Shown in pieces: positions 1 through 64,000 of a stretch of 64,000 bases of DNA. Numbering within the stretch: the first letter of the stretch is position 1; each line of letters begins with the position of its first letter. The translations under genes were made by a program, and so were the position numbers. The notes beneath the pieces are model-generated. The model did no database searches and was not told the origin of the DNA. It saw nothing but the letters and a program-made list of their open reading frames with translations. This DNA is from an uncultured Poribacteria bacterium. Lineage in GTDB: Bacteria > Poribacteria > WGA-4E > WGA-3G. The stretch is taken from positions 1,916,470 to 1,980,469 of the forward strand of contig OX639973.1 of assembly GCA_951828385.1 (NCBI GenBank). The letters are read 5' to 3'.

Positions 1-2409
1 GAAAAACTCGTCACGACTGGAGATATTGATATACAGCAGCAGCTCAAGGTGGAAACGTTGAAAATCGACGCCGAGATAGCGAGTTGGCATTTGGAGAAAA
101 ATGGATACCTTCCGACAGTGCTTTCGATAGATAATCTGTCGCCGGTCCTTGGCGGTGCCGGTAGCGCAGATCAGTATATAGCTGTCCTGCGCCCACCCAC
201 CACTACACAGTCCGCGTCAACAGATGAACAGAACACGGATGCTACTTTGATCGGACACTGGCGTTTCGACGAGGGCAACGGTTCGCATACCGTAAGCGCA
301 CCACCCGGGGAGACAGCAATTGCGCTTGATGGGGTTCGCTGGGAAGCCGGACAGTGGGGCAATAGCCTTGCATTCGACAGCGGAGCGGAAGCCCGTTTTG
401 ACGAAAACCTCGCCCTCGATTTCGACACCACCGACCTAACTTTCGCTGCGTGGATTGCCACTGAGAATGACGGTACAATCTTCGCTGAATCGCTTGAGGC
501 ATCGGAGTGGGTGCCCAACGGCAAAACCTTTTTTATCCAGGATGGAAATTTAACATTTGATGTCGGCTGGATCGGTGCCATTGGCGGTGGGCAGTCCGTC
601 GATGATGGCACTTGGCATCATGTCGGATTGACCTGGCGACATCAGAGTGGCGCAGTGACGCTGTTTTTGGATGGCGAGATTGCTGCCAAAGGTACCCTTA
701 AGCCAGAAGCACCATTGGAGGATGACGTTTGGAGACTCGGGTTCACCGCACCAGATTTTCCAGAAGGATCCCCTTGGTTCGATGGGCAGCTTGATGACCT
801 GCATCTATACAATCGCGCCCTTTCACCCGATGAGATGTACACGCTCTACCAACGCCGCCAAGAGCCGCCTCTGATGGCCGCAGCCCTGGTCGAACCGATC
901 GCAGGTGCAAAATGGCGCATCGACACCGAGCGTGTTTCCCTTGACCGGCCTGCAGACACAACCGCAGCGGTGCTGATATGGGAGGGCAGCGAATCGAAAC
1001 TCTCAGATTTCGCTCGGTTAGCGGCAAATGATGGAATCGATCCCAGCCAACCCTTCGCGATTGACAAGATTGATTGGCCCGCGCAAAATCCCTGGGCTTC
1101 GTGGCTACGTTTCGGCGGGTTCGACTTCTTTCCAGACGGCAATCGGGCCGCCCTCTCTACATGGAACGGTGATGTCTGGACTGTCACTGGACTCAATGAT
1201 ACCTTGGACACGCTCGTCTGGCAACGTATTGCTACCGGGCTGAACCAACCCCTCGGACTTAAAATTGTCGGACAGCAGATTTACGTCCTCGGACGCGACC
1301 AGATCACCCGCCTCGTTGATCTCAACGCTGACGGCGAAACCGACTTCTACCAGAATTTTAACAATGACACCTACAACAGTGAACACTTCCACGAGCAGAG
1401 CATGGATCTGCAGACCGATGCGGCGGGTAACTTCTACTACATGAAAGGCGCACGGCATGCATTGCCTGCGCAACACCCGCACCACGGCACACTCATCCGA
1501 GTGTCCCCGGATGGGGAACAGTCTACTGTGATCGCTTACGGATTTCGCGTATCAAATGGGCTTGGGATTGGACCGGGGCCCACATTCTACGGTACTGATC
1601 AGGAAGGCTACTGGATGCCTGCCAACCGCCTGAACCGTATCACTGTTCCGGGTAGATTCTACGGTAACCGCTGGGGCTGGTACCCGTCGAGCGAACCGCC
1701 AGACACCTATGAGCCGCCCCTCTGCTGGATCGCTCCCTTCGTTGACCGATCCCCGGCGGCACCGATTTGGATTCCCGCCGGTACCTGGGGGAAAATGGGC
1801 GATTCTCTACTCTCGCTGAGTTACGGCACTGGAAAAGTATACGCTGTCCTTCAGCACCAGACAGAAGCAACTGTACAAGGTGCACTCACCGAACTTGGTG
1901 TGGAGCTGCCTACCGGGCTGATGCGTGGGCGATTCCATCGGACCAGTGGAGACCTCTATCTTGTCGGTCTATTCGGCTGGTCGTCCGACAAACAAGAAGA
2001 TACCGGTTTCTACCGGATCCGCAGGACCGGTGCCCCCCTCCGAACCCCTAAAGCGTTCCGTGCTGTCAGCGGTGGATTAATCATCGATTTTTACACGCCC
2101 CTTGCACGGGAGTCCGCCCAAAATCCAGAGAACTGGCGGGTGCAAAGCTGGGAGTACCGCTGGACAGAAAACTACGGTTCACCACAGCTTAAGCGTTCCG
2201 GGGAAGAGGGTAGGGATATCCACCCTGTCCAATCTGCAACGCTCTCTGCGGATGGCAAAACCGTTTTTCTCAAAATCCCAAGCCTGACACCTACAATGCA
2301 GTTCCACCTCAACATCACGGGCAGCTTCGCAGACGGTGTCGCCCTGGATTGCTATCTCCACGGCACAATACACACCCTTGAAGATGGACATAGCACGGAG
2401 ACTCCGTAG
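1..2409 (+). CDS. LamG and beta-propeller secreted protein, 5' end outside window
   Basis: The reading frame is open to the left edge, so the true start lies outside; the first start codon inside is GTG at 49. About residues 65-270 form a LamG/concanavalin-like domain (GHWRFDEGNG, then WHHVGLTWRH and a FDGQLDDLHLYNRALS end motif). Residues 345-660 look like a sorbosone/glucose dehydrogenase-type beta-propeller of the kind found in large planctomycete-type secreted proteins (GGFDFFPDGNRAALSTWNGD, GLNQPLGLKIV, LVDLNADGETDFYQNFNND). A beta-rich C-terminal part follows. No catalytic residue can be assigned. Likely exported, with a role in polymer or carbohydrate binding, but the signal peptide is not in view. 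It stands alone upstream of trmJ with a repeat block between them. Confidence 0.75.
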   Translation, partial: EKLVTTGDIDIQQQLKVETLKIDAEIASWHLEKNGYLPTVLSIDNLSPVLGGAGSADQYIAVLRPPTTTQSASTDEQNTDATLIGHWRFDEGNGSHTVSAPPGETAIALDGVRWEAGQWGNSLAFDSGAEARFDENLALDFDTTDLTFAAWIATENDGTIFAESLEASEWVPNGKTFFIQDGNLTFDVGWIGAIGGGQSVDDGTWHHVGLTWRHQSGAVTLFLDGEIAAKGTLKPEAPLEDDVWRLGFTAPDFPEGSPWFDGQLDDLHLYNRALSPDEMYTLYQRRQEPPLMAAALVEPIAGAKWRIDTERVSLDRPADTTAAVLIWEGSESKLSDFARLAANDGIDPSQPFAIDKIDWPAQNPWASWLRFGGFDFFPDGNRAALSTWNGDVWTVTGLNDTLDTLVWQRIATGLNQPLGLKIVGQQIYVLGRDQITRLVDLNADGETDFYQNFNNDTYNSEHFHEQSMDLQTDAAGNFYYMKGARHALPAQHPHHGTLIRVSPDGEQSTVIAYGFRVSNGLGIGPGPTFYGTDQEGYWMPANRLNRITVPGRFYGNRWGWYPSSEPPDTYEPPLCWIAPFVDRSPAAPIWIPAGTWGKMGDSLLSLSYGTGKVYAVLQHQTEATVQGALTELGVELPTGLMRGRFHRTSGDLYLVGLFGWSSDKQEDTGFYRIRRTGAPLRTPKAFRAVSGGLIIDFYTPLARESAQNPENWRVQSWEYRWTENYGSPQLKRSGEEGRDIHPVQSATLSADGKTVFLKIPSLTPTMQFHLNITGSFADGVALDCYLHGTIHTLEDGHSTETP

Positions 2410-2473
2410 GGGCTGGGTTACCGTAGGGGCTGGGTTACCGTAGGGGCTGGGTTACCGTAGGGGCTGGGTTACC
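2406..2473. repeat. four tandem 17-bp repeats
   Basis: The unit GTAGGGGCTGGGTTACC is repeated four times without change, starting inside the stop codon region of the upstream gene. The last unit runs into CCAGCC, so GGCTGGGTTACCCAGCC can fold as a hairpin. It could act as the terminator of the upstream gene or simply be replication slippage of a palindromic intergenic repeat. Confidence 0.9.
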
Positions 2474-2494
2474 CAGCCCGCTACCACATTTCGG

Positions 2495-2523
2495 TTGACA
2501 ATTTGAAACATTTCGGATACCCT
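2495..2523 (+). promoter_or_regulatory. trmJ promoter
   Basis: TTGACA at 2495-2500 is followed after 17 bases by TACCCT at 2518-2523. The ATG of trmJ at 2530 is only six bases after the -10 box, so the transcript would be essentially leaderless. A diverged copy with the same spacing lies at 5185-5213. Confidence 0.55.
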
Positions 2524-2529
2524 ATTGAT

Positions 2530-3351
2530 ATGTCAACAACCACTCAGAAAAAAACGATTCAACCGACCGGGAATTTCCGTGCTATTCCTGTTGAAGTACC
2601 GGAGAACCTCACCAACATCCGAGTTATCCTCTTTGAACCGCGCGAGCCCGGAAATATCGGCTCTGTCGCCAGAGTTGTCAAGGGCATGGGACTGTCGCAG
2701 CTGTATCTGGTAAATCCTGTTCCATTCCAAGATGTGGATGCAGCGTGGTATATGGCACACGGTGCGAAGGATATTCTCGAAAACTGCCACGTCGTCCTCG
2801 AACTGAAAGACGCGCTTGAGGGTATCCAATATCTGGTAGGGACAACACATCGTCGCAGAGATATACGTCTACCACAGCCTGTACCTGCGAAAGATGCAGC
2901 GCAGGCTATTGCCACAATTTCACAAGATAAGCAGGTCGCACTGCTATTCGGACGTGAAGATTTCGGTTTGTCTACCGATCAGATAAGCCTCTGCCAATTG
3001 ACAGCAAGCGTGCCGATGGCGACCAAAAACCCGTCTCTGAATCTCGCACAAGCCGTCCAAATCTTCGCGTATGAAGTCTTTGTCGCGAGCCTCGACGAGT
3101 ACCCGCCTTCCGAGATCGACTACGCCGAAGTAAACGCCTTGGAAGAGTTCTACGGACGCGTCACACGTCTGTTAGATAAGGTAGGCATGTCGCCGTATAA
3201 TCGGGAATGGGAAACGTATCTGAAATCGCTACGGCGCGTTTTCTCCCGTGCACCATTAGAATCAAGGGACATCGCCACACTGGACATGATTTTCTCTACA
3301 ACGTTTCGACACATTGAGCGTCTTGAGAAGAAGTTAGACGAGGATTGCTGA
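2530..3351 (+). CDS. trmJ: tRNA 2'-O-methyltransferase, TrmJ-like SPOUT family
   Basis: Predicted SAM-dependent methyltransferase that 2'-O-methylates tRNA in the cytoplasm, position 32 in characterised TrmJ. SpoU/TrmH family signatures are present in order: NIRVILFEPREPGNIGSVAR, a GTTHRRRD segment, LLFGREDFGLS and the knot-forming MATKNPSLNLAQAVQIFAYE. The 273-residue length fits TrmJ, with a typical helical C-terminal extension. The ATG at 2530 is preferred over the upstream TTG at 2503 because a promoter (2495-2523) overlaps the longer version. A fragment homologous to the first 21 residues recurs at 5221. Confidence 0.85.
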   Translation: MSTTTQKKTIQPTGNFRAIPVEVPENLTNIRVILFEPREPGNIGSVARVVKGMGLSQLYLVNPVPFQDVDAAWYMAHGAKDILENCHVVLELKDALEGIQYLVGTTHRRRDIRLPQPVPAKDAAQAIATISQDKQVALLFGREDFGLSTDQISLCQLTASVPMATKNPSLNLAQAVQIFAYEVFVASLDEYPPSEIDYAEVNALEEFYGRVTRLLDKVGMSPYNREWETYLKSLRRVFSRAPLESRDIATLDMIFSTTFRHIERLEKKLDEDC

Positions 3352-3357
3352 TTTTCA

Positions 3358-3409
3358 GTAGCATAGGAGACCGTTAGTTTCCTGTGTTTGTAGCATAGGA
3401 AACCGTTAG
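3358..3409. repeat. two 20-bp repeats in the trmJ-ATPase gap
   Basis: GTAGCATAGGAGACCGTTAG (3358-3377) recurs with one change at 3390-3409, a 32-base period. A related motif, GTAGCATAGACTGTTAGTCT, is found near 19067. These look like members of a short dispersed intergenic repeat; no function is visible. Confidence 0.7.
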
Positions 3410-3497
3410 CCTGTGCAGATGTTTGATGAAAACACTATGCGAAACGGACAGAAGCAGCCCAAACTTTAGTGAGATTAGGACGCAATAATTTAATTTC

Positions 3498-3506
3498 TGA
3501 TATAAT
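3498..3506 (+). promoter_or_regulatory. extended -10 promoter of the ATPase-nuclease gene
   Basis: TGATATAAT is a full extended -10 element. No good -35 box is visible 17 bases upstream, as expected when an extended -10 compensates. It lies 33 bases before the chosen ATG. Confidence 0.5.
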
Positions 3507-3538
3507 GTTATAACTTCTTGAACAGTGGTCATGGAAAA

Positions 3539-5134
3539 ATGAAAACATTTGGCACATACGGACCCGTGAATCCCCAAGAGAATTATGTCGTTTCACGCAC
3601 TGAGGAACTCGCCGATTTCATCAGTCGCGTCAAACAGGGACGATATATCGTTATCTTCGCGCCGCGACAAACGGGCAAAACCACATTTTTCCAATGGGCA
3701 CTTGACTCCCTCGCCGCCGATACCTCAGAAACCTACTTCCCCATCGAACTCAATTTTGAGGTATATGAAGACTATACTGCGTCCGATTTTTACGCCTCAC
3801 TCTATAAACGGATTTATGAGGAGATTAAGTGCGTCTTCCAGAAGCGCGGCATCGCGCCTTCCCAAGCCTTAAGTCAATTCTTAGAGGACACAAAGTTAAC
3901 AGACCACGTGGCGATGCTTGAATTCTTTCAAGAGTTCGCAAATTTTCTTGAAGGTGAGAAACTTGTCTTTATCATTGATGAATTTGATGGTATCCCGAGT
4001 GATGCCGTGAACGGTTTCCTTCATGCATTCCGTAATATCTATGTGCAGCGTTCTATGCGTAAATGTCCTTACAGCATCGGTATTGTAGGCGTGAAGGATA
4101 TTACACAACTCAACCTAAATCGCTCTATTTCGCCCTTCAATATCCAAGACGAGTTTACCCTGTCTAATTTCACGCTTGAACAGGTCCACGAATTGCTGGC
4201 ACAGTATACAGACGAAGTCGGTCAAGCGTTTGCTCCAGAAGTCACCGAAGCACTCTATAAACAAACTGGTGGACAACCCTTCCTCGTCAACCGATTCGCA
4301 CAGATTCTCACCGAGGAGATGGACATCCCGAAAACTGAAATGCTTACGATGACACACTTTTCAGAAGCACACACAGAAATTCGAGAAGAAGATAACGCAA
4401 ACCTTATGCATCTAATGACGAACATTCATAAGGACTTCCGTTTTAAAAATATCCTGATGGAGATCGTCTCTTACGAGAGAGGCGTGCGCTTTAACCCGCG
4501 TCGGGAAATTATTAGTCAACTTGCTACCTATGGAGTCATCGGAAAAGGCTCTGATGGTATGTGTCGAATTGTTAACCCGATCTATCACTATTGCATCCTG
4601 CAGGCGTTCAAACCAGAGATAAATGGATTGGAGCAGGAGTACTTTACTGAAAACATCAATTTCTTGGACTACCTCACACCCACAAGACAGATTAACATGG
4701 AACTGCTCCTTGACAACTTCCGAGCTTTCATTGCACGCGCAGGTTTCCGGATACTCCAAGTTCCTGAGACACCGAAAGAGTACGTAGGACAAGATCTCCT
4801 CTATGCCTATCTTGACCAGTTTATTAGTCTAATCGGCGGGACAATGTATCTTGAAGTTCAGACGGGACGTGGTAGGATGGACCTTGTCATCTTCCACAAT
4901 GCCAAAAAATACATTGTTGAGACCAAGATATGGGAGGGACCCCGGTCCTATCAGTCTGGCAAAAAACAACTCGCAGCATATCTCAAAATCGAGGGAGTAA
5001 GCGAAGGATACTACGTCGTCTTTGATCATCGTGCCGAGCCAGAACCCCGCATAGAAACAGAAACAATAGACGATTTGACAATCCGGAGCTACGTCATCCC
5101 CGTCGTCCAAGAAGCACCCTCACAACAAACATAG
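3539..5134 (+). CDS. AAA-like ATPase with C-terminal PD-(D/E)XK nuclease-type domain
   Basis: A 531-residue protein. The N-terminal half is a STAND-like AAA ATPase of the AAA-like/AAA_34 type: Walker A APRQTGKTT at residues 41-49 and Walker B LVFIIDEFDG near 142, then the sensor-like GGQPFLVNRFAQIL. The C-terminal 120 residues carry a PD-(D/E)XK-like core, RMDLVIF followed by YIVETKIW, with the expected D...ExK spacing. ATP-driven control of a nuclease domain is inferred from this architecture. The ATG at 3539 is preferred over TTG at 3518 because it begins just before the conserved part. It lies between trmJ and a duplicated trmJ 5' fragment and is probably accessory DNA. Many such proteins are uncharacterised, so a defence role is only a hypothesis. 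Confidence 0.75.
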   Translation: MKTFGTYGPVNPQENYVVSRTEELADFISRVKQGRYIVIFAPRQTGKTTFFQWALDSLAADTSETYFPIELNFEVYEDYTASDFYASLYKRIYEEIKCVFQKRGIAPSQALSQFLEDTKLTDHVAMLEFFQEFANFLEGEKLVFIIDEFDGIPSDAVNGFLHAFRNIYVQRSMRKCPYSIGIVGVKDITQLNLNRSISPFNIQDEFTLSNFTLEQVHELLAQYTDEVGQAFAPEVTEALYKQTGGQPFLVNRFAQILTEEMDIPKTEMLTMTHFSEAHTEIREEDNANLMHLMTNIHKDFRFKNILMEIVSYERGVRFNPRREIISQLATYGVIGKGSDGMCRIVNPIYHYCILQAFKPEINGLEQEYFTENINFLDYLTPTRQINMELLLDNFRAFIARAGFRILQVPETPKEYVGQDLLYAYLDQFISLIGGTMYLEVQTGRGRMDLVIFHNAKKYIVETKIWEGPRSYQSGKKQLAAYLKIEGVSEGYYVVFDHRAEPEPRIETETIDDLTIRSYVIPVVQEAPSQQT

Positions 5135-5184
5135 GACTTATGCAATTTAACAGAATTTAAAACTGAATATCCCGGCAGTTCCAC

Positions 5185-5287
5185 TTGACAATCTGGGCGA
5201 TTTGAGATACCCTATTAAGCATGTTAACAAACACCCACAAAAGTCCGATTCAAACCACGGAGAATTTTGGTGCAATTCCTGTAAAAT
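5185..5287 (+). pseudogene. duplicated trmJ promoter and 5' fragment
   Basis: TTGACA (5185-5190), 17 bases, TACCCT (5208-5213), then ATG at 5221 reading MLTNTHKSPIQTTENFGAIP. This matches the trmJ promoter and start (MSTTTQKKTIQPTGNFRAIP) in spacing, DNA and peptide. Similarity ends where the following PIN gene begins. The fragment probably now supplies the promoter for the PIN-DUF262 pair. Confidence 0.75.
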
Positions 5288-5299
5288 CAGAAGGATGTG

Positions 5300-5770
5300 A
5301 TGGAACAATCTACGCTATATCTCGATCTCAACCTTTATTGCCGTAATTTCAATGATCAAACACAACTTCGGATGTATAGTGAAGCGAGAGCAGTAGACAC
5401 TATCTTGAACCTAGCTAGCAGTCAGCGGTATAAAATCTATTGGTCTTACGTCCTTCAGACGGAAAACAATTTTAATCAAAATCTGGTTGAACGTCAAATT
5501 GTAATAAAGCAATCTACTTCTTCCTGTTTCTGTTCAATTATTCCAGCGGATGATATTCGCCGCTTAGCCGATCAGATTCAGACACTTTCATCAATTAGCA
5601 GGTACGATGCAGAACATATCGCATGTGCAGAACGCGCTGGCTGTGATTACTTGCTTACAGGCGATGATCGCCTCTTGAGGCAGTTCAATCGCTTAAAAGT
5701 GCAAAGAGTTTTGCCATTACAGGTCGTTCTCCAAAATCCTGTTGATTTTTTGACGAATCAATTTGAATAG
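5300..5770 (+). CDS. PIN-like domain protein
   Basis: A 156-residue protein with PIN-fold features: an early acidic LDLNLYCR segment, a central helical region, and a late DAEHIACAERAGCDYLLTGD motif that supplies the second acidic cluster. PIN proteins are usually metal-dependent RNases and often act as toxins. AGAAGG (5289-5294) sits six bases before the ATG at 5300; GTG at 5297 and ATG at 5295 are less well placed or out of frame. The gene ends 10 bases before the DUF262 gene, which suggests one operon. There is no small antitoxin gene next to it; the N-terminal helices of the next protein may take that place. A and T are more frequent than in the flanking housekeeping genes. Confidence 0.65.
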   Translation: MEQSTLYLDLNLYCRNFNDQTQLRMYSEARAVDTILNLASSQRYKIYWSYVLQTENNFNQNLVERQIVIKQSTSSCFCSIIPADDIRRLADQIQTLSSISRYDAEHIACAERAGCDYLLTGDDRLLRQFNRLKVQRVLPLQVVLQNPVDFLTNQFE

Positions 5771-5780
5771 GAAAAAGATT

Positions 5781-8297
5781 ATGACAGATAAAATACTTGA
5801 AAAAATCGAAGCAATCGCGAAAGCAGCAGGTGAGTCCCCCATTGAAGATGTGATGCATCGGGGTATAGATGCCCTTGAAAAAGAACTTGATCCAATTGAA
5901 GTTAGCAGATTTATTTCCGAATTACGACGGATGAAATCCGGTGTACTTGAAACCTCAGAAAAGATTATTAACAGTGAAACCAAAACAGTCCGAGAACTGC
6001 TTACCAATAGATACACTCTTGACTTCTATCAGCGTGAGTACAATTGGCAAAAAGGGCAAGTAGAAGAACTCCTTGATGACCTGACTAACAAATTTTTGGA
6101 GAACTACAAGGAGAATCACGACTATAAAGCGGTAGACGACTACACCCATTATTTTCTTGGGTCAATTGTCATCAGCAAAAACGATGAGACTAACGGACGG
6201 TACATTGTTGATGGACAACAGAGACTCACGACGTTGACTCTACTTCTCATTAACCTATACCGAATGTTTGATAATACTGAAGATAAACTTGATATGGCCA
6301 ACTTTATCTTCTCAGAAGAATTCGGAAAAATCTCCTTTAATTTGGATGTCCCAGAGCGGAATCGGTGCATGAAAGCTCTTTATGAAGGTGAAGGTTTTGA
6401 CGATAGTAAAGAGACGCAATCTATCCGCAACATCGTCGCATGCTCTGACTATATTAAAGGCAATTTTCCTGAGAAATTAGGAGGACAGGTCCTTCCACAT
6501 TTCGTCGATTGGTTACTTGATAAGGTTTATTTGGTAGAAATCATGGCCGTTGCCGACGACGATGCCTACACTATATTTGAGACAATGAATGACAGAGGTT
6601 TACCGCTTAGTCCTATTGATATGCTCAAAGGATACTTGCTAACCAAAATGACCAATGTCCGAAGAGACAGGGCAAACGAGACATGGCGTAACCGCATACA
6701 GGATTTGCACAATCTCGGCAAGGACGAGGCTGAAAACGCGATCAAAGCATGGCTGCGCAGTCAGCATGCCAGGAGACCTATCGATTTTGACTTAATTGGA
6801 AATAAATTCCACCGTTGGGTTCGTAACCAGGCAAGTGAATTGAGGCTTATATCAAGTGACAACTTCGCAGACTTCATCGAAAGAGATTTTGAATTTTATA
6901 GCAACTGGTATTACCGCTTGCAACAAGCGGCACGGTCCCTTACATTCAAATTTGAATGCGTTTATTACAATTCACAGCACAACTTCACGCTTCAATATCC
7001 AGTATTGTTAGCTCCATTACTAATAGGTGAATCGGAAGAAGAAAGTATTCGGAAGATACAGATCGTTGCTAGATATCTTGACATCTTGATTCATCGGTAC
7101 CTCTGGAATTATCGATCTATTCAGCAGAGCAGCATGGTTAAACCTATGTTTTCACTCATACGTGATATTCGAGGCAAAAACACCGGCGAATTGACTGAAT
7201 TGTTGTATGAGAAACTTGAGGAAGATAACCTAACTTTCGCGCATAATAGTCGGTATGGGTTGCAAGGCAATAAGCGTCCAAAGGTTCGCCTTGTACTTGC
7301 GCGTATAACAGATTACGTGGAAACCCAATCGGGACAAGATTCGCGTTATCAGGAGTACATAAAATACGATATTGAACATATCTGGGCAAATCATCCAGAA
7401 CTCCACGATGAAGAATTCGATCATGAGTATGATTTTCAGGAATATCGCGACCGCGTTGGTGGATTACTATTGCTGCCCCCAAAACGCAATAAAACTCTCA
7501 GCGATCTGTCTTATGAGGAAAAATTAGAGCACTATATTAAGGAGAACCTACTTGCGCAAAGTCTTCATAAGCGGACCTATGAGAGGAACCCCGGTTTTCG
7601 GGAGTTCATTCAAAAAAGCCATTTGTCCTTCCAGCCATGTTCCAGCTTTAACAAAGCAGATCTTGGTAACCGGCAAAAACTCTATCAACAACTTGCCAAG
7701 CGGATATGGAACCCAGAGAGGTTAAGAATACCTCATAGCGAGGAGCCGAAAATAACAGTTGATTTTGATAATGACCTCCAGCAAGGAACCGGAACTTCGG
7801 ACAAAGCGTGGACAATTGATCGGGTTAGAGAGCAAGTCCCTCAAGAACGTAAAGAGCACTACGAAACGCAGCATAAAAATAAAGTCGGAGTTATTTACGC
7901 TCAAGTTGCTGAACTCCAGAATTTAGTTGAAAAAAAAGGGTGGGATTTAAGTCCTAAATTCCAGAAATCTTACTGCGCTCTTTACATAGACCACAAACCT
8001 ATATTTGGTGTTAACTTTGATGGATCACCCCGATTTGCGGTTTGGATACCGAAGGAAGAGGCAGAAGGCCTAAGCAATCATTGTCAATTTGAGCGTTATT
8101 CCGATCCACATCGCCATGCTATTTATCCGTTATCCACATCAGTAGATGAGCTCCTCCCTATATTTGAAGCCGCTTACAATCAAATCAAGGGACTTCTTAG
8201 CGAAGAGCAGGTTCTAGCGAAAGTACGGCAGACCTTGCTTAATAGGGGTATGACAGAAGAAGAAATTGACGCGCTTTTTAACGGGATGAGTCCATGA
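5781..8297 (+). CDS. DUF262/DUF1524 (GmrSD-like) protein with extra C-terminal domain
   Basis: An 838-residue protein. Residues 60-300 contain the DUF262 ParB/sulfiredoxin-like NTPase signatures: QREYNW near 84, YFLGSIV and IVDGQQRLTTLTLL near 143, and FETMNDRGLPLSPIDMLKGY. The HNH-type DUF1524 nuclease follows around 525-600 (DIEHIWANH, then VGGLLLLPPKRNKTL). A further alpha/beta domain of about 150 residues at the C-terminus resembles DUF5655-type modules. GmrSD proteins are type IV restriction enzymes that cut modified phage DNA; that function is inferred from the family. The first 50 residues (HRGIDALEKELDPIEVSRFI) look like a small helical antitoxin-type peptide joined to DUF262. AGGAAAAA precedes the ATG at 5781. 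Confidence 0.85.
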   Translation: MTDKILEKIEAIAKAAGESPIEDVMHRGIDALEKELDPIEVSRFISELRRMKSGVLETSEKIINSETKTVRELLTNRYTLDFYQREYNWQKGQVEELLDDLTNKFLENYKENHDYKAVDDYTHYFLGSIVISKNDETNGRYIVDGQQRLTTLTLLLINLYRMFDNTEDKLDMANFIFSEEFGKISFNLDVPERNRCMKALYEGEGFDDSKETQSIRNIVACSDYIKGNFPEKLGGQVLPHFVDWLLDKVYLVEIMAVADDDAYTIFETMNDRGLPLSPIDMLKGYLLTKMTNVRRDRANETWRNRIQDLHNLGKDEAENAIKAWLRSQHARRPIDFDLIGNKFHRWVRNQASELRLISSDNFADFIERDFEFYSNWYYRLQQAARSLTFKFECVYYNSQHNFTLQYPVLLAPLLIGESEEESIRKIQIVARYLDILIHRYLWNYRSIQQSSMVKPMFSLIRDIRGKNTGELTELLYEKLEEDNLTFAHNSRYGLQGNKRPKVRLVLARITDYVETQSGQDSRYQEYIKYDIEHIWANHPELHDEEFDHEYDFQEYRDRVGGLLLLPPKRNKTLSDLSYEEKLEHYIKENLLAQSLHKRTYERNPGFREFIQKSHLSFQPCSSFNKADLGNRQKLYQQLAKRIWNPERLRIPHSEEPKITVDFDNDLQQGTGTSDKAWTIDRVREQVPQERKEHYETQHKNKVGVIYAQVAELQNLVEKKGWDLSPKFQKSYCALYIDHKPIFGVNFDGSPRFAVWIPKEEAEGLSNHCQFERYSDPHRHAIYPLSTSVDELLPIFEAAYNQIKGLLSEEQVLAKVRQTLLNRGMTEEEIDALFNGMSP

Positions 8298-8315
8298 ATT
8301 GTTCTATTTATATCT

Positions 8316-11300
8316 GTGAAAAAAATGCGATACATTAAACCCATCGTTTGGCTCATCTTTATCTTTTCCGGTGCCAGCGGCCTCATCTATCAGGTCATCT
8401 GGATGCGGCAGCTCATGCTCATCTTCGGCAGCACTGTCTTCGCAACGAGTACCGTCCTCACAGCGTTCATGGGTGGGCTCGCGCTCGGCAGCTACTACTT
8501 CGGGAAGAAGATTGACGAAAGCACACAATCACCGTTACGGATTTACGCGCTGCTCGAAGCCGGTATTGGTGCGTTCTGCCTTGTCTGGCCACTGATCTTA
8601 ACCGTACTCGGCGCACTCTATGTCCTGATCCATCGCAATATCACATCAGAATTCTACACCCTCTCGCTCATTCGGTTCGTGTTAACGTTTGGTGTCCTGT
8701 TAATTCCATCTACATTGATGGGCGGCACTTTGCCAGTGCTGACCCGATTTTTTGTGAAAAGATTGGAACAACTCGGTACAAACATCGGGATCCTGTACGC
8801 ACTGAACACATTCGGCGCAGTCATCGGCACTGTGGCAGCAGGCTTTTTCCTGATTGAAGCGTTAGGTATCCGATGGACGCTCGGCGTTGGCATCGCTATC
8901 AATTTCGCAGTAGCAGTCATTGCCATAGTGTTAGCACGGAAAGCGTTAGCAACAGAAGCAGACGAACCTCAAGCAGAAACACAACAACTGGAGTCTGAAG
9001 ATGTCACGTATCAACCTGAGAGACTTCTGGTACTGTGGGCAATAGGTATCTCAGGTTTCTGTGCGCTGGCTTATGAGGTGTTATGGACCCGTATCATGGT
9101 CTTTTTCCTCGGTAGCACGACTTACGCGTTTGCGACGATGCTCGCGGCGTTCCTGTTCGGCATCGCTTTGGGAAGCATGGTGCTTGCGCGCTGGGTTGAT
9201 CGGATCAAACAGCCTATCGCAATTTTCGGGATCATCCAATTCGGTATCGGGCTGTTCGCGCTGATCCTGATGCCAGCGTTTGAAGGGTTATATGGGGTGA
9301 GCAGTGCGCTCCAATCTACCTTCGGGGCGAGCAGATTCTGGACTTTTTTCTCCTGTTTTCTCGTGATGTGTCTACCGACATTTCTGATGGGTGCAAGTTT
9401 TCCACTGGTAACGAAAATCTACACCGGCAGCGCACGCCAACTCGGCAAAAGCATCGGAAACGTCTACGCCGTTAACACAGTCGGAAGCATTTTAGGATCC
9501 TTCTGTGCAGGGTTTATTTTGATTCCGCTCTTGGGTATCCGTCCGAGTATTGTCTTAACAGTAGCCTTGAACTCAGGTATCGGATGCCTGCTTATTTTAA
9601 AAAGTAGGTGGCAGACCGAGACCGGAAAATCACTCCTACAAGGGATAGGCATCGGAATGCCGATCCTCAACGCCGGATTGGCTGTGATCCTGCTGCTCAC
9701 GGTGAACCAACCGCTTTTCCTGAAGAGCGCGATTTTCAAAACGCAACGCCCCGGCGATACACTGGTTGATTACAATGAAGAGGTGGATGCCACGGTAACA
9801 ACCTTAAAAGACGATGAAGGTGTCTATCGCCTCTATGTCGATACAAATCAGGCGGCGGATGCCTCGCGTTGGGATTCGCCATCGCATCGCGTCATCGCGC
9901 ATCTGCCGTTATTATTGCACCCGCGTCCGAAACGTGCACTCGTCGTCGGCTTCGGGATGGGACTCACCTCACATTCGATAACACAACACGGTGTAAAGGT
10001 TGATGCGATAGAGTTGTCCAGCGGTGTGCTCTCCGCAGCACAAAAGTATTTTACGCACGTCAACGAAAATGTGTTTGAAAACCCACTGTTTAACTACAAA
10101 CTCAACGATGGACGCAACCACATCCTAATGACGAAGACGAAATACGACATGATCTCGACAGGTATCATCCACCCGCTTGTCAGTGCTGGGAGTTCTAATA
10201 TCTACACTGCGGATTTTTACCGTTTGTGCCGCAAGATTCTCACAGAAGACGGTATCATGTGCCAATGGGTACCCTTGCATCGGCTGCCAGAAGCACACTA
10301 TAAAATGATTGTCCGTACGTTCATTGAGGTGTTCCCTGAGACAACGCTCTGGTATAAATATACACCCGATTTCGTGATTCTCATCGGTACCCGTGAACCG
10401 CTCCAAATCAATTACAAAAACTTCATTGACCGTGCCCAGATAGCGAGTATCCGCGAAGGGCTCGCCGCAGATGATTTGGACGGCATGTCGCTACTTGATT
10501 CATTTATGATGGGACCGGAAACAGTACACAAATACGTCGGTGTTGGACCGATCCATACAGACAATCGCCCTCGGTTGGAATTCTTCCGTGGCGCGGACCT
10601 TGTAGGTACAACAACGCAAAACGTCAAAGGCATGGCGAAATACCGAGAACGGGTACTGCCGTATCTCACAAACTATGGGGCAACACTGGTGGAGCAAAGA
10701 GCAACGCGTGAGAAATTGGATACCTACTTTAGAGCCACCGAGAAATTAATCCTTGGACAGATCGCTTATGCGAGTAGAAAATACCAAAATGCCGCTACCC
10801 TCATGAACGAAGCGGTCTTGACCAACCCCGCTGATGAGACAATCCGCTATAACTTCGGTGTCGTTGCTGGCTCAATTCGCGAAGGTGATCAGAATGAACT
10901 TCAGCGGATGCAGCAAGAGATCCAGCGGACAATGGCGCAAAATCCCGACGATATTGAGGGGCACCTGCATCTCGGAATCTTATATGAGAAGCAGGGTGAA
11001 CTTGCAAAAGCAGCACGGGAACTTGAAGAATTTCTCAGACATGAGCCGAGTCGATCGGATATCTACTTCATCCTGGGACCGCTTTATGAACGCCAAGGGC
11101 ACTACAAAGAAGCACTTCGCACATACAAGCGGTTAGAACAACAAGAATCTGAATTACCTATACCGATTCTCGCTGCGATGTCTCAACTCCACCTGATACT
11201 GGAAGATACGGATGAAGCCGAAAAATACGGACAAAAAGCCGTTGCAGTAGACCCCAATTCGTGGCGCGCCCATTATTTTCTCGGAAATGTTTACGCCGCC

Positions 11301-11453
11301 ACGGATCAACAGCAAAAACAGATAGAACACTATGACTACGCGTTAAACGCACTTGATAAAATCATCCAGAATACTCCAAATTCAAGTGATTTACAGAACT
11401 TACAGATTGAAAGACAACAGATCCAAAATGAACTTGATAAGTTGAAAAAATAA
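8316..11453 (+). CDS. multispanning membrane protein fused to spermidine synthase-like and TPR domains
   Basis: A 1045-residue protein with three parts. Residues 1-470 hold about 13 hydrophobic helices in two similar halves (each with a FSGASGLIYQVIW or SGFCALAYEVLWTR type start and an STLMGGTLP or PTFLMGASFP motif). Residues 530-720 form a spermidine synthase-like Rossmann fold (RALVVGFGMGLTSHS, DAIELSSGVL, DGRNHILMTKTKYDMIS). Residues 780-1045 are TPR repeats. The family is common in uncultured bacteria; substrate and product are unknown, and a true polyamine synthase role is doubtful because the domain is membrane-tethered. GTG at 8316 and ATG at 8325 are both possible starts and neither has a strong ribosome site. 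The gene follows the DUF262 gene by 18 bases but its G+C-richer codon use matches the housekeeping genes. Confidence 0.85.
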   Translation: MKKMRYIKPIVWLIFIFSGASGLIYQVIWMRQLMLIFGSTVFATSTVLTAFMGGLALGSYYFGKKIDESTQSPLRIYALLEAGIGAFCLVWPLILTVLGALYVLIHRNITSEFYTLSLIRFVLTFGVLLIPSTLMGGTLPVLTRFFVKRLEQLGTNIGILYALNTFGAVIGTVAAGFFLIEALGIRWTLGVGIAINFAVAVIAIVLARKALATEADEPQAETQQLESEDVTYQPERLLVLWAIGISGFCALAYEVLWTRIMVFFLGSTTYAFATMLAAFLFGIALGSMVLARWVDRIKQPIAIFGIIQFGIGLFALILMPAFEGLYGVSSALQSTFGASRFWTFFSCFLVMCLPTFLMGASFPLVTKIYTGSARQLGKSIGNVYAVNTVGSILGSFCAGFILIPLLGIRPSIVLTVALNSGIGCLLILKSRWQTETGKSLLQGIGIGMPILNAGLAVILLLTVNQPLFLKSAIFKTQRPGDTLVDYNEEVDATVTTLKDDEGVYRLYVDTNQAADASRWDSPSHRVIAHLPLLLHPRPKRALVVGFGMGLTSHSITQHGVKVDAIELSSGVLSAAQKYFTHVNENVFENPLFNYKLNDGRNHILMTKTKYDMISTGIIHPLVSAGSSNIYTADFYRLCRKILTEDGIMCQWVPLHRLPEAHYKMIVRTFIEVFPETTLWYKYTPDFVILIGTREPLQINYKNFIDRAQIASIREGLAADDLDGMSLLDSFMMGPETVHKYVGVGPIHTDNRPRLEFFRGADLVGTTTQNVKGMAKYRERVLPYLTNYGATLVEQRATREKLDTYFRATEKLILGQIAYASRKYQNAATLMNEAVLTNPADETIRYNFGVVAGSIREGDQNELQRMQQEIQRTMAQNPDDIEGHLHLGILYEKQGELAKAARELEEFLRHEPSRSDIYFILGPLYERQGHYKEALRTYKRLEQQESELPIPILAAMSQLHLILEDTDEAEKYGQKAVAVDPNSWRAHYFLGNVYAATDQQQKQIEHYDYALNALDKIIQNTPNSSDLQNLQIERQQIQNELDKLKK

Positions 11454-11474
11454 AAGGAGAACACAGAACACACC

Positions 11475-13484
11475 ATGTCTCAAGAATCTTCCTTAAAACG
11501 GACCCACTATTGTGGTGACCTGCGTTTAACCGACGCAGGGACTACCGCCCAACTCAACGGTTGGGTCAAACGCCGTCGCGACCACGGCGGTGTCATTTTT
11601 GCCGATTTACGCGACAGAACTGGCATCACACAAGTCGTCTTTGATCCACAGATTGATGAAAAAGCACACGCCATCGCGGACGCTGTCAGAAGCGAATTTG
11701 TGCTGAACGTCAGCGGCACTGTCCGCGAACGCGAACCCGGTGAATTGCTTTTGCACGCCGACGCGGCTTACCAAAAAGACCTCGCCGAAGGCATGCTGTC
11801 TCCAGCATTCCGATCCCTGTTCTCTGATACAGACACCAAATACACCCTCTCCGAAGAAATTGAGGTGGCAACCCGAGTCGAAGGGGAGCGATGGCTACTC
11901 ACTGATGTCGAAAACAATCGGACATATCACATTGAGAACGAAGAAGCCGGTCTTATCATCTATCAAGGCACCGTCAATCCCGAACTCGATACAGGCGAAA
12001 TTGAGATTGCTGTGGACTCTCTGCACATTTTGAATACCGCCAAAACGCCGCCGTTCCCGGTTGAAGACAATATTGATGTCGCGGAAGACATTCGGATGCG
12101 CTATCGGTTTATCGACCTGCGTAGACCTGAGATGCAAAAAACACTCGCAATGCGGCACAAAGCAGCCCTCGCAGCACGCAACTACATGAACGAGGAGGGC
12201 TTCCTTGAAATTGAGACACCTATCTTGATGAACAGCACGCCTGAAGGCGCGCGCGACGTACTTGTCCCGAGCCGCCACTATCCGGGTCGGTTTTACGCCC
12301 TCCCGCAATCACCACAGCAGTTCAAACAGATCCTCATGATGAGCGGTGTTGATCGGTATTTCCAGATCGCGCGATGTTTCCGTGATGAGGATACCCGTTC
12401 CGACAGGCAGCTGGAGTTCACCCAGCTTGATATTGAGATGTCCTTCGCAGACACGGACGATGTACTTGCGGTAACCGAAGGGCTGATGAAACGCATATTT
12501 GAGGAGGCAGGCGATATTCCTGTCCAAACCCCGTTTTTAAGGCTCCCCTACCACGAATCGATGGCACGGTTCGGAAACGACAAACCCGATACACGGTTCG
12601 GGATGGAACTCACAGACCTCTCCGATGTCATGGCGGATTGCGACTTCCAAGTATTCGCACGGACATTAGCCAGCGGTGGACAAGTCAAAGCCATCGCCGT
12701 ACCGGGCGGTGAGGACTTCTCACGCAAAGACATCGACGACCTAACCGCGTTTGTCGCCACCTACCGCGCGAAAGGGTTGGCATGGGTCAAAGTCACAGCA
12801 GAAGGTTTCTCGTCTGGGATCGTCAAGTTCTTCACAACAGAGCAACTCGAAACGGCACAAGCGCGAACAGGCGCGCAACCCGGAGACATCATGTTCTTCG
12901 TCGCTGACAAGCCGAAGGTCGTTGCTGACGCGCTCGGCTATCTTCGCCTCCATCTCGGAAAAAAACGCAACCTTATCGACGAAACGCAATACAACTTCCT
13001 CTGGATTGTCGATTACCCACTCTTTGAGTGGAACGAGGAAGAGAATCGCTACGAACCGTTTCACCACCTGTTCACGGGCGCGACAGAAGCGACACTGCCC
13101 CTGTTAGATACCGACGCTGGAAAAGTTCAGAGCCAACACTATGATCTCGTGTGCAACGGGTACGAAATCTGTAGTGGAAGCGTCAGGATCCACCAATGGG
13201 ACATCCAACAGAAGGTCTTCGATATTCTCAACATTACACCGGAAGAGGTCGAAAGCCGGTTCGGTTATTTCATAGACGCGTTGGCGTATGGCACACCGCC
13301 GCATGCTGGCATCGCACCCGGACTTGACCGGATGGTAATGCTAATGCGGAACGAGGAGAACATCCGAGAAGTCATCGCGTTCCCGAAATCGCAACAAGGA
13401 CTCTGCCCACTCACGCATGCACCCTCTGTTGTATCGGAGGATCAGTTAGAAGAATTGTCTATCCGTGTTGATGCAGACAACTAA
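11475..13484 (+). CDS. aspS: aspartyl-tRNA synthetase with in-frame insertion
   Basis: Class II synthetase that charges tRNA(Asp), cytoplasmic. The N-terminal OB-fold anticodon domain (LNGWVKRRRDHGGVIFADLRD), motif 2 (FRDEDTRSDRQLEFTQLD), the bacterial GAD domain and motif 3 (GIAPGLDRMVMLM) are all present. At 669 residues it is longer than the usual 580-600. The excess is a segment at residues 88-164 between VSGTVRERE and GTVNPELDTGEIE, which are adjacent in ordinary AspRS. The usual LGGGSIR segment reads ICSGSVRIH here. Sequence alone cannot tell whether it also charges tRNA(Asn). AAAGGAGA ends 15 bases before the ATG. Confidence 0.93.
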   Translation: MSQESSLKRTHYCGDLRLTDAGTTAQLNGWVKRRRDHGGVIFADLRDRTGITQVVFDPQIDEKAHAIADAVRSEFVLNVSGTVREREPGELLLHADAAYQKDLAEGMLSPAFRSLFSDTDTKYTLSEEIEVATRVEGERWLLTDVENNRTYHIENEEAGLIIYQGTVNPELDTGEIEIAVDSLHILNTAKTPPFPVEDNIDVAEDIRMRYRFIDLRRPEMQKTLAMRHKAALAARNYMNEEGFLEIETPILMNSTPEGARDVLVPSRHYPGRFYALPQSPQQFKQILMMSGVDRYFQIARCFRDEDTRSDRQLEFTQLDIEMSFADTDDVLAVTEGLMKRIFEEAGDIPVQTPFLRLPYHESMARFGNDKPDTRFGMELTDLSDVMADCDFQVFARTLASGGQVKAIAVPGGEDFSRKDIDDLTAFVATYRAKGLAWVKVTAEGFSSGIVKFFTTEQLETAQARTGAQPGDIMFFVADKPKVVADALGYLRLHLGKKRNLIDETQYNFLWIVDYPLFEWNEEENRYEPFHHLFTGATEATLPLLDTDAGKVQSQHYDLVCNGYEICSGSVRIHQWDIQQKVFDILNITPEEVESRFGYFIDALAYGTPPHAGIAPGLDRMVMLMRNEENIREVIAFPKSQQGLCPLTHAPSVVSEDQLEELSIRVDADN

Positions 13485-13511
13485 GAATGGTTATCGGTTA
13501 TAAGTTATAAG

Positions 13512-13633
13512 TAGGACTTACGCATGCTGCTCTTTTGCAGCACAAACTTCCCAGTTTGTGCCACCAGAACGCTGTGTTTTCCGAAAATTCTCATCTAACA
13601 GAACGGGCTGCAGTCAAAATTGCGTAAGTCCTA
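13512..13633. repeat. 122-bp miniature inverted-repeat element, AGGACTTACGCA family
   Basis: The ends are perfect 13-base inverted repeats, TAGGACTTACGCA and TGCGTAAGTCCTA. The interior has no coding potential and holds the small hairpin CACAAACTTCCCAGTTTGTG. Related elements are at 51032 and 61765, with single ends near 5133 and 43337. Confidence 0.85.
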
Positions 13634-13732
13634 ATAAGTCTGGTTTTTGATCGACCAATATTTTTTTGTCACGCTTGTTGTGCTTATAGGTAATGGCGGT
13701 TACAAAGAGATGATAGACCATCAGAACCCTCT

Positions 13733-13858
13733 TATAGTGAAGCCCATAAATAAGTGGACATCTTCGTAGCACATACTTCCAGTTTGTGCCAGTCTGAATG
13801 CCTGTTATAGGTATTCAGACTGTTTGAGAGTGCCCAATTAATTCTAAACTTTACTATA
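13733..13858. repeat. 126-bp MITE, copy A
   Basis: Begins TATAGTGAA and ends ACTATA, with imperfect inverted termini about 30 bases long. The centre contains two hairpins: an ACTTCCAGT stem inside a CACA/TGTG frame, and AGTCTGAAT paired with ATTCAGACT. Copies B (35909) and C (43403) have exactly the same length. The TA at each end suggests Tc1/mariner-IS630-type insertion. Confidence 0.85.
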
Positions 13859-13902
13859 ACTTATAACCAACAACTGACAACTCTTTCAAAGGAGATAGCA
13901 CG

Positions 13903-14631
13903 ATGCAAGAGAAAATACGCGCTGCCCCGATACTCGTCTATCCCGAATCAGACGGAGAACCGATGGCAGAAACACCGAAACATCAGCAAGTGATGATAGA
14001 TTGCATGGATATCATGCGAAGCCATTTCCGCGGGTTGACAGATGTGTATATCGGCGGAAATATGATGCTGTATTACGAGGAGGGGAATCCTCGGAAGAGC
14101 ATCTCCCCCGATGTATTCATGGTTCGTGGTGTGTCTAAACAAGAACTCCGGACATATAAGACATGGGAACAGCAGCCGACGCTCGATTTTGTGTTAGAAG
14201 TTGCGAGTCCGAGCACATACACGCGAGACTTCAACGAGAAGATGGAGATTTACGCCAAGATTCTGAAAGTCAAAGCGTATTGCATCTATGACCCGTATCA
14301 CGAGATTGATCCGTATTTCGTTGGGTTCCGACTTGTCGGTGAAAATTATGAACAGATACCGTTTGTGGATGACCGGCTTCCCTTTGAAGTGTTGGGCTTG
14401 GAGTTCGGTGAGCGTGATGGCGCGCTGCGTTTATATGACCCTGTTAAGGCTGCGTGGTTACTTACTTCTCAAGAACGCGTCGCACAAGAAGCCCTGGCAC
14501 GGCAAGAGGCAGAATCTCGTGTGGAACAAGAAACTCGCGTACGACAGGCAGCAGAATCTCGTGCGCAACACGCCGAAGCCGAACTCGAAAAACTGCGTGC
14601 AGCCCTTGAACGTCTGGAAACAACCCAATAG
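13903..14631 (+). CDS. Uma2-family (DUF820) endonuclease-like protein
   Basis: A 242-residue protein with the Uma2/DUF820 restriction-endonuclease-like fold: ISPDVFMVRG supplies the core aspartate, followed by LDFVLEVASPSTYTRD with the ExxS motif, and KVKAYCIYDPY. The C-terminal 50 residues are a charged coiled coil rich in Q, E, A and R (ARQEAESRVEQETRVRQAAE). Uma2 proteins are abundant in cyanobacteria and related genomes; their role is unproven and a nuclease activity is inferred. AAAGGAGAT precedes the ATG closely. The stop is seven bases before the next gene, which suggests co-transcription, though the products have no obvious link. Confidence 0.85.
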   Translation: MQEKIRAAPILVYPESDGEPMAETPKHQQVMIDCMDIMRSHFRGLTDVYIGGNMMLYYEEGNPRKSISPDVFMVRGVSKQELRTYKTWEQQPTLDFVLEVASPSTYTRDFNEKMEIYAKILKVKAYCIYDPYHEIDPYFVGFRLVGENYEQIPFVDDRLPFEVLGLEFGERDGALRLYDPVKAAWLLTSQERVAQEALARQEAESRVEQETRVRQAAESRAQHAEAELEKLRAALERLETTQ

Positions 14632-14638
14632 GAGATTG

Positions 14639-17600
14639 ATGGTGAAAATCGGCAAATACCTCCCTATAGTCATCCTAATATGCATCGGATTCGGGTTTGC
14701 AACAGCAGATGCGCAAGAAAACCTCGCGCAACAAGCATCCGCTATTTTTCAGCAAAATTGCTTGAATTGTCATGGACCATCGGGATCCCACAAGGAGGCA
14801 CTCCTGATTGACCGCAACGCGCTTGTTGATACCAAAGTCGTCATTCCAGGGGACCCAGGAAACTCAGAGTTCTATAAACGACTCCTTGGACCTACTGAAA
14901 ATGGTCCACAAATGCCTCTCAATCTACCGCCACTCTCACCAGAAGCCGTTGAAACGGTTGCGCGTTGGATTACCACAGGCGCGCCTGATTGGGATGTTCA
15001 ACATGACATCAATTTCATCACTACGGATGCAATACTTGATACCATTCGGAACCATTTGGACTCGCTGGATCCCTTTGACCGTCCTTCCGCACGGTACTTT
15101 ACAATGACGCATCTCTATAATGCAGGTGAAACCCCTGAGACCCTCAGTGACTATCGGATCGCGCTCTCTAAACTCATAAATAGTCTCTCGTGGAAGCTTG
15201 AGATTACCAACCCAATACCCATTGATGCAGCACAAACAATCTTCTATATTGACCTGCGGCGTTACAAATGGAATACCACAACCGATGTCTGGCCACAAAT
15301 TGAGCAGGTATATCCCTACAACATTGCGTTTGATCCAGAAACACAAGCCGGTCTTCTCGAAAAACTGACCCAACTGCAGACCGAAACGGGCAGCACAGTG
15401 CCGTTTGTCCATATTGATTGGTTCCTTGCGACCGCCTCACTACCCCCCCTCTACCACGACATTTTGGGGTTGCCAGAAACAGACAGTGTGTTAGAGGCAC
15501 AACTGGGGGTGAATGTCGCGAGTCATATCACGGATGCCCCGGGAATAGATGTCTGGCGTGCAGGTTTCAACGATTCGGGTGTCTCCGAAAACAACCGCGT
15601 TGTCGAACGGCACACGTCCAGCTATGGTGCGTATTGGAAAAGTTACGATTTTGCGGGGAACGTAGGTTCACAGAACATCTTTACACATCCGCTTGATTTT
15701 ACACACGATGGTGGCGAAATTATCTTCAATCTACCAAACGGATTGCAGGCGTACTTGCTGGTTGATGCCAAAGGGAACCGACTCAACGACGCGCCAATTA
15801 ACATCGTTTCTAACCCAGTCGCCAGCGATCCGACAGTTAAGAACGGACTTTCGTGTATTGGGTGTCATACCCAAGGCATGAAAACGTTTAAAGATAGCGT
15901 GCGCGCGGCGATTGAACAGGATGACAACCCACCGTATAACAAAGCACACGCCTTACGTCTCTATCCTGAGCAGTCAGTGCTTGATGATCTGCTGCAAAAA
16001 GATACGGAAAGGTTCCAGCAGGCATTAGAAAAGATTGGCGGTCCATTTGCGGACGACGCATCCAGGCAACGCTTCTTCAAGCACCATGAAAATGAACCGG
16101 TCCAACGGTTTCATGAATTGTTTCAAGCACCGCTAAGTGCATCGGACGCTGCTGCCGCCGTCGGATTAGAGACAGAGGCGTTCCTTGCACAGATACGTGA
16201 GAAACAGAGCCTAAAAAACTTAGGATTACAAACACTCACAGATGTGAACGGCACCGTAAAACGGGATGCGTGGACATCCAACTTTGACCAAATGATTTCT
16301 GCCCTGAATACACCTGATAGCACCCTACCGCCAGTCGTGCAACGTCCAGAACTTATCCCGGGACAGTCTGTTAACATTCCGGATCCAAACCTTCGCACCG
16401 CAATTGCTGAAGCACTCGGCAAAGCATCTGGTGACACGATTACTGCAGAGGAAATGGCAACGCTGACGCGTCTTGTGGCAACCTACAAGCAGATTCAAAA
16501 TTTAGGAGGGATTCAGTTCGCAACTGGGTTGGAGCATCTGGATCTTCAGAAAAATAACATCTCGGATATATCACCTCTCGCTGGGCTAACGCAGTTAGAG
16601 GCACTGTATCTCGATGGGAATAACATCTCGGATGTATCGCCGCTCGCAGGACTTACGAAGTTAGAGACACTGCTTATCAGAGGAGATACTAACAACCGGG
16701 GCCCCCACACGAACTATATATCGGATATATCATCGCTCGCTGGGCTCATGCAGCTAAAGAAGTTGTGGCTCTCTGGTAACAACATCTCAGACCTTTCGCC
16801 ACTTGTTGGGCTAACACAGTTAACGTCCCTGACTCTTGATGGGAATAACATCTCAGATGTATCGCTGCTTGCAGGACTAATTGAGTTAACGTCCCTATCT
16901 CTCGAGAATAACAACATCTCAGATTTTTCGCCACTTGTTGGGCTAACGAAGTTAGAGTGGTTGGTGTTTGACGTAGCCTATGACAATCTATCAACTCTTC
17001 CCGAATCGATAGCGAAACTTCAAAGGAGCCTGTATTTCAGTCAGCACGACCCACCAATATCAGACCTATCACCACTTGCAAGATTCACTGGGTTACGGAT
17101 ACTGTATCTCGATAATAACAATATCTCCGATGTTTCGCCACTTGCAGAATTAACTGAACTATTTGCTTTAGGTCTCAGCAATAACAATATCTCCGATATT
17201 TCGCCACTTGCAGGGCTAACCAAACTATCTTTTTCTCTGAATCTCGACAATAACAACATTTCCGATGTCTCACCACTCACCGGGTTAACTGGGTTAAGGG
17301 AGTTGCTTCTTAGACAGAACAACATATCAGACATATCGCCCCTGAAGGCGATACGCGAGAAGACAGGCAACGTCCTTTGGTACCACAATCCCGGTTTTCC
17401 CGAAGGCGGCCCCAAAATAGAGGGACCCTGGTTATGGGTGGCGGTCCCGGGGCAACAAGACGACTGGAGGAGGGGAGCGGATTTCCTGGCACGAGCAAGC
17501 GGGAACACTGTGACACAAGTGGGGATCGCAACAACTGGTGCGACAGTGGGCAGCTCCGTTGGAGAAAATGTGTGGACACCCCACAAAGTGGAGGGACATG

Positions 17601-18961
17601 ATATCGGTGCATCGCTGGCTGCTGCTACGGGTATGGAGGGTAACATCGTTTATGGTTGTATCTTCGTGGACTCACCGAGGCATCAGGAAACGACGCTGTT
17701 CGTCCCTGATGGCTACAGGATAAAGGTCTGGTTCAACGGTGTTTTGTTACACCACGGTTGGCGTACGCTTGGTGGTGGAAGCAGACCGGATTACATAAAT
17801 TTCGTCCCTGTTACGTTGAAAGCTGGGAAAAATGTCTTGTTATTCGGGGCTTCTAACGGTGGGGACAGTGACGGCTCTTTTGGATTTGCTCCTGGCACAG
17901 AATACACCGCATCTATCCGCGGTATGGAATACACGTTCTCTCATCCAGAAATCTATATCGGTGATACCTTCACTCTCGACCTCAGCGCAAGAAATGTAAT
18001 TGATTTAGCAGGTTGGCAATTTGATATTGCCTTCGACCCCGCGGTGCTTGAAGCCGTTGAAGTCAACGAAGGCGATTTTCTCAAGGAAGGAGGCGGAACG
18101 ACCTTCTTCCAAAAAGGAACAATTGATAACACGACAGGCAAGATTACCAAACTCAGTTCTGCGAGGCTCAACGAAGACGGTGTCAGCGGCACAGGCACGC
18201 TGCTGTCAGTGACTTTCTCAGCGAAGGCGGGTGGCGAAACCCAATTATCACTGCACAACTTCCAATTGGGTTCTATCACGGGTGAGATTATCAACGCTGG
18301 ACCACACGAGTTTGCCTTCACTATAGAAGGACAACTCGCTACCGGAGACGTAAACCGAGACGGACAAGTGAGTGTCCTGGATCTGATCCTTGTCGCACGA
18401 TACCTCGGTGAAGACGCATTTGCGAACCCGCAGGCAGACGTTAATAACGATGGCGTGATCAACATCCAAGACCTCATCCTCGTCGCACAACACCTTGGTG
18501 AATCAACTGCTTCCGCTGCGCCTTCCGTTATCACAATAAATAACGGAGAACTAACGCCAGCGATAGTCCAAGCATGGATAACACAAGCACAAATTGAAGA
18601 CGATGGCTCCATTGCCTTCCAACAAGGCATCGCCACTCTTGAACGACTGCTAACACTGTTCATCCCAGAAGAAACCGCTTTACTCCACAACTATCCAAAC
18701 CCGTTCAATCCAGAGACATGGATACCGTATCAACTCGCCGAACTAGCAGAAGTTACCTTGACCATTCATTCTGTAAATGGAACTCTGGTCCGGACGTTGG
18801 CATTAGGCTATCAATCTGCTGGCATCTACCAAACCCGCACCCGTGCCGCATATTGGGACGGAAAAAATCAGGTCGGCGAACCCGTCGCAAGTGGTATCTA
18901 TTTTTATACACTCACAGCAGGCGATTTCAACGCCACCCGAAAAATGTTAATAAGGAAATAG
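14639..18961 (+). CDS. secreted cytochrome c, LRR, cohesin, dockerin and sorting-tail protein
   Basis: A 1440-residue exported protein. Its start is ATG 14639, nine bases after GGAG in the upstream stop region, followed by signal peptide VKIGKYLPIVILICIGFGFA. A planctomycete-type cytochrome c module carries CLNCH at residues 41-45; a second heme motif, CIGCH, lies near 406. Residues 578-910 are leucine-rich repeats of internalin type (NNISDISPLAGLTQLE repeated about ten times). A jelly-roll-like region is followed by a cohesin-like domain at about 1100-1228 (IDLAGWQFDIAFDPAVLE), a type I dockerin at 1234-1290 with two calcium loops (GDVNRDGQVSVLDLILVARY, DVNNDGVINIQDLILVAQHL) and a C-terminal type IX-like sorting tail (NYPNPFNPETWIPYQL to the final RKMLIRK). 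Having both cohesin and dockerin modules suggests self-association on the cell surface. Electron transfer is inferred from the heme motifs only. Confidence 0.85.
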   Translation: MVKIGKYLPIVILICIGFGFATADAQENLAQQASAIFQQNCLNCHGPSGSHKEALLIDRNALVDTKVVIPGDPGNSEFYKRLLGPTENGPQMPLNLPPLSPEAVETVARWITTGAPDWDVQHDINFITTDAILDTIRNHLDSLDPFDRPSARYFTMTHLYNAGETPETLSDYRIALSKLINSLSWKLEITNPIPIDAAQTIFYIDLRRYKWNTTTDVWPQIEQVYPYNIAFDPETQAGLLEKLTQLQTETGSTVPFVHIDWFLATASLPPLYHDILGLPETDSVLEAQLGVNVASHITDAPGIDVWRAGFNDSGVSENNRVVERHTSSYGAYWKSYDFAGNVGSQNIFTHPLDFTHDGGEIIFNLPNGLQAYLLVDAKGNRLNDAPINIVSNPVASDPTVKNGLSCIGCHTQGMKTFKDSVRAAIEQDDNPPYNKAHALRLYPEQSVLDDLLQKDTERFQQALEKIGGPFADDASRQRFFKHHENEPVQRFHELFQAPLSASDAAAAVGLETEAFLAQIREKQSLKNLGLQTLTDVNGTVKRDAWTSNFDQMISALNTPDSTLPPVVQRPELIPGQSVNIPDPNLRTAIAEALGKASGDTITAEEMATLTRLVATYKQIQNLGGIQFATGLEHLDLQKNNISDISPLAGLTQLEALYLDGNNISDVSPLAGLTKLETLLIRGDTNNRGPHTNYISDISSLAGLMQLKKLWLSGNNISDLSPLVGLTQLTSLTLDGNNISDVSLLAGLIELTSLSLENNNISDFSPLVGLTKLEWLVFDVAYDNLSTLPESIAKLQRSLYFSQHDPPISDLSPLARFTGLRILYLDNNNISDVSPLAELTELFALGLSNNNISDISPLAGLTKLSFSLNLDNNNISDVSPLTGLTGLRELLLRQNNISDISPLKAIREKTGNVLWYHNPGFPEGGPKIEGPWLWVAVPGQQDDWRRGADFLARASGNTVTQVGIATTGATVGSSVGENVWTPHKVEGHDIGASLAAATGMEGNIVYGCIFVDSPRHQETTLFVPDGYRIKVWFNGVLLHHGWRTLGGGSRPDYINFVPVTLKAGKNVLLFGASNGGDSDGSFGFAPGTEYTASIRGMEYTFSHPEIYIGDTFTLDLSARNVIDLAGWQFDIAFDPAVLEAVEVNEGDFLKEGGGTTFFQKGTIDNTTGKITKLSSARLNEDGVSGTGTLLSVTFSAKAGGETQLSLHNFQLGSITGEIINAGPHEFAFTIEGQLATGDVNRDGQVSVLDLILVARYLGEDAFANPQADVNNDGVINIQDLILVAQHLGESTASAAPSVITINNGELTPAIVQAWITQAQIEDDGSIAFQQGIATLERLLTLFIPEETALLHNYPNPFNPETWIPYQLAELAEVTLTIHSVNGTLVRTLALGYQSAGIYQTRTRAAYWDGKNQVGEPVASGIYFYTLTAGDFNATRKMLIRK

Positions 18962-19195
18962 TATCAAATGACTATGCCATTACACTCCCCATGACTATTT
19001 AGTTTTATAGTTTGGAAACTTATTTTCAATATCCATCCTGCCATCTATATGCTGAAAACCGTTGTAGCATAGACTGTTAGTCTGTACGTGTATGGGGCAC
19101 AAACTAAAAGTTTTGCGGCGTACTCGCCCAGATGCGGCGTGCATCACGCTACAAAAGAGAAAACTAAACACCCCTGTTGCACTCCCGAAGACTTC

Positions 19196-19224
19196 TTGCC
19201 TTTCATGAGAACTTGTGTTATCAT
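19196..19224 (+). promoter_or_regulatory. promoter of PIN pair
   Basis: TTGCCT at 19196-19201, 17-base spacer ending TGTGT, TATCAT at 19219-19224. The ATG at 19232 would fall at or next to the transcription start. Confidence 0.6.
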
Positions 19225-19231
19225 ATAAGAT

Positions 19232-19723
19232 ATGAAGACGAATTCCCAAGGAGAGTCGCGCCTAACTTACATTGACGCAACGATTCCGAGCTATCTGGTT
19301 TCTAGACCGAGTCGTTCTCCCGAGACTGCAGAACGACAAAAAATCACGCGTGAGTTTTGGCAAGATACCCGTTTTGAGTTCATTTTGTCCGACTATGTTA
19401 TTGATGAAATATCAATCGGGAACAGAGATCAAGCAACAAATAGACTACGAGCTGTTGAAAGTCTCAGCATTTTAATTGTACAAAATGCTGACCGGGTTTT
19501 GGCGCAGCGATTAGTTGATCAAGGAGCACTTCCGCAAATTGCATTTACGGATGCTGTTCACATAGCCGTTGCAGCAAGACGTGCTATTTCCTATTTGGTA
19601 ACGTGGAACTTCGCGCACCTCGCAAATCCGCATACAAGACCCAAAATTGAACAAGTTTGTAGTGATGCGGGTTATTCGCCGCCCCGCATTGATACCCCAG
19701 AGGCGATACTGGAGGAAACCTAA
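19232..19723 (+). CDS. PIN-domain putative toxin
   Basis: A 163-residue PIN-domain protein of a type common in cyanobacteria and related genomes: LTYIDATIPSYLVSRPS holds the first acidic residue, VIDEISIG the second, and FTDAVHIAVAARRAISYLVT the third cluster, ending in a WNFAHLANP motif typical of this subgroup. Probable metal-dependent RNase. The stop codon overlaps the ATG of the next small gene (TAATG), so translation is likely coupled. The predicted promoter leaves almost no 5' leader; a good AAGGAGA sits inside the frame at 19248-19255 but has no ATG, GTG or TTG codon after it in frame. Confidence 0.75.
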   Translation: MKTNSQGESRLTYIDATIPSYLVSRPSRSPETAERQKITREFWQDTRFEFILSDYVIDEISIGNRDQATNRLRAVESLSILIVQNADRVLAQRLVDQGALPQIAFTDAVHIAVAARRAISYLVTWNFAHLANPHTRPKIEQVCSDAGYSPPRIDTPEAILEET

Positions 19724-19905
19724 TGTACGACGAAATTTTGAAAGAATGCCTTGATGCCAAAGCGCGCCTTGTCCACCTCTTCGGCGACTTGGAAACGTAT
19801 ATGGAATTCATGATGAAGAAACAGGAAAAACGTATAAAGCAAGGCGTAAAATACGTGGATTTACCAATCATCAGGGTAAAGAAACCGGAGAAGTCTAAAG
19901 CTTAA
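19723..19905 (+). CDS. small partner of the PIN protein, putative antitoxin
   Basis: A 60-residue, strongly charged protein (helix-forming N-terminal half, MYDEILKECLDAKARLVHLF, then a basic tail) translated from an ATG that overlaps the PIN stop codon. Small proteins directly downstream of this PIN subgroup are commonly the antitoxin partner; here that is inferred from position and size only. The order toxin then antitoxin is the reverse of classical VapBC. Confidence 0.6.
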   Translation: MYDEILKECLDAKARLVHLFGDLETYMEFMMKKQEKRIKQGVKYVDLPIIRVKKPEKSKA

Positions 19906-19914
19906 GTCTGCAAA

Positions 19915-20283
19915 GTGGCAAACAATGGATCGATCGCCTTCCAACAAGGCATTGCCACTCTTGAATGGCTGCTAACACTGTTCATTCCAGAAGAAACCGC
20001 TTTACTCCACAACTATCCAAACCCGTTCAATTCAGAGACATGGATACCGTATCAACTCGCCGAATCCGCAGAAGTTACCTTGACTATTCATGCTGTGAAT
20101 GGAACTTTGGTCCGAACTTTAGCGTTAGGGCACCAACCCGCTGGAATCTACCAAACCCACACTCGTGCCGCGTATTGGGACGGCAAAAATGACGTAGGCG
20201 AATCGGTCGCAAGTGGTGTCTACTTCTATACACTCACAGCAGGCGATTTCAACGCCACCCGAAAAATGTTGATTAGGAAGTAG
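19915..20283 (+). pseudogene. duplicated C-terminal sorting tail of the 14639-18961 protein
   Basis: Translates to a 122-residue fragment almost identical to the last 117 residues of the large upstream protein, from GSIAFQQGIATLE through NYPNPFNSETWIPYQL to RKMLIRK. It lacks any N-terminal export signal or domain. At DNA level the match runs from about 18606 to 18961 against 19926 to 20283. The PIN pair lies between the two copies. Most likely a remnant of a duplicated or rearranged gene; a GTG at 19915 could still start a peptide. Confidence 0.8.
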
Positions 20284-20318
20284 GCTACTTACACGTTTTG
20301 TAAGGGCGTTCATAATGA

Positions 20319-20447
20319 TACTTCACACAAAAAGGAAAAAAGCGGAAAAAGAAACCGACCTTGGAGTGGATAGGGGGCTTAAAAGCCTATCGTGACCGAT
20401 ATACAGCACTGGAACTCCAGAAAAAAGCTTTAGACTGGAGGGATTAG
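20319..20447 (+). pseudogene. truncated VapB/DUF2281-type antitoxin remnant
   Basis: The frame from 20319 to the TAG at 20445-20447 encodes KPTLEWIGGLKAYRDRY followed by TALELQKKALDWRD, the characteristic C-terminal end of DUF2281-like antitoxins. A stop at 20316 cuts the frame and no normal start codon with a ribosome site precedes it; the N-terminal half is missing. The TAG overlaps the GTG start of the toxin gene, the usual antitoxin-toxin arrangement. Confidence 0.7.
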
Positions 20448-20824
20448 TGTACCTCGTAGATACTAATATTTTTCTCGAAGGTTTGCTGCATCAAGACAAA
20501 GCAGATGATGTTCGAGTATTCTTGCAATCTATTGATTTCAACACAATCTTCATGACAGATCTGTCTCTTCATTCCATCGGTATCATTCTGTTCCGATTGG
20601 ATAATTTTGAACTCTTTATCTCGTTTTTAGAGGATGTGGTCGTTGATGGTATCGGCGTTCTCTCAGTAGAACCAGAGAACCTCAAAATCTTAGACCAAAT
20701 AATCCAGAAATTCAGCCTTGATTTTGACGATGCTTACCAATATGCTATCGCTGACAAATATGCCCTGCAACTTATTAGTTTTGATAAGGATTTTGATCGA
20801 ACCGATAGCAAACGATGGTATTGA
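20447..20824 (+). CDS. VapC-like PIN toxin
   Basis: A 125-residue PIN protein: MYLVDTNIFLEGLL supplies the first aspartate, a central acidic residue follows in the DLSLHSIG segment, and FDDAYQYAIADKYALQLISF with FDKDFDRTD completes the catalytic cluster. VapC-type toxins are ribonucleases that block translation. The GTG start follows TGGAGGGA closely. It overlaps the end of a truncated antitoxin frame, so the toxin may be free of its original partner or controlled by another one. Confidence 0.8.
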   Translation: MYLVDTNIFLEGLLHQDKADDVRVFLQSIDFNTIFMTDLSLHSIGIILFRLDNFELFISFLEDVVVDGIGVLSVEPENLKILDQIIQKFSLDFDDAYQYAIADKYALQLISFDKDFDRTDSKRWY

Positions 20825-20840
20825 AATTTTAAACTAAAAC

Positions 20841-20864
20841 TGCTGATGTGACATTGCATCAGCA
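20841..20864 (+). terminator. stem-loop after VapC-like gene
   Basis: TGCTGATG and CATCAGCA form a perfect eight-base stem around an eight-base loop, 17 bases after the toxin stop. There is no clear T-run, so termination is uncertain; it could also be an operator for the next gene. Confidence 0.4.
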
Positions 20865-20891
20865 CTACAACTGTAGAAGGAGATATAATTT

Positions 20892-22484
20892 ATGAATGAG
20901 AACCAACAGAAACCGAAAGTTAGCCTCGGGCTGCTTTACGGAATTATCATCGCGATTGTCGCTGGGGCAATTATCGGTGGTTATGCACCAGATTTAGCAG
21001 TCCACACAACAATACTCGGTGAAGTATTCTTAAACCTCCTAAAGATGATCGTTGTCCCGCTCGTTATCTTGTCTATGATCGTCGGGATAACCAATTTAGG
21101 CGACATCCGCAACATCGGTTCCATCGGCGGACGAACCGTCCTGTACTACATGGCAACAACCGCTATCTCCGTTGTTATCGGGATGATTCTCGTGAATATC
21201 ATCTCGCCGGGGAAAGGACTATCGCAAGGCGAAGAACGTCCCGATCTGAGTTACACACTCTCCGGTGCTGACATGCTCACTGTTGAGTTGAGCGGAGAAT
21301 TCAATCGGACCTATAACAATAAATATGTCATCACCCTCACCGACCAGAACGTACAGGGTGAAATCGAAGCAATTTCCGGGACAACAGCCACGGTAGAAGC
21401 CTGGCACCCCCTATCCAAGGATGCGCGTTACGTCACAACAGAGAGTGGAGAACGGCTATTATTCGTTGACGGTCGTCTTGTGGCAATCGAACCTCAAAAC
21501 ACCGGCATTGGCGTTAACATCAACCTACCGATTGCAGCATCAGTGTCTGGCAAAATGGAAAAGACGATGGCCAGCACTATCAAAGAGGTCTTCCTCGGCA
21601 ACGAAGATACGGGCAAAGAAGGGATGATTCCTTCAAACGTCTTCAAAGCAATGGTACACACCGACATTCTGCCGTTAATCTTTTTCTCGCTTCTCATCGG
21701 TGCCGCTTTGTCCATGCTCGGTGATATTGGCAAACCGGTCATCGCTGTGATTTCAGGACTCAATGAGGCGGTGATGAAACTCGTCCACTGGATAATGTAC
21801 GTCGCGCCCCTCGGTATCTTCGGCTTAATCGCAGGTAGGATCGGCGAGGCAAAAGGCTTCGCAGGCTTCTGGCCCGAACTCGTCGCCGTGGGTAAGTATA
21901 GCGCGACAGTCGTGTTAGGACTCGGCGTACACGGGGCCATCGCTTTACCGATACTCTTACTGATCCTCGGACGCAGAAATCCGCTTAACTACTTCAAAGG
22001 CATGGCAACCGCGCTACTTAACGCATTTTCGACAGCAAGTTCAAGTGCAACCTTGCCGCTAACAATGGAAGGCGTTGAGAATCAGAACGGTGTCTCCAGA
22101 CGCACCTCCAGTTTTGTGCTTCCCTTGGGCGCGACCATTAACATGGATGGCACCGCACTCTATGAAGCGGTCGCTGTTATGTTCATAGCACAGGTCTATG
22201 CAATTTCCATGGATCCAGCGCAACAGGTGGTCGTCGTACTAACCGCGACGTTGGCAGCCATCGGTGCTGCAGGTATTCCAGAAGCGGGCCTCGTCACAAT
22301 GGTTATTGTGCTGAGAGCCGTGGATCTCCCTGTCGAGGGTATAACGCTTATTCTCTCTATCGATTGGCTGCTTGACCGGTTCCGTACCACAGTCAACGTC
22401 TGGGGCGACAGCATCGGCGCAGGCGTAATTGAAGCGTATGAATCCAAAGACAGAGATGCAACCGAAGTGCCAGCAACATCGTAA
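20892..22484 (+). CDS. dicarboxylate/amino acid:cation symporter with enlarged TM3-TM4 loop
   Basis: A 530-residue member of the DAACS (glutamate transporter) family in the inner membrane, expected to move glutamate, aspartate or C4-dicarboxylates with Na+ or H+. The SSSATLPLTMEGVE hairpin motif near residue 383, the NMDGTALYE motif and the DWLLDRFRTTVNVWGDSIGA motif are intact and read closer to the EAAT/ASCT form than to GltP. Between TM3 (ending IISPGKG) and TM4 there is a polar segment of about 100 residues (roughly 105-215, with LTVELSGEFNRTYNN and RYVTTESGERLLFVDGRL) absent from GltPh-like proteins. AAGGAGATATAATTT precedes the ATG. Confidence 0.88.
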   Translation: MNENQQKPKVSLGLLYGIIIAIVAGAIIGGYAPDLAVHTTILGEVFLNLLKMIVVPLVILSMIVGITNLGDIRNIGSIGGRTVLYYMATTAISVVIGMILVNIISPGKGLSQGEERPDLSYTLSGADMLTVELSGEFNRTYNNKYVITLTDQNVQGEIEAISGTTATVEAWHPLSKDARYVTTESGERLLFVDGRLVAIEPQNTGIGVNINLPIAASVSGKMEKTMASTIKEVFLGNEDTGKEGMIPSNVFKAMVHTDILPLIFFSLLIGAALSMLGDIGKPVIAVISGLNEAVMKLVHWIMYVAPLGIFGLIAGRIGEAKGFAGFWPELVAVGKYSATVVLGLGVHGAIALPILLLILGRRNPLNYFKGMATALLNAFSTASSSATLPLTMEGVENQNGVSRRTSSFVLPLGATINMDGTALYEAVAVMFIAQVYAISMDPAQQVVVVLTATLAAIGAAGIPEAGLVTMVIVLRAVDLPVEGITLILSIDWLLDRFRTTVNVWGDSIGAGVIEAYESKDRDATEVPATS

Positions 22485-22525
22485 TTAGTTTTCAGGACGA
22501 TTTTTTTTTTCAAAAAATCTTTCGG

Positions 22526-22627
22526 TTTTCAGTCGTCAGTTAAGAGAGGTCTTGGGACCTTCACGAATACTTGTGAAGCAACAGTAACCCTCTTTAACTG
22601 ACAACTGACAACTGACAACTGACAACC
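22526..22627. repeat. inverted intergenic repeat, CAGTTAAGAG family
   Basis: CAGTTAAGAG (22537-22546) pairs with CTCTTTAACTG (22590-22600), and the right arm continues as four ACTGACA units. The same outer motif, TTTTCAGTCGTCAGTTAAGAG in two parts, recurs at 26457. Non-coding. Confidence 0.7.
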
Positions 22628-22635
22628 ATAACACA

Positions 22636-24966
22636 ATGAACACACAAAACGGACCGAACCCACAAAAACCGGTACTCAACGGTGCAACAATCCTCGCAAT
22701 CATCAGCGTCGTACTCGCTGCCGTATGGATCGCTTTCGCTTACTATAAAGGCAACGGTGCCGACAGTAATCAGATGCTACTCCATCCGGTAGTTCCGATA
22801 TTGCTGATTGTGTTGCTCACCCGTATCTATCGCTGGATCGATATAAGGAGCATCGTTATACTGGAAATAATAATGATAAGCGTCTGGGTTTTTATACGCT
22901 TGTTGGGTGTACTGATGCCTTTCATTTTGGGGTTCGGTTTCGCTTACGTCTTCAGGTTCCTCTGGAACGCACTCCCCTTTAAAAAGCAATACCAACGCGG
23001 CATCGCAACCAGTCTGATTGTGCTCGTCTGTGGCGGCGTGCTTTTCTATACCGGCAAACAGGTGAGTAGACAAGCCAGCCAGATGGGGACTGGGTTACTG
23101 AAGTTTTACCATGAAACTGTTCTGCCGCATGCTATCGGTGAAACCTTTACAGCAGTCACTATCAGTGTTAATCCGCGTGCGGATGAAGACGACGGTGCCG
23201 AAAGCAACGAAGAAGCTTCTCCCGGAGAAACATTCTATCTCGGCACCAACCACGGGATCTACGAAATACGACAAGACGCTAAAGGCAAATCGTTCCCTTT
23301 CGGTATCACCAACGGCGGGATCCTCGGTAAACCGATACAAGTACTCACAGCGAGTGAAAACATTATCTACGCTGGCACGCAAAGCGGGTTATATTGCTAC
23401 GATAAGACACCCCCAACTGATGACGAAAAAGACGCAAAACCAACACAGGTATGGCACAAAGTGGAAGACACCCCGTTTGATACGCTTGCCATCCAAGCCA
23501 TCAACGTTCCACATTGGGATGACACACAGATTTACGTCGGAACACAGAAAGGACTTTACGCAAGTAACGACGCAGGCGAAACATGGAACCCAGTCGCACC
23601 TAACATTTACAGCGACAGGTCCGTTGTGAGTATCATCTCTACTACAGATACCACCAATGGTAATCGCGTAACTTACGTCGCCAGTACAAGGCAGATTGAT
23701 GCCGAAATTCCCTTAGAAGAAAAAGAAATCCAAACTACAGCAGCGGAAATTGATGCGGTACCTTCAGAGCAGCCAGAGCCGACAGACACCACACCTACAG
23801 CAAAGGAAACCGAAGCGGAAACCGCTTCACAACAGACGAACGCCTCATCTATAAGCACAACAGTGCATTGGTACCTGGAAGGCTCTTCTCTCGGATGGGA
23901 AGAACTCTCTTCAATACCACAAGTGGTTTATGCACTTGCAGGTGGCGATGAAACAACAGGTGACACAAATGGAACCTCACAAGCCTCCGATATCGAATTA
24001 TATGCGAACACTCCGGAGGGACTCTATGAATTGAATCATCTTCATGACTGGCGAAAAACGGAAAGGGCACCTGTAATTTCTGGGACACCAGTAACCCCAC
24101 TGTTAGCCTCTGCACCTTCCGGGGTATACGTTGGGAACAGCACTGCTATCTATCATCGCCCTACTCCCACCGCCAGATGGCGAACGTTTACGACATACAG
24201 GGAAGGCATCAGCCACGCCTATGAGGACCAACCTGTCGTCGAACAGGTAAAATCGTATTTGACGGAAAGAATACCGACAATTGCGCAAACCGGGGGCGAG
24301 GCTGTCAGAGAGATATTTCAGTTCACAAGTTCAATCGCTTTCGGCTTTGGCGGGTTTTTAGCGACAGTATCCCTCGCACTCATCGTGTTTGTGTACGCCA
24401 ACCAATCGTTCGATAACTATTTCAGGAGTTTCCTCACGCTCGTCCCTGAAACGCATCGCGACGCTGCCAAAGCATATCTGCGTGAAATTGACAAGAATCT
24501 ACAAGAATTTCTAAGAGGACTTGTCACTGTCATCGCAATTGTCTCAATAATTTCCTCCATTGCTTACAGTGTCATCGGTGTTCCCTTCGCTTTAGTTATC
24601 GGTATACTTGCCGGCATCTGTAATGCTATACCAACCTTCGGGCCCTTTATCGGTGGGGCTTTCGCGTTTGTAGCGATGCTCATGGGGTTGGCAGCTGGAG
24701 ATTTCGGGGAGCTCGATTTCCTCGTTCGCTGCGCATTTGTGTTGGGTGCCATCCTCGGTATTCAGGCAATTGACAATTCGCTCATCTCCCCAAAAATTAT
24801 GAGCGATGCCATTGATGTAGATCCCTTGCTGATTATGTTCGCCGTTATTGTCGGTGCAGCCGTACTCGGTTTTTGGGGAGTATTGCTTGCAATTCCTACC
24901 ATTGTTGTGATAAAATCTGTTATTGCCGTTTCCGGTGACAGAACGACGCTTGGAAAGCAGACCTAA
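22636..24966 (+). CDS. AI-2E family (UPF0118) permease with large beta-propeller-like insertion
   Basis: A 776-residue membrane protein; ordinary family members have about 350. The N-terminal part has four hydrophobic helices. The PF01594-type core with its final helices occupies roughly 540-776 (RSFLTLVPETHRD, GVPFALVIGILAGICNAIPT, GPFIGGAFAF, the NSLISPKIM segment). Between them, about residues 172-535, is a polar insertion with repeats of the type FYLGTNHGIYEI, IIYAGTQSGLYCYD and IYVGTQKGLYASNDAGETW, which match BNR/Ycf48-like propeller blades, plus a low-complexity T/E-rich linker. Family roles range from signal export to Na+/H+ antiport; the substrate here is unknown. The insertion would lie outside the membrane if TM3 and TM4 keep their usual positions. 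Confidence 0.82.
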   Translation: MNTQNGPNPQKPVLNGATILAIISVVLAAVWIAFAYYKGNGADSNQMLLHPVVPILLIVLLTRIYRWIDIRSIVILEIIMISVWVFIRLLGVLMPFILGFGFAYVFRFLWNALPFKKQYQRGIATSLIVLVCGGVLFYTGKQVSRQASQMGTGLLKFYHETVLPHAIGETFTAVTISVNPRADEDDGAESNEEASPGETFYLGTNHGIYEIRQDAKGKSFPFGITNGGILGKPIQVLTASENIIYAGTQSGLYCYDKTPPTDDEKDAKPTQVWHKVEDTPFDTLAIQAINVPHWDDTQIYVGTQKGLYASNDAGETWNPVAPNIYSDRSVVSIISTTDTTNGNRVTYVASTRQIDAEIPLEEKEIQTTAAEIDAVPSEQPEPTDTTPTAKETEAETASQQTNASSISTTVHWYLEGSSLGWEELSSIPQVVYALAGGDETTGDTNGTSQASDIELYANTPEGLYELNHLHDWRKTERAPVISGTPVTPLLASAPSGVYVGNSTAIYHRPTPTARWRTFTTYREGISHAYEDQPVVEQVKSYLTERIPTIAQTGGEAVREIFQFTSSIAFGFGGFLATVSLALIVFVYANQSFDNYFRSFLTLVPETHRDAAKAYLREIDKNLQEFLRGLVTVIAIVSIISSIAYSVIGVPFALVIGILAGICNAIPTFGPFIGGAFAFVAMLMGLAAGDFGELDFLVRCAFVLGAILGIQAIDNSLISPKIMSDAIDVDPLLIMFAVIVGAAVLGFWGVLLAIPTIVVIKSVIAVSGDRTTLGKQT

Positions 24967-24995
24967 TTGTGGCTTCCCTAAGGAAATACAAAAAA

Positions 24996-26405
24996 ATGGA
25001 AACCAGACACCCTATTGTTGCGATTGTCGGCAGACCCAATGTCGGGAAATCCTCGCTCTTCAACAGAATTACTGCATCAGCACCGATAATGCTGCCTTAC
25101 ACATACGACGATGCCGAAACTGAAACGAGCGACAAACCGCGCAACATAAAAAAAACAAGAATGCCGCGTAAATTCGCTGTCGTCCACGATACACCGGGGG
25201 TAACCCGCGATAGAAATTACGCAGACGTGGAATGGGAAGACCGCGCTTTTACCATCGTCGATACCGGTGGCTTAGACATCGATCCGGACGATAGACTTAT
25301 CGATAACGTCCAAGCACAGGTGGATGCCGCTTTGGATGAAGCGAGTTTGATACTCTTCGTCGTTGACGCTCGAACCGGTATCATGCCACACGATAAGACC
25401 GTCGCCGACAAACTCAGAGCAACCGATAAACCGATCTTCCTCGTTGTCAACAAAGTAGATACTGAACGCTTCCGCAATGAAGCCGCCGAGTTTTACGCAC
25501 TCGGATTCCCAGAACCGATATGGACATCGTGCGTTCAAAACGACGGAATTCGTGAACTCCTTGACAATGTTGTGGACAACCTACCGGAGACCGATGAAAC
25601 ACTACACGATACCTCTGCCACCATAAAGATCGCGATTGTCGGTAGACCCAACGTCGGAAAATCCTCGATTATTAACAACCTATTAGGTGAAGAACGAATG
25701 ATCGTTGATGATCGACCCGGCACCACGCGCGATGCCGTGAATATCCAAATCGTTCACGACAATATCCCCTTTGAGATCGTTGACACAGCCGGGATGCGAC
25801 GCAAATCGGCGATCAATGACGAACTCGAATCCGCAACCGTGAAACGTGCCATACACAGTATTCGCCAAAGCGATATTGCGGTACTCGTACTCGATGTAAC
25901 CCAAGAGGTTGCACAACAGGATAAAACCATCGCCAAGTTTATTGAACGGCAGGGAAAAGCCTCCGTTTTGGTCATGAATAAATGGGATTTGATTGAAAAA
26001 GATAACACAACACATCCGGCGTTTATGGATAAGTTCGACGCACAACTCCCGCAACTTGATTATGTGCCACGCGTCTTCGCCTCTGCCGTTACGGGGCAAC
26101 GCGTTACCCAAATATTAGCCACAGCCTTAGAGGTACATCGTGAGTATTGCACGCATATCCCGACACCGGCACTCAATGAATTGCTGCTCGAATTACGCAA
26201 CGCCCATCCGCCGCCACGGGTCAAGGGTGTACGACCCGCACTCAAATATATCACACAGGTCGAGACGAAACCACCTACCTTCCTCATCTTCGGACGGAAC
26301 ATAAACCGGGTCGGCCAACCGTATGAGTCCTACCTCGTCAACAATATTCGGAGCGAATTCGGATTCCACGGCACACCGATACGTATCTTTTATCGTAGAT
26401 CATAG
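24996..26405 (+). CDS. der: ribosome-assembly GTPase Der
   Basis: Tandem GTPase needed for 50S maturation. Two G domains are complete: GRPNVGKS, DTPGVTRD, DTGG, NKVD in the first and GRPNVGKS, DRPGTTRD, DTAG, NKWD in the second, followed by the KH-like C-terminal domain. ATG 24996 with AAGGA upstream is preferred over GTG 24969. It is 469 residues long. The first G domain has about 30 extra residues (27-60, including LPYTYDDAETETSDK) between the P-loop helix and switch I, where typical Der has five or so. The gene follows the AI-2E permease by about 30 bases and may share its transcript. Confidence 0.93.
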   Translation: METRHPIVAIVGRPNVGKSSLFNRITASAPIMLPYTYDDAETETSDKPRNIKKTRMPRKFAVVHDTPGVTRDRNYADVEWEDRAFTIVDTGGLDIDPDDRLIDNVQAQVDAALDEASLILFVVDARTGIMPHDKTVADKLRATDKPIFLVVNKVDTERFRNEAAEFYALGFPEPIWTSCVQNDGIRELLDNVVDNLPETDETLHDTSATIKIAIVGRPNVGKSSIINNLLGEERMIVDDRPGTTRDAVNIQIVHDNIPFEIVDTAGMRRKSAINDELESATVKRAIHSIRQSDIAVLVLDVTQEVAQQDKTIAKFIERQGKASVLVMNKWDLIEKDNTTHPAFMDKFDAQLPQLDYVPRVFASAVTGQRVTQILATALEVHREYCTHIPTPALNELLLELRNAHPPPRVKGVRPALKYITQVETKPPTFLIFGRNINRVGQPYESYLVNNIRSEFGFHGTPIRIFYRRS

Positions 26406-26456
26406 GGAATAGTTTTCATGCCTTGCAGTGAGAGCAGTCGTCAGAATAATAAATAG

Positions 26457-26584
26457 TTTTCAGTCGTCAGTTAAGAGGTTTGCGAAGCGATAACGCCCTT
26501 TGGTAACCGTTATATCCGATTTGGGTAACGAAGATCACAAGAAGATGTCTGTCCATCAAAAACCAGACTGATAACTGACAACTA
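26457..26584. repeat. inverted intergenic repeat, second copy
   Basis: Starts with the same TTTTCAGTCGTCAGTTAAGAG-type sequence as 22526 (in two parts) and ends in CTGATAACTGACAACT. The interior differs from the first copy, so only the ends are conserved. Confidence 0.6.
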
Positions 26585-26601
26585 TTCCAAGGAGGAATGC
26601 T

Positions 26602-27579
26602 TTGTCAGGATTTAAAGTTTTTATCACACGTCCTGTTCCCGATGAGATTGTTGAAAAGTTAGCGGAAGAATGCGACATCGACATGTGGCATACGAGTGCG
26701 ATCTTACCACCTATCGCCGAAAAAATTCCGCCGCTTGATGGGTTAATGACTTATGGACACGAACCTGTCTCTCCAGAGATGATCGCGACTGCACCGAATC
26801 TCAAAGCAATCTCCGTCGTCGGGGTCGGTTATGATCACGTCCATGTTGAGGCTTGCAGAGAACGCGGCATCGCAGTTGGACATACACCCGGTGTTCTCAG
26901 CGATACCACCGCCGATATGACGATGGCACTCCTGCTCGCCACCGCACGAAACATTGTCCCAGCTTATGAACATGTCCAAGTTGCCAAGCAGTGGAAATAC
27001 TACGATCCGAATATCCTTTGGGGCACCGATGTACATCACGCAACGTTAGGAATTGTAGGCATGGGTAGAATTGGACACGCTGTTGCCAAGAGAGCGAAAG
27101 CGTTTGATATGCGCGTGCTTTACTACAAACGTGAACGTCGACCCGACTGGGAACAAGAACTCGGTGTCCAATACGTAACGTTTGAAGAACTTCTGCAAGC
27201 CTCCGATTTCGTGACGCTCCACGTACCATTGACCGAAGAGACAACACATCTTATCGGTAAATCGGAACTCGCGCTGATGAAAAACACCGCCATTTTAGTC
27301 AACATCGCGAGGGGACCCGTCGTTGACCACTACGCCTTATACGATGCGCTCAAGCAAGGGCAAATTGCCGGTGCTGCCGTTGACGTAACCGAGCCGGAAC
27401 CGATCAATACCGATCACCCGCTCCTCAGTTTAGACAATGTCCTCATCGCACCACATCTCGGCAGTGCGACTGTCCAAACACGGATGAAAATGGCAACGAT
27501 GGCGATGGAGAATTTACTCGCAGGGTTAAAAGGAGAACAATTGCCTTACGGCGTGCTCCAGCCAAACTTTCCACACTAA
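26602..27579 (+). CDS. D-isomer 2-hydroxyacid dehydrogenase (glyoxylate reductase-like)
   Basis: A 325-residue NAD(P)-dependent oxidoreductase. It shows the family order: catalytic domain with SVVGVGYDHV, nucleotide-binding GIVGMGRIGHAVAKRA, the VTLHVPLT strand, ILVNIARGP with the substrate-binding arginine, EPEP with the glutamate, and APHLGSAT with the catalytic histidine. Reduction of glyoxylate or hydroxypyruvate is the likeliest reaction from similarity to GhrB-type enzymes; phosphoglycerate is less likely because no ACT domain is present. The start is TTG at 26602, six bases after a perfect AAGGAGG; the nearby ATG at 26597 is out of frame. Confidence 0.88.
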   Translation: MSGFKVFITRPVPDEIVEKLAEECDIDMWHTSAILPPIAEKIPPLDGLMTYGHEPVSPEMIATAPNLKAISVVGVGYDHVHVEACRERGIAVGHTPGVLSDTTADMTMALLLATARNIVPAYEHVQVAKQWKYYDPNILWGTDVHHATLGIVGMGRIGHAVAKRAKAFDMRVLYYKRERRPDWEQELGVQYVTFEELLQASDFVTLHVPLTEETTHLIGKSELALMKNTAILVNIARGPVVDHYALYDALKQGQIAGAAVDVTEPEPINTDHPLLSLDNVLIAPHLGSATVQTRMKMATMAMENLLAGLKGEQLPYGVLQPNFPH

Positions 27580-27602
27580 ACTAACTGAAACAAGGAGGAA
27601 AG

Positions 27603-28916
27603 ATGCTAGAAAAGCTATTTGAGCTAAAAAACCACAACACTTCGGTGAGACGCGAACTGGTCGCAGGTTTCACGAATTTCATGACGATTTCCTATATTAT
27701 TTTCGTGCAACCCAATTTCCTCTCAGCCGCTGGCATGAACCCTGGGGCTGTCATGGTGGCGACCTGCGTATCCAGTGCAATCGCAACATTCCTTATGGCG
27801 TTTCTTACGAACTATCCCGTCGTATTAGCACCCGGGATGGGGCTTAACGCCTATTTTGCCTTTGAAGTTTGTAGCAACAGCGGTTTAGGTCTATCCTGGC
27901 AGGAAGGATTAGGCATCGTTTTCATAGCAGGTATGCTATTCCTTATCCTCTCATTTGTAGGCATACGAGAAGCCGTCATGAACGCGCTCCCGTCCTCGCT
28001 CCAAAACGCGATTGCCATTGGAATCGGACTCTTCATTGCTTTTATCGGGCTACAGATGAGTGGGATCGTTACAAAAGATCCCGCCACATTTATAACGCGA
28101 GGAGAACTCGACTCTAAACATATTCTCCTCTCGCTCTTCGGCATCGCCGTAATACTCGCACTCATGGCACGCAAAGTACGAGGCGCGATTCTGATTGGTA
28201 TCCTTGTCACAACAGGGGCTAACCTTATCACCGGATTCGTTAGCTACGGCGGCATCGCCGCACTGCCACCGGATCCAACGCCAACGCTCTTTAAATTACA
28301 GTTCCCGAATATCTTCGCCAAACTCGAACTCATTCCGGTCATCTTTGTGTTCTTTGCTATCGACATGTTTGATAGCATCGGCACGCTCACGGCTATCGGC
28401 TATAGAGCGGAACTCATGGAAGAGGGGAAACTCGCCAAAGCCCGACGCGCACTTATGGTAGACGCAGCCAGTACCGCTGGCGGCGCATGCCTCGGCACTT
28501 CCACCGTGACATGCTACATCGAAAGTGCAACCGGGATCGCTGAAGGCGGACGGACAGGACTGACCGCTGTCTTCACTGGGATTTTCATGTTAGGTTCGCT
28601 CCTTTTCATCCCGCTCATCAAGATTATCGGCGGCGGCTATCCCATCAATCCGATTATTGCACCAGCACTTATTGTCGTCGGTGGGTTGATGCTCAGAAAC
28701 ATTAGCCAGATCGATTGGGAAGACATCACAGAATCGATCCCGGCGTTCCTCACGATGATCATGATGCCGCTCTCCTTCAGCATTACAGACGGCATCGGCT
28801 TCGGGGTTATCTCCTTAGCGTTCCTCAAATTAGTAACAGGCCGTAGCAAAGAGATCCATCCGATCATATACTACTTCGCACTCTTCTTCATTGCCTGCTA
28901 CATCGGCGGTCTATAG
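27603..28916 (+). CDS. NCS2-type purine permease, AzgA-like
   Basis: A 437-residue inner-membrane transporter with about 12-14 helices. The start region FELKNHNTSVRRELVAGFT, PGMGLNAYFAF, the ASTAGGACLGTSTVTCYIES signature and EGGRTGLTAVFTG are those of the AzgA (hypoxanthine/guanine/adenine:H+) family. AAGGAGG stands just before the ATG. The gene begins 23 bases after the dehydrogenase stop and is probably in one operon with it. Glyoxylate is an end product of purine breakdown, so a purine-degradation link is possible but inferred. Confidence 0.88.
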   Translation: MLEKLFELKNHNTSVRRELVAGFTNFMTISYIIFVQPNFLSAAGMNPGAVMVATCVSSAIATFLMAFLTNYPVVLAPGMGLNAYFAFEVCSNSGLGLSWQEGLGIVFIAGMLFLILSFVGIREAVMNALPSSLQNAIAIGIGLFIAFIGLQMSGIVTKDPATFITRGELDSKHILLSLFGIAVILALMARKVRGAILIGILVTTGANLITGFVSYGGIAALPPDPTPTLFKLQFPNIFAKLELIPVIFVFFAIDMFDSIGTLTAIGYRAELMEEGKLAKARRALMVDAASTAGGACLGTSTVTCYIESATGIAEGGRTGLTAVFTGIFMLGSLLFIPLIKIIGGGYPINPIIAPALIVVGGLMLRNISQIDWEDITESIPAFLTMIMMPLSFSITDGIGFGVISLAFLKLVTGRSKEIHPIIYYFALFFIACYIGGL

Positions 28917-28943
28917 AAGCATTCGCAATCACCATCCTTCACT

Positions 28944-28964
28944 GGCGGGGTTTGTAACCCCGCC
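28944..28964. terminator. GC-rich stem-loop after purine permease
   Basis: GGCGGGGTT-TGT-AACCCCGCC is a perfect nine-base stem with a three-base loop, 28 bases after the stop. No T-run follows, so it may be a terminator or an mRNA-stabilising hairpin. Confidence 0.55.
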
Positions 28965-29012
28965 GATGTCCGGTGGTTATAGTATCACTGTAAATTTCTC
29001 TGCGCAATACCT

Positions 29013-29041
29013 TTGCGCGCATTTTCAACTTCTGTTAAAAT
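29013..29041 (+). promoter_or_regulatory. promoter cassette, copy 1
   Basis: TTGCGC, 17 bases ending CAACTTCTGT, then TAAAAT. The spacer sequence CAACTTCTGT and the following AGTAGGCAA are also conserved in cassettes at 32309, 41914 and 43732. It lies 231 bases before the AAA ATPase gene with a coding remnant in between. Confidence 0.6.
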
Positions 29042-29146
29042 AGTAGGCAATAAGCATTCTAAACAGTTTTGTGCAAACCATAACACAATCCTAAATTATT
29101 GCACAAATCTTATTCATCAAAGATTCGGCATGAGAGACCCCGAACA

Positions 29147-29252
29147 AGAACATGAGGAACTTAGGGATATGGCGGATAAAAGTTTATTAGATGTGAAAGG
29201 CAAGAGCAGGGCACCAAGTACGTGCGAAAAGTGAACGATTAGGTAGGCGATT
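29147..29252 (+). pseudogene. remnant of AlbA_2-type regulator C-terminal end
   Basis: Encodes HEELRDMADKSLLDVKGKSR and a tail that matches the intact-looking end YEELRDMTNKGLLAMIGKGR at 44062. The DNA match continues past the coding end into CGATTAGGTAGGCGATTA, the same repeat seen after 44153. Only the last 30 or so codons of the parent gene survive here. Confidence 0.6.
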
Positions 29253-29271
29253 AAAAAAAAATAGGTGCAAC

Positions 29272-30576
29272 ATGCCAGAAAAAAACATCTCAGGTATCAC
29301 CAAAATAGCGGTCAAAGGCTTCAAATCCATCGCGGAGGAGTGCGAAATTGACATCCGTCCGTTGACGATTCTTGCTGGTGCTAACAGTTCTGGGAAATCC
29401 AGCATCATGCAGCCACTATTGATGCTGAAACAGACATTGGAAGCACCCTACGATCCGGGGGCACTGTTGATTGATGGGCCAAACGTTCAGTTTACTGAAA
29501 TATCACAATTTTTGTCCACATTATCCAACAAAAAGGGGAAAGACCGCTTTCAAGTTCGGATTGAGACTCATAAGTCTAATGTCTTTAATGCAGTGCGGAC
29601 AACTTTCAGCAAGGGAAAGAATGGGATTGAAATTGTCGAAATGACTAAAGAAAATTCAGGCCCCGATCAAACACTATCTGCCAAGCCCCTTACATTGTAT
29701 CCAGAGATGTTGCCTGAAGAAATCAAATCATTGGGTAATCAAGATCCGGCATTCAAGAATTTTGATATAGTAAAGCGTTCGCGTTGTTTTTTGTATTTGG
29801 GATCTCAGTATAATAATAGTAGTCTCTATGAGGTTACTTATGGTTTTGGGGCGTATATTTGCAATACTATTCATCTCCCTGGCTTACGTGGTAATCCAAA
29901 ACGCTTCTATAGACTAAGCAGCACTGGCCCTCAGTATCCCGGCACGTTTGAAAACTACGTTGCGAGCATTATTCATGAGTGGCAGGAGACGAAAAATGAA
30001 CGTCTTAAAACGATTGCTGATGCGCTTTGGACACTTAGACTAACAAGACATGTCGGCACAAAAAAAATTGGGGATGTCGGTATTGAGGTTCAAGTTGGTC
30101 GTCTCCCACGCGGCAGCACTGACGATATGGATATGGTCAGCATCGCCGATGTAGGACTTGGTGTGTCCCAAGTCTTGCCTGTTTTAGTTGCTGTGATTGC
30201 TGCCGAACCAGGGCAATTAGTTTATCTTGAACAACCGGAGCTCCATCTCCACTCTCGTGCACAAGTTGTATTGGCACAAGTGCTGGCAGACGCAGCGAAA
30301 CGCGGTGTGCGCGTCGTTGCTGAAACGCATAGTTCACTGCTGCTTTTGGCAGTTCAAACGCTTGTTGCAGAAGGAGACCTCTCACCAGAATTGGTGAAGT
30401 TCCACTGGTTCACACGTCGGGAAGATGGAATAACCGAAGTTAACAGCGTGGATTTAGACGAAGCAGGGGCTTATGGTGATTGGCCCGTAGATTTCGATGA
30501 TGTAGACCTCACAATACAGAGTCGTTATCTTGATGCTGTAGATAGACTTCACTTTGGCAAAGAGGAGGCATCTTGA
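29272..30576 (+). CDS. AAA ATPase, DUF3696/AAA_21 type
   Basis: A 434-residue ABC/OLD-like ATPase: KGFKSI and the Walker A GANSSGKSS at residues 36-44, an ABC-like VGLGVSQVLPVL segment near 292, Walker B LVYLEQPELHLH near 316 and the H-loop VAETHSSLLLLAVQT near 348. The lengthy centre (residues 90-280) is specific to this subgroup. There is no TOPRIM domain, unlike OLD nucleases. The stop codon overlaps the TTG start of the next gene, which encodes a PIN-like nuclease, so the two probably form one ATPase-nuclease system. A defence or toxin function is inferred from this pairing and the accessory setting. Confidence 0.82.
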   Translation: MPEKNISGITKIAVKGFKSIAEECEIDIRPLTILAGANSSGKSSIMQPLLMLKQTLEAPYDPGALLIDGPNVQFTEISQFLSTLSNKKGKDRFQVRIETHKSNVFNAVRTTFSKGKNGIEIVEMTKENSGPDQTLSAKPLTLYPEMLPEEIKSLGNQDPAFKNFDIVKRSRCFLYLGSQYNNSSLYEVTYGFGAYICNTIHLPGLRGNPKRFYRLSSTGPQYPGTFENYVASIIHEWQETKNERLKTIADALWTLRLTRHVGTKKIGDVGIEVQVGRLPRGSTDDMDMVSIADVGLGVSQVLPVLVAVIAAEPGQLVYLEQPELHLHSRAQVVLAQVLADAAKRGVRVVAETHSSLLLLAVQTLVAEGDLSPELVKFHWFTRREDGITEVNSVDLDEAGAYGDWPVDFDDVDLTIQSRYLDAVDRLHFGKEEAS

Positions 30577-31106
30577 GAGCGAGAGATTCAAAACAGTTAG
30601 TTATTGATGCTGATGTTGCCCGAGCCTCCGGCAGTGAAACAGCAACCCACCCACGAGCCGAACATTGTCGTGATTTTCTAAATGCAGTTTTGTCGCTAAG
30701 TCACCGTATGGTAATGACAGAGCAAATCAACAACGAATGGAAAAACCATCAATCCCGTTTTGCCCGCCGGTGGCGAGTGTCAATGGATGCACGCAAGAAA
30801 ATAGAACGTATTGATCCACCAGAAAATGCGGAACTTCAAGCCAAGGTTACAACTACAACAAACAACGAAAATGAGATTGAAGCACTGCAAAAAGATTTTC
30901 ATCTCCTCCAAGCAGCACTCGCAACCGATCAGACCATCATTTCGCTTGACGAAACCGTCCGGCAGCTTTTCAAACAAGCGTCTCAACAGGTTGGCGAAAT
31001 CCGATACATTATCTGGGTCAATCCAGATAGGACAGCAGAAGAACAACCGACCGCTTGGCTCCAAAACAGCGCACCACCTGAACCCCATCGTCAACTTTCT
31101 GCTTAA
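30573..31106 (+). CDS. PIN-like nuclease partner of AAA ATPase
   Basis: A 177-residue protein with PIN-like features: VIDADVARASG near the N-terminus, TEQINNEWKNHQ with the middle acidic residue and ALATDQTIISLDETVRQLF for the third cluster, then a strand IRYIIWVNP. The start is TTG at 30573, four bases after a strong GAGGAGG inside the end of the ATPase gene; the two frames overlap by four bases. Tight coupling implies a stable complex or balanced expression. No homologous characterised system is recognised by name. Confidence 0.72.
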   Translation: MRARDSKQLVIDADVARASGSETATHPRAEHCRDFLNAVLSLSHRMVMTEQINNEWKNHQSRFARRWRVSMDARKKIERIDPPENAELQAKVTTTTNNENEIEALQKDFHLLQAALATDQTIISLDETVRQLFKQASQQVGEIRYIIWVNPDRTAEEQPTAWLQNSAPPEPHRQLSA

Positions 31107-31319
31107 TCTCATATCTTCGGTAATGCTATAAAGAACAAGTTATACCATTTGTGTTAATAAACCCCTCTTTATGTAGAACAAACTGTTAGTTTGTTCCGCA
31201 CCGCTAAACATTCCATGAAAACCGGTAATGTCCTATCATCATTTAGAAATGGTATTAGCAATCACAGAAAGTCTATAATCCTGTCCATCCTAAAATCTTG
31301 TAAATCCTGATTCTGACAA

Positions 31320-32210
31320 TTACCCCCGCCAACCCACATCAATGCTCGTGTAGCCGTGTGTATATTGCTGAAAATGCGGCGGTAAATCCGCTAAGAACTG
31401 CCGACCGTCGTCTGGGATCTCCCACGGAATATCAATGTGATGATCCCGCCGCCGAAAACCGATCGCACACGACAACCGGATCTCGTCAATCTGGTTCGGG
31501 AATGCACCGTGATACGTCCGATGCGCAAACACAATCATATCCCCCGGATTCGTGAAAAGCGGCACCAACCCCGGCATATCAAAACCGACGTACGCCTTTT
31601 CTTCTTCACCCTCCTTATAGAAAGAACGCCTATCTGCCGTCATGTTGAAACCTTCAGGTCCCTCCCAACCTTCCACATGCGAATCCTCAATCACGCATAA
31701 CCCCCCGTGTTCCGGACGAGAACCGGTCAGATAGAACCATTTGCCGGAGGGCCACAATCCACGGTTCAGCACATCACCCGAATTTTTCGGCGCGTCTGTC
31801 GAAAACCCGCACCAATCCGTGTGCCATGCGACAGGCTGAGATCCCGGCATCCGAATGATAGCAGCAGATCGGTGGACGGTCATCTTCTCTGTCCCGATGA
31901 GATAGCGGTGAATTTTCATAAAGGGGTCATATCCGAGCAGTTGCCAAGCCCCTGGTCCAGACTCAACCCAAGCGTGTCGGGTCCGGCTTTGCCCATGTTC
32001 TAATTCTCTGTTCGGATCTGTGCCATCAAAGACCGCCTGTTTTAGGCTGTCAACCAACTCAGGCGGCAGGACATCTTTGACAATCGCGAAACCGTGTGCC
32101 GCCAAGCATTCCGACATCTGAACGAGTTGATCCACCTCAAACTCGTAAGTATAACCAAGTTCAGGTTTCTGAATCTCTAAATATTCTTTCATAAGTGACA
32201 CCCCAAGCAT
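31320..32210 (-). CDS. phytanoyl-CoA dioxygenase (PhyH) family protein
   Basis: A 296-residue Fe(II)/2-oxoglutarate-dependent oxygenase-like protein. The iron triad is visible: WHTDWCGF gives HxD, and HRTYHGAFPNQ supplies the distal histidine, with the following R of EIRLSCAIGF for 2-oxoglutarate. The substrate is unknown; this family is greatly expanded in Poribacteria-like genomes. Start choice is open: ATG at 32210 (used here) or ATG at 32192, which begins MKEYLEIQKPELGY and follows a GGGGTG. It is transcribed against its neighbours, between two accessory blocks. Confidence 0.85.
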   Translation of the reverse strand: MLGVSLMKEYLEIQKPELGYTYEFEVDQLVQMSECLAAHGFAIVKDVLPPELVDSLKQAVFDGTDPNRELEHGQSRTRHAWVESGPGAWQLLGYDPFMKIHRYLIGTEKMTVHRSAAIIRMPGSQPVAWHTDWCGFSTDAPKNSGDVLNRGLWPSGKWFYLTGSRPEHGGLCVIEDSHVEGWEGPEGFNMTADRRSFYKEGEEEKAYVGFDMPGLVPLFTNPGDMIVFAHRTYHGAFPNQIDEIRLSCAIGFRRRDHHIDIPWEIPDDGRQFLADLPPHFQQYTHGYTSIDVGWRG

Positions 32211-32308
32211 TTCGTCAGTTCCAATTACCTACTGTAAATGTTGTGTGTTAGCATCTTAGCAAACATTCGTTATCACGTCAATTTCAAATTCTGCGCCGTA
32301 GGTTATCC

Positions 32309-32337
32309 TTGCACTAATTACCAACTTTTGTTAAAAT
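32309..32337 (+). promoter_or_regulatory. promoter cassette, copy 2, with minimal leader peptide
   Basis: TTGCAC, 17 bases ending CAACTTTTGT, TAAAAT. Nine bases later an ATG (32346) opens the 13-codon frame MLDTSKRTFFKPL, ending at 32387. The helicase gene starts 75 bases further on. The short frame could be a leader peptide or chance. Confidence 0.55.
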
Positions 32338-32462
32338 ACGGTACTATGTTAGATACTTCAAAACGAACATTTTTTAAGCCCCTCTGATAAGATGAATTTG
32401 GAGGTTAATAACTATATTGACTTTTTCAGTATCCAAACCGAGAGAAAAGGGAATATCATTAA

Positions 32463-35400
32463 ATGCCCCGTATTTTCGACAACATTGACCAACCCCTCCT
32501 TCCCGCACTCCAACAAACCCTTGAAACCGCTACACATGCCGACTTTTGCGTCGGCTATTTCAATCTTCGCGGTTGGTGCGGACTCGGATCTTACGTTGAA
32601 AATTGGGACGGTGGCGAAGGCGACTGCTGCCGTTTGCTCGTCGGCATGCAACGCTTACCGGAGGAAGAACTCCGAGAAGCCAAGCGGCTTGCGAAACAGA
32701 GCAGTGGAATCGACAACCAAACAGCACTCCGTCTCAAACGGAAATTAGCAGAGGAATTCCGAGAGCAGCTGACCATAGGCGTGCCAACGCGCCAAGACGA
32801 AATAGGATTGCGTCAATTAGCACACCAACTTCGCGAAGAGAAGGTCCAGGTAAAACTCTTTCTCCGTCACACCCTCCACGCAAAACTCTATCTGATTTAT
32901 CGATCAGACTTGGTCGCACCGACCGTAGGTTACCTCGGCAGTAGTAATCTAACTGTCTCAGGACTTTCACAACAAGGCGAACTCAATGTTGATGTCGTCG
33001 ATTCAGATGCATGCGAAAAGTTAGAGGACTGGTTTGAAGAACGATGGAACGACAGATGGTGCATCGATATTTCCAAGGAATTGGCTAAAATTATTGAGGA
33101 GAGCTGGGCGCGTGAGAAACTCATTCCGCCCTACCACATCTACGTCAAAATCGCGTATCACCTCTCACAAGAAGCACGCGCCGGGTTGACCGAGTTTCGG
33201 ATCCCACGTGAATTTGAGGACAAACTGTTTGAATTCCAAGCCGCCGCTGTGAAAATCGCAGCCCATCACCTCAACAGGCGTGGCGGCGTGCTCATAGGCG
33301 ATGTCGTCGGACTCGGTAAAACGCTTATGGGAACGGCACTCGCACGGATACAAGAAGACGATTACGACCTTGAAACGCTGATTATCTGCCCGAAAAACCT
33401 CGTCAATATGTGGGAAGATTATCGGGAGGAATATCGCCTTCGCGGGCGGGTACTCTCCATCAGCCAAGTCATCAATACGTTGCCAGACCTTCGTCGCTAT
33501 CGCCTCGTCATGATTGACGAGAGCCATAACCTCAGAAATCGTGAAGGTAAACGCTACCAAGCCATTCAGGAATATATCCACGAAAACGAAAGCAAGGTTA
33601 TCCTTCTCTCCGCAACGCCTTACAACAAAACCTATCTCGACCTCTCTAACCAACTCCGCCTTTTTGTAGATGAAACCGAAGACCTCGGTATCCGTCCAGA
33701 GCAATACATCAAATCGTTAGGCGGTGTAATCAAGTTTAATAGCAAACATCAGAGCGGTATCCGCACGCTTCAGGCGTTTGAACACAGCGAGTATATTGAC
33801 GATTGGCGTGAACTGATGCGCCGTTATCTCGTCCGCCGAACGCGTAGCTTCATCATGGACAACTACGCCGAAACAGATCCTGATACAGGGCGCAAATTCC
33901 TCTCTTTTGCCGATGGAACACCTTCCTACTTCCCGACACGCGCCCCAAAAACGGTAAAGTTCACAATTGATGAACAAGACCCCGATGATATCTACGCGCA
34001 GTTATACGCGCATTCCGTAGTGGACACCATCAGTAATCTTAAACTCGCCCGATACGGACTTGCGAATTATATTGTGGATACACCATTGGAACCGCCAACG
34101 GAAATGGAACAGAGACAGTTGCAAGACCTCTCCCGTGGTGGAAAAGGGTTAATGGGATTTTGCCGGACGAATCTTTTCAAACGCCTCGAAAGCAGTGGAC
34201 AGGCGTTCATCCAGTCTGTTGACCGGCATATTCTACGAAACTATGTTTTCCTGCACGCCATTGAGAACGGTCTATCGCTACCAATAGGGTCGCAAAACGC
34301 TGAAATGCTCGATACTCGGTTTGAAGATAGAGATACCGACGATACCACTCTCATCTTAGATGCTTCGGGTGATGACGATGACGCACAGGTTGATGGCATA
34401 GATTCACAGACGAACGCATACACAGCCGATGACTATAAACAACGCGCCGCTGCTATCTATCGACGCTACACAACGAAATATAAAAGTCGGTTTAAGTGGC
34501 TCCGTCCGAACCTCTTCCACCCGTTGCTTCAGAAAGATCTCACCGAAGATGCCATCGCACTCACCGAGGTTTTACAACAGTACGGCACATGGAATCCCGA
34601 AAAAGACGAAAAACTCAACGCACTTGAGACACTCTTAACCGAGACACACCCGAAGAATAAGGTCCTGGTCTTCACGCAATTTGCGGATACAGTGAAATAC
34701 CTAACAACGGCACTCTCAGAGCGTGGAATGACACACATCGCTGATGCGACCGGCGATTCCGCAGACCCCACCGCTTTAGCACACCGCTTTAGTCCAGTTA
34801 GCAACGATAAACGCGATAAAATCAATCGGTCGGACGAGTTACGGGTCCTCATCAGCACAGATGTTCTGAGCGAAGGTCAAAACTTACAAGACTGCGCAAT
34901 CGTTGTCAACTACGATCTCCCTTGGGCAATCATAAGGTTAGTCCAACGGGCAGGCAGAGTTGACCGGATTGGACAAACAGCAGAAGACATTTTATGCTAT
35001 TCGTTTCTACCCGCCGAAGGTGTAGAACGCATTATCGACTTACGGGGACGTGTCCGCGCACGCCTCCAGCAAAACGCAGAGGTCATTGGCACCGACGAAG
35101 CCTTCTTTGAAGATGACGGTGAGGAAGGCAATGAGAGAATTGTTAATCTCTATAACGAAAAAGCAGGCCTGCTTGACGATGCACAGGATAACGATGTTGA
35201 CCTCGCCTCTCACGCATACCAAATTTGGAAAAACGCCATTACGCAAGATCCAGATTTAGAAAAAATTGTGCCTGCGCTCCCGTCCGTTGTCTATTCAACA
35301 CAACCGCACGCGCCAACCGATACTGAACCCGAGGGCGCGCTCGTCTATATCCGAACAGGACACGAAAACGACGCACTCGCATGGATAGATCGAAATGGCA

Positions 35401-35855
35401 AAAGCGTAACAGAGTCCCAATTCGCAATCCTCCAAGCCGCAGCGTGTGAGCCGGACACGGAAGCACTCCCACCGCTTGAAGCACATCATCGCCTTGTGGA
35501 AGCAGCAGCGGCGTTAATCGTTTCTGAGGAACGGTCAGTGGGTGGACAACTCGGACGACCCTCCGGAGCACGATTCCGCACCTACGAACGCCTAAAGGAT
35601 TACGCCTCAGAAGTTGAGGGAACGCTACGCAACACGCCACAACTTAAACAGGTCATTGAAGCCATCTATCGCTACCCTTTGCGGCAGACAGCCACCGACA
35701 CCCTCAACCGCCAACTCCGTAGCAGTATTTCCAACGAAAACCTTGCGGCGTTGGTCATTGACTTATGGGAAACAGAGCGACTCTGCATCATTGAGCAGGA
35801 GAGACAAACACAAGAACCGCAGATCGTCTGTTCACTTGGACTCCGCACAACATAA
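32463..35855 (+). CDS. PLD-like domain fused to SNF2-type helicase
   Basis: An 1130-residue protein. The first 200 residues are a phospholipase D-like module with a single HKD-type half ([10 protein letters not shown], then YLGSSNLT). Next is a superfamily 2 helicase of the SNF2/RapA kind: motif [11 protein letters not shown] near 279, motif [12 protein letters not shown] near 352, motif [11 protein letters not shown] near 386, and motif [12 protein letters not shown] near 832. Such proteins usually accompany DNA methylases in restriction-like defence systems, where they may translocate on unmodified DNA while the PLD part cuts. That function is inferred. The Eco57I-like methylase gene follows after 247 bases containing a MITE. 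Confidence 0.85.
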
Positions 35856-35908
35856 ACGAACCTACTGTATATCTGAAAAAACGGGTGTGTAAAGTTTTGA
35901 AGCGCGAT

Positions 35909-36034
35909 TATAGTGAATCCTAAAAATAAATAGACACATTCGTACCACAAACTTCCAGTTTGTGCCAGTCTGAATGCCTGTTATAGGTATTCAGACTGTT
36001 TGAGAGTGCCCAATTAATTATAGGTTTTACTATA
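35909..36034. repeat. 126-bp MITE, copy B
   Basis: Same ends and length as copies A and C, with about ten changes. It sits between the helicase and methylase genes, so it interrupts what looks like a functional pair and may carry or block their transcription. Confidence 0.85.
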
Positions 36035-36102
36035 TTAACCGAGTATTTACACAAATTTTGGTAAGCGGACTTTGAAAGTTCACTTACGCAAGGAGAACGT
36101 CT

Positions 36103-39100
36103 ATGCAAATTAATCTCCGTGAAACACGCCAATACCTCAAAGAATCCAATTTTGAAAACCTCTTTATAGAAGAACTCGGTTGGGACAATCATACCCAAAC
36201 CCTCAATATCACAATAGACGAAACCGCATATTACCTCACCGCAATTGCCGAAAAACGCGGGATGGTCGTCTTCGAGTGCCCAGCAACCGGAACTGACGGA
36301 CGCATTCCCGATTACGCAACCCGCCGCAAAATCCAAAAGCAGGTCGCCAAATCTGCCCACGAACACTTTATCATCTATACCGACACTGAGAAAACCACAG
36401 ATGTTTGGCAGTGGGTCAAACGCGAGCAAGGAAAACCCGACGCATGTCGTGAACACCGGTATAACCGTGATGAACAATCCGGTGAATCTCTCATTCAGAA
36501 ACTGCAAACCATCGCCTTTACTTTTGAAGAAGAAGAGCAGCTTACGCTCTTTGAAGTAACCGGACGCGTCGGTGCAGCCTTTTACGCTGAACGGGTTACC
36601 AAGAAGTTTTATGACCGTTTCAAGAAAGAGCACGACGCATTCCTCAAATTCCTCAACGGCATCCCAGACGAAGATATGCAAAAGTGGTACGTCTCCGTGA
36701 TGCTCAATCGCCTGATGTTCATCTACTTCATCCAAAAGAAAAATTTCCTTGATAACAATGAAAACTATCTGCACACCAAACTAACAGAGAGTCAAGCAAA
36801 CGCCACCAACCGATACTACAAAGACTTCCTCTGTCCCCTCTTCTTTGAAGGATTCGCCAAACCGGAAGCCGAGCGAAGCAGAGAGATGAAACGTCTGCTT
36901 GGCAAAATCCCCTATCTCAACGGCGGCATCTTCCAAAAACACCAACTTGAGACACTTCACGGCGAAAACATTGAGATCCCTGATAAAGCATTTGAGCAGC
37001 TTTTCAGTTTCTTTGAGCAATACCAGTGGCACCTCGATGACCGTCCGCTACGGGACGATAACGAGATTAACCCTGACGTGCTTGGTTACATCTTTGAGAA
37101 ATACATCAACCAAAAGCAGATGGGTGCATACTACACCAAAGAGGACATCACGGAATACATCAGCAAAAACACCATCGTCCCCTTCCTCTTTGATAAGGCG
37201 AAAAAAGCGTGTAAAATCGCATTTGAAGGCGAAGCATCCGTTTGGAAACTCTTGCAAGAAGACCCAGACCGATACATCTACGATGCCGTCAAAAAAGGTG
37301 TCGATTTGGACTTACCAGAAGAAATCGCTGCCGGTATTGACGACATCTCTAAACGCACCGATTGCTGGAACACACTTGCATCTGAAGAATACGCCTTACC
37401 AACAGAAATTTGGCGAGAGACCGTCGCACGGCGTCAACGCTGCAAAACCGTCCAATCGAAACTCGCAAACGGAGAAGTAACTGACATCAACGATCTAATC
37501 ACCTATAACCTCAATATCCGCCAATTCGCACAAGATGTCATCGAAAATTGTGAGGGCCCCGAACTCCTCCGCGCCTTCTATAAAGCCATCACCGAAGTAA
37601 CAATCCTCGATCCAACCTGCGGCTCCGGTGCGTTCCTCTTTGCCGCACTCAAGATCCTCGAGCCGCTCTACGAGGCATGCCTCGATCGGATGCAAGTTTT
37701 CCTTGGGGAGGTAGGAGACGACTCCGAATCGCGACAGTCTCGCAAATATAATGACTTCCGCAATATCCTTGCGGACATCAAACAGCACCCGAATCGCCGT
37801 TACTTCGTTCTCAAATCCATCATCATCAACAACCTCTACGGCGTAGACATCATGGACGAGGCAATTGAGATATGCAAGCTCCGCCTCTTCCTCAAAATGG
37901 TGTCGCAACTTGAAGACGCGAGACGGATTGAACCGCTGCCAGATATCGACTTTAACATTCAAGCAGGCAATACTCTTGTTGGCTATGCAACTTACGACGA
38001 AGTAGAAGAAGCCATCACTGGTAGACTTGACTTTGACAATACCATCAAGCGTATTAAAGAAAAGGCAGAGGACGTTGAAAAGCGGTTTACCCTATTTCGC
38101 CAGCAGCAAACAGAATTGGGCGGGGATGTAACATCTACTGATAAACGGGCATTGCAGAACGAACTCATTGTATTAGAAGATGAACTCAACGGCTACCTCG
38201 CTGGAGAGTACAAAGTAGATCCAAACAAGAAAACCGATTACCAGAATTGGTTGACTTCACACAAGCCTTTTCACTGGTTCATTGCGTTTTATGGTATTCT
38301 CCAAGACGGTGGATTTGATGTCATTATTGGCAATCCGCCGTATGTGGAATATAGTAAGGTTAAGAAGGATTACGCGATAAAAGGTTATGAGACAGAAGAT
38401 TGTGGTAACCTCTACGCATTTGCAAGTGAAAGAAGTTTGAGACTTTTGAATAATTATGGAGGTTTTGGCTTCATTGTTCCGATAAGTCTTGTCGGCACTC
38501 AGAGAATGGAAACGATGCAGAAAATACTCATCCGATCATCAAAATCGGTTTGGCTAAGTAATTTCGCTGAAAGACCTAGCAAACTCTTCGCTGGGGCTGA
38601 TGTTCTATTGACGATTTTACTGAGCAGGGCGGGGAAAAAAGACAAGTGTACTCTTGCTACAACTGAATTTATAAAGTGGGCTAGTGATGAAAGAGCTCAT
38701 CTTTTTCATCGTATTGCTTACCATTTTGCGGTGGAGAAAGTTAAGTCGCATGTTATTCCAAAAATTTGCTCCAATACCGAGACGAGTATTCTGGCAAAAT
38801 TGTTTTTCCATGTTGGTAATCTACAAACTCATTTATTAAAGCGGTCTTCATCTCCTATTTATTATCGGACAAGTGGTGGACGATACTGGAAAATATTCAC
38901 AAATTTCCAACCCCGGTTCGTTTTAAACGGCAAGGAATCTGTGTCTAGCAAAGAAAATCATCTATATTTTGAAAAGGCGGGGGGGCGAGACATCGGAATC
39001 TCTGTTTTGAGTAGTTCCTTATTTTATTGGTATTATCTACTCACAACAAACTGTCGTGACTTAGCTCCAAGTGTCCTGTACGAGTTTCCGGTAAATTTGA

Positions 39101-39363
39101 CTCAATTATCAACGAGACATGCCAATGAGTTAGAATCGTTGTGTAAGCAGTTAATGGCCGATTACAAAGAAAACAGCCGACTAAAGGAACAAACCTCATC
39201 TCGGACGGGCCAGATTATCTATCAGGAATTCTACCCACGTTTAAGCAAATGTGTTATAGACAAAATAGACCGAGTGCTTGCCGAACACTACGGCTTCACA
39301 GACGAAGAATTAGACTACATCATCAACTATGACATCAAATATCGTATGGGATTGGGAAACTGA
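36103..39363 (+). CDS. Eco57I/PglX-like adenine-specific DNA methyltransferase
   Basis: A 1086-residue protein. The N-terminal 150 residues may be a small restriction-like fold (FENLFIEELGW, MVVFECP) as in type IIG enzymes. The SAM-binding motif LDPTCGSGAFLFAALK is near residue 503, and the catalytic motif IV VIIGNPPYVEY near 744. The last 340 residues would hold the target-recognition region. Expected role: N6-adenine methylation of host DNA and, with the upstream helicase, discrimination of foreign DNA. AAGGAGAACGTCT precedes the ATG. From about 38340 to 39150 the codon use turns clearly A+T-rich compared with the first two thirds, a sign of target-domain exchange. Its final 18 codons are duplicated at 42660. 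Confidence 0.85.
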   Translation: MQINLRETRQYLKESNFENLFIEELGWDNHTQTLNITIDETAYYLTAIAEKRGMVVFECPATGTDGRIPDYATRRKIQKQVAKSAHEHFIIYTDTEKTTDVWQWVKREQGKPDACREHRYNRDEQSGESLIQKLQTIAFTFEEEEQLTLFEVTGRVGAAFYAERVTKKFYDRFKKEHDAFLKFLNGIPDEDMQKWYVSVMLNRLMFIYFIQKKNFLDNNENYLHTKLTESQANATNRYYKDFLCPLFFEGFAKPEAERSREMKRLLGKIPYLNGGIFQKHQLETLHGENIEIPDKAFEQLFSFFEQYQWHLDDRPLRDDNEINPDVLGYIFEKYINQKQMGAYYTKEDITEYISKNTIVPFLFDKAKKACKIAFEGEASVWKLLQEDPDRYIYDAVKKGVDLDLPEEIAAGIDDISKRTDCWNTLASEEYALPTEIWRETVARRQRCKTVQSKLANGEVTDINDLITYNLNIRQFAQDVIENCEGPELLRAFYKAITEVTILDPTCGSGAFLFAALKILEPLYEACLDRMQVFLGEVGDDSESRQSRKYNDFRNILADIKQHPNRRYFVLKSIIINNLYGVDIMDEAIEICKLRLFLKMVSQLEDARRIEPLPDIDFNIQAGNTLVGYATYDEVEEAITGRLDFDNTIKRIKEKAEDVEKRFTLFRQQQTELGGDVTSTDKRALQNELIVLEDELNGYLAGEYKVDPNKKTDYQNWLTSHKPFHWFIAFYGILQDGGFDVIIGNPPYVEYSKVKKDYAIKGYETEDCGNLYAFASERSLRLLNNYGGFGFIVPISLVGTQRMETMQKILIRSSKSVWLSNFAERPSKLFAGADVLLTILLSRAGKKDKCTLATTEFIKWASDERAHLFHRIAYHFAVEKVKSHVIPKICSNTETSILAKLFFHVGNLQTHLLKRSSSPIYYRTSGGRYWKIFTNFQPRFVLNGKESVSSKENHLYFEKAGGRDIGISVLSSSLFYWYYLLTTNCRDLAPSVLYEFPVNLTQLSTRHANELESLCKQLMADYKENSRLKEQTSSRTGQIIYQEFYPRLSKCVIDKIDRVLAEHYGFTDEELDYIINYDIKYRMGLGN

Positions 39364-39541
39364 TTCAGTTGATTAAGGACATCCGGTGGACAGACCTGAA
39401 AATTCAGTTTATAACCGAAGTTCCTTCAGGTTTGTGAATCTCATAGATAAGATCGGATACCGCTGTACTGCCTACGGTTTTTTAGACCACTCCCTAAAGG
39501 AAGATTGTGCTACAATACAATCTTACTGAAAGGAGTATCAA

Positions 39542-39841
39542 ATGGCGAAACGAAGAACCTTCACCCCTGAGTTTAAAGCTGAACTTGTTCTTGAAGTCCT
39601 CAGCGGTGCGACTTCCCAGGCAGAAGTGTGTCGACGACATAATATCAACGAAAATCAACTCTCACAGTGGAAGCGACAGTTGCTTGAAAATGCGCCCTCC
39701 CTGTTTGAGTCGACGGATAAGCAGTCCAGCGAGGTCTCCGAGAAGCGTATCGCTCACCTTGAGCAGCTCGTTGGGAGGATGGCGGTCGCCTTAGACATCG
39801 AAAAAAAACTATTGACATGGAACCGGAGTAACCTTATCTGA
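39542..39841 (+). CDS. IS3-family transposase OrfA
   Basis: A 99-residue helix-turn-helix protein, KRRTFTPEFKAELVLEVLSG followed by QAEVCRRHNINENQLSQWKR, with a leucine-zipper-like end (HLEQLVGRMAVALDIEKK). It binds the terminal repeats. GAAAGGAG lies 10 bases before the ATG. It carries a run of eight A near its end at 39801-39808. Confidence 0.9.
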   Translation: MAKRRTFTPEFKAELVLEVLSGATSQAEVCRRHNINENQLSQWKRQLLENAPSLFESTDKQSSEVSEKRIAHLEQLVGRMAVALDIEKKLLTWNRSNLI

Positions 39842-39863
39842 AAAGCGATGCTTCATTTCAGCA

Positions 39864-40667
39864 TTGCACAAGGAGCATTCCGTGCGAGATATTTGTCAAA
39901 CCCTCGGTGTCAACCGGAGCAGTTTCTATTATCAACCGAGAGAGGATCCTTCCGAAGAGGGCTTGCGCGCTGAAATAGAGCGGCTTGCGGGACGGTATCC
40001 GAGATACGGATATAGGCGTATCACAGAGTTGCTACAGCGTCAGGGATACACCGTTGGGACCCGACGCGTCGCTCGGCTGATGAAAGAGAAGAATCTCTTG
40101 GTCCCCATCAAGCGTGCGTGTCAAACAACAAAATCGCTTCAGGCGGATAAACCCTGGACCAACCGGCTCGAAACCCTTGAGGGCTCTCGTCAGGATCAGG
40201 TCTGGGTGGCTGATATTACATACGTCCGTCTCAAGGGACGCTTCGTCTATCTCGCGCGCCTCATGGATATCTTCACCCGAATGATAAGAGGGTGGCATCT
40301 CAGTCAACACTTGACGCAAACTCTGACATTGACACCGCTCGAAGAGGCGTTGTGCCAAAGCGTCCCTGAGGTTCATCATTCCGATCAAGGCGCGCAGTAT
40401 CTTTCAAAAGCTTATATTACCACGCTCAAAGCACATGGTGTTGAGATTTCCGTCGCCCACCGCGGACGGCCTTGGGAGAACGGATACGCTGAAAGACTCA
40501 TCCGCACCCTCAAAGAGGAAGAAGTTTACATCAATGACTATCAAAGCATCACCGAGGCGAGAGATCGTATCGGACATTTTATCACACAGGTGTATCACCA
40601 GAAACGCCCGCATTCGGCGTTAGGCTATTTGACACCTATGGAATTTCAACAGCAAACCTTATCTTAA
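39864..40667 (+). CDS. IS3-family transposase OrfB (DDE integrase)
   Basis: The rve-type catalytic subunit: VWVADITYV (first D), HHSDQGAQYLS (second D) and PWENGYAERLIRTLKEEE (E), preceded by a HTH_21 region PRYGYRRITELL. The frame is open from 39816, so the listed TTG start may not be real; fusion to OrfA by frameshifting would need a +1 or -2 shift rather than the usual -1, because the -1 frame ends at 39829. Intact otherwise, so the element may still be mobile. Confidence 0.88.
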   Translation: MHKEHSVRDICQTLGVNRSSFYYQPREDPSEEGLRAEIERLAGRYPRYGYRRITELLQRQGYTVGTRRVARLMKEKNLLVPIKRACQTTKSLQADKPWTNRLETLEGSRQDQVWVADITYVRLKGRFVYLARLMDIFTRMIRGWHLSQHLTQTLTLTPLEEALCQSVPEVHHSDQGAQYLSKAYITTLKAHGVEISVAHRGRPWENGYAERLIRTLKEEEVYINDYQSITEARDRIGHFITQVYHQKRPHSALGYLTPMEFQQQTLS

Positions 40668-40696
40668 CTTTGCGAAATTGTGGTCTAAATAAGCGT

Positions 40697-41908
40697 ATGC
40701 ACTTCAAAACTTATGAAGATAAAGAAGGGACCCGAAGAATATTACACGCGTCCCCTTCAGCTTTGCTCTTCGCTTTGCATAATGACACAACGCCTTTTTG
40801 TGAATCGTGGAAACATTGGAATCGGTTAGATCCTTCGGGTGAAACTCGGGAAAAGAACAGGTTTACTCAAATACTTCGTTCAATGTTTGAAATACCGTTA
40901 TCAGAAAAACTTTATTTTGATATGCACGTTCCGGCTTATGGTGATCTTTATAGTAAACTCGGAATTCGTGCAGCGGTGCAAAGGGTCCAAGTGAGTTTGG
41001 CAACCTTGGATGGAAAATATATTGAGACTATGACAGGTGGCAACATGTCCTTATTTAAAGCAGCGGAAGATTTCCGTGCTGGACAGCTGATTTCGTATGT
41101 TGATCCGATGACATCCTGTGATGATGGTATAGCCTACTTTCATCTTGACGAGTTCCAAACAGCCCTTGAACCTTTTGATAAAGCATTTAGTGCGGTGCAA
41201 GATCCAATCCTAAAAGCTAAAGTCCTGAACAATAAAGGGTGGGTTTTTCTCAACCTCAAGCAATATCAAAAAGCAATTGAATGCTTTGAAGAAGGGATCG
41301 CGTTTGATCCAGAAGGTGAAATTTGCTTATTACGTGAAAATAAACAGGTAGCTGAGGAATACTTGGCTCGGGCAACTGATGCTGACAACCTAACCGAACC
41401 CACCCAAATTCGTTTTATTCAAAATCAACCCGTTCCTTTTGAAGAGACACTTTTCTACGAATTTAAAGAGGTCAAGGGCGGAAATCCTGCTAATTCAATT
41501 ACAAAAATTTCTGATGAATACGCAGTTGCTTTTTTCAATAGTGAAGGCGGGCGTATTTTCTGGGGAATAAGGAACGACGATCGAATCACAGTAGGCGTAA
41601 CTCTTGATGACCAACAGAGAGATGAGGTCCGTCGTAAAGTATCAGAAAAACTTTGGGGTATACGCCCTCCGATTAGTGATGAAGATTGGGATCTTGAGTT
41701 TCATAATGTTTATGATTTACAAGGAAACACTGCAGAAGATTCGTGGGTTGTTGAACTTGTAATCTCACCGCAACAGGAAAAAGAGGTCTTTTACACTAAC
41801 AGCGGGGAACTCTTTGTCAAGACCCCGGGAGGTAAGCAGAAATTATTAGGACCACAAGTAACAGAGTTTATACGTGGACGTTTGCAAGATGCTACAGAAA
41901 CAGCGTAA
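40697..41908 (+). CDS. TPR and AlbA_2 (Schlafen-like) domain protein
   Basis: A 403-residue protein starting at ATG 40697, eight bases outside the IS right end. Residues 150-215 form TPR-type helices (AYFHLDEFQTALEPFDKAF, GWVFLNLKQYQKAIECFEEG). Residues 250-400 are an AlbA_2 domain of the ATP-binding/Schlafen class (FYEFKEVKGGN, YAVAFFNSEGGRIFWGIRND). Bacterial AlbA_2 proteins are often found in defence islands. The N-terminal 140 residues match nothing recognised. The IS insertion has removed whatever promoter stood directly upstream, so the gene may be silent or driven from the IS. A+T-rich codon use marks it as foreign. Confidence 0.72.
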   Translation: MHFKTYEDKEGTRRILHASPSALLFALHNDTTPFCESWKHWNRLDPSGETREKNRFTQILRSMFEIPLSEKLYFDMHVPAYGDLYSKLGIRAAVQRVQVSLATLDGKYIETMTGGNMSLFKAAEDFRAGQLISYVDPMTSCDDGIAYFHLDEFQTALEPFDKAFSAVQDPILKAKVLNNKGWVFLNLKQYQKAIECFEEGIAFDPEGEICLLRENKQVAEEYLARATDADNLTEPTQIRFIQNQPVPFEETLFYEFKEVKGGNPANSITKISDEYAVAFFNSEGGRIFWGIRNDDRITVGVTLDDQQRDEVRRKVSEKLWGIRPPISDEDWDLEFHNVYDLQGNTAEDSWVVELVISPQQEKEVFYTNSGELFVKTPGGKQKLLGPQVTEFIRGRLQDATETA

Positions 41909-41913
41909 ATCAT

Positions 41914-41942
41914 TTGCCGTTATTATCAATTTCTGTTAAAAT
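41914..41942 (+). promoter_or_regulatory. promoter cassette, copy 3
   Basis: TTGCCG, 17 bases ending CAATTTCTGT, TAAAAT, followed by a leader with AGTTAGGAGCATTCT directly before the ATG at 41971. The leader and first codons resemble those after copy 4 (43732). Confidence 0.7.
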
Positions 41943-41970
41943 TGTATGTAAAACGAGTTAGGAGCATTCT

Positions 41971-42198
41971 ATGAAAAAGACACAACCTACAAACACAGCC
42001 AACAAAAAACAGAAGCAACGCCTCGCTTTTCCCGTCTATGATGAAGAGGACATCCTTAACTGGGATGCTGCCATAGTCACCCCTCCACCGCGTGAATCTG
42101 GTACAATACGGGTCAAGTTAATATACAAGGGACGCAGGAAACCAATGCCAGTTGAGGATCCTTGGGCACATTGGGATCAAAAGGGGAGACAAAAATGA
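41971..42198 (+). CDS. small hypothetical protein
   Basis: A 75-residue charged protein with an N-terminal K/Q-rich stretch and a central VYDEEDILNWDAAIVTPPP. TAGGAG is well placed before the ATG. It overlaps the next gene by four bases (ATGA), so the two form an operon driven by the promoter at 41914. No known family is recognised. Its start, MKKTQP, resembles MKTTQS encoded after the related promoter at 43732. Confidence 0.6.
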   Translation: MKKTQPTNTANKKQKQRLAFPVYDEEDILNWDAAIVTPPPRESGTIRVKLIYKGRRKPMPVEDPWAHWDQKGRQK

Positions 42199-42656
42199 AA
42201 TTAATGATGATTTTAAGTGCAGCACTTTTGTTATTTGCCGCACCTGTATTCAGTGAACTCATGCCAGCAGATATTGACAAGATTCGCCTAATCGTCAAAG
42301 AGGAAGTTGAGCAGGCAGTTACAGCATCTGAGACGCGGATGAGTAAATCCATTGAGGCATCTGAGACGCGGATCAAAGATCAGATCTCTTTAGAGATTTC
42401 AAAAGTTGACGGCACAATTGCAGAAATGGACAAACGTTTAAGCTATATTTTTACATTGGTGATTGCTTTGATAGCGTTCATTGCTGTAGTCATCGGCGTA
42501 CCTCAGATCCTTGTCGCTTTGCAGCGGAAAGACCAACGTGCACAAGACGAGAAAATTGAAGCACAGCAAAAGCAGATTGAGACCCAACAAGAACAGATCG
42601 AAGCCTTGCAGCGACAGATGGAAACGCGCCCCCAGGAACGTATTGTTGGCCCCTAA
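42195..42656 (+). CDS. exported coiled-coil membrane protein
   Basis: A 153-residue protein: signal peptide MKLMMILSAALLLFAAPVFS, a helical region with the repeat ASETRMSKSIEASETRIKDQ, one transmembrane helix (IFTLVIALIAFIAVVIGVPQ) and a Q/E-rich coiled-coil tail. Start at ATG 42195, eight bases after AAGGGGA and overlapping the upstream stop. Function unknown. It is widespread in form rather than sequence; such proteins occur next to many accessory operons in related genomes. Confidence 0.65.
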   Translation: MKLMMILSAALLLFAAPVFSELMPADIDKIRLIVKEEVEQAVTASETRMSKSIEASETRIKDQISLEISKVDGTIAEMDKRLSYIFTLVIALIAFIAVVIGVPQILVALQRKDQRAQDEKIEAQQKQIETQQEQIEALQRQMETRPQERIVGP

Positions 42657-42659
42657 TAC

Positions 42660-42713
42660 TTAGACTACATCATCAACTACGACATCAAATATCGTATGGG
42701 GTTGGCGAATTGA
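42660..42713 (+). pseudogene. second copy of the methylase 3' end
   Basis: Matches 39310-39363 with only a few changes and encodes LDYIINYDIKYRMGLAN and a stop, against LDYIINYDIKYRMGLGN in the methylase. The two copies are direct repeats that flank the IS3 element and three genes, which indicates a rearrangement at the end of the methylase gene. Confidence 0.85.
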
Positions 42714-42736
42714 CGTAAGTTTTATATCCCAATTTT

Positions 42737-42765
42737 TTGACTTTCTACATTATATATGTTATCAT
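42737..42765 (+). promoter_or_regulatory. promoter in the 42.7 kb gap
   Basis: TTGACT, 17 bases ending TATGT, TATCAT. Downstream there are only short frames: ATG 42801 (23 codons) and ATG 42869 (59 codons, MKFAFYEQLENESNPSN). Neither matches a known family and both could be decayed gene starts. Confidence 0.5.
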
Positions 42766-42992
42766 ACATAAATAGATTATCATGCATAATGTAGCAGCGT
42801 ATGAAAAACCGAAGTGACATCGCCTATAAGACGAGCGGTATACCAGCCAAATTAACAAACGTTAACCGATGAAATTCGCATTTTATGAGCAACTTGAAAA
42901 CGAATCCAATCCATCAAATGCCACCAAGCCAATCAAACACTATGCGCGTGGCACTTTGAAAAGAGATAGACAAAAATTAAAATTGCCCAATT

Positions 42993-43275
42993 GTTCACAA
43001 AAATTCCAGAGACATAAAATTCAAAAACGTCATGGTCCAACGGTATGACTGCGTTTTCGCTGTTCACAAAGGACAAAAAAGTATCGTGAACAATTTCGTG
43101 AACATTTGTGAACATCTTAGCAAAAAGATCATCGTGTCCAAAATATATTGCGCTCACAAACCCGCGCATTGATTGGGTTCACAACCGCGTATACTGCGAA
43201 CATGAAAATTGAACAAATCACCAATGTTCATAAATGTTCATGAAAATCCGTGCCATGTTCACGAAATGTTCATAA
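42993..43275. repeat. cluster of GTTCAC/GTGAAC motifs
   Basis: At least eleven copies of GTTCA or TGAAC lie within 283 bases on both strands, including GTGAACA in close succession at 43086, 43098 and 43108, and ATGTTCAT at 43223 and 43233. Chance expectation for this five-base word in such a length is below one. The stretch has no convincing gene. It could be a protein-binding array, an iteron-like region, or a decayed gene with a repetitive peptide. Confidence 0.6.
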
Positions 43276-43402
43276 TTTACCTCTTAGAAACCGATTGTCC
43301 ACGAAACCCAAAAAAAATAACGTATAGTTAATTTTTGGGACTTACGCAGACAGGCGATAAAGGATTCCCTTACAACAAGTGGATGTCTACCATTTGGATA
43401 TT

Positions 43403-43528
43403 TATAGTGAATCCTAAAAATAAATAGACACATTCGTAGCACAAACTTCCAGTTTGTGCCAGTCTGAATGCCTGTTATAGGTATTCAGACTGTTTGAGAG
43501 TGCCCAATTAATTCTAAACTTTACTATA
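43403..43528. repeat. 126-bp MITE, copy C
   Basis: Nearly identical to copy B over its first 110 bases and identical to copy A at the right end. A single end of the other MITE family (GGGACTTACGCA) lies just upstream at 43337, probably truncated. Confidence 0.85.
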
Positions 43529-43731
43529 ATTATCAAACTCACTTAGCAGTAAGCTCCGCGCCCGCCCATAAAATTTCATAGCAACCTTCACAGCATCCAT
43601 CAACAAAAACCGATCAAAACCCAGTCATTGTATGGGTTTACAAATGATTACACAACTTATCACTTTTCGATTTTGCTATGAAAACTGTGAAACGCGCGCC
43701 ACCTCATTTCTCGAATTTTTGTGCAATACGG

Positions 43732-43760
43732 TTGCACACATCCCACACTTCTGATAAAAT
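43732..43760 (+). promoter_or_regulatory. promoter cassette, copy 4
   Basis: TTGCAC, 17 bases ending ACTTCTGA, TAAAAT, then AGTAAGCAAAGGGAG as leader. An ATG at 43789 opens only 15 codons (MKTTQSKNVTALASK). Confidence 0.65.
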
Positions 43761-43787
43761 AGTAAGCAAAGGGAGTTTTAAACAATC

Positions 43788-44153
43788 TATGAAAACCACA
43801 CAATCAAAGAACGTTACGGCTCTGGCATCAAAATGATGAAGAGACTCTCAAAGGAATGGGGAAACAAAGCACCGCGTTATGAATTCCATCCCCTTGAAAC
43901 CAAAATCATCTTTGATTCCCCGATTCAAGAGAGCACTTTTATAGAAATCGATGATATTTCAGAACAATTAAACGAGCGTCAAAAGAATGCTTTTTCCTAT
44001 GTGCAAAAACACGGGCACATTGCGACAAAGGAATATGTTGAGATTAACAGTGTCTCGCGTAGGGTTGCCTATGAGGAACTAAGGGATATGACGAATAAAG
44101 GGTTATTGGCCATGATAGGAAAAGGTAGAGGAAGCCGATACGTCCAAAAGTAA
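43788..44153 (+). pseudogene. C-terminal fragment of an AlbA_2/ATP-binding regulator
   Basis: The frame reads IKERYGSGIKMMKRLSKEWG, then a winged-helix-like part with NERQKNAFSYVQKHGHIATK and YEELRDMTNKGLLAMIGKGR. The YGSGI motif followed by a winged helix is the C-terminal end of AlbA_2-type transcriptional regulators and RecG-like ATP-binding proteins; the AlbA_2 and central parts are absent. An ATG at 43833 could start a 106-residue product, but the domain is cut at its N-terminus. Translation in the next frame past the stop gives SKRLGKRLGKRLGK, the linker repeat usual in intact homologues. Confidence 0.65.
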
Positions 44154-44200
44154 GCGATTAGGTAAGCGATTAGGTAAGCGATTAGGTAAACGATTCGCAC
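44154..44200. repeat. 12-bp tandem repeats
   Basis: AAGCGATTAGGT is repeated about four times directly after the regulator fragment, and related units recur at 44262-44309. In one frame the unit reads KRLG, the low-complexity linker found in AlbA_2 regulators, so this is probably displaced coding sequence. Confidence 0.75.
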
Positions 44201-44331
44201 ACCAAATGTGCCCGAAATCAAAGGTATCGCATCGGTATTGCCCATGATACTAAGCGCGAAAGTGAACGATTAGGTAAGCGATTAATTAGGCAATTCGGTG
44301 AACGATTTTAAAAAATCAACAGGATCCAGAA

Positions 44332-45021
44332 GTGACACCGCCAATCCAACGCATCACACAAACAGACCCGAATTATCCGAAAAGGTTAAAGGACACCCTA
44401 AAAACAGAAGCACCAGAAACGATCTGGACTTGTGGAAATATTGATTTGTTACCGAGAACAGATACCGCTTTCAACGGAAACCTCTGGGCACTCTTCTGCT
44501 CTAAGAAGTGTCCCGGGGAACTGATACTGAAAACGCACGACTTGGCACAAACATTCAAAGAGAGAGGAATCCCAACGATCGGAGGCTATCATTCACCGAT
44601 TGAACAAGAATGCCTACGCGTCTTACTACGTGGTGTACAACCGATCCTCCTATGTCCGGCACGGAGCATCGAAAAGATGCGGCTGAAATCGGCATGGAAA
44701 GACGCATTAACCGATGAACGGCTATTAATTTTATCTCCGTTTGAAAGTCGCTACAACCGACAGACAGCGGCATTGGCAAACCAACGTAACGCTTTCGTTG
44801 CAGCACTTGCGGACAAAATCTGTATCGCACACGCGGCTGAAGACAGCAAAACGTTGGAATTCGCACAGATGGTAGTGGCATGGGGTAAACCCATTTTCAC
44901 CTTTGAAACACCGGCAAACGAAGCACTCTTTCAACTTGGAGCACAACGGATAGAACCGTCCGTATATGCCCAGAAACAAGCAAATTCTACTACCCTAATA
45001 GAACAATCCGGAGGAACATAA
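44332..45021 (+). CDS. DprA/Smf-like Rossmann protein
   Basis: A 229-residue protein with the order of motifs seen in DprA-like proteins: DPNYPKRLKD, a WTCGNIDLL strand, ALFCSKKCPGELILKTHD, IPTIGGYHSPIEQECLRVLL, ILLCPARS, LLILSPFE and ALANQRNAFVAALADKICI. It lacks the SAM and winged-helix ends of full DprA. It may be a standalone homologue acting outside natural transformation. GTG start with AGGA eight bases upstream. The stop overlaps the ATG of the PhyH gene (TAATG), so the two are translated together, an odd pairing. Confidence 0.65.
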   Translation: MTPPIQRITQTDPNYPKRLKDTLKTEAPETIWTCGNIDLLPRTDTAFNGNLWALFCSKKCPGELILKTHDLAQTFKERGIPTIGGYHSPIEQECLRVLLRGVQPILLCPARSIEKMRLKSAWKDALTDERLLILSPFESRYNRQTAALANQRNAFVAALADKICIAHAAEDSKTLEFAQMVVAWGKPIFTFETPANEALFQLGAQRIEPSVYAQKQANSTTLIEQSGGT

Positions 45022-45923
45022 TGGCACAAACCGTTTTTGTAGGAGACCATGAACTGACCTTCCCAGGTCCACACCTCGGCGTACTTCGGGACTGTAACGA
45101 CGTGCTTGACTCAGCAGAAGGCTTGCACCAACAGATAGCAGAGGATGGGTATCTGCTCGTTCGTGGCTTAATTGATAAGGAAAAACTGATCGCGGGGCGC
45201 CGGGCTATCCTGGAATACGCCAATGGAAACGGAAAAGACAACGTTTTCAAACCCGACACCGACATTATGGAGGCAATCGCTGGTGGCGGAAGTCCCGGAC
45301 GAACGATGGGCACACCCGCTGTTACACACCATCCAGATGTCCAGTCCGTATTGGAAGGCGACGAACTCTTCAAGTTCTTCCGCACTTTCTTTGCTGGCGA
45401 CACCCGCACGTTTGATTACAAGTGGCTCCGATTCGTCCGTCCCGACGGCTGGTCAGGACCTCACTTCGATTTCGTCTATATGGGTAGAGGTTCTAAGCAG
45501 CTGCATACGTGTTGGGTCCCGTTTGGAGATGTGCCTGCAACGATGGGGACATTGACAGTCCTTGTCGGGTCACATAATCTACCGAGTTTCGCACGGATTC
45601 GGGACACCTACGGCAAAACAGATGTCGATAAAGATGGCACGCCCGGGCATTTCGGACGCGACCCGATGGAAATCAGCGATAAATACGGCGGTGAGTGGAA
45701 GACAGCCGATTTCGAGATGGGGGACATCATCATCTTCACGATGCACACGATGCACACCTCCACCAAGAACCTTTCAGATCGCTGGCGTATCAGTTGTGAC
45801 ATCCGTTTCCAACCCGCAGAGCATCCGATCGATGAGCGGTGGGTCGGCAAAAACCCAATTTCTCACACGGGCAGCCAGAAGATTTCGTTTGAGGAAGCAA
45901 AGCAGCAGTGGGGATTGGATTAA
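45021..45923 (+). CDS. phytanoyl-CoA dioxygenase (PhyH) family protein
   Basis: A 300-residue Fe(II)/2-oxoglutarate oxygenase-like protein. GPHFDFVYMGRG gives the HxD pair and FTMHTMHTSTKN the distal histidine, followed by WRISCDIRFQP with the 2-oxoglutarate arginine. N-terminal DGYLLVRGLIDKEKL is typical of PhyH. AATCCGGAGGAAC gives a strong ribosome site for the ATG at 45021. Its substrate cannot be inferred. A second, distant PhyH gene is at 31320. Confidence 0.87.
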   Translation: MAQTVFVGDHELTFPGPHLGVLRDCNDVLDSAEGLHQQIAEDGYLLVRGLIDKEKLIAGRRAILEYANGNGKDNVFKPDTDIMEAIAGGGSPGRTMGTPAVTHHPDVQSVLEGDELFKFFRTFFAGDTRTFDYKWLRFVRPDGWSGPHFDFVYMGRGSKQLHTCWVPFGDVPATMGTLTVLVGSHNLPSFARIRDTYGKTDVDKDGTPGHFGRDPMEISDKYGGEWKTADFEMGDIIIFTMHTMHTSTKNLSDRWRISCDIRFQPAEHPIDERWVGKNPISHTGSQKISFEEAKQQWGLD

Positions 45924-45940
45924 TCTGCCCCTTTAAGTGG

Positions 45941-46078
45941 GATATGTATACTTTTTCGCGATTTATATACATATCGGCGTTGATATGTATAATTTGTATA
46001 CATATCCATCCGGACATGTATACTTTTTCGCGATTTCTATACATATCGGCGTTGATATGTATAATTTGTATACATATC
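45941..46078. repeat. two 66-bp direct repeats forming hairpins
   Basis: Units 45941-46006 and 46013-46078 differ at only two positions and are separated by six bases. Each begins GATATGTATAC and ends GTATACATATC, and contains ATACATATC paired with GATATGTAT, so each can fold into a long stem. They fill the gap between two convergent genes and may act as a bidirectional terminator. Confidence 0.85.
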
Positions 46079-46087
46079 GATTGCTCA

Positions 46088-47263
46088 TTAACCAAACAAC
46101 GCACGGCGGATCTGACGGACTGCCTGACGAATCCGATCCTCGTTCTCTACGAGCGCGATACGGATATAGCCCTCACCGTTATGCCCAAACCCGGCACCCG
46201 GAGAGACACAGACCTCCGCCTCATTCAGGAGTCTCATCGCAAAATCCAGAGAACTCAGATGCCGCCACGTTTCAGGAATAGGCGCCCAAACGAACATTGA
46301 AGCCTGCGGTTTCGGTACCTTCCACCCGATCCGGTTTAAACCTTCCACAAGCACATCGCGACGTTTCTGATAGATCGCCGCGTTTTCGATCACCGTGTCT
46401 TCTGGCGTGCGCAGCGCCATAATCGCAGCAACCTGAATCGGGGCGAAAATCCCATAATCGTAGTAGCCTTTAATCCGAGCGAGTGCCTCTATAATCTCCC
46501 GATTTCCGGCTGCAAACCCGCACCGCCAGCCCGCCATGTTATAAGATTTCGATAAAGAGATAAATTCAATACCGACATCCTTCGCGCCTTTTGCCTGTAA
46601 GAAACTCGGTGCCTTGTAGCCATCAAAAACGATGTCCGCATAAGCCAAATCGTGGACGACAACAATCTCCTGTTGCTTCGCGAACGCCACGATCTCCTCA
46701 AAAAAGTCAAGATCAACCACAGCACCCGTCGGATTATGCGGGAAACTTAAGATTAACATCTTCGGTCTCGGCCAAATATCGCGTGTGATTTCCGTCAGCG
46801 AAGGGATAAAATCGTTCTCTTCAGTGAGCGGTATACTCACAACGCTGCCACCCGCAAGCACAACGCTGTAAGTATGAATCGGGAACGTCGGATTCGGCAC
46901 CATCGCCAAGTCGCCTTCGTCAATCATGGCTAAAGCGAGATGCCCAAGTCCTTCTTTGGTACCGATAACAGCAATCGCTTCCTCATTCGGATCAATGTCA
47001 ACACCGAATCGGCGTTCATAATGCCAACTGACCTCTCTGCGGAGATTGTAGATGCCGCGCGAAGCGGAGTAACGGTGGTTCCGCATCTCCTGCGCCGCTT
47101 CTGTGAGTTTATCAATGATAGGTTGTGGTGTCGGTTGATTCGGATTACCCATCCCCAAATCGATAATATCTATGCCTTGCTGTCGGCGTTCGTGCGTCAG
47201 CTGCTTGAGTTTACCAAACATGTAGGGTGGAAGTCGATTTAAGCGTTTTGAAAATATATTCAT
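46088..47263 (-). CDS. alaC: alanine-type aminotransferase, AlaC-like
   Basis: A 391-residue class I/II PLP-dependent aminotransferase. LGMGNPNQPTPQ near the N-terminus, LSFPHNPTGAV, VVHDLAYADIVFDGY and the PLP lysine in SLSKSYNMAGWRCGF are all present, with GYIRIALVENEDRI near the end. The pattern is that of AlaC (glutamate-pyruvate aminotransferase) and is close to LL-diaminopimelate aminotransferases, which cannot be excluded. Monocistronic, ending next to the 66-bp repeats. Confidence 0.85.
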   Translation of the reverse strand: MNIFSKRLNRLPPYMFGKLKQLTHERRQQGIDIIDLGMGNPNQPTPQPIIDKLTEAAQEMRNHRYSASRGIYNLRREVSWHYERRFGVDIDPNEEAIAVIGTKEGLGHLALAMIDEGDLAMVPNPTFPIHTYSVVLAGGSVVSIPLTEENDFIPSLTEITRDIWPRPKMLILSFPHNPTGAVVDLDFFEEIVAFAKQQEIVVVHDLAYADIVFDGYKAPSFLQAKGAKDVGIEFISLSKSYNMAGWRCGFAAGNREIIEALARIKGYYDYGIFAPIQVAAIMALRTPEDTVIENAAIYQKRRDVLVEGLNRIGWKVPKPQASMFVWAPIPETWRHLSSLDFAMRLLNEAEVCVSPGAGFGHNGEGYIRIALVENEDRIRQAVRQIRRALFG

Positions 47264-47466
47264 TCTTTTAAATATTTGGGTTTTCGCTCATTTTTTCTCT
47301 TCGTCAAAAAATGGTTCCCGTTGCGTTTCAACTGATTCTTTTCCATAATTTCGTCGTGAACATATAGAGGTCACGCTCACAATCCTCGTTTTTATCAAAT
47401 TGAAAACCGTTTTCTGACAAAGGTAAGGAAATGAACAGAGATTATTTATGTTAACGAATTGATTTG

Positions 47467-48897
47467 CTATATCCTATCCATTACGCGCCAATATGACCGT
47501 AATCGGTCACCCCAATTCGATATTATCCGTCTCGGATTTGGATGCACCATTTCCTGACGATGGAGCCCGGCTTCTTGAGCGAGCAGTTTATCTTGGCACA
47601 TTTTGATGACTTCATCGTAAGCCTCGTCCTCAGCCAGATTTCGTGTTTCACCCGGATCATCGTGCCGATCAAACAGCTGCGCAAGTCCGAACTGTGCAGC
47701 ATCCGGTCCCGGAGGCAAGAAATCCTCTACTGCCTTCGGTTTATATTCCGTAACGTATTTATACCGTTCAGTGACAATCGCGCGTCCCCAATAATTGCTC
47801 TCTATATAGGCGTAATCGCGCCACGGTACATCTCTCCCCTCAGCAAGCGGACGCACGCTGGTTCCCTGTAGCCCTTCAGGCACATCAATACCGGCGTAAT
47901 CGCAGACAGTAGGGAATACGTCCACACCGGAGACGAAATGGGTATCGTCAAACCGGTCTTTCTCTACAGGAATCTCATCTCCTAAACACGCCATGATGAA
48001 CGGCACCCGTATGCTCTCTTCGTAAAGCGTGAACTTCTGGAACATCTGGTGACTTCCGCACGCTTCACCGTGGTCAGCACTGAAAATGATGAGCGTCTTA
48101 TGGTGCAGAGAGGTCTCGCGCAGCAACGCGAGGATTCGACCAATCTCGGCATCAACCTTTTCGATGAACCGGTAATAGTTCCATCTCAGGTAACGCCAAT
48201 GGAGTTCATCCCACTCCCGTATCCCTTTAAGGATAGCGGCGTGGATAAGTGCGTCATCAACCCTTCGACAGACGCGGTGCAGCACCGTCTCCCGCGCATC
48301 GTAGTCGAAGTTTTCAGGAAGCGGTGGTAAAGCATCCTCCGACACAATTCCTTGTTCCACAGGGTTCGGAATACGCTTTTCCTCATGGTTGTGCAGATAT
48401 TCGCAGACATCATGCGGATCAACATAGCCGATCTGGAGGTAAAAGGGGTCTGCCCCATCGTAGTTCGTCAAGAAATCGGCAACCGCATGCGTAGATGCCG
48501 AATCGTAATACGCGGCACCCCCCGCACCGATATTGCGCCGCCCATAATAGAGGGTCTGAAAACTTTCACGGACATTCCGACCCGGCACATGCCACTTGCC
48601 ACAGTGGAACGCCCTATAACCGCCTACGTTGAGCACTTGCCCAATATCCGAAAGTTCTGGGTGTAGATGCCCACCGTTGAAAGGAACACCCGTTTCGGAG
48701 GTATACAACCCTGTCGCCCAACTCGAACGCGCAGCGGCACACACTGGATCCGTACAATACGACTGGCGAAAAGAGATACCATTCCGGTGAAGCGCATCAA
48801 TATTAGGCGTCCGAAGATACGGGTTTCCGTGCGCCGAGAGCGCATCCCACGAGTGCTGGTCGGTGTTAATAAAGAGAATATTGGGGCGTTTATTCAT
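47467..48897 (-). CDS. sulfatase
   Basis: A 476-residue type I sulfatase. The metal site PNILFINTDQHSWDAL, the formylglycine motif CAAAR at residues 53-57 (fits C-x-P/A-x-R), HCGKWHVPG, and the distal FSADHGEACG are present, so a formylglycine-generating enzyme would be needed elsewhere. No signal peptide is seen, which suggests cytoplasmic action or an unannotated export route. Last gene of an operon with nfi and a hypothetical gene; it overlaps the latter by eight bases. Substrates are probably sulfated sugars. Confidence 0.88.
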   Translation of the reverse strand: MNKRPNILFINTDQHSWDALSAHGNPYLRTPNIDALHRNGISFRQSYCTDPVCAAARSSWATGLYTSETGVPFNGGHLHPELSDIGQVLNVGGYRAFHCGKWHVPGRNVRESFQTLYYGRRNIGAGGAAYYDSASTHAVADFLTNYDGADPFYLQIGYVDPHDVCEYLHNHEEKRIPNPVEQGIVSEDALPPLPENFDYDARETVLHRVCRRVDDALIHAAILKGIREWDELHWRYLRWNYYRFIEKVDAEIGRILALLRETSLHHKTLIIFSADHGEACGSHQMFQKFTLYEESIRVPFIMACLGDEIPVEKDRFDDTHFVSGVDVFPTVCDYAGIDVPEGLQGTSVRPLAEGRDVPWRDYAYIESNYWGRAIVTERYKYVTEYKPKAVEDFLPPGPDAAQFGLAQLFDRHDDPGETRNLAEDEAYDEVIKMCQDKLLAQEAGLHRQEMVHPNPRRIISNWGDRLRSYWRVMDRI

Positions 48898-49696
48898 GGA
48901 TTCCCCCTATTTTCTCTCTCAGCACCAACGTCTCAAAAAAGGTCGAAGCGATGGCGATGTTTCCGTGGACATCAAGCCACCAATACGATGGCAAAAGCCC
49001 AGTGCCATAAACATAATAACCCTCAAGTGGAAAAGGAGTCTGTACCGATGCAAGGAAACCGAGCCTGCTTTTGGGTCTGAGTTGCTCCAAATCTTCAAGT
49101 AATGTGAGTTCTATTCCGTCGTTTGAAGTTCGGATTGTCTGCGAAAGTGCAGGAATTACATCGAAAAGTGCCCAATTACATGTCAGCTTAGCAGATGCGT
49201 CCACTGTACCAGCAGCAACCTCAGTACCGTTAATGTGAAGCCGCACCTCCGAATCTTCAACAAGGGACCCTTCACACGTCAATTCGGAATATGTATCGTC
49301 GCCACTATTTCGGGCATCAACACGCCAACGCTCTGTGAGCGGGCGGTAGTGCTCATCACAGCAACGGAACCGCATCCGTAGATGCTCACCGCTTGTCGTA
49401 TTCTCATATTGGACGACGTAGCTCCACAGACCGTCCTGCTTGCTGCGTTCAACGATAACTGTCCCGATGCTCAGGGATGCCTCAGCACCACCTCCAGCAT
49501 AACCGCGCCAATAGTTCGGCAAAATATTGTAGATGTGCGTGATAGCCTCTCCTGCTCGCGTGTCACGCGCATCAATATCCGTGTAACACCCCCTGTTATA
49601 CTCGCTGAGTGTTCCAATCAATTCTTGTGTAAATTGGGGGTTTTGCGCACCATAATTGTAGTCAAACGACCAGTGATGCTCACTCTTATCATTCAT
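48890..49696 (-). CDS. hypothetical protein in nfi-sulfatase operon
   Basis: A 268-residue soluble protein with no recognised family. It is rich in beta-type segments and aromatic residues (YNILPNYWRGYAGGG, LEGYYVYGTGLLPSYWW), compatible with a carbohydrate- or lipid-binding beta-sandwich. It overlaps nfi upstream by four bases (ATGA) and the sulfatase downstream by eight, so translation of all three is coupled. Function may relate to the sulfatase, but only by position. Confidence 0.7.
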   Translation of the reverse strand: MNDKSEHHWSFDYNYGAQNPQFTQELIGTLSEYNRGCYTDIDARDTRAGEAITHIYNILPNYWRGYAGGGAEASLSIGTVIVERSKQDGLWSYVVQYENTTSGEHLRMRFRCCDEHYRPLTERWRVDARNSGDDTYSELTCEGSLVEDSEVRLHINGTEVAAGTVDASAKLTCNWALFDVIPALSQTIRTSNDGIELTLLEDLEQLRPKSRLGFLASVQTPFPLEGYYVYGTGLLPSYWWLDVHGNIAIASTFFETLVLREKIGGIHE

Positions 49697-50367
49697 GTGT
49701 CTATTCTGGGGGGTTTACCGGATGCGGCGTTGTGTGCGTAACGCGTTGTTTCGGGCAAGCGATAGCCTCGACAACACGCCAATACCCATACACGTGCTGA
49801 ATCCAAGGAGATTCGGTGTCCTATAGATACATACACCACCCGAACGTTTGCACGGGTGCGAACTGCGGCACCGATGACCTCTTCTTTATCTGTAAGGTAT
49901 GTGTAAGCCCCCTGTTCCGAGTCAGGCTCTTCGTAGCGTCCCCAGAGTCGGGATTTTGCACAACCGATCGTCGGTTTATCCAAGATCAACCCCAAGTGCG
50001 ATGCAAGTCCGAAGCGTCTCGGGTGTGCGATGCCCTGCCCATCTACGATGACCAGATCGGGTTCTGTTTGCAACGCCGTAAATGCTGTGAGTAGCGGTGG
50101 GATTTCCCGAAAGGACAACAACCCCGGTATATAAGGAAAACGAACAGGGCTCTCTGTAACCACGCTATCTACCACCCGCAGCTCGGGAAAACTCAGGACT
50201 ACCACGGATGCAAGTGCGATGTCCTTTTTCAACCCGATGTCTACCCCAGCAACGGTGTTGATTGTCCCAAACCGGTCTGTTGGAATCACCTGAGAGCGAA
50301 ATTCATTTTGGAACTGCCGCGCTTCTTCAGGTGTAACATCCCACGAGTGGAGGTCGCGATATTTCAT
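49693..50367 (-). CDS. nfi: endonuclease V
   Basis: A 224-residue DNA repair nuclease that nicks next to deoxyinosine. The catalytic aspartate lies in VAGVDIG at residue 43; the FREIPPLL and VDGQGIAHPRRFGLASHLG motifs and the CAKSRLWG segment match the Nfi family. A consensus promoter on the same strand is at 50465-50493, leaving a leader of about 90 bases. First gene of the operon with the hypothetical protein and sulfatase. Confidence 0.92.
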   Translation of the reverse strand: MKYRDLHSWDVTPEEARQFQNEFRSQVIPTDRFGTINTVAGVDIGLKKDIALASVVVLSFPELRVVDSVVTESPVRFPYIPGLLSFREIPPLLTAFTALQTEPDLVIVDGQGIAHPRRFGLASHLGLILDKPTIGCAKSRLWGRYEEPDSEQGAYTYLTDKEEVIGAAVRTRANVRVVYVSIGHRISLDSARVWVLACCRGYRLPETTRYAHNAASGKPPRIDT

Positions 50368-50464
50368 AGCGGCCGCTGTTCGTTTTCGATGTAAACTTTA
50401 TTTTCGCTTACAATGTTTCAGACACCAAGACACGGTGGCAACCCGCCACCGGATACTTCCTAAC

Positions 50465-50493
50465 ATTATAACACAAAAATCTTCAATTGTCAA
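50465..50493 (-). promoter_or_regulatory. nfi operon promoter
   Basis: On the minus strand: TTGACA (50493-50488), 17 bases ending TGTGT, TATAAT (50470-50465). A perfect consensus with an extended TGT element. Confidence 0.75.
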
Positions 50494-50529
50494 GCCGTTT
50501 CGACGCAGTCTGTCTACACGTAGAAATGG

Positions 50530-50682
50530 CTATTTTTCGGTTGTCGTTTCTTTAACTTTAACGGCACCAGGTTTAGTGATATGCCGGATGCCCGCGAAAA
50601 AAGCAGAGAGAATTAAGTAACCGCCACCAATACCGATGAGCGCACCTAAACTGCCGATAATTATTTCTACTCCGTTGAACAT
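50530..50682 (-). CDS. 50-residue single-span membrane protein
   Basis: ATG at 50682 follows GAGGAG by nine bases and opens MFNGVEIIIGSLGALIGIGG, then GYLILSAFFAG, a single transmembrane helix with a GxxxG-rich face, and a basic/polar tail ending KETTTEK. The clear ribosome site and the membrane pattern support a real gene. No family is recognised. It sits just upstream of the nfi promoter on the same strand. Confidence 0.6.
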   Translation of the reverse strand: MFNGVEIIIGSLGALIGIGGGYLILSAFFAGIRHITKPGAVKVKETTTEK

Positions 50683-51031
50683 CGTCTATTCTCCTCAACA
50701 TAAGATTTATATGATAGCCCTATGTGAGCCTGTTGACGTTTTTTTTCAGGTTTTAACCTGTTACTAAAATTATTGCAATATACGAAACTATCTGTTAATC
50801 GGTTACAGCTTTGTTTTTATTTATTAAATTTTTCCGACTAACAACAAATTAGTAGGAATTAACATGAATCACGCTACAGAAGTAGCAAGAATCATGCCAA
50901 CGTAAAACGCCAAAATGGGGGGATAAATCAGGAAAGTGTGGATTACTTGACACAACTCGACTGGAGATGTGGCGAAAATGTATCAAAATAGAAACACCTT
51001 GATGTGATGTTACCGGGTGTGCTTTTTCATG
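50683..51031. other. intergenic stretch
   Basis: A+T-rich non-coding DNA. A minus-strand TATCAT-like -10 (TATGATAG read forward at 50710) may serve the small membrane protein. A hairpin AGGTTTTAACCT lies at 50751-50762. I see no gene or further signal before the MITE at 51032. Confidence 0.4.
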
Positions 51032-51142
51032 TAGAACTTACGCAATTCCCCGGTAGGTACGGTGTTTTTGCTGGGGTGTTTCCCTCCTAACCGCACCTAC
51101 TACATCGTAATAAGCATAATTCTCCGATTTTGTGTAAGTCCT
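51032..51142. repeat. miniature inverted-repeat element, diverged AGGACTTACGCA family
   Basis: Starts TAGAACTTACGCA and ends TGTGTAAGTCCT, imperfect copies of the 13492-region element termini. The interior holds GGTAGGTACGGT and ACCGCACCTAC arms, a palindrome type that recurs near 58300. Confidence 0.65.
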
Positions 51143-51155
51143 GTCATTGTTAGAA

Positions 51156-51911
51156 TCAGTACAAATCAAGCATCGCAAGAATACTCGGTGGCACAAGGTG
51201 TTTAATCGCTTCGCCGCGCGCTAACAGTTCGCGAACCTGCGTTGAGGACATATACGCATAAACATCTGGCAACAGAATGCTCGAAATGTATGAGGTATAC
51301 TGGCGAATCTCTGGTTGTGCCATGAAGGACGCTATCGTTTTAATATCTGCCTCCCCACGATTCGCAACAATGAAGCAAGCCGACACAAACAGCTCCTGCA
51401 ATTCGGCGTGGAAATCGGTGTAGTACTTTGCATCAAAGATCCTAATGAGGGTATCATACCCGACAATAAAGTGAAACTCGGTATCCGATGGGAATATAGA
51501 TTTTAAGGCGGCGACCTTATCAATATACCTACCGTGGCTTGATACACCGACAGAAAACGCTTGTCGGCTTTCCGCGTATTTCTTGACTGTCAAGAGCCGT
51601 GCAGCAAGCGACAAACCGAACACCGCTTTATCCACATTCGCTTTCGCAAGAAGCAGGAGCAGTTCATCCAACTGATATTTAGCAACTGTATCCTCCACCA
51701 TCCGCGTATGCGCAACCGTCAACGGGTTGAAGGAGCCTGAAAAAATACCGAGCTTCTTACCGCCCTTAAGTATCCGGGGTGCAGCACGGTGGACAAGTTC
51801 TATCTGCGGCGGTGCCGATGGATCCAACCGGTTAAAGAGTTCTGTGTACCGTCCATAGTCCGGGTGGTTCTCGCATTTTTGTATCAATAGATCCAAGAGT
51901 GAGTTTGCCAT
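51156..51911 (-). CDS. nicotinate-nucleotide adenylyltransferase-like protein
   Basis: A 251-residue nucleotidyltransferase. GIFSGSFNPLTVAHTRM carries the phosphate-binding GSFNP motif and the TxxH form of the HxGH box; YMSSTQVRELLARGE holds the ISSTxxR signature. NadD makes NAD precursors, but the 55-residue N-terminal extension and divergent middle leave the nucleotide substrate open. Last gene of a four-gene operon with mazG, an esterase and a hypothetical gene. Confidence 0.75.
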   Translation of the reverse strand: MANSLLDLLIQKCENHPDYGRYTELFNRLDPSAPPQIELVHRAAPRILKGGKKLGIFSGSFNPLTVAHTRMVEDTVAKYQLDELLLLLAKANVDKAVFGLSLAARLLTVKKYAESRQAFSVGVSSHGRYIDKVAALKSIFPSDTEFHFIVGYDTLIRIFDAKYYTDFHAELQELFVSACFIVANRGEADIKTIASFMAQPEIRQYTSYISSILLPDVYAYMSSTQVRELLARGEAIKHLVPPSILAMLDLY

Positions 51912-51963
51912 TATTGTCCAACTGTGTTCTTGTCCCAGTCAAAAAATTTGCGTGAAGATAGAA

Positions 51964-52755
51964 TTAATCTATGTCGGCTTCGGCTTTTTTCGCTGCTTCC
52001 CAAATTGCGTCTAAACTTTCTAAGTTCTGTGCTTCAAAATTTGTGCCACGGCGTTCTAATTCTGCTTCCATCCATTTAAAACGCTGTATAAATTTTCGGT
52101 TCGCCTGACGCAACGTTTCTTCAGCTTGAATCTCCATAAAACGACACAGATTAACAATAGCAAATAACAGGTCCCCGAGTTCCATCGCTGTTGCCTCTGG
52201 TTCATCTGCATTGATACTCACCTTAACCTCCTCAAGTTCCTCCTCAACCTTAGCAACAACATCGGTCAGTTCATCCCAATCAAAACCGACCCGTGCTGCA
52301 CGGTTCTGTATTTTCTGTGCACGGAGCAGCATAGGGAGCGCGTTCGGAATTCCATCAAGTACGGATTCCCGATCCCCATAACCCGCCTCTTGGCGTTTGA
52401 TCGCCTCCCAGTTTTTCACAACCTCATCCGAATTCTCAACATCAACATCACCAAAAACATGCGGATGCCGCCGGATCAGTTTCGCTGTTAACGTCTCAAT
52501 GACACCATAGATGTCAAAATCCTTGTGTTCGGCTGCAATCTGTGCCTGGAGCATGATGTTCAAAAGCAGGTCGCCGAGTTCCTCTTCCAACTTCTTTGGA
52601 TCACCCATATCAATCGCTTCAAGGGTCTCGTAGGTTTCCTCGATGAGCGTAGATTTCAGCGATTCATGCGTCTGCTCGCGATCCCACGGACATCCGTTCT
52701 CGCTTCTCAGTGTTGCTATGACATCAACCAGTTCCTTAAACAGATCTTTTGGCAT
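51964..52755 (-). CDS. mazG: nucleoside triphosphate pyrophosphohydrolase MazG
   Basis: A 263-residue house-cleaning enzyme that hydrolyses NTPs to NMPs. Both MazG repeats are present: ENGCPWDREQTHESLKSTLI with EETYE and EELGDLLLNIMLQ, and GFDWDELTDVVAKVEEELEE with ELGDLLFAIVN. Length equals E. coli MazG. It starts 11 bases after the esterase stop. Confidence 0.92.
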   Translation of the reverse strand: MPKDLFKELVDVIATLRSENGCPWDREQTHESLKSTLIEETYETLEAIDMGDPKKLEEELGDLLLNIMLQAQIAAEHKDFDIYGVIETLTAKLIRRHPHVFGDVDVENSDEVVKNWEAIKRQEAGYGDRESVLDGIPNALPMLLRAQKIQNRAARVGFDWDELTDVVAKVEEELEEVKVSINADEPEATAMELGDLLFAIVNLCRFMEIQAEETLRQANRKFIQRFKWMEAELERRGTNFEAQNLESLDAIWEAAKKAEADID

Positions 52756-52766
52756 GCCGATCTCCT

Positions 52767-54050
52767 TTACTTCGTCCCTGTTTGGTTTTTCAAGTTTTTC
52801 ACGTGTTTCTGGACCTCTGAATAGCGTTTCGCTTCCGGGAAATAGGTCAGGTAAAGTTCATAGAGTTGCAACGCACGCGCATAGTTTTGCTGCGTTTCCG
52901 CCGCACGCGCGCGTTTCTCTAATGCATCCGCCTTTGCATTCAACAGTTCGCTGAGCAGTTGTGTCGCACGCCCCGCGAAAATGCTATTGCCATACTTATC
53001 CCGAAAAGCCGTTAACGCCTTCGTTACTTCAGCGTACGGTTTCTTATCAAACGCATCTTTGAGGCGTTCAAGTTCTGTTTCGGCTTTCGCAGCAAGACGC
53101 ATCGCTGATTGTTTTGCCGTACGGCACGACTCCGTGTCAGGTAAAATCTCCGCAATTTGGGTGTAAAGCGTGAACGCCTCCCCGAGTTTGCCAACGTTTT
53201 CAGCGGTTTGTGCCTTTTCAAATCCAGACGCAACCTGTTTCATGGGGCCGTAAGCGATAAGCCACTCCCGCATTTTGGTTTTCGTCGACCACTGTGGGGA
53301 AAGACTGTGCGTTTCATTTTCCCAACCCTCAAACGTCACATCTGCGCCCCACGCTTTATAAAACCCAGAGGCGCGTTTGGCGCGTGGGTAGTGTGGATCA
53401 TCCAATTCACCGGCACCGTAGAAGATAGGATGCCCGCGAATCAGTTCCGCTGGTGGTGGCTCCGTATCCACATTGCGTCTACCTGCCCCAAGAATCAGAA
53501 AACCCGCTAACCGATCCAGCAACTGTTCACCTAAAACGGTCGTCGAATAGCCGCCTTGGCTATAACCCCCCATGAAGATATAATCCGTCGCAATATTCAA
53601 ACGCGAGGATACAAGTGCCATCACTTCATTAAAGAACGCCTTTTCAGGGGCTGTTTTGGTAGGCGGAAGGTGTCCCTCGTAATAGTCGTCAGTTGCGTAA
53701 TTCATGCCGACAATGATAAACCCTTCGCCTTTTGTTATGCGCCTGAACATCTGGGTTGTGGCTGTCCCACGGTAGCCGTGGTAATAAAAAAGGACCGGAA
53801 ATGGACGCTTGTTGGTGTAATCAACCGGTACGTAAAGCAGAAAAGTTTTCCCCGTCTTTGGTGCTGTGATACGTACCTCCTTCCCGGGCAACAGTTCAGC
53901 GGCGGACATCGGTCCATCAGCGACGAGAACACTGCAAAACAGAAGTAAAAGGAGTGTGCTGAAGCAAACGATCTCTCCGATCAGGCACGAATTATTGGAA
54001 CAGAAGATACGTTTGATAGGGTAAGCGGCATTGAAAAGGCGTGGTTTCAT
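52767..54050 (-). CDS. exported alpha/beta-hydrolase with helical repeat tail
   Basis: A 427-residue protein with an N-terminal hydrophobic segment (IVCFSTLLLLLFCSVLVADG) that serves as signal peptide or anchor. Residues 60-270 form an alpha/beta-hydrolase of the esterase/PHB-depolymerase type: LFYYHGYRG oxyanion region, nucleophile serine 174 in GGYSQGG, and GENETHS-like histidine region (WENETHSLSP). Residues 285-425 are TPR-like helices. Substrate unknown, perhaps feruloyl or polyester bonds. It overlaps the upstream gene by four bases. Confidence 0.8.
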   Translation of the reverse strand: MKPRLFNAAYPIKRIFCSNNSCLIGEIVCFSTLLLLLFCSVLVADGPMSAAELLPGKEVRITAPKTGKTFLLYVPVDYTNKRPFPVLFYYHGYRGTATTQMFRRITKGEGFIIVGMNYATDDYYEGHLPPTKTAPEKAFFNEVMALVSSRLNIATDYIFMGGYSQGGYSTTVLGEQLLDRLAGFLILGAGRRNVDTEPPPAELIRGHPIFYGAGELDDPHYPRAKRASGFYKAWGADVTFEGWENETHSLSPQWSTKTKMREWLIAYGPMKQVASGFEKAQTAENVGKLGEAFTLYTQIAEILPDTESCRTAKQSAMRLAAKAETELERLKDAFDKKPYAEVTKALTAFRDKYGNSIFAGRATQLLSELLNAKADALEKRARAAETQQNYARALQLYELYLTYFPEAKRYSEVQKHVKNLKNQTGTK

Positions 54051-54748
54051 GCGTCTGTGGTTTCCCCCTGAAGTGCCTCTAATTGGAGGATGAGTCGACC
54101 GAGTTGCAGTCGTAGCAGTAGCGTGTAGATTTGCATCAGGAGCGTAACTTGTGCTTCTGTCGGCAGATCGCTGGCATAAATCACAGCGAGTAATTTATCT
54201 GCGCGATCCCGAACCTGCTCGGCTTTCTCCAAATCATCCGCTTCTGTCTCTGGGGTGCTCTCTTTGATAAACTGCCATAAGCGATCCTGAATTTCGAGCA
54301 TATAATTCTTTGCCATTGCGGTGCGTGCTTTCTTAGCAGAATCTACCCAGATGGTATTTGCCTTCCAATTCAGCATAAAGGCGATACTGTTGATAACCAC
54401 ATCGCGAAGCGTGTCTTCGCCAGAGAGCAGTTCTTCTAAGTTTATGATGCCCTCCGCTTCTGCTGAGAAGGTCCGAACGCGCGTAAAATCTTTCATATTT
54501 GTCAACAATACCTCATTTTCTGCAATGAGCCGCCAAAAATCTGCACTCGTTGAAAGCAAGACCTCCACGCGATTGCAAACAGTGTCAGGAATTTGCGCGC
54601 GAACGCAGTAGTAGTGCAGGCTGTGGAGTTGACTCCGAAAGCGTTGCAAGCTCTCAGTCGTCTGGATTTCCGACGAACGGGCAATATGTGGGAGGAGTTC
54701 CTCCCGAATCTGATTCAAAAGTGTAGGGACAGTGCGTTCAACGTTCAT
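54047..54748 (-). CDS. hypothetical helical protein
   Basis: A 233-residue, almost wholly helical protein without signal peptide or recognised domain; EEADDLEKAEQVRDRADKLL-type segments suggest long amphipathic helices. It heads the operon leading to the esterase, mazG and adenylyltransferase genes, with a four-base overlap to the esterase. A minus-strand promoter lies at 54802-54830. Confidence 0.7.
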   Translation of the reverse strand: MNVERTVPTLLNQIREELLPHIARSSEIQTTESLQRFRSQLHSLHYYCVRAQIPDTVCNRVEVLLSTSADFWRLIAENEVLLTNMKDFTRVRTFSAEAEGIINLEELLSGEDTLRDVVINSIAFMLNWKANTIWVDSAKKARTAMAKNYMLEIQDRLWQFIKESTPETEADDLEKAEQVRDRADKLLAVIYASDLPTEAQVTLLMQIYTLLLRLQLGRLILQLEALQGETTDA

Positions 54749-54801
54749 CTGGTAAACCTTATCAGTGCGAAGTGTGTATTGGCATAAATTCCTTTCCTAA
54801 T

Positions 54802-54830
54802 AGCATAGCAGGTTTCCTATAAAAAGTCAA
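54802..54830 (-). promoter_or_regulatory. promoter of the 54748 operon
   Basis: On the minus strand: TTGACT (54830-54825), 17 bases ending CCTGC, TATGCT (54807-54802). Its -35 box is one base from the -35 box of the divergent promoter at 54832. Confidence 0.65.
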
Positions 54831-54831
54831 T

Positions 54832-54861
54832 TTGACAATTATTGGAATTCTATGTTAAAAT
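54832..54861 (+). promoter_or_regulatory. promoter of the thioredoxin-like gene
   Basis: TTGACA at 54832-54837 followed by TATGTTAAAAT; the -10 is TTAAAA after 17 bases or TAAAAT after 18. The -35 boxes of this and the minus-strand promoter are back to back. Confidence 0.6.
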
Positions 54862-54898
54862 GTGGATAGGAAACACAAGGAGCGGACGGAGGACTGTC

Positions 54899-55447
54899 AT
54901 GAGATTATATATCGCTGTTATCATCAGTATCGCCTTCTTCGGGATGCTCGCGAGTTTCGCCGACGAAAAGACTGAACCGGCTCCCCCAAAAGTGGGCGAC
55001 ACAGCACCGGATTGGACACTCCAAGACCCGGAAGAAAAAGAACACAACCTGAAGAAGCTGCGCGGTAAAGTTGTCTTCCTGATTCTGGGCAATCGGAAAA
55101 TTCGCAAAGAAGACAACAAGTGGGCAGAAGTGTTTCAAAAAGATTACCGAGAGAACAAACAAGTTACCGCCTATATCGTCGCCGATATGCGGAGCGTCCC
55201 CGGGTTCATACCGAAACGGTTTATCAGAGGTCAACTCAAGAGAAATCCTCCGCCAGTGAAATTCCTGCTCGATTGGAAGGGAGAGGTGCATAAACAGTAT
55301 CAGACGGAAAAGGAGAAACCGACACTTTACCTAATCTCGCAGAAAGGTAAGATTGTATTCCATCGAAAAGCGAATTTCAAACCAGAGACTTACGCCGAAC
55401 TGAAAAAGAAAATTGATAAACTGTTGGCAGCACCTGATGCAAAGTAA
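54899..55447 (+). CDS. exported thioredoxin-fold protein
   Basis: A 182-residue protein with signal peptide MRLYIAVIISIAFFGMLASF. The mature part has a redoxin/AhpC-TSA start (PKVGDTAPDWTLQDPEEKEH, LKKLRGKVVFLILGN), but no CxxC or peroxidatic cysteine is present, so it is unlikely to be a standard oxidoreductase. The C-terminal PTLYLISQKGKIVFHRKANF segment fits the thioredoxin beta-hairpin. The start is ATG 54899 with ACGGAGGA upstream, inside a longer frame beginning at 54842 that overlaps the promoter. Confidence 0.75.
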   Translation: MRLYIAVIISIAFFGMLASFADEKTEPAPPKVGDTAPDWTLQDPEEKEHNLKKLRGKVVFLILGNRKIRKEDNKWAEVFQKDYRENKQVTAYIVADMRSVPGFIPKRFIRGQLKRNPPPVKFLLDWKGEVHKQYQTEKEKPTLYLISQKGKIVFHRKANFKPETYAELKKKIDKLLAAPDAK

Positions 55448-55537
55448 TCGACCGTGAATTGACACAGCGGTGTCAGCCTGTCTCTTATTGTAGAATTGGT
55501 ATCAGTGCCACACAATCCTCTGGGATGGGAGAAAGAT

Positions 55538-56614
55538 ATGTCTACAAAAACAAAAGCCAAAAGTTATTTATCCAAACCCGTCTTAACGCTTGTTCTCGGC
55601 ATGCTTCTGGGTGTAGCCGGTATATTAGCGATAACAAGCACACGCAACATATTATTTTTTATTTTAGGATTACCCCTATCTTTTTTTGCTTTCATAGTAG
55701 TATTATATGGATTGCTCAGAATAACAGATGGAAAGGAGGAAGCTAGAATGTTAATCGGAAAAACCCTTGAAGACTATTTATCCAGTCCAATCTTTCCCCT
55801 TGTTACGGGGCTGCTCCTTGGTGGATTCGGGCTGTTCGCGATGTGGGTAGCAGCAGATGATACACTGTTCCACATTTTAGCGTTATTTCTAACTGTCTGC
55901 GGCTTCGCCGCCGCTGCTTATGGATTGATGGGAACATTAGAGGACAAACAGCCTAAAAGACTTACCAAAAGTGAACGACAAGAAGTACTTGCACTTTCTC
56001 AGAGCCTGAAGGTACGTTACCCCACCTACACATTGAAAGTTCACAAACTGAAAGAGAAGCACGAAATGCTTCATGAAAAGTTCCCTGAAGTTCGGGCATA
56101 CGCTGAGGAATTTAAGCACCAACTCAAGGCGTTCGAGTCTGGGTTAACTGAATTAGAGACACAACTCCACGATAATCTCAGGAAGCACGCCCCTGTCATA
56201 GACAATGACAACGTGGACGGTCTCGCGAAGAAAATCATCTGGTCGGATAAGCAGCTTGCGTTGACGCAGTTAGGGACCGCCTTAAAAACATTAGCTGAGA
56301 CAGAGAGTCCGGTAGTGCCAGAGAATTACCGTAGCGTGCTGAGCCAAATTCGTAAAGACTTTAAAAAACTCGATGGCGGCGTAACGCTCTACCACGAATT
56401 ACTCACAACGTGCACCAGAGAGACCGATACCTTTGACGTTATCCAAGCATTGAAAGAAGAAGTTGAAGGGATCGATGCCTTGATAGCACAGCATGAAGCC
56501 GAATTGCAAAGACTGGAGACAAGCACCCTCACGCAATACGAGATGTCGAAAATGGCACTCTCAATGTTTCAAGAACGTTTTGACGAATTCAAAGCGGGTT
56601 GCGAGGTTTCGTGA
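55538..56614 (+). CDS. hypothetical membrane protein with coiled coil
   Basis: A 358-residue protein with two pairs of transmembrane helices in the first 150 residues (PVLTLVLGMLLGVAGILAIT, LGLPLSFFAFIVVLYGLL, PLVTGLLLGGFGLFAMWVAA, HILALFLTVCGFAAAAYGLM); the two pairs resemble each other, which suggests internal duplication. The rest is a long soluble helical domain with coiled-coil character. Function unknown. ATG 55538 after GGGAGAAAG is preferred to GTG 55496. Confidence 0.7.
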   Translation: MSTKTKAKSYLSKPVLTLVLGMLLGVAGILAITSTRNILFFILGLPLSFFAFIVVLYGLLRITDGKEEARMLIGKTLEDYLSSPIFPLVTGLLLGGFGLFAMWVAADDTLFHILALFLTVCGFAAAAYGLMGTLEDKQPKRLTKSERQEVLALSQSLKVRYPTYTLKVHKLKEKHEMLHEKFPEVRAYAEEFKHQLKAFESGLTELETQLHDNLRKHAPVIDNDNVDGLAKKIIWSDKQLALTQLGTALKTLAETESPVVPENYRSVLSQIRKDFKKLDGGVTLYHELLTTCTRETDTFDVIQALKEEVEGIDALIAQHEAELQRLETSTLTQYEMSKMALSMFQERFDEFKAGCEVS

Positions 56615-56634
56615 AGGATCAAAAAGGAATATCT

Positions 56635-57606
56635 ATGAAATATCTCGTTACGGGTTGTGCTGGGTTTATCGGGTGGAAAGTAACAGAATTCTTACTGGCG
56701 GCAGGACACACGGTTGTTGGCGTTGATAACATAAACACCGCCTACGATACACAAGTCAAGCAATGGAGACTCAAGCAGATCGAAGGCACGCCAAATTTTG
56801 AATTTCGCCGTTCTGACATCCGCGACCGAGACGCATTGCGAGATATATTCAACACGCATTATGACGCTGTGATTAACCTTGCAGCACGCGCCGGTGTCCG
56901 ACAGTCTGTGGAAAACCCGTGGGTATACGTCGATACAAACGTGACCGGAACGCTGAATCTGCTGGAGTTGTGCCGCGAGTTTGAAGTAAACAAATTCGTG
57001 TTGGCTTCAACATCAAGCCTCTATGGCGCGAACAACCCACTCCCCTTCAGTGAAGAAGCGAACACAGACCAACCCTTGTCCCCTTATGCTGCCTCAAAAA
57101 AAGGTGCCGAATCGCTCTGCCATAGTTATCACCATCTCTACGGCATCGACGTGACAATCTTCCGCTTTTTTACTGTCTATGGACCCGCTGGCAGACCCGA
57201 TATGAGCGCATTCCGATTTGTTCAGTGGATTAGCGAAGGAAAACCGGTTATTGTCTATGGCGATGGCAAACAGTCCTCACGAGATTACACCTATCTCGAA
57301 GACATTGCCCGGGGTGTGATAGCCGGACTGAAACCTCTTAAATACGAAGTAATTAATCTCGGTTCAGACAGTCCCATCGTGCTGATTGACACCATTCGAC
57401 TGATAGAAGAACTCGTTGGCAAGGAAGCCGAACTCTCACATCAACCGTTCCACCCCGCAGATGTGCGGGCAACGTGGGCAGACATCCGCAAAGCAGAAAA
57501 ACTTTTAGGGTGGCGACCACAGGTCACTTTTCGAGAGGGGATCACGGCTCTTGTGGAATGGTATCAGGCAAATCGGGAATGGGCAAAAGACATCCAAACA
57601 GGCTAA
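56635..57606 (+). CDS. NAD-dependent sugar-nucleotide epimerase (UDP-glucuronate epimerase-like)
   Basis: A 323-residue extended SDR. The NAD-binding VTGCAGFIGWKV lies at the N-terminus, the catalytic YAASKKGAE (YxxxK) and preceding STSSLYG near 130-160, and FFTVYGPAGRPDMSAFRF marks the sugar-binding region of UDP-glucuronate/GDP-mannose 4,6-type epimerases. It likely makes a precursor of cell-surface polysaccharide. ATG 56635 with AAGGA upstream; 20 bases after the preceding stop. Its stop overlaps the end of the convergent gene. Confidence 0.87.
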   Translation: MKYLVTGCAGFIGWKVTEFLLAAGHTVVGVDNINTAYDTQVKQWRLKQIEGTPNFEFRRSDIRDRDALRDIFNTHYDAVINLAARAGVRQSVENPWVYVDTNVTGTLNLLELCREFEVNKFVLASTSSLYGANNPLPFSEEANTDQPLSPYAASKKGAESLCHSYHHLYGIDVTIFRFFTVYGPAGRPDMSAFRFVQWISEGKPVIVYGDGKQSSRDYTYLEDIARGVIAGLKPLKYEVINLGSDSPIVLIDTIRLIEELVGKEAELSHQPFHPADVRATWADIRKAEKLLGWRPQVTFREGITALVEWYQANREWAKDIQTG

Positions 57607-58223
57607 ACCGCAGAGACAACCTGTGAACCGTTACGCTGCGTTAAAAGTGCAACCGCCTTTTCCAAGGCATTCGCGTCTACCTTCATTTTCGCTATCTCCA
57701 CCTCGCGTTGCACATACGTCAGCGTATGTTCCTGACTCATCGGCGCAGCAATATCCTGCACAATCTTATGGAGTTTTTTTACATCGGCTTTCTTGATGCC
57801 CGTCTCTGCTTCAACGCGGGTATGTAGGACAGTGGGAGTTTCTGGTTCCTCAACAGGTTTTGCTTGCTTGACACGGGTGGATCTGGTATTCGGTTTCGAC
57901 TCTGCAGATGACGCTGTCGGTGTCTTCACACGGCGGGCTCGTTTTCGAGAGGTGCCCTGTTTAGAAGACTGGATCTTCCCCGCCTCCAGAGATTTGACAC
58001 CACATTCCTTACACAACTTCGCCGTGACATCCGCCAAGGTCATCGTCACAATGATTTCACTGATTGACCCACAGAGTTCACATTCAGCAAGGTTTTCGAT
58101 GCCTGCAAGGATTTCCGCCTGTATTACCAGCATCTTTTCTTTGTCGGTCTTTGTCTGTTTCTCTTTCTGGCAGAGCGCGATCAATTTCTGCGCAGATTTC
58201 TCAATTGTGTCTAAATGTCCCAT
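57603..58223 (-). CDS. zinc-ribbon-like hypothetical protein
   Basis: A 206-residue protein with an N-terminal helix, a CELCG...CKEC pair suited to bind zinc (residues 47-73), a basic R/K/T/S-rich low-complexity linker (GTSRKRARRVKTPTASS) and a C-terminal helical part. GGGGGA precedes the ATG. Nucleic-acid binding is possible from the basic linker and zinc motif but not shown. Its 3' end overlaps the convergent epimerase gene by four bases. Confidence 0.7.
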   Translation of the reverse strand: MGHLDTIEKSAQKLIALCQKEKQTKTDKEKMLVIQAEILAGIENLAECELCGSISEIIVTMTLADVTAKLCKECGVKSLEAGKIQSSKQGTSRKRARRVKTPTASSAESKPNTRSTRVKQAKPVEEPETPTVLHTRVEAETGIKKADVKKLHKIVQDIAAPMSQEHTLTYVQREVEIAKMKVDANALEKAVALLTQRNGSQVVSAV

Positions 58224-58634
58224 GTGTCCCCCAACTCATAGGCGCGCTTTGTAAACGCACTATAGGTGTCAATTTTAGAAAAAATAACCGCCTCGGTTCC
58301 CCGGTCCGGTAGGTTCGGTTTCCTAACCGAACCGGATATTACGCGGAAACCTTGATGACTTCAAAAACCTTTTCAGTCCCGTAGGGGACGGCATGTTTAT
58401 AGCAGCATGTCTGAGCAAAGAGCTAAGCCCTGTAAGGGGTTTTTGCTTGGGTGTTTCTTCAGCATGTTTATATCATCTATGCTAAAATATCGAAAAGACC
58501 CCTAAATGACACCTATGGCGCGCTTTGTAAACGCACCAATTCGCTGTGTATTGTTAATTGCCAAATCTACTGACTATTAACGCTATTCGCAGGCAAGATG
58601 TGTAACAGGAAGAGTGCTTAATCCGAGACAATTA
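58224..58634. other. intergenic repeat region between two minus-strand genes
   Basis: Holds GGCGCGCTTTGTAAACGCAC at 58241-58260 and again at 58517-58536, flanked by AGGTGTCA and TGACACCT in opposite order. Between them lie a palindrome (GGTTCGGTTTCC...GGAAACC type, with TAGGTTCGGTTTCCTAACCG) near 58309 and CCCGTAGGGGACGG near 58379. No gene is visible. Confidence 0.7.
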
Positions 58635-60269
58635 TTACGGCTTTTGTAAAGCAGCGAACTTTTTATCTCTATAAAGTTTATATTCAAAACTATCCAGCAG
58701 TGCTTCGCAACTCGCGGAGATGATATTTTCTGAGACACCGACGGTTCGCCAACTCCGTTCCCCATCGCTCGCTTCAATCAACACCCTGACTTTTGAACCG
58801 GTGCCTGCTTTGGTATCCAGGACTCGGACTTTGTAATCTATCAGGCGAACTGTCTGCAAGGCAGGATAGAACTGTTCGAGCGCCTTTCGGAGCGCAGTGT
58901 CAAGCGCATTGACGGGACCATCTCCATCAGCAGCAGTGTGTGCGGTGAAACCGTCTGGCGTTGTGACCTTGACTGTCGCTTCAGAACGCATCGCGAAGTC
59001 AGTGAACTGCTCAATAATCACGCGAAAACCGACGGGATCAAAGAACGATTCATATCCGTTAAACACCTTATGCGTCAAAAGCTCAAACGATGCTTCAGCG
59101 GCTTCGTATTGATAGCCATCCTGCTCGGCTGCTTTGAGACGCTTGAAGAGTTCTAACACCTGCGGTGAATTTTTATCGTAATCGGGATATTCCTTCTCGA
59201 TTTTTTTCATGATCGTGCCGCGTCCTGCCTGATCAGAGACGAGAATCCGCTGCGTATTGCCAACTGTTTCTGGCACGATATGTTCATAAGTAAGGCGGTT
59301 TTTACGAATCGCATCGGTATGTAAACCACCTTTATGTGCAAAAGCGGAACGTCCCACGTAGGGTTGACGCTCATCATGCGGGAGGTTCGCCAACTCACTG
59401 ATAAGTCGTGATACACTTGTTAACGCTTGCAGCTGCGTATCGCTGAGACACTTTATTCCGAGTTTGAGTTGAATCGTAGGGATAATAGAGGCGAGATTCG
59501 CGTTTCCACACCGTTCGCCATAGCCGTTGAATGTGCCTTGTATGTGGGTTGCACCGGCTTGAACAGCCAATACCGAGTTTGCCGCCCCCATCCCCGCATC
59601 GTTGTGCGTATGGATGCCAACAGGCAAAGACAGCTCGGAGAGGACGACCTTGACACCTTCCTGGATTTCTAACGGCAATCTACCACCATTGGTATCACAA
59701 AGGACAAGGCAGCTCGCACCACCCGCGGCAGCGGCTCGCAATGTTTCTATTGCATACGCAGGGTCATCGGCATAACCATCAAAAAAGTGTTCTGCATCGT
59801 AAATTACCTCGCGACCATTTTCCACGAGATAGCGGACGGAGCTCTCAATTAATGCCAAGTTCTCTTCTGCCGTCACACGCAGCACATCGGTCGCATGAAG
59901 CCGCCAGCTCTTCCCAAAGATCGTGACAGTTCGTGCGCCAGTATCCAGCAAAGCGGTCAGATTCGGATCCGCATCAACCGTATAAGTAGGGTATCTCGTG
60001 CTACCAAACGGTACGATCGTTGCCGTTTCCAGCACCATCCCCTTTGCACGTTTGAAGAATTCTATATCTTTCGGATTAGAACCGGGATAACCGCCCTCAA
60101 TATAGCGAATGCCTAATTTATCAAGTGCCTCTATAATGATAAGTTTATCTTCAACAGAAAACGCCACGCCTTCTGCTTGGCTGCCATCCCTGAGCGTCGT
60201 ATCGTAAAAATCAACCATGCTATTTTTCACTGCAAGTTTTGGCTTGCGCTTTTGAATACGGACTCGCAA
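58635..60269 (-). CDS. cimA: citramalate synthase
   Basis: A 544-residue homologue of CimA, which condenses pyruvate and acetyl-CoA in the threonine-independent isoleucine pathway. YDTTLRDGSQAEGVAFS, the GGYPGSNPKD segment, ICHTHNDAGM-type metal site (GIHTHNDAGMG) and NGYGERCGNA are present, and the C-terminal LeuA-dimer regulatory domain is complete. The related homocitrate/isopropylmalate synthases are less similar in the first motif. The TTG at 60269 gives the longest version; ATG at 60218 (MVDFYDTTLRD) starts exactly at the conserved domain and may be real. A strong AAGGAGA at 60297-60303 lies too far from both. Confidence 0.9.
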   Translation of the reverse strand: MRVRIQKRKPKLAVKNSMVDFYDTTLRDGSQAEGVAFSVEDKLIIIEALDKLGIRYIEGGYPGSNPKDIEFFKRAKGMVLETATIVPFGSTRYPTYTVDADPNLTALLDTGARTVTIFGKSWRLHATDVLRVTAEENLALIESSVRYLVENGREVIYDAEHFFDGYADDPAYAIETLRAAAAGGASCLVLCDTNGGRLPLEIQEGVKVVLSELSLPVGIHTHNDAGMGAANSVLAVQAGATHIQGTFNGYGERCGNANLASIIPTIQLKLGIKCLSDTQLQALTSVSRLISELANLPHDERQPYVGRSAFAHKGGLHTDAIRKNRLTYEHIVPETVGNTQRILVSDQAGRGTIMKKIEKEYPDYDKNSPQVLELFKRLKAAEQDGYQYEAAEASFELLTHKVFNGYESFFDPVGFRVIIEQFTDFAMRSEATVKVTTPDGFTAHTAADGDGPVNALDTALRKALEQFYPALQTVRLIDYKVRVLDTKAGTGSKVRVLIEASDGERSWRTVGVSENIISASCEALLDSFEYKLYRDKKFAALQKP

Positions 60270-60336
60270 ACTTCGCCCTACAACGCCAAAATTCGGTGTC
60301 TCCTTTTAGTCGTTCCCATTTAATTCTGTTACTGAA

Positions 60337-60365
60337 ATTCTATCACGTTTTAGGGCAAAAGTCAA
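60337..60365 (-). promoter_or_regulatory. cimA promoter
   Basis: On the minus strand: TTGACT (60365-60360), 17 bases ending ACGTGA, TAGAAT (60342-60337), with a TGA extended element. Confidence 0.65.
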
Positions 60366-60394
60366 GATATTTGTAGTCCTACGACATGTTTCCC

Positions 60395-60423
60395 TTTCAC
60401 AATCCACGTAATTGTGTTATGAT
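60395..60423 (+). promoter_or_regulatory. dacB-like gene promoter
   Basis: TTTCAC, 17 bases ending TTGTGT, TATGAT at 60418-60423. ATG 60433 follows after only nine bases, so the leader is about three bases long. Confidence 0.6.
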
Positions 60424-60432
60424 TTAATTATC

Positions 60433-61731
60433 ATGAAAAACTATGCTATTTTACCCATTTGTGTTGCGTTACTGTTCTCAGGTTGCGGAATACTCGTGTC
60501 AAAACCGAAACCTGTTGAAACCCAGTCATCAACAGCCCCCGCAGACCCAATCGAAAAACTACACACCGATATTGATGCTGTTTTGCAGGAAACACTGTTC
60601 ACAACAGCAAGCATCGGTATAAAAGTCGTCGCTGTCGAAACAGGCGAAATGGTTTATGAAAAGAACCCTTACAAACTACACCACCCCGCCTCGACAACAA
60701 AACTCTTCACGGCAGCAACCGCCTTGGCAAAACTCGGATCAGACTACCAGTTTGAAACAACCGTCTACGTTGACGCAGATGCCGATACGCAAGTGGTAGG
60801 AGACATTTATCTCAAAGGCAGAGCCGACCCTGTGCTTCAACCTTTTGATATCATGAAACTGGTCGATACATTGCTTGAAACCGGTTTGCAATCAATACAG
60901 GGCGACATTGTCGTTGATACAACATACCTTGACACTGTTCGGGAAGGTCCCGGATGGATGTGGGACGATAGACCGCTTCGGATTAGTGCTTTAAGCATCA
61001 GACAAATAGAACCGGAACCCGGTACAAGAAGCAGAGCCCTCGCGTGCGGTTATCTACTGAAAAATGAACTCATAGAAAAAGGTATTGAGGTAACAGGTGA
61101 TGTCGTCCCTGGAACAGTACCATTAGAGGCACGCACGGTTGCTAAACACCTATCGCCGCCACTCGCCAATATCATCAAATTAATGAACAAACCGAGCGAC
61201 AACTGGATCGCTGAACTGCTGTTCAAAACCATAGGCGCTGAAGTGATGGGCGAACCCGGAACGTGGCAAAAAGGGAGAGATGCTATCAATGAATTCTTAG
61301 AAGAAATCATCGGTGAACCGCCAGCGCATCGGTTCGTTGACGGTTCTGGACTTTCCCGCTATAACCTTCTCAACGCTGAATTACTCACGCAGCTGCTCGT
61401 CTATATGTATCACAACTTCGAGCTGATGCCGGAGTATTTGGCATCGCTTCCGATTGCTGGCGTTGACGGCACTTTAGGAAATCGGATGCAAGGGATGTAC
61501 GCCGAGAAGGTGTTACGTGCGAAAACGGGGACGTTAAGTGGTGTCTCTGCCCTTGCTGGCTACACTGTCACAGCAGATGATGAAGTCTTTGCGTTCGGCA
61601 TCCTCATCAGCCATTACGTCGGTTCCCCTATCACTGCAAGAGATATCCAAGATCAGATTGGGAACTATCTGACCGGATTCAGTCGCCATCCTGTTAATAG
61701 CGTTAACGGCAAACGCTCCCAAGACGAATAA
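60433..61731 (+). CDS. dacB: D-alanyl-D-alanine carboxypeptidase/endopeptidase lipoprotein, PBP4 type
   Basis: A 432-residue S13-family penicillin-binding protein that trims peptidoglycan side chains. The lipobox LLFSGCG places the lipidated cysteine at residue 18. The three active-site motifs are present: ASTTKLF (SxxK), PSDNWIAE (SxN) and AKTGTLSG (KTG). The insert domain between SxxK and SxN is shorter than in E. coli PBP4. Start ATG 60433; the nearly leaderless promoter lies at 60395-60423, divergent from cimA. Confidence 0.9.
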   Translation: MKNYAILPICVALLFSGCGILVSKPKPVETQSSTAPADPIEKLHTDIDAVLQETLFTTASIGIKVVAVETGEMVYEKNPYKLHHPASTTKLFTAATALAKLGSDYQFETTVYVDADADTQVVGDIYLKGRADPVLQPFDIMKLVDTLLETGLQSIQGDIVVDTTYLDTVREGPGWMWDDRPLRISALSIRQIEPEPGTRSRALACGYLLKNELIEKGIEVTGDVVPGTVPLEARTVAKHLSPPLANIIKLMNKPSDNWIAELLFKTIGAEVMGEPGTWQKGRDAINEFLEEIIGEPPAHRFVDGSGLSRYNLLNAELLTQLLVYMYHNFELMPEYLASLPIAGVDGTLGNRMQGMYAEKVLRAKTGTLSGVSALAGYTVTADDEVFAFGILISHYVGSPITARDIQDQIGNYLTGFSRHPVNSVNGKRSQDE

Positions 61732-61764
61732 GAATAGTTTGATTGTGCTGGTTTTATCAATACG

Positions 61765-61896
61765 TAGGACTTACGCATTTCCTCTTAAAGTCCCCCTGAT
61801 AAGGGGGATTTAGGGGGTTAAATAACTGAAATACTCTCACTGTGAGGCATTTTTGGGTGAAATATATTGCTTTTGGACGCAATTTGCGTAAGTCCT
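61765..61896. repeat. 132-bp miniature inverted-repeat element, AGGACTTACGCA family
   Basis: TAGGACTTACGCA at the left end and TGCGTAAGTCCT at the right. The interior holds TCCCCCTGATAAGGGGGA, a perfect hairpin, but no shared sequence with the element at 13512. Confidence 0.8.
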
Positions 61897-61908
61897 GAAT
61901 ACGGTTTC

Positions 61909-61937
61909 TTGACATCTATGTTTAAACACGTTATAAT
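61909..61937 (+). promoter_or_regulatory. consensus promoter upstream of the repeat-tail protein
   Basis: TTGACA, 17 bases, TATAAT: a perfect match, starting 13 bases after the MITE ends. A second candidate, TTTACA-N17-TATACT, is at 61983-62011. The remaining 140 bases to the ATG contain nothing recognised. Confidence 0.7.
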
Positions 61938-62149
61938 ATTTGCAGTTTTTAGATTATAAGCTTGCCTTTATGAACTTTTTTCTTTACACTGATATTTTAG
62001 CATGGTATACTGAGGTGGTTTTGAAATGCTGGATAAACGAGAAAGTAGGCGTTAACAAAATGCCATACCTATCTCAACATAGCGGAAAATTTACGTTCAT
62101 ACGATGATAACATGCTAAACTGCGATAAAGGAAATCAAAGAAATAAATT

Positions 62150-62914
62150 ATGTCAAAAGCATATCTTGAAGAATTTACCCCTTCACCTGAAATCAAAGAT
62201 GCTGATGAATTAGACCTGTTTGGACTTGATGATATATTGCCCAAAGAGCAACTTGCGCCACATGCTCCATCGGCAGCAGATATTGATGAATTTAGTCGTG
62301 CCTTTGGAGATCAAGAGCAGGCACCTGTTAAATTTAGTTCATCATCGATACAACGGAACTCTGAGACCACAGCATCCGCAGCAGCACTTAGGTTCTATGC
62401 AACCGGAGAAGTCAATAGATTTCAACTGCTTATTGCTGCTGTGGACACACTTGCCAACATAACTGAAGATCAACTCTTAACTACGTTGACCGAAAATGAT
62501 TATCAGGAACTTGTGGCAGCATTAGACAAGTTGATTGATGTTGTTGGTGAAGATGAAAATCATTTCTTCGCTCCGTTAATGCACTTCATCGGTAACCTCA
62601 TTGCGAAGTATGAGGAGCAATCTACTATAACAAATTGGACTGAATCATCGGATGCAGAAGAAACTAAGACCGAACGGAATGCCAGTTTGCGGTTACCCGC
62701 GCGTGGTCTTGAGGCTGCCTACAGTAATGACGAACCCGAGTATACCCCCGACATGCTTACTGAGGTAAATCCTAATTACGCAGGACTTGACGAGAACGGA
62801 GAAGTCAGTTTGCGGTTACCCGCGCGTGGTCTTGAGGCTGCCTACAGTAATGACGAACCCGAGTATACCCCCGACATGCTCACCTCGGTAAATCCTGACC
62901 ATGATGCATCATAG
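62150..62914 (+). CDS. large antitoxin-like protein with duplicated C-terminal tail
   Basis: A 254-residue acidic protein with a helical middle (RFQLLIAAVDTLANITEDQL, LVAALDKLIDVVGEDE) and no recognised DNA-binding domain. Its last 80 residues contain two copies of LRLPARGLEAAYSNDEPEY followed by TPDM and a NP motif, in units of 41 residues. A DEPEY-type acidic tail is typical of antitoxins paired with a MazF/PemK subgroup, and the next gene ends in a domain resembling that toxin. An antitoxin role is therefore inferred. The frame overlaps the next gene by 14 bases. AAAGGA lies well upstream of the ATG. Confidence 0.6.
   Translation: MSKAYLEEFTPSPEIKDADELDLFGLDDILPKEQLAPHAPSAADIDEFSRAFGDQEQAPVKFSSSSIQRNSETTASAAALRFYATGEVNRFQLLIAAVDTLANITEDQLLTTLTENDYQELVAALDKLIDVVGEDENHFFAPLMHFIGNLIAKYEEQSTITNWTESSDAEETKTERNASLRLPARGLEAAYSNDEPEYTPDMLTEVNPNYAGLDENGEVSLRLPARGLEAAYSNDEPEYTPDMLTSVNPDHDAS
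62683..62881 (+). repeat. in-frame 123-bp tandem duplication
   Basis: Bases 62683-62758 and 62806-62881 are identical over 76 positions, and weaker identity continues to the GGTAAATCCT that follows. The offset of 123 bases is 41 codons, so the frame is kept. The near-perfect match indicates a recent event or conversion. Confidence 0.9.
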
Positions 62915-63590
62915 ACCTATCCAAGAGCGCGACGTAATTCTTGTTTATTTGCTCGAAAATCCTCAAACATTTCTTACAAGAATCCAAGTTTATCTTAAGG
63001 CGAGACGCTTATTGGTTGACCTGCCTTCTGAAGATTTGCAACGCCACCAAATACGAGTGGAAAATGCCCTTGAGGCGAATCCTGATGATATACAGGCACT
63101 CCTGGAGTTGGCAGTGCTTCTTGAGGTCCAGGATGATCTTCCTGAGGCAACAAACGTACTTGAGGATGTACTTGAGATACTCTCAGGACATCAAGAGGAC
63201 CGTTCTGATGTTTACATACCGTTAGGATCCCTATATGAACGCCAAAAACGATACGACGAGGCACGCCATGCTTATGAAGAGGGCGAAAAGTTAGGATTAA
63301 AACTTAGACCTGCAATTTGTCTGAAAAAATTACCGCCAACTTATGAGGAATTTCTCGTTTGTGGTTTAAGCACACGCGGGCGGTTGACTGACAACTTTGA
63401 CGAAAAGATCAGGAATGGAGAAAACGGAGTACGACTCGCCTCTGAAGAATCTGTGATTCGACTCGGTTTTTTAGGTCGAGTACGAAGAGAAGAAGTAGTC
63501 GGACGTAGAGGTTCTATCTCGGTTGTCCGTCACAGGCGTTTATTGAAAAAATTGAGTGAGTATTTGGTTAATTCAAAGCATCGCGTGTAG
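62901..63590 (+). CDS. TPR protein with C-terminal MazF/PemK-like half-domain
   Basis: A 229-residue protein beginning inside the upstream gene. Residues 45-125 are TPR-like (RVENALEANPDDIQALLELA, PLGSLYERQKRYDEARHAYE). Residues 145-225 read EEFLVCGLSTRGRLTDNFDE, then SVIRLGFLGRVRREEVVG and GSISVVRHRRLLKKLSEYLV. This matches the second half of a PemK/MazF-like toxin subgroup (VCGIST, FDE, SxIRLGFLA, HxRLLxRLSDYL). The first half of that fold, with its start strand and loop, has been replaced by TPR repeats. Whether RNase activity remains is unknown. It is probably the partner of the upstream protein. Confidence 0.65.
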   Translation: MMHHRPIQERDVILVYLLENPQTFLTRIQVYLKARRLLVDLPSEDLQRHQIRVENALEANPDDIQALLELAVLLEVQDDLPEATNVLEDVLEILSGHQEDRSDVYIPLGSLYERQKRYDEARHAYEEGEKLGLKLRPAICLKKLPPTYEEFLVCGLSTRGRLTDNFDEKIRNGENGVRLASEESVIRLGFLGRVRREEVVGRRGSISVVRHRRLLKKLSEYLVNSKHRV

Positions 63591-63873
63591 TGTTTCAAAC
63601 AGTCGTTTTACCGTTCCAAATTTCAATGTGGTAAAATTTCCTCTTTTACTTTACTCACAACTACCACAGGAGAGTTGGACTTTGTGATGCACTGCATGAG
63701 GGAAAATGAAGTGAAAATTGCCGTCTGGTTTGGGTCTCCGAGTAGAAATTGATAGTCGTAAATACCGCCATGCTCCGCTTGTTCACACACAATTGTTCTT
63801 ACTTGAAATCGGTCATCAAGCGGACTTGATCCCAGAAAACGGCATAATGTGAGATACAACATCGAAGGTAACT

Positions 63874-64000
63874 GTGAACGCAAAAACGCTAATTGAAATC
63901 ATAGAAAATATCAGCAATCTGCAGGAAGTTGGATCAGTAACCGAAACTGTGCAAAAGGAACTGCAGAACACTCAACTGCCTCTGGTAGAAAGAGCGATAG
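63874..64000 (+). CDS. partial gene at right edge
   Basis: GTG at 63874, four bases after GAAGG, opens a frame running off the window: MNAKTLIEIIENISNLQEVG and a helical continuation. A stop at 63850 precedes it in frame. Too short to classify. The 63591-63873 gap before it has no convincing gene. Confidence 0.45.
   Translation, partial: MNAKTLIEIIENISNLQEVGSVTETVQKELQNTQLPLVERAI

Follow-up and report, generated by a model that had tools for sequence, protein, structure and literature searches.

Integrative elements that insert at the 5′ ends of dusA or prfC replace the promoter end of the gene (PMC8409611). The locus described here resembles them in that the 5′ end and the promoter of a tRNA-modification gene, trmJ, are present twice around other genes. 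On the other hand, elements of the dusA/prfC type have the truncated 5′ remnant on their upstream side and the intact or restored gene on the other, whereas here the remnant lies downstream of the intact trmJ; in addition, no integrase was seen here and most of the cargo at this site is found without the remnant. A limited literature search turned up no paper that describes trmJ as a defence hotspot.

Two other kinds of described systems are similar to parts of the locus. In partial, 5′-end gene duplication scars, through which a housekeeping promoter is recruited, a resident gene's promoter and its first codons are copied to a place before another gene, the coding part decays and the promoter is kept. 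Our case differs from them in that the scar is carried from lineage to lineage, at a single locus, together with a toxin-antitoxin/restriction block, and in that the duplication step itself is unseen. The other kind is the PIN (VapC-like) toxin-antitoxin pair, which the locus resembles in that a small antitoxin-like gene comes after PIN, as it also does for paralogs in the same genome. Here, however, the toxin gene comes first, Pfam recognises no domain in it, and a DUF262 protein of the GmrSD-like type has the antitoxin-like part fused to it.

We examined a stretch of 64,000 nucleotides, referred to as the window, from an uncultured symbiont belonging to the sponge-associated Poribacteria (genome G000), and compared it with its relatives in a set of 38 genus members. 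The genes are arranged in the order LamG-domain protein, trmJ, AAA_35 ATPase, a copy of the trmJ front end (hereafter the fragment), PIN, DUF262 gene, SpdS and aspS, the last being named from sequence (Table 1).

Table 1. Features of the trmJ-SpdS region, in positions of the window
Feature	Position	Strand	Basis and remarks
trmJ promoter and ATG	2495..2532	+	TTGACA 2495-2500, N17, TACCCT 2518-2523, ATG 2530; conserved before trmJ in aligned genus members
Intact trmJ, tRNA Nm32 methyltransferase family	2530..3351	+	Pfam SpoU_methylase 1.4e-26; NCBIfam TIGR00050 3.4e-55
AAA_35 ATPase with C-terminal PD-(D/E)XK-like motif	3539..5134	+	Pfam AAA_35 6.3e-17; PD-(D/E)XK by sequence reading only
Copied trmJ promoter (putative)	5185..5223	+	TTGACA 5185-5190, N17, TACCCT 5208-5213, ATG 5221; aligned to trmJ
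Decayed first trmJ codons, relic, non-coding	5224..5282	+	joint with PIN leader near 5282
PIN-type gene, likely toxin nuclease	5291..5770	+	AAGGA 5291-5295, ATG 5300, stop 5770; conserved acidic residues
~60-aa antitoxin-like domain, N-terminus of DUF262 protein	5781..5966	+	free-standing ORF in most relatives having it
DUF262/DUF1524 (GmrSD-like) restriction-type protein	5967..8297	+	Pfam GmrSD_N 7.7e-34, GmrSD_C 3.4e-09; PADLOC HEC-06 7.9e-43
MFS/spermidine synthase-TPR gene (SpdS)	8334..11453	+	conserved right border of the gap; NCBIfam MFS_SpdSyn

The trmJ front end and its copy before the PIN gene

When the trmJ region was compared to the window by blastn, positions 2495-2591 matched 5185-5282 over 98 bp, with an identity of 75.5% (E = 7e-13), and the local alignment of the pair scored 49, against no more than 17 across 1000 shuffles. 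The match covers TTGACA-N17-TACCCT, the ATG, which follows the −10 box by 6–7 nt in both copies, and the recognisable first codons of trmJ, and it ends ~18 bp before the PIN ATG. The repeat of the trmJ promoter and N-terminus that had been pointed out in a sequence-only reading of the window is thus a true copy, and the ATPase gene does lie between the two trmJ starts, with the PIN and DUF262 genes after the fragment. That reading also had the fragment changing into the PIN gene, which proved wrong: PIN has its own start codon and ribosome-binding site, in a frame that differs from that of the fragment ATG. Nor is what it called the truncated trmJ start an open trmJ N-terminus in most of the other carriers, where it is interrupted by indels or early stops.

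Both copies carry −35 and −10 boxes; nevertheless, chance promoter similarity, which the sequence-only reading had itself raised, has practically no probability in view of the length of the match, its E value of about 1e-13, the shuffle scores and a similar match in four further genomes. A mobile promoter-bearing, MITE-like repeat, inserted both at trmJ and at PIN, is just as hard to credit: although the genome does contain another dispersed repeat with more than 40 copies, the homology seen here includes trmJ codons and is confined to this one parent gene, and no third copy was found in the whole genome (one contig of 6,656,312 bases). Throughout the 38 genomes, only trmJ starts and five fragments were seen, each carrier having one of each, apart from a single 22-bp match, and a dispersed promoter repeat was rejected on this ground.

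The other dispersed repeat, of ~127 bp, occurs in the window at 13732-13864, 35908-36034 and 43402-43528 (90–96% identical); its copies in the genome of the window are near full length (92–97%) and MITE- or REP-like.

Contents of the gap between trmJ and SpdS

trmJ was detected in 34 of the 36 genus members first searched and in two more, with one close copy in nearly every member, and SpdS and aspS come after it wherever the contigs extend that far. The gap between them is empty in three genomes (G012, G028 and G030), holds only the ATPase gene in many, and in others holds the ATPase gene and a small antitoxin-like gene, some of these having a DUF262 gene as well. PIN and antitoxin genes with neither ATPase nor fragment were found in G007, in which the spacer still reads as the final bases of the ATPase gene, and in G021; in G017 and G035 only the tail of the PIN gene is left. 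As the PIN-antitoxin pair of G021 sits directly behind trmJ, use of the trmJ promoter is a natural alternative there. Hidden remnants of the fragment were undetectable in the fragment-free PIN loci of G007 and G021 (shuffle p 0.06–0.99). The ATPase is resident after trmJ in most members, and its family has 22 copies in the genome of the window and 3–27 per genus member (mostly 63–68% identical), an unusual expansion of an ATPase-nuclease family.

The order ATPase-fragment-PIN-antitoxin was found in five genomes (G000, G010, G029, G020 and G026), being reconstructed for G020 and G026, whose assemblies break at insertion-sequence-like ends within it. Since these ends lie in or next to the ATPase gene, the gene order in both is most likely the same as in the other carriers, and we rejected the idea that their fragment is located away from trmJ. 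On either side of the contig break in G020 (L055 8540-8602; L056 reverse strand, first 55 bases) are the inverted repeats GAGCCATTCAGTTTTC of an insertion sequence, which is situated immediately before the fragment promoter and shows what looks like a target duplication, ATATCCCCGCA. For G026, the two contig ends, which fall inside the start of the ATPase gene (L058 8050-8133; L057 1-60), bear GCTTTAGCT hairpin-like ends, which resemble an IS200/IS605-type insertion.

The gap is a variable locus, and a hotspot in the loose sense that its flanks are conserved and its contents differ. The sequence-only reading went further and proposed that elements integrate at the 5′ end of trmJ, each bringing or regenerating the promoter end, so that variable cargo would be bounded by trmJ 5′ fragments. 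Such elements are known at dusA, where they replace the promoter and the N-terminus (PMC8409611), and the variability of the gap and the insertion sequences that hit it in G020, and probably in G026, would fit; however, the order of intact trmJ, ATPase, remnant and PIN is the reverse of a 5′-end integration, no integrase gene is present between trmJ and SpdS (only the ATPase, PIN and DUF262 genes), and the fragment is not particularly close to any one trmJ. The comparison of neighbourhoods speaks against it as well, as ~30 other genus members have no fragment at all, whether their gap is empty or holds ATPase, ATPase and a small ORF, ATPase and DUF262, or PIN and antitoxin. Both the geometry and the gene content led us to reject an integrase-type insertion into the 5′ end, and a general insertion hotspot at the trmJ 5′ end, which we regard as improbable, is not supported.

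Origin, movement and retention of the fragment

In all five carriers the fragment has the ATPase gene before it and the PIN gene after it, and its right-hand joint is identical, which shows a single origin of the fragment. The fragments form one group, with 81–95% identity to each other and about 70–81% to every trmJ (averages of 72–80%), and none is closest to the trmJ of its own genome. As they are about equally distant from all trmJ genes, the copy is old, and the fragment in the window does not stem freshly from the trmJ of this genome.

In the tree of trmJ, SpdS and aspS, G026 is placed far from the clade of the window and from the other carriers, and at 4-fold sites these three genes differ between G026 and the clade of the window by 0.43–0.52, while PIN differs by only 0.20–0.31 and the antitoxin part with the DUF262 core by 0.15–0.31. 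Between G026 and its neighbour G007 the pattern is the opposite, with 0.52 for PIN and 0.32 for SpdS. The lower divergence of PIN, antitoxin and DUF262 shows their co-transfer, and the block of fragment, PIN, antitoxin and DUF262 was thus exchanged horizontally within the genus at the same site; the fragment travels with PIN and DUF262, with which the sequence-only reading had associated it. PIN relatives elsewhere in these genomes are just about 30–49% identical, and so no examined strain has this PIN-DUF262 pair at another site, an arrangement which, if the fragment were absent, the earlier reading had named as refuting its proposal. A separate replacement, by another allele, was seen in the ATPase of G000, which is 77% identical to those of its sisters at the protein level, whereas the sisters are 94–96% identical to each other. 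The replaced tract ends near 4870, within the ATPase gene and not at the fragment, and the fragment was thus rejected as a recombination boundary.

Indels or stops interrupt the frame that begins at the copied ATG in 3 of the 5 carriers (G029, G026 and G020), and a conserved leader peptide was rejected for this reason. Between G000 and G029, the fragment region is ~0.86 identical, about the rate of change of the PIN 4-fold sites (0.14 different). The broken frames show a dead coding relic, which would seem to have decayed neutrally.

The promoter part has fared differently from the codons next to it. Over the five genomes, 5 of 39 promoter columns are variable, compared with 27 of the 78 columns that follow the ATG (Fisher p 0.015), and G000 and G029 differ at 0 of 39 and 15 of 67 positions, respectively (p 0.0009), although the constraint is modest over the whole set, the pairs without G000 are individually non-significant, and the pairs share ancestry among five partly related carriers. 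The −35 box, the spacing and the −10 box are intact directly upstream of PIN in all five, in agreement with the promoter copy noted in the first reading; the sigma-70 scan does not list this promoter, and its −10 TACCCT is far from the consensus. Nearly invariant promoter columns beside decayed codons fit a dead gene start with a living, putative promoter, and most likely the fragment survives as a borrowed switch for the PIN module.

Perhaps the scar is functionless, and PIN and antitoxin are transcribed by read-through or from a promoter of their own. The neutral coding part, the few and partly related carriers and the persistence of PIN modules without the fragment in G021 and G007, where the copied promoter is evidently dispensable, would agree with this; still, we consider it unlikely, given how much less variable the promoter is than the adjacent relic and that its elements are intact in every carrier.

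The PIN module and a proposed history of the locus

No Pfam domain was matched in the PIN gene product, and its predicted structure, built from just 3 sequences, has a pLDDT of 43; however, the acidic residues D9, E55, D103, D116, D122 and D123 are invariant in the alignment with its paralogs. Elsewhere in the genus, the paralogs of PIN have small antitoxin-like genes as partners, and the 60-aa part following PIN occupies the same position as these partners. In most relatives possessing it, this part is a free-standing ORF of 52–74 aa, whereas in four genomes it is fused to the GmrSD-like DUF262 protein, in which both the DUF262 and DUF1524 domains of this group of restriction enzymes are present. 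As judged from these pairings, PIN and the 60-aa part are probably a toxin-antitoxin pair, here fused with a restriction-type protein. A scan of viral contigs returned no relatives of PIN.

The history that we consider probable is a one-time duplication scar of trmJ, which has been retained to serve a toxin-antitoxin/restriction module as its promoter. In a single event within this genus, the front of a second copy of trmJ (promoter and ~20 codons) would have been left between the ATPase gene and the PIN-antitoxin module. Most likely, either the trmJ region was duplicated, in tandem or by merging of alleles, and the body of the second trmJ was then deleted, or the front end alone gave rise to a short ectopic copy; both options are kept, as no intermediate that has a longer second trmJ was found to distinguish them. 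The copied coding part would then decay neutrally, and the promoter may have been retained because it transcribes PIN, antitoxin and DUF262 independently of the ATPase gene ahead. Later, the block passed from one lineage to another without a change of site, and the conserved flanks probably allowed this by homologous recombination. The duplication-then-deletion step and recombination as the vehicle are what we infer from the present arrangement.

Position 32, which TrmJ methylates, lies in the anticodon loop of tRNAs, and this loop is often cut by PIN toxins of the VapC kind. Co-expression of the two may thus be kept, and PIN under the trmJ promoter could represent a functional co-regulation of toxin and modifying enzyme, which would hold both for the PIN directly behind trmJ in G021 and for those behind the copied promoter in five genomes; we regard this as highly improbable. 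The duplication scar, which we prefer, is unusual, yet in essence gene shuffling leaves such scars ordinarily. Its five carriers and more than 30 relatives make it a well-resolved case in which a toxin-antitoxin/restriction block would have gained a housekeeping promoter and moved with it between lineages, and it corrects the idea of trmJ 5′ fragments as general marks of insertion sites.

Other observations were made around trmJ and elsewhere in the window. In nearly all genus members, the ATG of trmJ comes just 5–6 nt after the end of the −10 box (2518-2530 in the window), and this short distance suggests that the trmJ mRNA is probably leaderless and points to leaderless mRNA in Poribacteria. 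Four tandem copies of GTAGGGGCTGGGTTACC lie between the LamG gene and trmJ (2405-2475), with one or few in some relatives, and a direct repeat of 362 bp, 89% identical, was found at 18600-18961 and 19922-20283.
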